IMG/VR virus record: IMGVR_UViG_3300020478_000043
Span: 1-29,116 of that record
DNA length: 29,116 bases
From: a virus
Reading direction: 5' to 3' (one strand)
Below, one piece after another: positions 1 to 29,116 of the stretch. Every line of letters starts with the position of its first letter. The first letter of the stretch is position 1. Under the pieces are notes generated by a model. It was not told the origin of the DNA. It did not search any database and saw only the letters and a program-made list of their open reading frames with translations. The position numbers were made by a program, and so were the translations under genes.

Positions 1-43
1 GCAAGAGAAAGACGTAGACAATTAAAAAAGCGTCTACTTATGA

Positions 44-67
44 CCTCTTCCCCACGGAAGGGGTTTT
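44..67 (+). terminator. Rho-independent terminator of the upstream transcript
   Basis: An 8-bp stem (CCTCTTCC with GGAAGGGG, including one G-U pair) closes a four-base CCAC loop and is followed directly by TTTT. It lies after the reading frames that enter from the left edge and before the VWA gene, so it probably ends the upstream transcription unit. Its T-tract runs straight into the TATAAT box of the next promoter. Confidence 0.7.
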
Positions 68-72
68 ATAAT
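67..72 (+). promoter_or_regulatory. Promoter -10 box (TATAAT) for the VWA gene
   Basis: A perfect TATAAT lies 21 nt upstream of the ATG at 94. No clear TTGACA-like -35 is seen at 16-18 bp, because that space is taken by the terminator stem. A Shine-Dalgarno-like AAAGGA at 82-87 sits in the short leader. Four promoters in this window share this 21-nt spacing, which supports a real early/middle-type promoter read by host sigma-70-like polymerase. Confidence 0.55.
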
Positions 73-93
73 GTGTACATATAAAGGAAACAC

Positions 94-2310
94 ATGAACA
101 AGTCAATCAACCTAGAGATCAAAGGACAACTAGCAAAACTACTTGCTACTGAAGATTTGATCATAGAGAATAAACAAGTAGAGACTGCAATGTTTAATGT
201 TGATACTCGTGTTTTGACTTTGCCTATGTGGGATGCAGAAGAGAATGTATATGATATGTTGGTTGCTCATGAAGTAGGACATGCACTATTCACACCTAAT
301 AGAGATCCAAGAAAAGGTATTCCTCAGACATTCATTAATGTTACAGAAGATGCTCGTATTGAAAAGTTGATGAAGCGTAAGTACGAAGGTCTTCCTAAAA
401 CATTTTATGGTGGTTATAACCAATTATATAAGGATGACTTCTTTGATCTTGCTGGTGTTGATATTGATGAGATGAATCTTGCAGATAGAATGAATCTTCA
501 CTTTAAAATTGGTCCTTTTATGGGTATCAAATTTAATGAGGAAGAGCAAAAGATTGTTGATGCAACTTCTAATTCAGAGACTTTTGAAGATGCAGAAGAT
601 GCAGCAGAGATGTTATACAACTACTGTAAGCAAGAACTTGCAGAGCAAGAAGCACAGCAGAAGAAGGAAGAAGAAGAATTTGAAGCGATGATGAAGATGG
701 AAGGAAATAATAGTGAGGGTGATGATATGAATGAAGATGTCTTTGAATCATATAATGAAGATCAGTTGGATGCTGATACTGATACTGATGGAGAAGGAAC
801 TCCAAAATCTGGTCGTCCTGATTTAGGTGAAGATGATACAGAGTATGAGGATACTACTGATAATGCAACAGGAAATGATGCAAGTGGTCCTTCTGAGCAG
901 GATTCAGAACCTCAAGTTAGAACTGACACAGCATTAGCAAAAGCAATCAAAGATTTAGTTAATGATCAAGCACAACCAAATGAATATATTGAATTACCTC
1001 ATTTAAATTTAAATACTGTTATCAATCCAAATGTTGCTGTTCATACTTACATACAAGAATATTGGAGACAGCATGACGAGGATAGGAAAAATTATAATGA
1101 AGGATTTGAGTATCTATTGCAAGACTATGCTCACGTTGAAGAGGAATATCAACGGTATAGAAAATCCGCACAAAAAGAAGTTAATTATTTGGTAAAGGAA
1201 TTTGAGTGTAAGAAGGCAGCAGACTCTTATGCAAGAGCAACAGTATCTAAGACTGGAGTTTTAGATTGTTCTAAACTTCATACCTATAAGTATAATGAGG
1301 ATCTATTTAAGAAGGTAACAACTCTTGCTGATGGTAAGAATCATGGTCTAGTATTCATTCTTGATTGGTCAGGTTCAATGGCAAGTTGCTTAATGGATAC
1401 TCTTAAGCAGTTATATAATCTTGTATGGTTCTGTAGAAAGGTTGGTATTCCTTTTAAGGTTTATGCTTTTACTTATGAGTTTAATCGTACTGTCACTGAT
1501 AATGGATATGATCTTATCAAACATTATGAACCAAAGGAAGGATTGCTTGCTGTAGATGATAGATTCTCTTTAATGGAATTCTTTACTAGTGAATCAAACA
1601 GTAAAGAGTCTGAGAAGCAGATGATTCAGATCTGGAAGATTGCATATGGAATGAAGAATTATTGTTCATATCCTACTCCACCAAGATTAAATCTATCTGG
1701 TACACCTTTAAATGAGACTATTATTGCTCTAAATCAAATCCTTCCAAAGTTTAAAAAGGATACTGGTGTTCAAAAAGTTCAATGTGTTATCCTTACTGAT
1801 GGTGAAGCAAATCATCTTCCTAAGCATAAATTAGTAGAACGTCATTGGGAAGATAAACCATACTTAGGATGCAATTCTATTAATCCAGTAAAGGATCATT
1901 TACGTAATCGTAAGAATGGTAGAACATATAGGATCAAGCATGCATGGAATGAGTTTACAGGCACTCTTATAGAGTATGTAAAGGATAATAATCAAGGTAT
2001 TAACTTTGTTGGTATTAGACTTCTTGCTCCTCGTGACTCTGGATACTTTATTGATCGTTACTTAGGATGGAATTCTCCAGAAGCACTTAAAGCAAAAGCA
2101 CAATGGAAGAAGACTAAGAGTTTCTCTATGGAACTTGATGGATATAATAAGTACTTTGGTTTATCATCTGCTACTCTCGCACAAAGCGATGATTTTGAAG
2201 TTGAAAATTCTGCTACTAAAGCACAAATTAAGAGAGCATTTATTAAATCTTTGAAGACTAAGAAACTAAATAAAAAAGTCTTAGGAGAATTTGTGGAGTT
2301 AATCGCATAA
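94..2310 (+). CDS. VWA-domain protein with HExxH metallopeptidase motif, CobT-like partner of CobS
   Basis: This 738-residue protein has three visible parts. Near the N-terminus, residues 59-63 read HEVGH, the zinc-binding HExxH signature of metallopeptidases. A strongly acidic, low-complexity linker covers roughly residues 150-280. The C-terminal half is a von Willebrand A domain with a complete MIDAS: D424-W-S426-G-S428, T537 in the GTP turn, and D569-G in the TDGEA turn. VWA proteins pair with MoxR/CobS-type AAA+ ATPases, as CobT does with CobS in aerobic cobaltochelatase, and a CobS-like ATPase lies 190 nt downstream. The gene has its own TATAAT box and an AAAGGA ribosome site before ATG 94. 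Whether the pair inserts cobalt, as the name suggests, or remodels or cleaves proteins cannot be decided from sequence; the HExxH is not a feature I know in classical CobT. Confidence 0.8.
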   Translation: MNKSINLEIKGQLAKLLATEDLIIENKQVETAMFNVDTRVLTLPMWDAEENVYDMLVAHEVGHALFTPNRDPRKGIPQTFINVTEDARIEKLMKRKYEGLPKTFYGGYNQLYKDDFFDLAGVDIDEMNLADRMNLHFKIGPFMGIKFNEEEQKIVDATSNSETFEDAEDAAEMLYNYCKQELAEQEAQQKKEEEEFEAMMKMEGNNSEGDDMNEDVFESYNEDQLDADTDTDGEGTPKSGRPDLGEDDTEYEDTTDNATGNDASGPSEQDSEPQVRTDTALAKAIKDLVNDQAQPNEYIELPHLNLNTVINPNVAVHTYIQEYWRQHDEDRKNYNEGFEYLLQDYAHVEEEYQRYRKSAQKEVNYLVKEFECKKAADSYARATVSKTGVLDCSKLHTYKYNEDLFKKVTTLADGKNHGLVFILDWSGSMASCLMDTLKQLYNLVWFCRKVGIPFKVYAFTYEFNRTVTDNGYDLIKHYEPKEGLLAVDDRFSLMEFFTSESNSKESEKQMIQIWKIAYGMKNYCSYPTPPRLNLSGTPLNETIIALNQILPKFKKDTGVQKVQCVILTDGEANHLPKHKLVERHWEDKPYLGCNSINPVKDHLRNRKNGRTYRIKHAWNEFTGTLIEYVKDNNQGINFVGIRLLAPRDSGYFIDRYLGWNSPEALKAKAQWKKTKSFSMELDGYNKYFGLSSATLAQSDDFEVENSATKAQIKRAFIKSLKTKKLNKKVLGEFVELIA

Positions 2311-2459
2311 TGTTAACAAGAGAAGAATGGGATATGATTGCTAGGTGTGTGCATAGTCATCCACCTAGCATTACTGCTGCACAGGCAAATAACTTAATTC
2401 AGAAACTATCAGAGACAGTTAAAGAACTGGAACACTTGAAGGAGAATTCTATATTGTAA
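2310..2459 (+). CDS. Small hypothetical protein, 49 aa
   Basis: The ATG overlaps the TAA stop of the VWA gene by one base, an arrangement suggesting translational coupling. The peptide begins MLTREEWDMIARC and ends in a charged helical stretch rich in Lys and Glu (KLSETVKELEHLKE), compatible with a short amphipathic helix or coiled coil. There is no signal peptide or membrane segment. It lies between the VWA protein and its likely CobS partner, so a role as a small accessory subunit or adaptor is possible but unproven. I do not recognise the family. Confidence 0.6.
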   Translation: MLTREEWDMIARCVHSHPPSITAAQANNLIQKLSETVKELEHLKENSIL

Positions 2460-2464
2460 GAGTA

Positions 2465-2470
2465 TATAAT
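2465..2470 (+). promoter_or_regulatory. Promoter -10 box (TATAAT) before cobS
   Basis: TATAAT lies 26 nt upstream of the cobS ATG at 2497, in the only non-coding gap of this gene cluster. I see no good -35 hexamer. The leader lacks a Shine-Dalgarno sequence and ends CATCATT-ATG, resembling the ACCATT-ATG starts of other promoter-led genes in the window. Confidence 0.45.
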
Positions 2471-2496
2471 GTATATAACAAAACAAATACATCATT

Positions 2497-3645
2497 ATGC
2501 CTTTTGAAATTAAAATGACTGAAGACCAAATCAAAGATGGTTTGAAGAAAACATACGGCACAGAATTTACTGCTGCTGATATTCGTGCCTTCTGTGCCAT
2601 GAATGATATTGGTTATCAGACAGTTACTAAAAAACTACTTAAGCATAAAGTAGAGAAGGGTAAATGGAATTTGGAAGTTACTACTAAAGCAGTTGAGAAC
2701 ATCGAACGTTCATTCAAAGCACCTGCTGCTCCTGTTGCTGTTCCTGCTGTAGTTCAAAATCTTATCCCAGAGAAGGATTCAACTTTTGTTAAGTTTGGAA
2801 ACTTTAATGACGTTAAGAAGATTATTCAATCCAAGTTATTTTATCCAACATTCATTACTGGTCTATCTGGTAATGGTAAAACATTCAGCGTCGAACAGGC
2901 GTGTGCTCAATTAGGAAGGGAGTTAATTCGTGTCAACATCACAGTCGAAACGGACGAAGACGATCTCATTGGTGGTTTCCGTCTTATTGATGGCAGCACT
3001 GTTTGGCACAACGGTCCTGTTATCGAAGCACTACAAAGAGGGGCAATCTTGCTTCTGGATGAAGTTGATCTTGCCTCTAACAAGATCTTGTGCCTCCAGT
3101 CAATCCTAGAAGGTAAAGGAGTATTCCTTAAGAAGATTGGTAAGTTTGTAAAACCTGCTCCAGGATTTAATGTTCTTGCTACTGCTAATACAAAAGGTAA
3201 GGGATCTGACGATGGTAGATTCATAGGAACTAATGTTCTTAATGAAGCATTCTTAGAGAGATTCTGTGTAACTTTTGAGCAACAGTATCCATCACCTTCA
3301 ACTGAATATAAGATCCTTGTAGCAAAGGCAATAGAGGTTGGACTATCTAAGGGTGACCATGACCTTAATCAACACTCTGACTTCTGTCAGCGTCTTGTAG
3401 ACTGGGCAGACATCATCCGTAAAACATTCTATGATGGTGGTATTGATGAAGTTATATCAACTCGTCGTTTGACACACATCATTAGAGCGTTTAGTATCTT
3501 TAATAACAAAGAGAAGGCAGTTAACATATGCCTTAATAGATTCGATGATGAGACTAAACAGTCATTCCTTGAACTCTATGATAAAGTTGATCCTAACTTC
3601 GTACCATCAGAAGAAGATGGACAAGAAGATCAATCCTTGATATAA
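2497..3645 (+). CDS. cobS: CobS-like AAA+ ATPase
   Basis: This 382-residue AAA+ ATPase belongs to the CobS/MoxR group. The Walker A motif is GLSGNGKT at residues 122-129 and Walker B is ILLLDEVD with D188-E189. A sensor-1 region, LATANTKGKG, and an arginine-finger segment, FLERFCVTFE, follow. Residues 1-70 form a small N-terminal region, followed by an Ala/Pro/Val-rich hinge. cobS is a common gene of marine T4-like cyanophages and is named after the ATPase subunit of aerobic cobaltochelatase. The VWA protein upstream is its most likely partner. The stretch from about 2884 to 3110 has clearly more C- and G-ending codons than the rest of the gene. AAA+ identity is certain; the cobaltochelatase role is only inferred from the family. 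Confidence 0.88.
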   Translation: MPFEIKMTEDQIKDGLKKTYGTEFTAADIRAFCAMNDIGYQTVTKKLLKHKVEKGKWNLEVTTKAVENIERSFKAPAAPVAVPAVVQNLIPEKDSTFVKFGNFNDVKKIIQSKLFYPTFITGLSGNGKTFSVEQACAQLGRELIRVNITVETDEDDLIGGFRLIDGSTVWHNGPVIEALQRGAILLLDEVDLASNKILCLQSILEGKGVFLKKIGKFVKPAPGFNVLATANTKGKGSDDGRFIGTNVLNEAFLERFCVTFEQQYPSPSTEYKILVAKAIEVGLSKGDHDLNQHSDFCQRLVDWADIIRKTFYDGGIDEVISTRRLTHIIRAFSIFNNKEKAVNICLNRFDDETKQSFLELYDKVDPNFVPSEEDGQEDQSLI

Positions 3646-3646
3646 T
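3618..3646 (+). promoter_or_regulatory. Sigma-70-type promoter inside the 3' end of cobS
   Basis: A TGGACA hexamer (five of six matches to the -35 consensus) is separated by exactly 17 bp from a perfect TATAAT at 3641-3646. The expected start point falls near 3653, just before or inside the AGGAG ribosome site of the next gene, so the leader would be extremely short. Confidence 0.6.
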
Positions 3647-3660
3647 ACTAGGAGAAAAGC

Positions 3661-4425
3661 ATGTCTACTATGAGTGATGAGAAGAATAGAGTGACCCCTC
3701 AGGAATCTGATGAGTATGATCCACCAAAGGCAAAAGATGCCGATAGGATCACCTCATTAGAGAGTGAGGACTATGATCTTACTTGCCCAGAACCCAAACA
3801 TTCTAAGTATTGGTATGATTGGGATAGAAATGGATTAACAGAGAATCCATTTAAAGATAAAGATTTATTTGCAAGTATGGATGGTGTTGATTTTAGTCTT
3901 AGTGGAACCGATCCTTATGCTAGTGCAGTTGATTTCCAAGTAGAGAATATGGTTGGTGCAGCAGAGGAGATTAAAATTGATACCAGTGGTATTGGTACTG
4001 ATGTAGTTACTTTTGGAGCAGCACCAGATTGGGGTGATGAGATCAGTATTACTGGTAATCCCTATGCTTCTCCAGATACTATAAATTTTGAGATTCCAAA
4101 ACCAGAACCAAATCTAGATTTTAAATCTCAAAAGTATGAAGAAGATAAAGGTATTGCAGACCTTAAAGATTATGTCTCTTCTACTTATCGAGGACATTAT
4201 ACAAATAAGAATTCAGATACTCAAACTCTCGATCTTATTCACTCTGTAGGTGATGCAGAATCATTCTGTCGTTCTAATGCACTTAAGTATTTGAGTCGCT
4301 ATGATAAGAAGGGATCTGCAAAACAGGATATTCTAAAAGCAATGCATTATTGCTTACTTCTTTATTACTTCAGTGGCAACACTAAAGAACCTGATTACAC
4401 TAACACTCGTTATGAAACTTTCTGA
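3661..4425 (+). CDS. DUF3310-type protein with acidic N-terminal extension
   Basis: This 254-residue protein has two parts. Residues 1-165 are acidic and low in complexity, with two echoing segments, TDPYASAVDF and GNPYASPDTINFE, suggesting an internal duplication or short linear binding motifs. From about residue 170 the sequence matches the DUF3310 pattern seen in many phages: a HYTNKN segment, an acidic middle, then NALKYLSRYDKKGSAKQDILKA and a hydrophobic helix. The biochemical role of DUF3310 is not settled. A good AGGAG site lies 6 nt upstream of ATG 3661. The last 14 nt overlap the sliding clamp gene, so the two are probably translated together. The fusion of a long acidic region to DUF3310 is the unusual feature. 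Confidence 0.7.
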   Translation: MSTMSDEKNRVTPQESDEYDPPKAKDADRITSLESEDYDLTCPEPKHSKYWYDWDRNGLTENPFKDKDLFASMDGVDFSLSGTDPYASAVDFQVENMVGAAEEIKIDTSGIGTDVVTFGAAPDWGDEISITGNPYASPDTINFEIPKPEPNLDFKSQKYEEDKGIADLKDYVSSTYRGHYTNKNSDTQTLDLIHSVGDAESFCRSNALKYLSRYDKKGSAKQDILKAMHYCLLLYYFSGNTKEPDYTNTRYETF

Positions 4426-5077
4426 TAAAACAGTTAATCTACTTAAGAATTTCAGCAACATTAATCAATCTATTCTCTTTAAAGAGGGTAGTAAACTTCG
4501 CACTATGAGTGTGATGAAGAACATTCTTGCGGAAGCAGAAGTTAATGAAAAATTCCCAAAAGATTTTGGGATATATGATTTGAATCAATTCCTCAATGGT
4601 ATGGGATTGCATCAGAATCCAGACTTGGATTTTACTAATGATAATCATGTGGTTATCAAAGAAGGTAGAATGAGATCCAAATACTTCTTTGCTGATCCTA
4701 GTGTAATAGTCACACCTCCAGATAAGAATTTGGATCTTCCTAGTGAGGATGTATCATTTGAGTTGAATACACAACAGTTGGATCGTTTGCTCAAAGCAGC
4801 AGCGATTTATCAGTTGCCAGATTTAGCAGTTGTTGGTGAAGCAGGAGTAGTAAAAGTTGTTGTTAGAGATAAGAAGAATGATACTTCTAATGATTTTGCT
4901 ATTACAGTAGGTGAGACTAAAGATAAGTTTATGTTCAACTTCAAGGTAGAGAATATTAAAATTATTCCTGGTACTTATGATGTTGTAGTATCTCAAAAAC
5001 TATTATCTAGGTTTAAGTGTAAGGACTATGATCTCACATACTTTATTGCATTAGAACCTGATTCATCTTTTGGTTAA
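4412..5077 (+). CDS. 45: DNA polymerase sliding clamp, T4 gp45 homologue
   Basis: This 221-residue protein is the ring-shaped processivity clamp of the T4-type replisome, loaded by gp44/gp62 and bound by gp43. Its start MKLSDKTVNLLKNFSNINQ matches T4 gp45 (MKLSKDTTALLKNFATIN) residue by residue, and it ends in the family pattern ALEPDSS. T4 gp45 is 228 residues. This homology chooses ATG 4412 over an in-frame ATG at 4373, which would add 13 residues lying inside the upstream gene. It overlaps the DUF3310 gene by 14 nt and the methyltransferase gene by one base (TAATG). In T4 the clamp also couples late transcription to replication, so it may serve the late-promoter motif seen at 13089. Confidence 0.93.
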   Translation: MKLSDKTVNLLKNFSNINQSILFKEGSKLRTMSVMKNILAEAEVNEKFPKDFGIYDLNQFLNGMGLHQNPDLDFTNDNHVVIKEGRMRSKYFFADPSVIVTPPDKNLDLPSEDVSFELNTQQLDRLLKAAAIYQLPDLAVVGEAGVVKVVVRDKKNDTSNDFAITVGETKDKFMFNFKVENIKIIPGTYDVVVSQKLLSRFKCKDYDLTYFIALEPDSSFG

Positions 5078-6006
5078 TGAGAAATTCTATCCTCTATGGA
5101 GATTGTAGAGAGACATTAAAACAGTTTGCTTCATATACCGATAAGGCGAGGATGTGTGTAACGTCACCGCCTTATTATGGTCTTAGGGATTATGGTGGTG
5201 AAGAGAACCAAATAGGTCAGGAACAATCCCCAGAAGAGTTTATACAAAACTTAGTTGAAGTGTTTAGGTTGGTAAAGGATTGTCTAACTGATGATGGTAC
5301 ATTGTGGGTTAATATAGGAGATAGTTATTACAACTATAGACCTGGTAAAGGACAAGCATTACCAAAACAAACAGTAAGTAAGACTAAACAAGATTTACCT
5401 GACAAGTGTGCAAAGAGAGGTAACAGATTAGAGGGACTTAAGGAGAAGGATCTAATTGGTATCCCTTGGATGTTAGCATTTGCATTACGTGCTGATGGTT
5501 GGTATCTACGTCAGGATATAATATGGCATAAACCTAATCCAATGCCTGAGAGTGTGAAGGATAGGTGTACCAAATCACATGAATACATTTTTCTATTAAG
5601 TAAGAACAAGAGGTATTATTATGATAATGAAGCAATTAAAGAACCTGCTAAGGATTGGGGAACACGGGACAGGACAAACGGTAAGTATCATAATAAAGGG
5701 ACAGGACTCAACCCTCACACTGGTCTTAGTAAATCATACGCTAAAAAGAATAAGCGAAGTGTATGGTCGGTAACTAATAAACCATATAAGGGAGCACACT
5801 TTGCAGTTTATCCCCCTGATCTTATTGAACCATGTATAAGAGCAGGTAGTGAAGCAGGTGATATAATATTAGATCCTTTTATGGGTTCTGGTACAACTGC
5901 TAGAGTTGCAAGGTCTCTAAATAGAGATTACATCGGATGTGAACTTCACGAAGATTATCGTGAATTAATAGAGATACCTTCTTTGGATGGATTAGTTGAG
6001 AAGTGA
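5077..6006 (+). CDS. DNA methyltransferase, N4-cytosine/N6-adenine type (SPPY)
   Basis: This 309-residue enzyme transfers a methyl group from S-adenosylmethionine to an exocyclic amino group of DNA. Catalytic motif IV is TSPPYYGLRDYG with S30-P-P-Y33, and the cofactor motif I is ILDPFMGSGTT at 264-274. Placement of motif IV before motif I is the beta-class order. The segment KSHEYIFLLSKNKRYYYD (residues 166-183) is typical of N4-cytosine/N6-adenine methylases. SPPY most often marks N4-cytosine enzymes, but some adenine methylases carry it too. No restriction enzyme is adjacent, so this is probably an orphan that protects phage DNA or marks it. It overlaps gp45 upstream by one base and a small membrane protein downstream by 4 nt. 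Confidence 0.88.
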   Translation: MRNSILYGDCRETLKQFASYTDKARMCVTSPPYYGLRDYGGEENQIGQEQSPEEFIQNLVEVFRLVKDCLTDDGTLWVNIGDSYYNYRPGKGQALPKQTVSKTKQDLPDKCAKRGNRLEGLKEKDLIGIPWMLAFALRADGWYLRQDIIWHKPNPMPESVKDRCTKSHEYIFLLSKNKRYYYDNEAIKEPAKDWGTRDRTNGKYHNKGTGLNPHTGLSKSYAKKNKRSVWSVTNKPYKGAHFAVYPPDLIEPCIRAGSEAGDIILDPFMGSGTTARVARSLNRDYIGCELHEDYRELIEIPSLDGLVEK

Positions 6007-6122
6007 AAAAGTATGCACCATTTAAGTTAAATTGTTTTGGAGTCTTAGGAATTATTTTGATACTTGATGGTATTGCATCTCTTGTATTTGTTTATTATGC
6101 TATAATGGAAATGATGAAATGA
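6003..6122 (+). CDS. Single-pass membrane peptide, 39 aa, GTG start
   Basis: The frame opens with GTG at 6003, overlapping the methyltransferase stop (GTGA), and ends where the next gene begins (ATGA). The peptide has a basic N-terminus (VKKYAPFK) followed by one hydrophobic stretch of about 22 residues, GVLGIILILDGIASLVFVYY, so it is probably a one-span inner- or thylakoid-membrane protein. I do not recognise the family. The exact start is supported only by the coupled overlaps, since no ribosome site is evident. Confidence 0.5.
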   Translation: MKKYAPFKLNCFGVLGIILILDGIASLVFVYYAIMEMMK

Positions 6123-6316
6123 TTAAATTATGGGAGATTTGGAAGTATGCCTTGGGAAGTTTCTCGGATAATAAAACTGCAAAGTATGATAATGCAGTAT
6201 GTGCTGTTCGCAGCGTTATCTTTGTCAGTTATCTTGTTACTAACTGTTTTATTACTGCTGGTGTAATTCGTCATTGGAACCCTCCTAATCATGTACAAAG
6301 TATGCGGATTAGATGA
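6119..6316 (+). CDS. Small membrane protein conserved in cyanophages, 65 aa
   Basis: The protein begins MIKLWEIWKYALGSFSD, has an Asp/Lys-rich segment, and then a hydrophobic span at roughly residues 31-51 (AVRSVIFVSYLVTNCFITAGV), ending HWNPPNHVQ. I recall close versions of this small protein in T4-like cyanophage genomes, where it has no known function. The ATG overlaps the upstream stop by 4 nt and the gene overlaps the next by 26 nt, so it belongs to the clamp/clamp-loader operon. Confidence 0.65.
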   Translation: MIKLWEIWKYALGSFSDNKTAKYDNAVCAVRSVIFVSYLVTNCFITAGVIRHWNPPNHVQSMRIR

Positions 6317-6551
6317 TTCTTATCCTAAGAACATCGTATTTGAAAAAGAATATGAAGATTGGACAGAATCTCAAGATAAGGCTGTCCAATTGCTTGAAGA
6401 TGGTGTAGAATGGGTTCAGATCCTTATTGGGGATACTGATGATTGGGGGTTACTCCAAGAGTTAAATCTAGAAAGGGGTATTGTTGATAAAAACTTCAAC
6501 ACTCATGTTCTAGCACCTTATTATGTGAGATTGAAAAATTATGAGGGATGA
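6291..6551 (+). CDS. Hypothetical protein, 86 aa
   Basis: The sequence begins MYKVCGLDDSYPK and is acidic and Trp-rich, with the segment WTESQDKAVQLLEDGVEWVQ likely to form a helix. No membrane span or catalytic motif is visible. It overlaps the 65-aa gene by 26 nt and the gp44 gene by 11 nt, so its expression should be coupled to the clamp loader. I do not recognise a family, and no function is offered. Confidence 0.6.
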   Translation: MYKVCGLDDSYPKNIVFEKEYEDWTESQDKAVQLLEDGVEWVQILIGDTDDWGLLQELNLERGIVDKNFNTHVLAPYYVRLKNYEG

Positions 6552-7485
6552 ATTCCTTTGGGTTGAGAAGTATCGACCTAAGACAATTGAAGAATGTATT
6601 TTACCTCAGAATATCAAGAAGACTTTTCTTGAATTTTTGGAAGCAGGAGAAGTACCTAATTTACTTCTTTCTGGTCCTGCAGGATGTGGTAAGACAACAG
6701 TAGCAAAAGCACTGTGTAATGAGTTAGGAGTAGACTATTATGTCATTAATGGATCAGATGAAGGCAGGTTTCTCGACACTGTTCGGAACAACGCAAAGAA
6801 CTTCGCATCTACCGTCTCTCTTACGAGCGAGTCGAAGCATAAAGTCATCATCATCGACGAGGCAGACAATACCACTTCCGACGTACAACTCCTTCTTAGA
6901 GCGTCTATTGAGGAGTTCTCAAACAACTGCAGATTCATCTTTACCTGCAATTACAAAAACAAAATCATTGAACCCCTCCATTCGAGATGCTCCGTCATCG
7001 AGTTCTCAATCGCAGGAAAACAAAAACCAGCAATCGCTGGACAATTCTTCAGCAGACTTAATACCATCTTGGACAACGAGCGGGTTGAAGCTGATAAGAA
7101 AGTCCTCGCAGAACTCATCAACAAACACTTCCCAGACTGGAGAAGAGTCCTCAACGAGTGTCAACGATACTCAGTAAGTGGAAAGATAGATTCTGCAATT
7201 CTTGCAACCTTTGGGGATGTTAAGACTGAGGATCTAGTAAAACATTTAAAGAGTAAGAATTTTACGGAAGTCCGTAAATGGGTAGTTCAGAATTTGGATA
7301 ATGATCCTGCTCTTATTCTTAGAAGAATCTACGATTGCATGTATGATTCTTTGGAACCTAGCAGCATACCTGCCGCAGTTCTGATTATTGCAAAGTATCA
7401 ATATCAGATAGCGTTTGTTGCAGATCAAGAGATTAATCTCTTAGCGGCATTAACCGAACTAATGTGTGAATGTAAATTCAAATGA
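6541..7485 (+). CDS. 44: Clamp loader large subunit, T4 gp44 homologue
   Basis: This 314-residue AAA+ ATPase is the main subunit of the loader that opens gp45 and places it on primed DNA. It starts with the family pattern LWVEKYRPKTIEECILP, matching T4 gp44 EQKYRPSTIDECILP. Walker A is GPAGCGKT at 45-52, Walker B IIIDEAD at 103-109, sensor 1 TCNY at 135-138, and the SRC arginine-finger motif at 148-150. T4 gp44 is 319 residues. Codons from about 6760 to 7170 (residues 74-210) switch abruptly to C- and G-ending forms, unlike both ends of the gene. The small subunit gp62 is encoded at 9337, separated by four inserted genes. Confidence 0.94.
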   Translation: MRDEFLWVEKYRPKTIEECILPQNIKKTFLEFLEAGEVPNLLLSGPAGCGKTTVAKALCNELGVDYYVINGSDEGRFLDTVRNNAKNFASTVSLTSESKHKVIIIDEADNTTSDVQLLLRASIEEFSNNCRFIFTCNYKNKIIEPLHSRCSVIEFSIAGKQKPAIAGQFFSRLNTILDNERVEADKKVLAELINKHFPDWRRVLNECQRYSVSGKIDSAILATFGDVKTEDLVKHLKSKNFTEVRKWVVQNLDNDPALILRRIYDCMYDSLEPSSIPAAVLIIAKYQYQIAFVADQEINLLAALTELMCECKFK

Positions 7486-7811
7486 CTAACGAAGCAAGAA
7501 CAAAAAAAGACATGGATGTAAAAGTCATCCGTTTAGTAACAACAGAAGATGTTGTAGCAGACGTACTAGAAGAGACTGATGATTCAGTTACAATTCGTGG
7601 AGGGATCGTAGCAGTTCCAACCAAGGATGGTAACATCGGATTCGCATCTTGGACACCTCTTCTTGCTAGTCCTGTTGAGGATATAACACTTAGCAAGGAG
7701 CATGTTGTTTATATTGGTGATCCCAATCCTGCATTGATAGATCATTATGCTAATCAGTTTAGTAAAATTGTAACTCCCGATTCTGTACAAGACGGAATTA
7801 TTGTTCCCTAA
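7482..7811 (+). CDS. Cyanophage small beta-rich protein, Sm-like family candidate (copy A)
   Basis: This 109-residue protein begins MTNEARTKKDMDVKVIRLVTT and shares a pattern with two proteins encoded at 13193 and 13538. The pattern is a start of the type T-G/E-x-V-x-A-x-V-x-E, then I-x-P/V-x-x-V, a central W (ASWTPL here, PW in the others), a segment of alternating hydrophobics before an I-x-D/E-P turn, and D-x-Y. I recall that a structurally solved Sm-like protein of putative cyanophage origin came from an ocean metagenome family of similar size; membership of these proteins in that family is inference. If correct, it would bind nucleic acid. It overlaps gp44 by 4 nt and the next gene by one base. 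Confidence 0.6.
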   Translation: MTNEARTKKDMDVKVIRLVTTEDVVADVLEETDDSVTIRGGIVAVPTKDGNIGFASWTPLLASPVEDITLSKEHVVYIGDPNPALIDHYANQFSKIVTPDSVQDGIIVP

Positions 7812-8332
7812 TGATTGACATTAAACTTTGTGATTTGAATAGTTTTTTTGGATGTGTTGATGCAACTAACACACCTGAACTAAAAACTAATGCCTTCCGT
7901 CCTCTTAGGACTTATCTACAGGAGAAGTCTTTTGAGAAGCATTCTGGTGGTCAACTAACCTATGTTGGTAACTATGCAGATGGTCAAGACTTCGTTGATA
8001 ATGATGGAGTCCCTTATGAGATGAAAGGTTCTTTGGGATTATTTAATAAGAATGGATCATGCAAACAGGTTATCCTGAAAAATAATATGCCTGGTCGCAG
8101 CAAACAAAACTTGGAAAAAACCTTTGAGTATATGTTTTTGGTTGATACTAAGAACATGAGTATTGCTGTTACAACATGGGATATTGTGGAGAGTAGATCC
8201 AAACTTGATGGAGCAGGTGCAACATTCAAACTTCAAGCAGGTGATTACACTATGCTTGCTGAGAATGTTAAACCATCTGTAAAGAATATTACTGCAAATG
8301 AACTTCTAGAATCTTTAGAGAGCATTCTATGA
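7811..8332 (+). CDS. Hypothetical protein, possible PD-(D/E)xK nuclease paired with Dam methylase
   Basis: This 173-residue soluble protein overlaps the following D12 adenine methyltransferase by 4 nt (ATGA) and the preceding gene by one base. Its central region, GQDFVDNDGVPYEMKG, holds D60 and E70-M-K72, a spacing that fits the D...ExK core of the PD-(D/E)xK nuclease fold used by many type II restriction enzymes. A run of basic and hydrophobic residues (CKQVILKNN, 84-92) follows. Tight pairing with a methyltransferase is the classical layout of a restriction-modification system. I see no closer family match, and the motif is short enough to occur by chance, so nuclease activity is a hypothesis. 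It could also be an unrelated small phage protein. Confidence 0.5.
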   Translation: MIDIKLCDLNSFFGCVDATNTPELKTNAFRPLRTYLQEKSFEKHSGGQLTYVGNYADGQDFVDNDGVPYEMKGSLGLFNKNGSCKQVILKNNMPGRSKQNLEKTFEYMFLVDTKNMSIAVTTWDIVESRSKLDGAGATFKLQAGDYTMLAENVKPSVKNITANELLESLESIL

Positions 8333-9192
8333 AGAAGTCCCTTAAGTCTCTTAAAACACCTCTCAGGTATCCTGGTGGTAAGTCTCGTGCTTGTATAAAG
8401 ATGGAGAAGTATCTACCGAATTTGGCAACCTACGAGCAATATAGAGAACCCTTTATTGGGGGTGGGTCTTTTGCAATACATGTTACTAAATTGTATAATA
8501 ATTTACCTATTTGGGTAAATGATTTATATAAACCATTAGCGACATTTTGGCAGCAACTTCAGGAATCTGGAGATGTTATGTCTGAGAGATTGTTAGAACT
8601 TAAAGAGGAATACAATACACCAGACAAAGCAAAAGAACTTTTTGAGACAGCAAAGAAGGAACTAAATGAAAGTGATCAATCCGAATTATCTCGTGCTTGT
8701 AATTTTTACATTATTAACAAGTGCTCTTTTTCTGGTCTCACTGAGTCCTCCTCCTTCTCACCTCAGGCAAGTACCTCCAACTTTACAGTTAGAGGAATTG
8801 AAAAACTTCCAGAGTATAAAGAGTTAATATCCAATTGGGTTATAACAAATTACTCTTATGAAGAGGTGTTGAAAGATGGAATGGATTCTTTTATATACTT
8901 AGATCCACCATATGATATTAAAGATAATCTATATGGTAAGAAGGGTGGAATGCATAAGACATTCGATCATGATAAATTTGCAGAAGATTGTGAGGCATGT
9001 CAGTCTCACCAACTAGTATCATATAATAATTCTCAGTTAGTAAAGGATAGATTTGCTGGTTGGGATGCAGCAGAATATGAACTAACATATACCATGAGAT
9101 CTACAGGAGATTACATGGGTGATCAAAGTACTCGTAAAGAGTTGCTTTTACTAAATTATGAAAGAAGTAGTTTAATGGAGTTCTTCAAATGA
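8329..9192 (+). CDS. dam: Dam-like (D12 class) N6-adenine DNA methyltransferase
   Basis: This 287-residue enzyme methylates adenine N6. It has the D12-class order: TPLRYPGGKSR at 10-20, the cofactor-binding EPFIGGGSF at 40-48, a variable target-recognition region in the middle, and the catalytic YLDPPYD with D192-P-P-Y195. E. coli Dam is 278 residues. GATC is a plausible target because Dam is the best-known relative, but specificity cannot be read here. It overlaps the 173-residue nuclease candidate upstream by 4 nt and a 52-residue gene downstream by 4 nt. Self-protection against a phage- or host-encoded nuclease is the simplest role. Confidence 0.9.
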   Translation: MKKSLKSLKTPLRYPGGKSRACIKMEKYLPNLATYEQYREPFIGGGSFAIHVTKLYNNLPIWVNDLYKPLATFWQQLQESGDVMSERLLELKEEYNTPDKAKELFETAKKELNESDQSELSRACNFYIINKCSFSGLTESSSFSPQASTSNFTVRGIEKLPEYKELISNWVITNYSYEEVLKDGMDSFIYLDPPYDIKDNLYGKKGGMHKTFDHDKFAEDCEACQSHQLVSYNNSQLVKDRFAGWDAAEYELTYTMRSTGDYMGDQSTRKELLLLNYERSSLMEFFK

Positions 9193-9347
9193 AATGTAGA
9201 GTTCAATTATATGTCGCTGGCAAACTCTTCAATGAAGATGTATATGCTAGAGATTATCAGGAAGCAAGACAAGTTGCTCTTGCAAGAAATCCAAATGCCA
9301 GAGTCGTAAGTGTAAATGCGATAATGGAGTCTTTTAATGACAATTGA
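9189..9347 (+). CDS. Small conserved cyanophage protein, 52 aa
   Basis: The peptide starts MKCRVQLYVAGKLFNEDVYA, then a helix-like DYQEARQVALARNP and a short strand VVSVNAI. The beta-alpha-beta pattern suggests a compact folded domain. I recall similar small proteins (RVQLYVAG... DYxEARxVALARNP) in T4-like cyanophages, without a known function. It overlaps the methyltransferase stop by 4 nt and gp62 by 11 nt. Confidence 0.65.
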   Translation: MKCRVQLYVAGKLFNEDVYARDYQEARQVALARNPNARVVSVNAIMESFNDN

Positions 9348-9720
9348 GTTGAAGCATTGGTTGAATTCTATCAACCATACTAAAGAGGATTTAACCGATG
9401 ATCCTGATGCGATCAAATCTTATCCTCCCTATATTATTAACAAATGTCTATCTGGACACCTAGATTGCATACTCTTTGCTAATGAAATGAACAAATATCC
9501 TTCTCTAGATAGGGATATGCAATATAAATTTTATCTAAATAGTCTGAGGAAACGGAAGAGATTCTCTCCGTGGATGCGAAAAGATAAGATTAGTAACCTT
9601 GACCTTGTTAAACAATACTATGGATATAGTAATGAAAAAGCAATGCAAGCGTTGAATATTTTATCTAAAGAACAACTCGATTTTATTAAACAACGACTTG
9701 ACATTGGTGGAATGACATGA
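9337..9720 (+). CDS. 62: Clamp loader small subunit, T4 gp62 homologue
   Basis: This 127-residue protein is the non-ATPase subunit of the clamp loader with gp44. Similarity to T4 gp62 lies in the segments HLDCILFANEMNKYPSL and YKFYLNSLRKRKRFSPWMRK, the latter matching the T4 pattern of a small-residue turn before RGKRYGKWAK. T4 gp62 is 187 residues, so this version is short, as expected for cyanophages. A GGAG ribosome site at 9326-9329 supports ATG 9337. It sits directly before regA, as in T4. Confidence 0.85.
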   Translation: MTIELKHWLNSINHTKEDLTDDPDAIKSYPPYIINKCLSGHLDCILFANEMNKYPSLDRDMQYKFYLNSLRKRKRFSPWMRKDKISNLDLVKQYYGYSNEKAMQALNILSKEQLDFIKQRLDIGGMT

Positions 9721-10157
9721 CTACTAGTACTATTGAACCACAAGTTAACTGGAAGCCTGAAATGATGGTGGAGGTTATGCTTAACGAACCAGATGATTTC
9801 CTTAAAGTACGTGAGACATTAACACGTATTGGAGTTGCCTCAAGGAAGGAGAAAAAGTTATATCAATCTTGCCACATTCTTCATAAGCAAGGTCGCTATT
9901 ACATTACTCACTTCAAAGAATTATTCGCATTAGATGGGAAACACGCTAACCTTACTGTTAACGACGTTCAGCGTCGGAATCGTATCGCTCGTTTGCTTTC
10001 TGATTGGGGTCTCATATCAGTAGTTAATTCAGAATCTATAGTAGATGTTGCACCTTTGAATCAAATTAAGGTGTTGGCATACAAAGATAAGAACGATTGG
10101 ATCCTGGAACAAAAATATAACATCGGTTCTAAGAAAAAAGTGGAAACTACTGAGTAA
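9717..10157 (+). CDS. regA: RegA translational repressor
   Basis: RegA binds early phage mRNAs near their start codons and blocks ribosome entry. The core MVEVMLNEPDDFLKVRETL aligns with T4 RegA (MIEITLKKPEDFLKVKETL), and the segments LYQSCHILHKQGRYYITHFKE and RIARLLSDWGLI are also shared. The T4 protein is 122 residues; this frame gives 146, with about 16 extra at the N-terminus. ATG 9717 overlaps the gp62 stop (ATGA), supporting coupling. ATGs at 9762 and 9765 align with the T4 start and remain alternatives. The gene lies between gp62 and, after an insertion, gp43, as in T4. Confidence 0.93.
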   Translation: MTTSTIEPQVNWKPEMMVEVMLNEPDDFLKVRETLTRIGVASRKEKKLYQSCHILHKQGRYYITHFKELFALDGKHANLTVNDVQRRNRIARLLSDWGLISVVNSESIVDVAPLNQIKVLAYKDKNDWILEQKYNIGSKKKVETTE

Positions 10158-10180
10158 ATAGAGTATAATCTCTTTAGTAG
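10147..10180 (+). promoter_or_regulatory. Promoter of the phosphorylase gene with dyad around the -10 box
   Basis: TATAAT at 10164-10169 lies 21 nt before ATG 10191. TGGAAA at 10141-10146, 17 bp upstream, matches the -35 consensus at four of six positions. The -10 box is framed by an imperfect inverted repeat: CTACT (10147-10151) with AGTAG (10176-10180), and AGAG with CTCT directly beside TATAAT. The leader has no Shine-Dalgarno site and ends CACCATT-ATG. The dyad could be an operator or chance. Confidence 0.55.
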
Positions 10181-10190
10181 TATCACCATT

Positions 10191-12575
10191 ATGTCATTAC
10201 TTTATAATGGTATCAAAGAACGTCTATTTTATACATTAGGTAAACGTCCAGATATCGCAACATCACACGATTTTTACATGGCACTTAGTTATGCCGTGCG
10301 AGATCAGATGATGACGCATTGGTTAGACACCAAACCAAAGTCGAAGAAAGAAGTAGCATATCTATCAGCAGAGTTTTTAATTGGTCCTCAACTTAATAGG
10401 AATCTTATTAACTTAGGGATTCGTGATGAAGCAGAGCAAGCATTAAAAGAATACGATCAAGATATAGAGAAGATACTTACACAAGCAGAGGAACCTGGAC
10501 TTGGTAATGGTGGTTTAGGTCGTCTTGCTGCATGTTATATGGAGTCTCTAGCGACTCTACAAGTACCTGCTACTGGTTATGGTATCAGATATAAGTATGG
10601 TATCTTTAAGCAGATTATAAGAGAGAATCAACAACTTGAGATAACTGATAATTGGTTGCATGGAGAATGGCCTTGGGAATTGTGTCAACCAGATGAATCA
10701 GTTCATGTAGGATTTGGTGGTAAGGTAGAGAATTATATCTCAGATCATAATCATTACAGGGTACGTTGGGTTCCTGATGAACAAGTAGTTGCAGTACCAT
10801 ATGATGTATTGCAGTTAGGATATAGAGTTAACTCTTGCAATAGGTTGAGATTATGGAGAGCAGATGCTACTGAGACATTTGACTTCTATGCATTTAATAT
10901 TGGAGATTATCTTGGTTCAGTAGAACAGAGTGTATCTTCAGAAACTATCTCTAAGGTATTGTATCCTAATGATGGTACAGATGCTGGTAAGCAATTAAGA
11001 CTGAAGCAACAGTTCTTTTTTGTTAGTGCATCTCTACAAGATATGTTTAATAGTCTTAATAGGAGAGGTATTCCTATTGAGAAGTTTCCTGAATATTGGC
11101 AGGTTCAATTAAATGATACTCATCCATCTATTGCTGTAGCAGAGTTGATGAGATTATTTGTAGATGTAAATCATATGGAGTGGGATCAGGCATGGGAGTT
11201 AACTACTCAGTCTATTGCTTACACTAACCATACTCTTTTACCAGAGGCATTGGAGAAGTGGGATCTTAAATTATTTAAGAATCTTCTTCCTCGCCATATG
11301 GAGATTATCTATGAGATTAATCGTAGATTCTTACAGGTAGTAAGACTTCATTATCCTGGTAATGAATCCATACAAGAGAAGTTATCTATTATTGATGAAT
11401 CTCATAACAAGTATGTTCGTATGGCACATCTTGCTACTGTAGGATCTCATCATGTAAATGGTGTTGCTGCTTTACACTCTGAGTTAGTTAAGACACAATT
11501 GATGCCAGAGTTCTCTGAGTTATGGCCTCATAAGTTTACTAACGTAACTAATGGAGTTACACCTCGTCGTTGGATAGCATCTTGCAATCCATCATTAACT
11601 GAAGTTCTTGATCAATATTGTGGTTCTGATTGGATCACTAATATGGGTCAACTTAAAAAATTAGAAAGTAATATTGACTATGATCTATTAGAGAAGTTGG
11701 GAACAGCAAAACTAATAGGTAAACATAGACTTGCTGATTATATCTTCAAGAATCTTGGTATATCTGTTGATCCTAATAGCATGTTTGATGTGCATGTTAA
11801 AAGGATACATGAATATAAGAGACAACATTTACTTGTTCTTCAGATTATCTCTCAGTATCTTAATATCAAAAACGGAAAGGACTTCGTTCCTCGCACAGTA
11901 ATATTTGGTGGTAAAGCAGCACCAGGTTATTACATGGCAAAACATATCATTCATTTTATTAATTCTGTTGCAGAGGTTATTAATACTGATCCTGATATGG
12001 ATGGTAAGTTGCGTGTAGTCTTCTTACCAAACTATAGTGTTAAGTTAGGGGAACTTGTATATCCTGCTGCTGATTTATCCGAACAGATATCTACAGCAGG
12101 TAAGGAAGCATCAGGCACAGGGAATATGAAGTTCATGATGAATGGTGCTCTTACTATAGGAACACTTGATGGTGCTAATGTAGAGATACGTGAACTTGTA
12201 GGAGAAGATAACTTCTTCTTATTTGGTAAGACTGAATCTGAGATTGCAGACTTATGGAAGAATAACTATGATCCTAAGCACTATATGAGTCCAGAACTTT
12301 GGGAAGTAATTGATCTCATTAAAGGTGGACATTTTACTGGGGGTAATAAAGATGTCTTTAATCCATTAATGGATAACCTTTTGAATCATGATCCCTTCTG
12401 CGTATGTGCAGACTTTGATGATTACATACATGCTCATGAACGTGTACGTGATGCATGGAGAGATCGTGATAAGTGGAATCACATGGCGGTTATCAACACT
12501 TCAAGGTCTGGTTTCTTCTCTTCTGATAGATCTATTACGGATTACTGTACTAAAATTTGGGGTATTCCGACCTAG
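10191..12575 (+). CDS. glgP: Glycogen/starch/maltodextrin phosphorylase (GT35)
   Basis: This 794-residue PLP enzyme cleaves alpha-1,4-glucans with phosphate to glucose-1-phosphate. It is full length (E. coli MalP is about 797 and GlgP about 815). Diagnostic segments are all present: VAYLSAEFLIG near 55-65, GLGNGGLGRLAACYMESLAT at 103-122, NVTNGVTPRRW, FDVHVKRIHEYKRQ, and the cofactor site EASGTGNMKFMMNG with the PLP lysine at about K647. Base use is phage-like, with AT-rich third positions, so it is not a recent copy from a GC-rich host. It is inserted between regA and hsp20 with its own promoter and no clear Shine-Dalgarno site. It would let the phage mobilise host glycogen, in line with cyanophage carbon-metabolism genes such as talC, zwf and gnd. 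Family assignment is certain; exact substrate preference is not. Confidence 0.95.
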   Translation: MSLLYNGIKERLFYTLGKRPDIATSHDFYMALSYAVRDQMMTHWLDTKPKSKKEVAYLSAEFLIGPQLNRNLINLGIRDEAEQALKEYDQDIEKILTQAEEPGLGNGGLGRLAACYMESLATLQVPATGYGIRYKYGIFKQIIRENQQLEITDNWLHGEWPWELCQPDESVHVGFGGKVENYISDHNHYRVRWVPDEQVVAVPYDVLQLGYRVNSCNRLRLWRADATETFDFYAFNIGDYLGSVEQSVSSETISKVLYPNDGTDAGKQLRLKQQFFFVSASLQDMFNSLNRRGIPIEKFPEYWQVQLNDTHPSIAVAELMRLFVDVNHMEWDQAWELTTQSIAYTNHTLLPEALEKWDLKLFKNLLPRHMEIIYEINRRFLQVVRLHYPGNESIQEKLSIIDESHNKYVRMAHLATVGSHHVNGVAALHSELVKTQLMPEFSELWPHKFTNVTNGVTPRRWIASCNPSLTEVLDQYCGSDWITNMGQLKKLESNIDYDLLEKLGTAKLIGKHRLADYIFKNLGISVDPNSMFDVHVKRIHEYKRQHLLVLQIISQYLNIKNGKDFVPRTVIFGGKAAPGYYMAKHIIHFINSVAEVINTDPDMDGKLRVVFLPNYSVKLGELVYPAADLSEQISTAGKEASGTGNMKFMMNGALTIGTLDGANVEIRELVGEDNFFLFGKTESEIADLWKNNYDPKHYMSPELWEVIDLIKGGHFTGGNKDVFNPLMDNLLNHDPFCVCADFDDYIHAHERVRDAWRDRDKWNHMAVINTSRSGFFSSDRSITDYCTKIWGIPT

Positions 12576-12592
12576 GTTTTTCTAAGTTGTAG

Positions 12593-12598
12593 TATAAT
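12593..12598 (+). promoter_or_regulatory. Promoter -10 box (TATAAT) for hsp20
   Basis: TATAAT lies 61 nt upstream of the hsp20 ATG. There is no good -35 at 16-18 bp (ACCTAG is found there). The predicted start point near 12605 would begin the transcript right at the stable hairpin 12604-12624. Confidence 0.5.
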
Positions 12599-12603
12599 TA
12601 GTA

Positions 12604-12624
12604 GTGTACGCCGAAAGGGTACAC
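12604..12624 (+). promoter_or_regulatory. 5'-terminal mRNA hairpin with GAAA tetraloop in the hsp20 leader
   Basis: GTGTAC and GTACAC form six pairs, and two further C-G pairs with one bulged G close a GAAA tetraloop. Because it would lie at the very 5' end of the mRNA it may protect the transcript from decay or take part in leader folding. There is no T-tract, so it is not a terminator. Confidence 0.5.
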
Positions 12625-12640
12625 ACAACATAAACTCGCT

Positions 12641-12657
12641 TAGTAAAGGAGCTACTA
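12641..12657 (+). promoter_or_regulatory. hsp20 ribosome binding site within a small hairpin
   Basis: AAAGGAG, an unusually strong Shine-Dalgarno site for this window, sits in the loop of a 5-bp stem TAGTA/TACTA located 3 nt before the ATG. The CTACTA arm can also pair with TAGTAG at 12599-12604 at the start of the leader. Two alternative pairings around the ribosome site allow regulation, for example by temperature. Confidence 0.4.
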
Positions 12658-12659
12658 TC

Positions 12660-13094
12660 ATGGGTAACCTAACACGTTTCCACACGGCAGATATGCCAGT
12701 ACTGTTCGATAGAATAATGAAGAACAGTATAGGGATGGACGATTATTTTGATCGGTTCATGAATCTACACGAAACCACATCAAACTATCCCCCATATAAT
12801 TTAATTCAAGTAAACAATGTCGAATCCAGATTGGAGATCGCACTTGCGGGATTCAAGAAGAAGGAAGTCAACGTCTACACGGAGTTTGGAAAATTATTTG
12901 TCGAAGGCCAAAAAGAAGACACAGAGACAGCTGAGACTTTTGTCCATAAAGGACTGGCCAAGCGGTCTTTCTCTAGGGTCTGGACAATCACAGATGATAC
13001 CGAGGTACGAGATGTCCGATTTGATGACGGATTATTGGTCGTAACACTTGGTAAAGTTGTACCAGAGCATCATGCTCGTAAGGACTTCCTATAA
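12660..13094 (+). CDS. hsp20: Small heat-shock protein, Hsp20/alpha-crystallin family
   Basis: This 144-residue chaperone binds partly unfolded proteins without ATP. The alpha-crystallin domain covers about residues 42-138, with YNLIQVNNVESRLEIALAGF, VNVYTEFGKLFVEGQKE and the closing FDDGLLVVTLGKVVPE. The usual C-terminal I-x-I tail motif is absent. hsp20 is a common gene in T4-like cyanophages and lies near gp43 there. A strong AAAGGAG site precedes the ATG. The gene has more C- and G-ending codons than the genes around it. It has its own promoter upstream and a terminator downstream, so it can be transcribed alone. Confidence 0.93.
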   Translation: MGNLTRFHTADMPVLFDRIMKNSIGMDDYFDRFMNLHETTSNYPPYNLIQVNNVESRLEIALAGFKKKEVNVYTEFGKLFVEGQKEDTETAETFVHKGLAKRSFSRVWTITDDTEVRDVRFDDGLLVVTLGKVVPEHHARKDFL

Positions 13095-13097
13095 ATA
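13089..13097 (+). promoter_or_regulatory. T4-like late promoter motif (CTATAAATA)
   Basis: CTATAAATA contains the exact T4 late promoter box TATAAATA, recognised by the gp55 sigma factor in T4-like phages. It overlaps the last codons of hsp20. It is the only exact match I noticed in the window. A terminator follows within 30 bp, so a transcript from here would be short unless readthrough occurs. Confidence 0.45.
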
Positions 13098-13120
13098 AAA
13101 CTGAATATCTTCGCCGCAAT

Positions 13121-13157
13121 GGGGTGTTCTGGCAAAATCCAGTTGACACCCCTTTTT
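13121..13157 (+). terminator. Rho-independent terminator after hsp20
   Basis: GGGGTGT (13121-13127) pairs with ACACCCC (13146-13152); inside, CTGG pairs with CCAG across a CAAAAT loop. Five T residues follow at 13153-13157. The 3' arm includes part of the TTGACA -35 box of the next promoter. Confidence 0.85.
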
Positions 13158-13171
13158 ATTGGCAGTATAAT
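13143..13171 (+). promoter_or_regulatory. Perfect sigma-70-type promoter (TTGACA-17-TATAAT)
   Basis: TTGACA at 13143-13148 and TATAAT at 13166-13171 are both full consensus matches with the optimal 17-bp spacer. It should be read by the host RNA polymerase with its primary sigma factor, so it probably drives early expression of the two small genes and gp43. The ATG at 13193 is 21 nt after the -10 box and is preceded by AACCATT with no Shine-Dalgarno site. Confidence 0.85.
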
Positions 13172-13192
13172 ACCATCATAAGATAAACCATT

Positions 13193-13537
13193 ATGGCAAA
13201 TAAACTAGCAGTAATAAAAACTGGTGAGCAGATTATTACAAAGGTTGAAGAGATGCTTTTGGACGATAAGGTTGTTGGATACTTCTTTATTAAACCATGT
13301 GTTGTAAAAACTTCAGAACCTATTGTTAATAAAGAGAGTGGTGGTGCTTCTTTTGATATTAAGTTAGCACCTTGGATTCCTTTAGGTAAAGGAACTAGGT
13401 TCCCAGTACCTTTGGATTGGATCGTTACTTTTATAGACCCAGTTGACGAACTAGCGTCAATGTATATGAATGATGTTCTCAAAGAGACTGAAGAGACTCA
13501 AGAAAAAACAATTGTAATACCTGAAGAGGACAGTTAA
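13193..13537 (+). CDS. Cyanophage small beta-rich protein, Sm-like family candidate (copy B)
   Basis: This 114-residue protein starts MANKLAVIKTGEQIITKVEE. It shares the layout of copies A (7482) and C (13538): a T-G-E-x-I-x-x-K-V-E-E opening, IKPCVV, a central LAPWIPLG, then VPLDWIVTFIDPVDELASMY. It has an extra acidic, Glu/Thr-rich tail of about 20 residues. It is the first gene behind the strongest promoter in the window and is followed after its stop, without a gap, by copy C and then the polymerase. If the Sm-like assignment holds, it binds RNA or DNA, perhaps near the replisome or in mRNA control. Confidence 0.6.
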   Translation: MANKLAVIKTGEQIITKVEEMLLDDKVVGYFFIKPCVVKTSEPIVNKESGGASFDIKLAPWIPLGKGTRFPVPLDWIVTFIDPVDELASMYMNDVLKETEETQEKTIVIPEEDS

Positions 13538-13813
13538 ATGGCAGATGAACTTAACCCACAATTAATTGTATTCCATACTGGAGGTACAGTAGTTGCTGAA
13601 ATTGAAGAAGTTGGAGCAGACATAGGAGAACCTGATTGTAAATTAATCAATCCTTATAATATTGTTCCTCAACCAAATGGTAATGCTACCTTGCAACCTT
13701 GGATGGGTGAACTAACAAATCAGAAAGAATTTATGATTAGTTCTGATAAAATCTTGACTATATGTGAACCTCTTGGTAAAATAAAAGATACATATGAAAG
13801 TCTGAACTCGTAA
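13538..13813 (+). CDS. Cyanophage small beta-rich protein, Sm-like family candidate (copy C)
   Basis: This 91-residue protein begins MADELNPQLIVFHTGGTVVA. It carries the shared family elements: H-T-G-G-T-V-V-A-E-I-E-E, INPYNIVPQP, LQPWMGEL, and SSDKILTICEPLGKIKDTY. The ATG directly follows the stop of copy B, and its own stop overlaps the gp43 start (TAATG). It lacks the acidic tail of copy B. The adjacent pair looks like an old tandem duplication. Molecular role unknown beyond the tentative Sm-like link. Confidence 0.6.
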   Translation: MADELNPQLIVFHTGGTVVAEIEEVGADIGEPDCKLINPYNIVPQPNGNATLQPWMGELTNQKEFMISSDKILTICEPLGKIKDTYESLNS

Positions 13814-16311
13814 TGAGGTTCTATACGAACGTTCAAATGGTTGGGGATAACTTCCTTGTTCGTGGTTATGAAGATGGTAAACACTTCGCAACCCGTGAGA
13901 AGTTCTACCCAACCCTTTTTGTTGAAGCACCTAAAAAGAAGACCCACTATAGAACTCTTGATGGTAAGCAGGTAGCACCTGTTAAACCTGGAACAGTACG
14001 TGAGACAAGAGAGTTTATAAAGAAGTATGAACCTGTACCAGGATTTGATGTATATGGTAATGAGAGATTTATATACCAGTACATCTCAGAGAAATATCCT
14101 GACGACGAATTGAAGTTTGATATTAGTAAGATTAAATTAGTTACAATTGATATTGAGGTTAAGTCCGAGCAAGGATTCCCTGATGTAGAATCTGCTTCTG
14201 AAGAGATACTCCTTATATCAATTCAAGACTATGCTACTAAAGAGATTATTACTTGGGGTAATGGTCCATTTAAAACTCATCAAGATAATCTATATTACAA
14301 GCAATTCAATAATGAGTATGATCTATTAAATGACTTTATCAATTGGTGGATGATAGAGGATAATACTCCAGAAGTTATTACGGGATGGAATAGTAAACTT
14401 TATGATATACCATATATTGTTCGTAGGATAGAACGTATTCTTGGTGAGAAATTAATGAAGAGATTGTCACCTTGGGGATTGGTGACTGAAGATGAGGTCT
14501 TTATTGCTGGTAGAAAACAGATTGCTTATGATATAGGTGGTGTATCTCAGTTAGACTATCTTGATCTTTATAAGAAGTTTACTTATAAGGCACAGGAGTC
14601 TTATAGGTTGGATTATATTGCTAGTGTAGAACTTGGACAGAAGAAGTTAGATCATAGTGAATTCGACACATTTAAAGATTTCTATACAAATGGGTGGAAA
14701 AAGTTTGTAGAGTATAATATAATTGACGTAGAACTTGTTGACCGTTTGGAAAGCAAGATGAAGTTGATTGAACTCGCACTCACTATGGCATATGAAGCCA
14801 AGGTGAATTACGAAGACGTATTTTATCAAGTTCGTATGTGGGATACAATCATTTATAACTATCTAAAGAAGAGGGGTATAGTAATTCCTCCAAAGATAAA
14901 AACAGATAAAGACGCAAAGTACGCAGGAGCTTATGTCAAGGAACCGAAACCAGGACGCTATGATTGGGTTGTCTCTTTTGACCTTAATAGTCTGTATCCT
15001 CATCTTATTATGCAATACAATATCAGTCCAGAGACCCTCAGGGAGACTAGACATCCCAGCTCGAGCGTTGAACGGATTCTAAACAAAGAGTGTGACTTTG
15101 ACGGTGAGTATTCTGTTTGTGCTAATGGAGCACAATATAGGAAGGATATTCGTGGGTTCCTTCCTGAACTAATGGATAAGATGTATGGAGATCGTGTGAT
15201 CTTCAAGAAAAAAATGTTGGAGGCAAAGCAAGCATATGAGAAGACCCCCACTGAGGCATTGGAAAAGGAAATTGCAAGATGCAACAACATCCAAATGGCG
15301 AAAAAGATCTCTCTTAATTCTGCTTATGGTGCTATCGGCAATCAGTACTTCAGGTATTTTAAATTAGCAAATGCCGAGGCGATTACTTTATCTGGGCAAG
15401 TATCTATTCGATGGATAGAGAATAAGATGAATGCCTATATGAATAAACTTTTGAAAACAGAGGATGTAGATTATGTTATTGCTAGTGATACTGATAGTAT
15501 CTATCTCAACTTGGGTCCTTTGGTTGAGACTGTATACAAGGGGCGAGAGAAAACTAATGAGGTCGTTGTTGGGTTCCTTGACAAGGTGTGTCAAACTAAA
15601 CTTGAACCTTATATTGAAAGTGCTTACGAAGAATTGGCCAGGTATGTCAACGCCTACGACCAAAAAATGCAAATGAAGCGAGAGAATATCGCTGAACGTG
15701 GTATTTGGACTGCTAAGAAAAGATATATTTTAAATGTGTGGGATAGTGAAGGAGTAAGATATGAAGAAGCTAAGTTAAAGATGATGGGTATTGAAGCAGT
15801 TAAGTCTTCTACTCCTGCACCATGTCGTCAGTTAATTAAGGAAGCACTTAAACTTATAATGAATGGTACAGAAGATGATGTTATTGATTTTATTGAGCAG
15901 TCTCGTAAGGATTTTAAGAATCTTCCACCAGAAGATATCTCGTTTCCAAGATCTGCAAGTAACGTTGAGAAGTATAGAGCAGTAAATTCGATATATGCAA
16001 AAGGAACTCCTATACATATACGGGGGGCTTTGCTGTTTAACTATTATGTTAAGAAACATAAGTTAGATAAAAAGTACTCATTCATCAGTAATGGTGAGAA
16101 GGTTAAATTTTGTTATTTAAAATTACCCAATCCTATACATGAGAATGTGATGTCTTTTATTCAAGACTTCCCTAAGGAACTTGAATTGAACAACTACGTT
16201 GATTACGATCTACAATTTGAGAAGTCTTTTGTTGAACCTCTCAAAGCGATTCTTGATGCGATTGGTTGGAATGTAGAAAAAACTGCGACGCTGGAGGCGT
16301 TTTTTACCTAA
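13813..16311 (+). CDS. 43: DNA polymerase, family B, T4 gp43 homologue
   Basis: This 832-residue replicative polymerase has 3'-5' proofreading. Exonuclease motif I is TIDIEV with D113 and E115, Exo II is GWNSKLYDIPY, Exo III is YNIIDVELV. Polymerase motif A is FDLNSLYP with D390, motif B KKISLNSAYG at 497-506, and motif C SDTDS with D559 and D561. T4 gp43 is 898 residues, so this form is slightly compact. In T4 the gene is repressed by its own product; RegA acts on other early genes. It overlaps copy C by one base. A weak terminator-like hairpin lies in its last codons, before three tiny genes and uvsX. Confidence 0.97.
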   Translation: MRFYTNVQMVGDNFLVRGYEDGKHFATREKFYPTLFVEAPKKKTHYRTLDGKQVAPVKPGTVRETREFIKKYEPVPGFDVYGNERFIYQYISEKYPDDELKFDISKIKLVTIDIEVKSEQGFPDVESASEEILLISIQDYATKEIITWGNGPFKTHQDNLYYKQFNNEYDLLNDFINWWMIEDNTPEVITGWNSKLYDIPYIVRRIERILGEKLMKRLSPWGLVTEDEVFIAGRKQIAYDIGGVSQLDYLDLYKKFTYKAQESYRLDYIASVELGQKKLDHSEFDTFKDFYTNGWKKFVEYNIIDVELVDRLESKMKLIELALTMAYEAKVNYEDVFYQVRMWDTIIYNYLKKRGIVIPPKIKTDKDAKYAGAYVKEPKPGRYDWVVSFDLNSLYPHLIMQYNISPETLRETRHPSSSVERILNKECDFDGEYSVCANGAQYRKDIRGFLPELMDKMYGDRVIFKKKMLEAKQAYEKTPTEALEKEIARCNNIQMAKKISLNSAYGAIGNQYFRYFKLANAEAITLSGQVSIRWIENKMNAYMNKLLKTEDVDYVIASDTDSIYLNLGPLVETVYKGREKTNEVVVGFLDKVCQTKLEPYIESAYEELARYVNAYDQKMQMKRENIAERGIWTAKKRYILNVWDSEGVRYEEAKLKMMGIEAVKSSTPAPCRQLIKEALKLIMNGTEDDVIDFIEQSRKDFKNLPPEDISFPRSASNVEKYRAVNSIYAKGTPIHIRGALLFNYYVKKHKLDKKYSFISNGEKVKFCYLKLPNPIHENVMSFIQDFPKELELNNYVDYDLQFEKSFVEPLKAILDAIGWNVEKTATLEAFFT
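16288..16305 (+). terminator. Weak terminator-like hairpin at the 3' end of gp43
   Basis: ACGC (16288-16291) and GCGT (16297-16300) can pair across a TGGAG loop, followed by a run of six T residues. An A-run upstream could extend pairing with the T-run across a bulge. The stem is only 4 bp, so termination would be partial at best; it may tune expression between gp43 and uvsX. Confidence 0.3.
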
Positions 16312-16482
16312 ATGGAATTACCTGTAGATGACAAAGAGTTGTCCACTATTATAAGTGCATTGCACTTGGGTGGTGACACAGCACTTTATCAGAAGTTGAA
16401 GATTGTAAAGGAGACTAGAGATGCAAATCCTGGTGGTCCTTACAAGAAAATTATCAGGGAGCAATATGGCATGGTCTTTTAG
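16312..16482 (+). CDS. Small conserved cyanophage protein, 56 aa
   Basis: The ATG follows the gp43 stop without a gap. The peptide begins MELPVDDKELSTIISALHLGG and continues DTALYQKLKIVKETRD, mostly helical by appearance, with a Gly/Pro break (NPGGPYKK) near the end. I recall similar short proteins between gp43 and uvsX in cyanomyoviruses, without known function. No membrane span. Confidence 0.65.
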   Translation: MELPVDDKELSTIISALHLGGDTALYQKLKIVKETRDANPGGPYKKIIREQYGMVF

Positions 16483-16494
16483 ACTAAATGATGG

Positions 16495-16500
16495 TATAAT
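16495..16500 (+). promoter_or_regulatory. Promoter -10 box (TATAAT) for the small-gene/uvsX/gp41 operon
   Basis: TATAAT lies 21 nt upstream of ATG 16522, the same spacing as at 67, 10164 and 13166. No convincing -35 is seen. The leader ends TACCACT-ATG without a Shine-Dalgarno site. Almost no non-coding DNA follows for the next 12 kb, so this may be the main promoter for uvsX, gp41 and part of the accessory island. Confidence 0.5.
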
Positions 16501-16521
16501 ATCGCTATCGAGTTTACCACT

Positions 16522-16677
16522 ATGGTTTTAGTTTACATTATCATTGCCCTGTTACTATTTCTAGTTGGATGGGGATTCTACCTAACAGTAGGAGCAGGTA
16601 AAGAAGAACTCAAAGATCCCATTAAAGAACATGCTAAGATGCATGAACTTGGAATTGCACACAAACACGATAAGTGA
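16522..16677 (+). CDS. PsbN-like single-span membrane peptide, 51 aa
   Basis: Residues 2-22 form one hydrophobic span (VLVYIIIALLLFLVGWGFYLT). The following segment, TVGAGKEELKDPIKEHAK, resembles the end of cyanobacterial PsbN, which has the pattern FGPPSKELxDPFEEHED after its single membrane helix. PsbN helps photosystem II assembly or repair, so a role in keeping host photosynthesis going is possible. The match covers about 15 residues and the tail is His-rich (HELGIAHKH) unlike PsbN, so this is tentative. It could be a different small membrane protein, such as a lysis or exclusion factor. Confidence 0.5.
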   Translation: MVLVYIIIALLLFLVGWGFYLTVGAGKEELKDPIKEHAKMHELGIAHKHDK

Positions 16678-16820
16678 TGAAGATTGAACTTGATTTGACT
16701 AAAGAAGAATTTTTTGAAGTTCTTGATGCTACTCATAAAGAGCATTCGGATTGGAGAAAAAGAGACTTCAAACACAGCATTTATTTAAAATTGAAAGAGG
16801 TGTATGATGGACTTCCTTAA
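16677..16820 (+). CDS. Small hypothetical protein, 47 aa
   Basis: The ATG overlaps the preceding TGA by one base, and the end overlaps the uvsX start by 17 nt. The peptide, MKIELDLTKEEFFEVLDATH to its end KEVYDGLP, is charged and probably helical, with the basic stretch WRKRDFKH. The uvsX ribosome site (AAAGAGG) lies inside its last codons. I do not recognise a family. Confidence 0.55.
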   Translation: MKIELDLTKEEFFEVLDATHKEHSDWRKRDFKHSIYLKLKEVYDGLP

Positions 16821-17811
16821 AGAAATTGTAAAAGAAATCGGAGATGACTACACCCAACTCGCAAGAGACATCGACGACACAGAAGAATATATTGATACGG
16901 GCAGTTACATCTTTAATAGCCTTCTTTCGGGTTCTATTTTTGGCGGTGTATCTAGGAATAAGATTACTGCCATTGCTGGCGAGTCTAGTACTGGCAAAAC
17001 TTTCTTCTCCCTCGCAGTTGTCAAGAATTTTCTGGACAATAATCCTGACGGTTACTGTCTCTATTTCGATACTGAAGCTGCTGTTAATAAGGGATTACTT
17101 GAATCTCGTGGGATTGACCTAAATAGGATTGTGGTGGTGAATGTAGTCACCATAGAAGAGTTTAGATCAAAGGCGTTAAAGGCAGTTGATATATACTTAA
17201 AAAAATCTGAAGAGGAACGCAAACCCTGTATGTTTGTGTTAGACTCTTTAGGAATGTTGTCTACTGAAAAAGAAATCAGAGATGCATTAGATGATAAACA
17301 AGTCAGAGACATGACCAAATCTCAACTTGTTAAGGGAGCATTCCGTATGCTAACATTAAAACTTGGTCAAGCAAACATACCCCTTATAGTTACAAATCAC
17401 ACATACGATGTTATCGGTAGTTACGTCCCTACTAAAGAAATGGGAGGAGGCTCTGGCCTCAAGTACGCCTCGTCTACGATCATTTATCTCAGCAAAAAAA
17501 AGGAAAAGGATCAGAGCGAAGTTGTTGGAAACATTATTAAAGCTAAGACAGCCAAGTCTAGACTTTCCAAAGAAAACAAAGAAGTAAATATACGTCTTTA
17601 TTTTGATGAGAGAGGATTAGATCGTTATTACGGTCTATTAGAACTAGGTGAGATAGGAGGGTTGTGGAAAAATGTCGCAGGTAGATATGAGATTAATGGT
17701 AAGAAGGTTTATGCCAAAGCAATCTATAAAGATCCTGAAGATTATTTTACAGAAGAGATATTAGAAAAATTAGATGCTATAGCAAAAGAAGAATTTAGCT
17801 ACGGCAGATAA
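16804..17811 (+). CDS. uvsX: RecA-like recombinase, UvsX homologue
   Basis: UvsX coats single-stranded DNA and promotes strand exchange for recombination-dependent replication and repair. This 335-residue protein has Walker A GESSTGKT at 59-66 and Walker B FVLDSLG at 144-150, with the RecA-type segment VTNHTYDVIGSYVPTKEMGG carrying the DNA-binding loop region. T4 UvsX is 391 residues; the difference is mainly a shorter C-terminus. ATG 16804 has a second ATG directly after it, and both are served by the AAAGAGG site. Codons in the first 300 bases and around 17290-17570 are richer in C/G third positions. It ends one base into gp41. Confidence 0.92.
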   Translation: MMDFLKEIVKEIGDDYTQLARDIDDTEEYIDTGSYIFNSLLSGSIFGGVSRNKITAIAGESSTGKTFFSLAVVKNFLDNNPDGYCLYFDTEAAVNKGLLESRGIDLNRIVVVNVVTIEEFRSKALKAVDIYLKKSEEERKPCMFVLDSLGMLSTEKEIRDALDDKQVRDMTKSQLVKGAFRMLTLKLGQANIPLIVTNHTYDVIGSYVPTKEMGGGSGLKYASSTIIYLSKKKEKDQSEVVGNIIKAKTAKSRLSKENKEVNIRLYFDERGLDRYYGLLELGEIGGLWKNVAGRYEINGKKVYAKAIYKDPEDYFTEEILEKLDAIAKEEFSYGR

Positions 17812-19184
17812 TGGACACTATTGAAGTAACTATTTTAGAGAATCTCATTTACAATGAGGAATACTCTAGAAAGGTGATACCTTTTATTGAGCCTGATTAT
17901 TTTCAGGAGCAAGGACAAAAATTAGTTTTTGAAGAAGTTGTTCAATTTATAACTAAGTATGATACTCAGATAACTGTTGAAGCACTGTTAATTGAGATAT
18001 CAAATCGTAGGGATCTTACTGAACAGTTGCTTAAAGACGTTCAGGTTTTAGTTGGTAATCTTGAACATAGTCCACAGGATGAACAGTGGTTATTAGATTC
18101 TACTGAGAAGTGGTGTAGGGAACGTGCTATTTACTTAGCACTAATGGAATCAATAGGAATTGCAGATGGACAAGATGACAAGAAAGGAAGGGATGCTATT
18201 CCTAGCATTTTGTCTGACGCTCTGGCTGTTTCTTTCGATAATAATATAGGACACGATTACTTTGGTAATGTTGATGAACGTTATGAGTACTATCACAAGA
18301 AGGAAGAGAAGATCCCATTTGATCTTGAATACTTTAACAAGATTACAAAGGGTGGAGTACCGAATAAGACTCTCAACATTGCTCTCGCTGGCACAGGTGT
18401 TGGAAAATCTTTATTCATGTGTCATGTGGCAAGCTCAGTGTTGTTCCAAGGCAAAAATGTTCTCTACATTACATTGGAAATGGCAGAGGAAAAGATTGCG
18501 GAGAGGATTGACGCTAATCTACTTAATGTCAACATACAAGATATAACAGATCTTCCTAAACCAATGTTCCAAGGGAAGATTGATACTCTTATGGGTAAGA
18601 CACAAGGGCAACTTATTATTAAAGAATACCCTACTGCGTCTGCACACTCAGGACATTTCAAAGCATTACTTAATGAACTTGCATTGAAGAAGTCATTCAG
18701 ACCTGATATAATATTTGTAGATTACTTAAACATCTGTGCTTCCAGTCGTTACCGTGGGAACTCAACAGTCAACTCATATTCATACATCAAAGCGATTGCG
18801 GAAGAACTCCGTGGTCTCGCTGTTGAAGCGAATGTTCCTATCATCTCAGCGACTCAAACTACTCGTAGCGGATTTGGTTCTAGTGACGTTGATCTTACCG
18901 ACACCTCTGAATCTTTTGGCCTTCCTGCTACTGCTGATTTTATGTTTGCACTTATATCGACAGAAGAGTTGGAAGGTATGAATCAGATAATGGTAAAGCA
19001 ATTAAAGAATAGATATAATGATCCTACAATGTTTAAGAGATTTGTTGTAGGTATTGATAGAGCAAAGATGAGATTATATGATGTTGAGCAAAAGGCACAA
19101 GAAGGTGTAGTTGATAATGGTCATGATAAGGAGGATACTCCTGAGACTAAGTTTAAGGATAAGTTTGGAGGATTTACCTTTTGA
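17811..19184 (+). CDS. 41: Replicative DNA helicase, T4 gp41 homologue (DnaB family)
   Basis: This 457-residue hexameric helicase opens the fork on the lagging strand with a primase partner. Walker A is GTGVGKS at 194-200, and the Walker B strand is DIIFVDYLNIC. The later segment ISATQTTRSGFGSSDVDLTD is typical of DnaB-type sensor loops. T4 gp41 is 475 residues. The primase (gp61) is not in this window. It overlaps uvsX by one base and the first oxygenase gene by 4 nt (TTGA), so the accessory island begins directly on its transcript. The region from about 18330 to 18930 has more C-ending codons than the flanks. Confidence 0.94.
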   Translation: MDTIEVTILENLIYNEEYSRKVIPFIEPDYFQEQGQKLVFEEVVQFITKYDTQITVEALLIEISNRRDLTEQLLKDVQVLVGNLEHSPQDEQWLLDSTEKWCRERAIYLALMESIGIADGQDDKKGRDAIPSILSDALAVSFDNNIGHDYFGNVDERYEYYHKKEEKIPFDLEYFNKITKGGVPNKTLNIALAGTGVGKSLFMCHVASSVLFQGKNVLYITLEMAEEKIAERIDANLLNVNIQDITDLPKPMFQGKIDTLMGKTQGQLIIKEYPTASAHSGHFKALLNELALKKSFRPDIIFVDYLNICASSRYRGNSTVNSYSYIKAIAEELRGLAVEANVPIISATQTTRSGFGSSDVDLTDTSESFGLPATADFMFALISTEELEGMNQIMVKQLKNRYNDPTMFKRFVVGIDRAKMRLYDVEQKAQEGVVDNGHDKEDTPETKFKDKFGGFTF

Positions 19185-19744
19185 TACATGAAGTCCGTAA
19201 TTTTATAGAACCTGAGATATGCCAATGGGTTATAGATTGGTTTGAGAATACTCCTAAAGATTATGATAATTTACAGGACGAATTCTTTTTGGGTAGGACT
19301 ATTGCAATATCTAATGTAAATCAATATGAAGTTAAAAAAAGATTTAAGATATTTGATCAGATGATGGTTCAAACCATTGCTAAATTATTTCCTGAGGATG
19401 AATATATTTTTACTGAGAATACAAATGTAGTTAAGTGGCCTTCTGGAATACGTGCTTCGGATACAAGCAGTTATGCTATGGACCCTCATAGGGATAATGA
19501 ATATGATCTTGAGAAGGACGAGCATTTAACAATGAGGGATTATACTACTATATGTTATTTGAATGATGACTATGATGGTGGACATACATTTTTTCCAGAA
19601 TATGGTACGGAGTGTATTCCTGAGACTGGTAAGGTAGTATTTTTACCGAGTGATATATTACATGGTGTTACTTCAATTCGTGGTGGTACTAGATATACTA
19701 TTGCTACTTGGTTTACTAGAGATAGGGAGTCGATAGAATTTTGA
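19181..19744 (+). CDS. 2-oxoglutarate/Fe(II)-dependent oxygenase (prolyl-hydroxylase-like), TTG start
   Basis: This 187-residue protein has the double-stranded beta-helix metal triad: H103-R-D105 in MDPHRDNEY, H161 in DILHGV, and R171 in GGTRYTIATWF for 2-oxoglutarate. YDGGHTFFPEYG and KVVFLPSDILH are typical of prolyl 4-hydroxylase-type enzymes. The substrate is unknown; hydroxylation of a protein, glycan or small molecule is possible. The frame has no ATG near its beginning. TTG 19181 overlaps the gp41 stop and is preceded at 7 nt by GGAGGA, which strongly supports a TTG start. Such oxygenases are frequent in cyanophages. Confidence 0.85.
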   Translation: MIHEVRNFIEPEICQWVIDWFENTPKDYDNLQDEFFLGRTIAISNVNQYEVKKRFKIFDQMMVQTIAKLFPEDEYIFTENTNVVKWPSGIRASDTSSYAMDPHRDNEYDLEKDEHLTMRDYTTICYLNDDYDGGHTFFPEYGTECIPETGKVVFLPSDILHGVTSIRGGTRYTIATWFTRDRESIEF

Positions 19745-20241
19745 ATATACCTTTAGAGTTGATGGGAGATCCATCTGAAATTGAATATCCAGATAGAAGA
19801 CAGTTTCCATGTGATAAGACAGTGGATAAGTGGAAGTCTATTGGACATCTTTACGTTAACTATACGGGATTATTGAGAGAGGAATATAGAGGACTTCCTG
19901 ATTGGTGTATTAAGGTGAAGAACTATCTTGTTAACAAATACGAGTTACAAGATGCTTGTTCATCTATCTACTGTATGCCACCAGGAACGATTATGCCAGA
20001 GCATAGGGATACTTATCCACGTTATAAGTCTATGCATAATCTTGACAAATTAGAAAAAATCTGTAGAATATTAGTATTCCTAAATGAGTGGGAATCAGGA
20101 CATTACTTCGAGGTTGACACAAAACCAGTAGTGAACTGGACCAAAGGAGAATATATAATGTGGAGAGGTGATACCCCGCATATTGCGGCTAATGTTGGAT
20201 CTACCAACAGATATACTATGCAAATTACAGCACATGACTAA
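19741..20241 (+). CDS. 2OG-Fe(II) oxygenase, aspartyl/asparaginyl hydroxylase-like, probable TTG start
   Basis: This 166-residue protein shows a second metal triad: H88-R-D90 in IMPEHRDTYPRY, H147 in GDTPHIAANVG, and R157 in TNRYTMQIT. VFLNEWESGHYFEV precedes the distal histidine, as in aspartyl/asparaginyl beta-hydroxylase-like enzymes. TTG 19741 overlaps the upstream stop in the same TTGA arrangement as the previous gene; an in-frame ATG at 19762 is the alternative. The two oxygenases are too different to be a recent duplication. Substrate unknown. Confidence 0.8.
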   Translation: MNIPLELMGDPSEIEYPDRRQFPCDKTVDKWKSIGHLYVNYTGLLREEYRGLPDWCIKVKNYLVNKYELQDACSSIYCMPPGTIMPEHRDTYPRYKSMHNLDKLEKICRILVFLNEWESGHYFEVDTKPVVNWTKGEYIMWRGDTPHIAANVGSTNRYTMQITAHD

Positions 20242-20512
20242 AATCAAATTGACAAAAAAGCAAAGACATCAAGTTAAATCTAGGTGGTATTATATTTTCT
20301 GGGGTGCTGCTACAGTATCTGTCTTTGCTGGACAAATGTATGTTGGATCTGGATATCGTCAGATGTCAAGATCTTTTAATCGTATCTTGGATGCGGTTAT
20401 TATTGAATTAGTAGAAGATAAAAAACGTTATCCTAAATTGGAACCAGTCCCAGATCATTGGGAGGAAGATGGCATGTGGCATCCTACTGATCCACCAATT
20501 AGGGTATGGTAA
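20234..20512 (+). CDS. Membrane protein conserved in cyanophages, 92 aa
   Basis: It starts with a basic stretch, MTKIKLTKKQRHQVKSR, followed by one membrane span at 18-40 (WYYIFWGAATVSVFAGQMYVG) and an acidic/Pro-rich tail (KRYPKLEPVPDHWEEDGMW). The positive-inside rule places the N-terminus in the cytoplasm. ATG 20234 overlaps the oxygenase stop by 8 nt and is chosen over an upstream in-frame ATG at 20168 because the basic start and span follow at once. I recall near-identical proteins next to gp41 in other cyanophages, with unknown role. Confidence 0.7.
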   Translation: MTKIKLTKKQRHQVKSRWYYIFWGAATVSVFAGQMYVGSGYRQMSRSFNRILDAVIIELVEDKKRYPKLEPVPDHWEEDGMWHPTDPPIRVW

Positions 20513-20525
20513 TTAAAGGAGGGAT

Positions 20526-20852
20526 ATGAGTCCAGATAGACACGATATCCCAATCATTGGAGACTTCTATACAAAAGCAGAAGTGGATAAAATGATTGCG
20601 GATGCTCTAGCAGAAGCAAGAGCAATAGACGAAGCATCAATGCGTAAGCATAATAGAGAAGCAACAATCATTAGTATGATTCTTGGATTTACTTGTCTTG
20701 CATTATTTTTAGATGGATTACTCCGCATACTTGGTATCATCCCACCATTTATGGATTTAGATGTTAATGTTATAGATGACATTATTGATAAAGTAGAAGG
20801 TGATATGATGCCTATGATTCAAGATACTTATAAGAAGATTCCAAAATGGTAA
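20526..20852 (+). CDS. Membrane protein, hypothetical, 108 aa
   Basis: The N-terminal half is soluble and helical, including TKAEVDKMIADALAEARAI, and is followed by a hydrophobic stretch at about 46-74 (TIISMILGFTCLALFLDGLL and beyond). The tail is acidic, ending YKKIPKW. A strong AAAGGAGGG ribosome site lies just upstream of ATG 20526 in a rare 13-nt gap, suggesting high translation. It overlaps the sulfotransferase gene by 7 nt. Family not recognised. Confidence 0.65.
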   Translation: MSPDRHDIPIIGDFYTKAEVDKMIADALAEARAIDEASMRKHNREATIISMILGFTCLALFLDGLLRILGIIPPFMDLDVNVIDDIIDKVEGDMMPMIQDTYKKIPKW

Positions 20853-21562
20853 GAAGAGCAGTTATTGATTATTTGGTTGATGAGTATCCTGAGTACTGCT
20901 CTACATTTACCTTTAAATTGCATAAAGGATTACCAGGACAAGCAATTCATAGAGATGGTTTTATAAATTGTTACTTAGATGTTAAACGTAAGTTAGTTTA
21001 TTTACATGTTGATAAGTGTGGTAGTACGTCAATAACATCAGCATTCTTAATGGAAGGAGAGAGTTTTATTCCTCTTGAGAAGTTTCCTAAAGCGAATGAC
21101 TATGATGCTATGGCAAAGTTTTTAGTTGAGAGTGGATATACATTTTTTTCAATGTCTAGAGATCCTGTTAGTAGATGGATTTCTGGACTTAATGAGTTTA
21201 TGTGTAGATATAAAGCACCTACTGAATGGGTAATTAAACAAGTCAAAAATAAGAAGTATGTATTTGATGAGCATACCGCACCACAGCACTTGTTTTTAAG
21301 ACTATGTTCGGATTATAATGGTACGATAAAGTTACTTAAATTAGACAGTCACTTAAATGATAAGGTTAACAACTATCTTAGAAGTGTTCCAGGTAGGGAA
21401 CATAAAGATCTAGAGATAGGTCATTTAAGAGACTCTAAATATTTTGTGCCAAATTGTACTATGTTAGCGAAGAAGGTATTTCATACATACATTGAACCTG
21501 ACATGGAAGCCTTTAATAAATTTTATGCTCCCGACTATGAGTTATACAGTTCCGCTGAATGA
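20846..21562 (+). CDS. Sulfotransferase-family protein
   Basis: This 238-residue protein would move a sulfo group from PAPS to a hydroxyl or amine, often on glycans. The PAPS 5'-phosphosulfate loop is YLHVDKCGSTSITSAF at 52-67 (K57), and the 3'-phosphate motif is FSMSRDPVSRWISGLNEF at 101-118, with R105 and S109 as the expected contacts. These match the carbohydrate sulfotransferase group (Sulfotransfer_2-like). The first 48 residues are unassigned. It overlaps the aminotransferase gene by 26 nt. Position ahead of the glycosyltransferase-like array suggests glycan decoration; the acceptor is unknown. Confidence 0.78.
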   Translation: MVRRAVIDYLVDEYPEYCSTFTFKLHKGLPGQAIHRDGFINCYLDVKRKLVYLHVDKCGSTSITSAFLMEGESFIPLEKFPKANDYDAMAKFLVESGYTFFSMSRDPVSRWISGLNEFMCRYKAPTEWVIKQVKNKKYVFDEHTAPQHLFLRLCSDYNGTIKLLKLDSHLNDKVNNYLRSVPGREHKDLEIGHLRDSKYFVPNCTMLAKKVFHTYIEPDMEAFNKFYAPDYELYSSAE

Positions 21563-22175
21563 TCAGGTTGCCAGAGATTGTGCAATAAAAGAATTTGAAG
21601 ATTTATTGGCAGAATTTTATGGTGCTCCATATGCAATAGCAGTGGACTCATGTACTCATGCAATGGAATTGTGTATGAGATATGAGAAGTATGATACTGT
21701 TAAAGTTCCTACTCATACTTACCTATCAGTACCTTTGATAATGAAGAAGATAGGTGGTGTTAAATGGAGATGGGAAGATCTTGAATGGAAAGAATATTAT
21801 TATATTACTGGAACAAATATAATTGATGCTGCTGTGATATGGAAGAAGGATTCATATATTCCTGGTACATATTTTTGTTTAAGTTTTCAGCAAAGAAAAC
21901 ATCTACCGTTAGGACGTGGTGGTATGATTCTTACTGATGATCCTAAAGCATATTATTATCTAAAGAAGATGTCATGTGATGGTAGAGATTTTTATAGACC
22001 TTGGAGAGATCAAGATATAGACGTTATGGGTTATCATTATTATATGACTCCAGAAAAAGCAGCAGAAGGTATAGATAAATTTCAGGATGCATTGGTAAAA
22101 CCAACTAGGGAATGGTCTTACAAGGATTATCCTTACTTACCAGGATTGAGTGTATTTAAATATGACAAGTTTTGA
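21537..22175 (+). CDS. Compact DegT/DnrJ/EryC1-type PLP aminotransferase-like protein
   Basis: This 212-residue protein matches the PLP core of sugar aminotransferases: AIAVDSCTHAMELCMRY at 33-49, VPTHTYLSVPLIMKKIGG at 57-74, and the cofactor-lysine segment SFQQRKHLPLGRGGMILTDD with K121. Family members are usually 360-400 residues, so most of the C-terminal domain is missing, though it ends cleanly with a proper stop and overlap, not an obvious frameshift. It may be a naturally reduced enzyme or a relic. ATG 21537 is preferred to 21492 because homology begins there. It overlaps the sulfotransferase and the first glycosyltransferase-like gene. Amino-sugar formation is the likely role if active. 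Confidence 0.72.
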   Translation: MSYTVPLNDQVARDCAIKEFEDLLAEFYGAPYAIAVDSCTHAMELCMRYEKYDTVKVPTHTYLSVPLIMKKIGGVKWRWEDLEWKEYYYITGTNIIDAAVIWKKDSYIPGTYFCLSFQQRKHLPLGRGGMILTDDPKAYYYLKKMSCDGRDFYRPWRDQDIDVMGYHYYMTPEKAAEGIDKFQDALVKPTREWSYKDYPYLPGLSVFKYDKF

Positions 22176-23034
22176 TGATAAACTGAAGGGGTTGCCTCCC
22201 ATATTTTATTTAAATATGGATCATAGAACTGAGAGGAAGGCACACCTTGAGAATGAATTTAGTAAGTGGGGTATCACAGATTATACTAGGGTATCTGCTA
22301 ATAGATTTCATACAAGTAAAATAAGTGAATGGGGTCATAAATTAGACTTGATGCTTCTTGCTCCATCTGATGCATCAATTGTAATGAATGAGTTCTGGAC
22401 ATTTATTGATTGGTATGATTCTGGTATATCAGAAAATATGCTTTTGATACAGGATGATTTGGCATTGGATCTAATAGAGCATTGGCCATTTGATTGGAAG
22501 ACTTTATATAATAATCTACCATATGATTGGGATATAGTACAATTATACTATTGTCATAATGATTATATAAGAATGCACTTATCACCTAGAATTGGTGAGA
22601 GTTCATCTGCTGCATGTATTCTCATTAACAGACACTTTGTTGAGAAGTTAAAGAAGTTACATCTTCAACCTGATGGATCATTTAAATTGAAGAATGATCT
22701 AAGAGATGTTACTGTTCCACCAGAATGTTATAGTAGTGATGACTGGTTAATATATCAAGTTGGTAAGTCATATACATTACCTGTTTTTGCTTTAAACCAA
22801 AGACTAGCAACACGACCAGATAATAGACAAGAAGCAAATAAAGATGAAGAAGTATATGATGAAGTAGTTGCTCAGTATCATAATAAAATATATGATATAC
22901 TAGCAACAACATGTACTAGAAAGTGGTGGGAAACTCAGAGCAAGAGATTTACTGCTGATGATATTTTAAGTTGGGGTTCTAGTGTACATAATGATATGAT
23001 TATTCAATTACCTCAGTATGATACGAAGATATGA
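22162..23034 (+). CDS. Glycosyltransferase-like protein, GT25-type, array member 1
   Basis: The protein is about 290 residues from ATG 22162 (294 from the alternative ATG 22150). It opens KLKGLPPIFYLNMDHRTERK, close to the N-L-D-x-R-x-D-R signature of GT25 (LPS-type) transferases. The metal triplet reads QDD (residues 97-99) where the family has EDD. The middle reads NLPYDWDIVQLYY and the C-terminus KWWETQSKRFTADDILSWG, the most divergent end in the array. With member 2 it forms a subgroup that lacks the F-G-P segment of members 3, 5 and 6 and carries IRMxL. Activity is possible, since two acidic residues remain. It overlaps the aminotransferase by 14 nt. Confidence 0.68.
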   Translation: MTSFDDKLKGLPPIFYLNMDHRTERKAHLENEFSKWGITDYTRVSANRFHTSKISEWGHKLDLMLLAPSDASIVMNEFWTFIDWYDSGISENMLLIQDDLALDLIEHWPFDWKTLYNNLPYDWDIVQLYYCHNDYIRMHLSPRIGESSSAACILINRHFVEKLKKLHLQPDGSFKLKNDLRDVTVPPECYSSDDWLIYQVGKSYTLPVFALNQRLATRPDNRQEANKDEEVYDEVVAQYHNKIYDILATTCTRKWWETQSKRFTADDILSWGSSVHNDMIIQLPQYDTKI

Positions 23035-23927
23035 AATTAAAAGGATTACCAAAAATAATATATCTTAACTCTAAGCATCATTCTAAACAGAATCAATTGA
23101 TGTTAGAGCATTTTGATTTATATGGTGTTAATTATGAGAGGTATGAGAAAGAATATACTACTAAGTTTTTAGATCTTCCTTTTGCTAGTTGGAATGATAT
23201 TTTAGTAGATGATTATACAGATAAAGCGTTTGCTGAATTTGTTCAGGGATCTCCAGATTATTCTTATTTGAGTGAAGAGGATCTTGCAATAACTTTAGAT
23301 CATTATAATGCTATTGTTAAATGGTATGATACTTCCGATGAAGATGTTTGTATCATAATGGATGATTGCGTTAGGTTAGATATGTCAAGACATTGGGAAT
23401 TTAATTGGGAATATATGTATCAGAGGTTGCCATATAATTGGGATTGTATTCAACTATTTGCTAACTCTGCTGCTCAGAGTATTAGGATGAATCTACATCC
23501 TTGGAAGAGATATTCTAGGTCTACTAGATGTTATATGATTACTAGATTATTTGCTAAGAAGGTAAAGAGATTTCATTATGATAATGGTAAGTTTAGACTT
23601 CATTATAAATGTAGAGATAAATCTATTCCTTCTAATGATTATGGTAATGTTGAGAGTAATTTATTTAATCTAGGTGTTACATATACTTTACCCTTGTTTA
23701 CACTTGACGATAAGTTCTTAGATTCTGATGATATTGATTTAAGGAATAATAGAGATCGTTTGTCCTCAGAATCTATTAAGTATTGGTGGACATCGGCACA
23801 ATCAAATTGGCCCTTAAAAGATCAGTTTACATATGGGCAAGAATATGAATGGGAGATGGAAGTGACATTTGATATGAAGGCAGATCATGTTCATACGACT
23901 AGAGAAAAGATGCTCTTATGGATTTAG
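23031..23927 (+). CDS. Glycosyltransferase-like protein, array member 2, degenerate nucleotide-sugar motif
   Basis: This 298-residue paralogue starts KLKGLPKIIYLNSKHHSKQN, where the N-L-D-x-R-x-D-R signature is lost. The metal triplet is MDD at 110-112 within CIIMDDCVRLDM. The central RLPYNWDCIQLF and the C-terminal KYWWTSAQSNWPLKDQFTYG keep the array scaffold. It overlaps member 1 by 4 nt and member 3 by 10 nt. The loss of the first motif, with a partial second one, suggests altered donor use or a non-catalytic partner role. Confidence 0.65.
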   Translation: MKLKGLPKIIYLNSKHHSKQNQLMLEHFDLYGVNYERYEKEYTTKFLDLPFASWNDILVDDYTDKAFAEFVQGSPDYSYLSEEDLAITLDHYNAIVKWYDTSDEDVCIIMDDCVRLDMSRHWEFNWEYMYQRLPYNWDCIQLFANSAAQSIRMNLHPWKRYSRSTRCYMITRLFAKKVKRFHYDNGKFRLHYKCRDKSIPSNDYGNVESNLFNLGVTYTLPLFTLDDKFLDSDDIDLRNNRDRLSSESIKYWWTSAQSNWPLKDQFTYGQEYEWEMEVTFDMKADHVHTTREKMLLWI

Positions 23928-24823
23928 ATAATAAGTTGGAAGGTATGCCTAAGGTATACTACTTTAATCTGGATAATAGAACAGATAGAAGGAAGTATAT
24001 GGAGAGGCAGTTTACTAAGTGGGATATAGAACATGTTAGACTATCTGGTACAAAATACTTGGGATCTAAGATAGATGAATGGAATCATTTAATTGTAGAT
24101 TTTGATGAGTATACTTTGCTACCTGCTATTGCTGCTAATGCAATATCACATCTTGAGTTTTTAAAGAAGTGGTATACGGAGACAGATGAACCACATCTAA
24201 TATTGATGGAAGATGATTATGATTTAAGTATTATCTCACGGTGGCATTTTGATTGGAATTATTTGATGGAGAGACTTCCATATGATTGGGATTGTCTTCA
24301 TATGGGATACGAAAATCCAGAAGGATTACCAATGTTTCTTCATCCTATACAATCAGCACATGACTTTGGACCAATTTTAATTCATAGAGAATATGTTGAG
24401 AAACTTATAGATCTTCATTGTGATGGTGATAGATATAGATTATTAAATACTGTTGCTAATGCTGCTTGGAATTCTGGTAAGGCAGTTGCTGGATCTGGAA
24501 CTGTAGATTATTTTATGGTTCATCCAGGTAGAACTTATTGCATACCATTAATATCAATTAATCCAGACTTTGGAAGTTTTGAAGATGATAGTTTAATTCA
24601 AAATTATTATCGTGATGGTGGAGATATAAGAGCAAGGAATGCATATTATTTTTGGTGGACACATGAGAGAGACAGGTTTACCTTAGATGATTTTTTTACT
24701 TATGGAAATGCTATAGATGCTAAGATGACACTAGACACAGACAAGTTTTTGCATTATGATATAAGTGGTGAAATGTATAAACTCTACGGAGAACCTTATC
24801 TAAACCGATATAGAACTAGATGA
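23918..24823 (+). CDS. Glycosyltransferase-like protein, GT25-type, array member 3 (motifs intact)
   Basis: This 301-residue member has the clearest GT25-like features: KVYYFNLDNRTDRRKYMERQ at 12-31, ISHLEFLKKW at 76-85, and LILMEDDYDL with EDD at 98-100. In GT25 enzymes the acidic triplet holds the divalent metal and nucleotide sugar. The centre reads RLPYDWDCLHMGYE, then FGPILIHREYVEKL and DYFMVHPGRTYCIPL, and it ends with FWWTHERDRFTLDDFFTYG. All core residues are kept, so it is probably active. Its most similar neighbour by eye is member 6. Confidence 0.75.
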   Translation: MDLDNKLEGMPKVYYFNLDNRTDRRKYMERQFTKWDIEHVRLSGTKYLGSKIDEWNHLIVDFDEYTLLPAIAANAISHLEFLKKWYTETDEPHLILMEDDYDLSIISRWHFDWNYLMERLPYDWDCLHMGYENPEGLPMFLHPIQSAHDFGPILIHREYVEKLIDLHCDGDRYRLLNTVANAAWNSGKAVAGSGTVDYFMVHPGRTYCIPLISINPDFGSFEDDSLIQNYYRDGGDIRARNAYYFWWTHERDRFTLDDFFTYGNAIDAKMTLDTDKFLHYDISGEMYKLYGEPYLNRYRTR

Positions 24824-25800
24824 CTGTTAAGAAATTTGCTTTTGCTGATAAATTAAAAGGTATGCCTCATGTCTTGTATACTAATGTACAAGGTCGTCAT
24901 GGTAGAAAACATTTTATAGAATATAATATGAGACTTCAGGGTTGGAAGTTTACTCGTATAGAGTTACCTCTTCTAAAAGATATGCCTGAAGATTTTCATA
25001 AGCAATTAGTTGGTGATTATTCTGATCAAAGTTCTTTAAAATGTAATTGGGCATCATCTCAACTTTTAGATCTATTACGTAAATGGTTAGAGGATACTAA
25101 AGGTACTGGTGAACCTTATATTGTTTTGATGGAAGATGAATATGATATAAGACTTCAAGACTTCTGGCATTTTAGTTGGGAGTATATGATGGAGAGATTA
25201 CCTTATGGATGGGATAGTATTCAATTAGGTTTTGAGGCTCCAGATGTAATTCCATTTTATTTGCATCCAACTAGACCTGAGTATTCGTTAGGTGCAACTT
25301 TAATGAGTAGGCATTATGCTGAGAAATTATTAGATCTACATTATATTAATGGTAAGTATAAGTTTGATTATACTATTGCTAATGCAAGATATATGAATGT
25401 AGATTCTAATATACATGAAGGTAAGACTTTAGATCAAACCTCAGGATCACCTGATTATTTTATAGGACAGTCTGGTAATTGTTATTCTATTCCTTTGATA
25501 CCTATAGTCCCATATTTTGCTGGTACTACTGATCATGGAGGAAGTGAAGATGTTAATGCTTGGAGACCAAAACCTAGTTTTATAAAATCCTATAAAGCAT
25601 ATTGGGAGTGGTGGACACAGGATAGAGATAACTTTACTATTGATGAATTTTTCACTTATGGTAAAGATAATGATATTCTTATGCAGAGAGATATATCCCA
25701 GTGGAGTGATGAATATATACTAGACAATGCACATAAAGAGAGAGATGATTTTCTTTATGAAAATGGAGCGGTGATGAACAATCATGGAATTGAAGGATAA
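24820..25800 (+). CDS. Glycosyltransferase-like protein, array member 4 (EDE triplet)
   Basis: At 326 residues this is the longest array member, with insertions near 50-75 and 215-235. The opening KLKGMPHVLYTNVQGRHGRK has lost the L-D and the second Asp of the N-L-D-x-R-x-D-R signature. The metal triplet is EDE at 105-107 in VLMEDEYDI, a conservative change that may still bind metal. RLPYGWDSIQLGFE, PDYFIGQSGNCYSIPL and WWTQDRDNFTIDEFFTYG follow. It overlaps member 3 by 4 nt and member 5 by 17 nt. Confidence 0.68.
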   Translation: MTVKKFAFADKLKGMPHVLYTNVQGRHGRKHFIEYNMRLQGWKFTRIELPLLKDMPEDFHKQLVGDYSDQSSLKCNWASSQLLDLLRKWLEDTKGTGEPYIVLMEDEYDIRLQDFWHFSWEYMMERLPYGWDSIQLGFEAPDVIPFYLHPTRPEYSLGATLMSRHYAEKLLDLHYINGKYKFDYTIANARYMNVDSNIHEGKTLDQTSGSPDYFIGQSGNCYSIPLIPIVPYFAGTTDHGGSEDVNAWRPKPSFIKSYKAYWEWWTQDRDNFTIDEFFTYGKDNDILMQRDISQWSDEYILDNAHKERDDFLYENGAVMNNHGIEG

Positions 25801-26602
25801 ATTATTTGGGATTCCCAAAGTCTATTATTTTAATAAAGACTCGGATGATATTAAAGATGAACATATGGATCGGTGTCTAAGTAATTTAGATATTGATTAT
25901 GAGAGAGTATCTGTTTCTAAGTATACACAGGAGAATGTTAGTGAGTGGAAGGATCTACTTGTAAATAGGACTAACTATAAACTTCCTGTTGGTGTTGCTG
26001 GATATTCTATAAGTGTTCTTGAGTTTTTAAAAAATTGGTTAGAGACAACAGATGATAATCAATTGGTTATCATGAGAGATTGTATTGACTTTGATCTTTG
26101 TTCAACTACTCTGCAATATAATTGGGATTTTGATTGGAAGTATATGATGACAAGACTCCCATATGATTGGGATTGCTTTCAGTTTGGATTTGAGAATTTA
26201 CATTATATTCCTTTTTATTTGCATCAGATAATGCCAGCAAGTACTTTTGGACCATCATTATTGAATAGAAGATATGTTAAAAAAATTGTTAGATTACACT
26301 GCAAAGAAGATAAGTATGATCTAACGGGTAAGATTGCCAATTTAAATTTTGGATTGAAGTCAGGAACGATTGATTATTTTATAGGTCATAATGGTAAGAC
26401 TTATTGTATTCCTTTATTTCCTAATGATCCAAGATTCTTCTCTAGAGAATCTAAGAAGTTTAAAATTGTTAGAGCGTGTAAAATTGCATATCATGATTGG
26501 TGGTCTAATGATGCGAAGAAGTATTCTTTAGATGAGATCTTTACTTATGGTAAAGGTAATGATATTAGTATGGTTAGGAAGACTATGAATTATTATGCTT
26601 GA
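25784..26602 (+). CDS. Glycosyltransferase-like protein, array member 5, probable pseudoenzyme
   Basis: This 272-residue paralogue keeps the scaffold: KLFGIPKVYYFN at the start, RLPYDWDCFQFGFENL, FGPSLLNRRYVKK, IDYFIGHNGKTYCIPL and WWSNDAKKYSLDEIFTYG. The acidic triplet is replaced by RDC at 98-100 (LVIMRDCIDFDL) and the opening signature reads N-K-D-S-D-D-I-K-D. Loss of the two key acidic positions suggests it cannot bind the metal and sugar nucleotide in the usual way. The reading frame is otherwise complete, so it seems maintained by selection, possibly as a structural or regulatory partner of members 3 or 6. Confidence 0.68.
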   Translation: MELKDKLFGIPKVYYFNKDSDDIKDEHMDRCLSNLDIDYERVSVSKYTQENVSEWKDLLVNRTNYKLPVGVAGYSISVLEFLKNWLETTDDNQLVIMRDCIDFDLCSTTLQYNWDFDWKYMMTRLPYDWDCFQFGFENLHYIPFYLHQIMPASTFGPSLLNRRYVKKIVRLHCKEDKYDLTGKIANLNFGLKSGTIDYFIGHNGKTYCIPLFPNDPRFFSRESKKFKIVRACKIAYHDWWSNDAKKYSLDEIFTYGKGNDISMVRKTMNYYA

Positions 26603-27398
26603 GTATGATAAAGGACGACTAAGAAATTTTCCTCATATCTATTATGTCAATCTTGATAACAGACGTGATAGAAGAGTTTATATGGAAGATCAATTCCAAC
26701 AATGGAGATTGGAATATACTAGAGTGTCTTCAAGTAAGTATGCTGAATCTAAAGTAGGTGAGTGGTCTCATAAGATAGATGGTAAGTGTAAAAATCTTCC
26801 AGTCTATGTTGTTGGTAATGCTATTACACATTTAGAATTTATGAAGGATTGGTTGAGTACATCAACTGATCCTTTCTTGTGTTTAATGGAAGATGATTAT
26901 GATTTAAATTTGATTCAGTATTGGAATTTTAATTGGGATTACTTAATGAATAGGGTTCCTTATGATTGGGACTGTCTTCAAATTGGATTTGAATCTACAA
27001 AGTTTATACCCTTCTTTTTACATCCAAAATTAAATCATAGTTATTTTGGACCTGTTATATTACAGAGGGATTATGTTGAGAAGATATTGGATCTTCATTC
27101 ATCTGGTGATAAGTGGAGATTCTTAGGGAAGATAGGTGATAGTAAGTTTAATAATACTGCTTCTACTGTTGATTATTTTATAGGTCATACTGGTCGTACA
27201 TATTCTATTCCATTAATTACTACCAATGATAAACTGACAAGTGGAGAAAATAGTGTTATAATAAACAGGATACACCATACTAAATCTAGGAATGCTTATT
27301 ATCATTGGTGGGCGAAGGAACATAAAAAATTTAGTTTAGATGAATTCTTTACGTATGGTAAAGACAATGATCACAATATGGTAATTTCTACTTTATGA
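26595..27398 (+). CDS. Glycosyltransferase-like protein, GT25-type, array member 6 (motifs intact)
   Basis: This 267-residue member has HIYYVNLDNRRDRRVYMEDQ at 14-33, AITHLEFMKDW at 76-86 and LCLMEDDYDL with EDD at 99-101. RVPYDWDCLQIGFE, YFGPVILQRDYVEKIL, VDYFIGHTGRTYSIPL and WWAKEHKKFSLDEFFTYG complete the scaffold. With member 3 it is the best candidate for an active enzyme. It overlaps member 5 by 8 nt and the third oxygenase by 4 nt. Confidence 0.75.
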   Translation: MLEYDKGRLRNFPHIYYVNLDNRRDRRVYMEDQFQQWRLEYTRVSSSKYAESKVGEWSHKIDGKCKNLPVYVVGNAITHLEFMKDWLSTSTDPFLCLMEDDYDLNLIQYWNFNWDYLMNRVPYDWDCLQIGFESTKFIPFFLHPKLNHSYFGPVILQRDYVEKILDLHSSGDKWRFLGKIGDSKFNNTASTVDYFIGHTGRTYSIPLITTNDKLTSGENSVIINRIHHTKSRNAYYHWWAKEHKKFSLDEFFTYGKDNDHNMVISTL

Positions 27399-27988
27399 AA
27401 TTTCAAGTTTATGATGATATAATCTCTCCAACATATCAAGATGTACTTGAGAGTTTAATTTCTAGTCCAGACCTACCTTGGAACTGGCAGGATTCTATGG
27501 ATAATCTACCCTCATCTAGTGATACTAAGAGTGGTGGTTATCCACAATTTATTCGTGACATTTTTAATAATGGTCAAATATTTGATAGTGTATTATATCA
27601 TGCTACTATAGGTTTAGTATCTACAGTTGTAGATGATTTGATTCCTGGATATCATCTTGTAAGAACAAGAGCAATATTACATACACCAAGAGCAGAAGAT
27701 ATTAAACATTATCCACCACATACAGATTGTACTAATACTGGTGGTGTTAGTGCAATATATTATTCTAGTGATGCAACTGGTGATACATATTTGTTCAATG
27801 AATGTGATATAAATGATAATGTAGAGATTGATAGATTCAATCATAAATGGGAACCAGTTGATTGTGTTAGTCCAAAGAAAGGAAGATTAATAGTATTTCC
27901 TTCTAATAATTATCATGCAGGATCACCAACTACTAGTGAAAGAAGGATGTTAATAAACATAAACTTTATGACAATTTCTAATTTATGA
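27395..27988 (+). CDS. 2OG-Fe(II) oxygenase family protein
   Basis: This 197-residue protein carries the oxygenase triad: H109-T-D111 in HYPPHTDCTNTGG, H174 in NNYHAGSPTT, and R183 or R184 in SERRMLININF. The order LIVFPSNNYHAG before the distal histidine is typical of prolyl-hydroxylase-like enzymes. It differs clearly from the two oxygenases at 19181 and 19741, so it was probably acquired separately. It lies between the glycosyltransferase-like array and the amidinotransferase with 4-nt overlaps on both sides; hydroxylation of the same product is plausible. Confidence 0.82.
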   Translation: MKFQVYDDIISPTYQDVLESLISSPDLPWNWQDSMDNLPSSSDTKSGGYPQFIRDIFNNGQIFDSVLYHATIGLVSTVVDDLIPGYHLVRTRAILHTPRAEDIKHYPPHTDCTNTGGVSAIYYSSDATGDTYLFNECDINDNVEIDRFNHKWEPVDCVSPKKGRLIVFPSNNYHAGSPTTSERRMLININFMTISNL

Positions 27989-28995
27989 CAATGCTTGCTT
28001 CTAATGAATGGGGAAAATTAAAGAAGGTTATAGTTGGTGTTGCTGACTATGCAGTTATGCCACCAGTTGAGAAGGATACTCGTACTATTAACTATGCTGG
28101 TGTAAAACCAAAGAAGAAGTTATTTGGTTATGGTGATGAAGAGTATCTTCCTATTAAGGTTGGACCTTTTCCAGAGCAGGTAATTGAAGAAGCGAACGAG
28201 GACTTAGAAGTTTTTGTTAAGTTTTTAGAGGGTGAAGGTGTAGAGGTATTACGTCCAAAGAGAGAACCAACCAAGTATTATAATTATTGTCCTAGAGATT
28301 GTGTTTTTGTTCATAGGAATTTATCCTTAGCAACACCAATGCCTTTAAGAACTAGAAGGGGTAATTGGAGATCAATGAAGGATTGTCTACCAGAGACTGT
28401 AGAGATACCTTGTTCTTATAGTGACGAATTATATAATGAGGATTGTATTGGTAATCCAGACATCTTAGCATTAAATGAATTTACTCCAGCATTTGATGCT
28501 GCCAATATTCTTAGAGCAGATAATAATATTCTATACTTAGTATCTAATAGTGGTAATGTATTGGGTTCTGAATTACTACAGAATCAATTAGACGAAGCAG
28601 GTTGTGATGCTGAAGTTCATTTACTTAAAGATGTTTATTCATATTCTCATATTGATACTACATTAGTATTCTTAAGAGAAGGACTTATACTTGCTAATCC
28701 ATCTAGATTAAAGGATAAGAGTCAGTTACCTGGACCTTTTAAAAAATGGGATGTTATCTATGCTCCAGATGCAGTTGATATTGGATCATATAAGGGGTAT
28801 AATAATATGTCAGTGTGGACTAATATGAATCTCTTTAGTATTAATCCAAATTTAGTTGCTCTTGAAGAGAATCAAGAACCAACTAGGAAGTTGCTTGAGA
28901 GTCATGCTATAGAATGTGCGATGCTACCAATGAGACAACAAAGAACTTTAAGTGGTGGATTCCACTGTGTAACACTTGATTTGGAAAGAGAATGA
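27985..28995 (+). CDS. Amidinotransferase (glycine/inosamine amidinotransferase family)
   Basis: This 336-residue enzyme family moves an amidino group from arginine to an amine, as in creatine-precursor or streptomycin biosynthesis. Family features are visible: WGKLKKVIVGVAD at 9-21, NYCPRDCVFVHRNLSLATPM at 100-119, FDAANILRADNNILYLVSNS at 170-189 with D171, SHIDTTLVF with H222, and the C-terminal GGFHCVTLDL with the nucleophile C328. Cys, His and Asp match the catalytic set of the family. Length is near that of bacterial members. It probably acts on an amino-sugar or small amine; the nearby DegT-type protein could supply one, but this is inference. Confidence 0.88.
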   Translation: MTMLASNEWGKLKKVIVGVADYAVMPPVEKDTRTINYAGVKPKKKLFGYGDEEYLPIKVGPFPEQVIEEANEDLEVFVKFLEGEGVEVLRPKREPTKYYNYCPRDCVFVHRNLSLATPMPLRTRRGNWRSMKDCLPETVEIPCSYSDELYNEDCIGNPDILALNEFTPAFDAANILRADNNILYLVSNSGNVLGSELLQNQLDEAGCDAEVHLLKDVYSYSHIDTTLVFLREGLILANPSRLKDKSQLPGPFKKWDVIYAPDAVDIGSYKGYNNMSVWTNMNLFSINPNLVALEENQEPTRKLLESHAIECAMLPMRQQRTLSGGFHCVTLDLERE

Positions 28996-29116
28996 ATATA
29001 GGTTTTATTGGTCTTGGTAAACTTGGCATGCCTTGTGCCGAGGAGGTTGCTAAGGCAGGTCATTTTGTATTTGGATATGATGTTGAATCTAGAGATAGTT
29101 GTTTAGTAGACATTCG
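28992..29116 (+). CDS. Nucleotide-sugar dehydrogenase-like protein, N-terminal fragment (cut by window edge)
   Basis: The visible 41 residues start MNIGFIGLGKLGMPCAEEVA, a Rossmann dinucleotide-binding fold with G-L-G-K-L-G-M, and then GHFVFGYDV. This form, especially the L-G-M-P-C-A sequence, is closest to UDP-glucose/GDP-mannose dehydrogenases seen in cyanophages. A 6-phosphogluconate or 3-hydroxyisobutyrate dehydrogenase starts in a related way and cannot be excluded from so little sequence. The ATG overlaps the amidinotransferase stop by 4 nt. The gene continues beyond the window. Confidence 0.65.
   Translation, partial: MNIGFIGLGKLGMPCAEEVAKAGHFVFGYDVESRDSCLVDI

What the first reader, a model, noticed from the sequence alone, without database searches (positions are those of the whole stretch)
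13121..13171. Terminator whose stem overlaps a perfect sigma-70 promoter
The 3' arm ACACCCC of the hsp20 terminator shares bases 13146-13148 with the TTGACA box, and TATAAT follows at 17 bp. Termination and initiation are packed into 51 bp. When upstream transcription passes, the polymerase would occupy the -35 box, so hsp20 output may interfere with expression of the small genes and gp43.
Basis: seen in the sequence. Interest (0 to 1): 0.55.

Follow-up and report, generated by a model that had tools for sequence, protein, structure and literature searches.

The report
Cyanophage terminator carrying a built-in promoter
A stretch of about 100 bases, shared by many viruses of marine cyanobacteria, packs a late start signal, a short probable RNA and its stop hairpin into one unit, and usually threads the start signal of the next genes through that hairpin; if the short RNA is real it would be a new regulator in widespread ocean viruses.

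Summary
In detail: an intrinsic-terminator hairpin (13121-13152, T5 to 13157) carries the -35 box (13143-13148) of a 12/12 sigma-70 promoter. It is neither chance nor local. It is the 3' half of a conserved cyanomyovirus element: T4-type late promoter TATAAATA (overlapping the upstream stop codon), usually 5 nt, a block GAATATCKTCGNCGCA, hairpin, T tract, and mostly a -10 box 17 bp after a TTGACN box inside the hairpin's 3' arm. Of 75 distinct relatives retrieved by hairpin sequence alone, 72 have the block and 74 TAAATA. A covariance model finds one strong copy in 10 of 14 complete cyanophage genomes, in 4 of the 7 chosen without regard to it. In S-PM2 and Syn1 it precedes a convergent gene and lacks the promoter, so late promoter, block and terminator look like a unit: a predicted ~55-nt late RNA. 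In most sampled contigs, as here, the promoter faces an Sm/LSm-like gene; in only 2 of the 10 named genomes. I read it as a terminator-promoter junction fused to a candidate small-RNA gene, PeSL-like but single-copy and with added parts. Interference from hsp20 transcription is possible but untested. No RNA data were available.

The parts
12660..13094 (+). hsp20 (144 aa), gene upstream of the element; its stop codon TAA 13092-13094 is the TAA of TAAATA
   Evidence: ORF; Pfam HSP20 2.9e-12, phrog_432 1e-53
13090..13097 (+). predicted T4-type late promoter TATAAATA
   Evidence: sequence; TAAATA 6 nt before AATATC in 199 of 236 related elements and in 53 of 71 elements retrieved by the hairpin alone; TAAATA is the commonest of the 15 permutations of A4T2 upstream of 650 mechanical ORFs in six complete cyanophage genomes
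13103..13119 (+). conserved 5' block GAATATCTTCGCCGCAA; G13103 is the late start expected if TATAAATA occupies -13 to -6
   Evidence: T4 spacing from PMC1524935 (passage)
13121..13152 (+). terminator hairpin GGGGTGTTCTGG-CAAAAT-CCAGTTGACACCCC
   Evidence: fold -18.2 kcal/mol, z -4.1; model R1 74.6 bits at 13091-13161
13153..13157 (+). T tract of the terminator, lying in the -35/-10 spacer
   Evidence: sequence
13103..13157 (+). predicted short late RNA (about 55 nt)
   Evidence: inference from late promoter, 5' block and terminator; no RNA data
13143..13148 (+). -35 box TTGACA inside the hairpin 3' arm
13166..13171 (+). -10 box TATAAT, spacer 17; expected start near 13178
13193..13537 (+). Sm/LSm-like protein 1 (114 aa)
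   Evidence: profile of 30 sequences (this one and 29 relatives) hits PDB 3by7 at 5e-10; predicted fold matches 3by7, then spliceosomal Sm chains; on its own DUF6561 only below cut-off
13538..13813 (+). Sm/LSm-like protein 2 (91 aa), DUF6561
   Evidence: PF20198 1.1e-25; 3by7 0.0011
13813..16311 (+). gp43 DNA polymerase
   Evidence: ORF; DNA_pol_B 1.3e-30

Best explanation
The 51 bp are the 3' half of a cyanomyovirus element of roughly 100 bp with three linked functions. (1) Its hairpin and T tract end transcription of the gene in front (here hsp20). (2) The same hairpin carries, in its 3' arm, the -35 box of a host-type sigma-70 promoter that starts the next operon at about 13178 (two Sm/LSm-like proteins, then gp43). 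(3) A T4-type late promoter at 13090-13097 starts a short RNA at about G13103 that carries the conserved GAAUAUC-UCG-CGCA block and ends at the same terminator, giving a late RNA of about 55 nt. Early in infection host polymerase would use the sigma-70 promoter; late in infection gp55-polymerase would make the short RNA and, by terminating over the -35/-10 region, could also quieten the early promoter. Shown by comparison: the composite layout, its conservation, one strong copy per genome where present, and dependence of the promoter on what lies downstream. Inferred: that each signal works, that the short RNA exists, its role, and the late shut-off.
For: Retrieval by the hairpin 19-mer only (the 80 listed of 119 rows analysed): of 75 distinct usable elements 72 have the 5' block with at most 1 mismatch, 74 TAAATA (background 3.6% per 75 nt), 75 a -10 box with at most 2 mismatches, 75 a T tract. 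Retrieval by late promoter plus block: 230 distinct elements, 195 with a promoter in register, spacer 17 in 204 of the 207 found before the register rule. Control: of 97 distinct 16-mer matches in loci L037-L154, 64 of 68 with TAAATA have a strong hairpin plus T tract, against 0 of 29 without TAAATA (3 of the 29 have a hairpin but no T tract). In the main group the gap fits T4's -13/-6 geometry so that +1 is the first conserved base, G. Base 6 of the -35 box varies (A71 G60 T56 C8 of 195) and pairs (G-U allowed) with the 5' arm in 27 of 37 distinct hairpins of the commonest class, shuffle p 0.0005, relatedness not corrected. Exchanging 3' arms between elements weakens hairpins from -19.0 to -12.2 kcal/mol on average. 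One strong model match in 10 of 14 named genomes. Promoter present in 166 of 172 elements before the Sm-like cluster and in 0 of 13 before the MFHIY-type gene. S-PM2 and Syn1 keep TAAATA, block and hairpin before a convergent gene but lack the promoter.
Against: No RNA 5' or 3' end was seen. The gap between TAAATA and the block is not fixed: it is 6 nt in 53 of 71, 7 in 4, 3-4 in 9, longer in 5, and the base before AATATC is G in 58, A in 9, T in 4. In Syn1, Syn9, Syn33 and S-ShM2 it is 3-4 nt (block begins CATATC or TATATC) and in S-SKS1 longer, so there the T4 rule would put the start inside or before the block. The retrieval patterns fix parts of the element, so invariance of those columns in alignment A1 is partly by selection; one search is free of that for the block and TAAATA. 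P-SSM2, P-HM2 and P-SSM4 gave no model match (strict filters) and S-CRM01 only a weak one (E 0.06) without TAAATA or hairpin. Only 2 of the 10 named genomes with the element have it before the Sm-like genes. No target for the block stood out: host genomes 39 near-matches against 21 for the reversed control, not examined further; phage translation starts no better than shuffled seeds. The window's copy lacks the TG before the -10 box that 178 of 195 promoter-bearing relatives have.
Confidence: 0.6

Rival explanations
1. Only a compact terminator-promoter junction of the PeSL type: it separates two operons and serves as a seam for gene exchange; the conserved 5' block and late promoter are a leftover or a 3'-UTR stability element, and no independent RNA is made.
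For: The element can sit at a module seam: L035 is 98.5% and 99.4% identical to the window on either side, with 172 bases holding a small gene in place of 5 bases just before TAAATA. Upstream genes differ between loci: the hsp20 cluster in 114 of 182, another small protein in 38. Two other cyanophage 12/12 promoters with the -35 in the loop or 3' arm of a terminator-like hairpin were seen in P-SSM7 and S-SM2.
Against: A block next to the expected late start, kept in S-PM2, Syn1 and Syn9 where the TTGAC box is absent, and one strong copy per genome, are not expected of a plain seam.
Confidence: 0.23
2. One reading: transcription through hsp20 occludes the -35 box and tunes the downstream genes.
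For: Geometry: the T tract lies in the spacer, so a terminating polymerase would cover the promoter (footprint size from general knowledge).
Against: hsp20 is not the fixed upstream gene; a terminator at this place would protect the promoter from read-through; the predicted late short transcript is a nearer source of occlusion.
Confidence: 0.08
3. A DNA-level site, such as a replication origin, recombination or packaging site, that happens to look like transcription signals.
For: One strong copy per genome where present, in different places, strongly conserved; in S-SM2 it lies 190 bp from the detrended GC-skew minimum and in S-PM2 2.7 kb from the maximum.
Against: In the other four of six genomes the skew extremes are 13 kb or more away; stem arms vary together to keep pairing, which points to RNA.
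Confidence: 0.05
4. A leader or attenuator acting on hsp20 or the downstream genes through the hairpin.
For: In L044, L050 and L117 a promoter after the block is followed by a second hairpin and T tract near the next start codon.
Against: In the common form the sigma-70 start lies after the hairpin, so the hairpin is not in the downstream mRNA.
Confidence: 0.04

Closest known systems
PeSL, promoter-early stem-loop of T4-like phages (Arbiol 2010; Comeau 2014)
   Same: A stem-loop terminator and an early sigma-70 promoter fused in one small cassette, with gene indels at it
   Different: PeSLs occur in many copies in hyperplastic regions (recalled; a passage of PMC4503421, speaks of a high density in regions of shuffling); this element has one strong copy per genome, a late promoter and a conserved 5' block. 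The two PeSL papers are not held, so the definition is from recall and that passage.
T4 late promoters (gp55/gp33/gp45)
   Same: TATAAATA with the start 6 nt after its last base (PMC1524935, passage); the motif is over-represented upstream of ORFs in these genomes
   Different: Here it lies at the end of a gene and would make only about 55 nt before a terminator
Small RNAs with own promoter and intrinsic terminator; cyanophage CfrI, wcaG, manA, PhotoRC-II
   Same: Short phage RNA with its own terminator is a known kind
   Different: No Rfam family matches the window at gathering score, only matches of E 1.3 or worse around the element; CfrI is an antisense RNA at psbA (PMC12197685, passages)
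Sm/LSm-like protein PDB 3by7 (DUF6561)
   Same: Sequence profile and predicted fold of the downstream proteins match it
   Different: RNA binding by these phage proteins is untested

Membership tests
Intrinsic (Rho-independent) terminator | stable GC-rich hairpin directly followed by a T tract | tested here: met
   -18.2 kcal/mol and TTTTT
Intrinsic (Rho-independent) terminator | ends transcripts in vivo or in vitro | not testable with these tools
   needs RNA ends
sigma-70 promoter | TTGACA, 16-18 nt, TATAAT | tested here: met
   12 of 12, spacer 17; present at 3 or fewer mismatches in 195 of 230 relatives
T4-type late promoter | TATAAATA at -13 to -6 of the start | tested here: inconclusive
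   motif present at 13090-13097 and enriched before ORFs; the start was not mapped, and the gap to the block varies in a minority
PeSL | stem-loop terminator joined to an early promoter | tested here: met
PeSL | many near-identical copies per genome (recalled) | tested here: not met
   one strong model match per genome or record
PeSL | gene exchange or indels bounded by the element | tested here: met
   172 bases for 5 just before TAAATA in L035; one such pair examined closely
Bacterial/phage small RNA gene | own promoter, discrete RNA, terminator | tested here: inconclusive
   promoter and terminator signals present; RNA not seen
Bacterial/phage small RNA gene | base-paired target or bound protein | tested here: inconclusive
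   no target stood out
Sm/LSm-like proteins (downstream genes) | Sm fold | tested here: met
   by sequence profile and predicted fold only

The most novel reading that the evidence does not exclude
Cyanomyoviruses carry a conserved late small RNA whose terminator doubles as the early promoter of phage-encoded Sm/LSm-like proteins: RNA and RNA-binding protein form one riboregulatory module, and late synthesis of the RNA switches off the early promoter by terminating on top of it.
Probability: 0.2. Interest if true: 0.85.

Novelty: new variant of a known kind. Interest (0 to 1): 0.6.

Why it matters
[quoted passage not shown] An element that joins a late promoter, a conserved candidate RNA, a terminator and an early promoter, in most sampled contigs beside Sm-like proteins, gives a concrete place to test small-RNA control and early-late switching. 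Hfq was reported absent from 10 of 12 sequenced Prochlorococcus strains (PMC2518516, passage), so phage-borne Sm-like proteins beside a candidate RNA would be of interest. It also shows how far one sequence can be shared: the -35 box accepts any sixth base, and that base tends to follow the needs of the stem.

Tried and rejected
Chance: rejected. A known Rfam RNA: none. Complement or copy of the 5' block in ten picocyanobacterial genomes, up to 2 mismatches: 15 forward and 24 reverse against 10 and 11 for the reversed control; the excess includes one near-match repeated on four contigs of one genome and one repeated at two contig ends of another; I did not look at what lies there. Target at phage translation starts in six genomes: shuffled seeds did as well or better in 10 to 18 of 20 trials. 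Replication origin by GC skew: S-SM2 190 bp and S-PM2 2.7 kb from an extreme, the other four of six 13 kb or more away. An early hairpin test used too strict a T-tract rule and missed true hairpins; replaced. The model's automatic structure misplaces some lower-stem pairs because linker lengths differ; I made no covariation claim from it. The 16-mer search with 3 mismatches also gives scattered second matches at about the level of its reversed control, and its only match in S-SKS1 is not the element, so the copy-number claim rests on the model. Rows dropped: of 56 representatives two (L044, L074) were left out of A1 as variant forms, 3 of 80 loci had the match too near an end. Of the 14 named genomes, seven (Syn9, P-SSM7, S-CAM22, S-RIM8, S-SM2, S-SKS1, P-SSM2) had been picked from hits of the element or its surrounding region and seven by recalled accession; 6 and 4 of them have the element. 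The apical loop CTGG-CAAAAT-CCAG is more uniform in promoter-bearing than in promoterless elements, which would fit an UP-element role of the A tract (recalled), but selects for that loop, so I make no claim.

Paper searches for prior description: no held paper contains the block or loop words searched, apart from one unrelated paper with the loop word, and I saw no description of this element in the listings; only listings, abstracts or passages were seen, no whole paper. The two PeSL papers and a Syn9 transcriptome paper asked for by identifier are not held.

Full report
What was checked. The window is one IMG/VR virus record of 29,116 bases, a T4-like cyanophage by its matches: of 467 phage records similar to 12000-15000, 451 are named Synechococcus, cyanophage or Prochlorococcus. 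The described hairpin and promoter are at the stated positions. The hairpin is longer than stated: GGGGUGUUCUGG-CAAAAU-CCAG-UU-GACACCCC, -18.2 kcal/mol, z -4.1, and the whole -35 box lies in its 3' arm. The promoter is the only 12/12 site in the record; shuffles give 0.07 on average. In 14 complete cyanophage genomes such sites number 73, in 13 of the 14, against 7 for the reversed pattern, so perfect sigma-70 sites are real signals in these phages. In the six genomes looked at, four of them have a run of five or more T in the spacer, and in two (P-SSM7 177774, S-SM2 167150) a hairpin with the -35 in its loop or 3' arm precedes the run. The layout is thus recurrent, though not common.

Conservation. 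Of 33 viral-contig relatives of the first downstream gene, 31 show the layout by eye and two (L029, L030) do not. A 16-base block, AATATCKTCGSCGCAA, lies between the upstream stop codon and the hairpin. Real and chance matches separate: of 97 distinct matches in loci L037-L154, 64 of 68 with TAAATA just upstream have a hairpin of -12 kcal/mol or better plus a T tract; of 29 without TAAATA none do, though 3 have a hairpin. The converse test, retrieval by the hairpin 19-mer alone, gave 75 distinct usable elements among the 80 listed loci: 72 with the block at no more than 1 mismatch, 74 with TAAATA against a 3.6% background, 75 with a -10 box at no more than 2 mismatches and 75 with a T tract. 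A count over all loci held (124 distinct) agrees but mixes retrieval routes.

Anatomy. In 236 elements taken by late promoter plus block, the gap TAAATA-AATATC is 6 nt in 199 (230 after removing alternative TAAATA readings). In the 54 representatives of A1 the base before AATATC is G in 53, but these were chosen with gaps of 6 or 7. In T4 the late motif TATAAATA spans -13 to -6 (PMC1524935, passage), which puts +1 on that G. A review says that a highly similar late consensus was found in silico in S-PM2 (PMC2988020, passage). In six complete genomes TAAATA is the commonest of the 15 permutations of its bases upstream of 650 mechanical ORFs (130, next 97 for ATAAAT, the rest 44 or fewer). The late promoter is therefore credible and the block would be the first transcribed sequence. 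Against an exact rule: in the hairpin-retrieved set the gap is 6 in 53 of 71, 7 in 4, 3-4 in 9 and longer in 5, and in Syn1, Syn9, Syn33 and S-ShM2 it is 3-4 nt, in S-SKS1 longer. In the window the rule gives a late start at 13103 and an RNA of about 55 nt ending at 13157. In 157 of 182 elements with a recognisable upstream ORF its stop codon is the TAA of TAAATA.

Promoter inside the stem. 195 of 230 elements have the promoter in register (threshold 3 mismatches of 12, so some conservation is by selection). Positions 1-5 of the -35 box are T194 T187 G194 A184 C188 of 195, but position 6 is A71 G60 T56 C8. In the commonest hairpin class position 6 faces a base of the 5' arm, and 27 of 37 distinct hairpins pair there (G-U allowed), against 19 on average by shuffling, p 0.0005, without correction for relatedness. 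The stem thus seems to influence this base. The 3' arm has a bulge of two or more bases in 168 of 195 promoter-bearing but 12 of 35 other elements, as if TTGAC had been threaded into the stem. Exchanging 3' arms between elements costs 6.8 kcal/mol on average.

Copy number and context. The covariance model gives one strong match in 10 of 14 named genomes (Syn9, P-SSM7, S-CAM22, S-RIM8, S-SM2, S-SKS1, S-PM2, Syn1, S-ShM2, Syn33) and in each of the seven virus records searched with it, the window included. Seven of the 14 had been picked through hits of the element or its region (6 have it); of the seven picked by recalled accession 4 have it. P-SSM2, P-HM2 and P-SSM4 have no match under the strict filters; the weak S-CRM01 match shows neither TAAATA nor hairpin. 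Contexts differ: between hsp20 and Sm-like genes (window, S-SM2, S-SKS1); near psbA with promoter (P-SSM7, S-CAM22, S-RIM8, S-ShM2, Syn33); before a convergent virion gene, without promoter (S-PM2, Syn1); Syn9 has a hairpin without TTGAC. Over the sampled elements 172 of 216 downstream ORFs fall in one single-linkage cluster with the window's protein; of 7 members scanned 6 match DUF6561 above its cut-off and one (L143) does not. The promoter is present in 166 of these 172, in 0 of 13 before the MFHIY-type gene, and in 17 of 31 before other genes. Among the ten named genomes only S-SM2 and S-SKS1 have the element before the Sm-like genes. The promoter therefore follows the neighbour, while late promoter, block and terminator stay: the main reason to see them as a unit.

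Downstream proteins. The 91-aa protein is DUF6561 (1.1e-25) and hits PDB 3by7 (0.0011); the 114-aa protein reaches DUF6561 only below cut-off, but a profile of it and 29 relatives hits 3by7 at 5e-10. Its predicted fold (mean pLDDT 87.5) matches 3by7, titled as structurally similar to Sm/LSm-like RNA-binding proteins, and then, at weaker E-values, spliceosomal Sm chains.

Exchange at the element. L035 matches the window at 98.5% up to 13086 and 99.4% from 13092, with 172 bases in place of 5 between; they hold a small gene whose stop is again the TAA of TAAATA. This resembles what is described for PeSLs in T4-like phages (recalled; a passage in PMC4503421, says that S-PM2 has a much lower density of such elements in its variable region).

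Mechanism and limits. The layout and its conservation are shown. That the hairpin terminates, the two promoters fire, and a short RNA exists is inferred. What the RNA does is open: no target stood out. Its neighbour being Sm-like in most sampled contigs is suggestive only; eight of ten named genomes have the element elsewhere.

Novelty. No Rfam family matches; no held paper contains the block words searched, and I saw no description of it in the listings. Papers not held could have one.

Noticed in passing
10191-12575 +: Glycogen/starch phosphorylase gene (794 aa, Pfam Phosphorylase 1034 bits) in a cyanophage; among phage records the best match is Synechococcus phage S-SCSM2R at 70.8%, the only Synechococcus phage of 22 records matched.
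   Followed up: partly
10155-10160 and about 12566-12590: Alignments of the related contigs L012 and L013 stop at 10157 and resume at 12586, so the phosphorylase gene looks like a removable cassette; the left break falls on another TAAATA.
   Followed up: no
L044:555-640, L050, L117: Variant element: block, TTGGCA inside a small hairpin, TATAAT, then a second hairpin and T tract; in L050 and L117 the T tract runs into the next ATG; may be an attenuator.
   Followed up: no
L064, L074: Variant in which TTGACA lies in the 5' arm and loop and TATAAT follows directly after the stem, so the hairpin fills the spacer and lacks a good T tract.
   Followed up: no
L046, L068, L075, L085, L099, L143, L126: By eye, an extra small hairpin GGG-(GNRA-like in most)-CCC sits between the late promoter and the block in a subgroup.
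   Followed up: no
13754-13782 +: A 10 of 12 promoter-like site with TG before the -10 (TTGACT-17-TAAAAT) ends 30 bases before gp43 starts.
   Followed up: no
P-SSM7 177774 and S-SM2 167150: Other terminator-promoter overlaps with the -35 box in the hairpin loop or 3' arm.
   Followed up: partly
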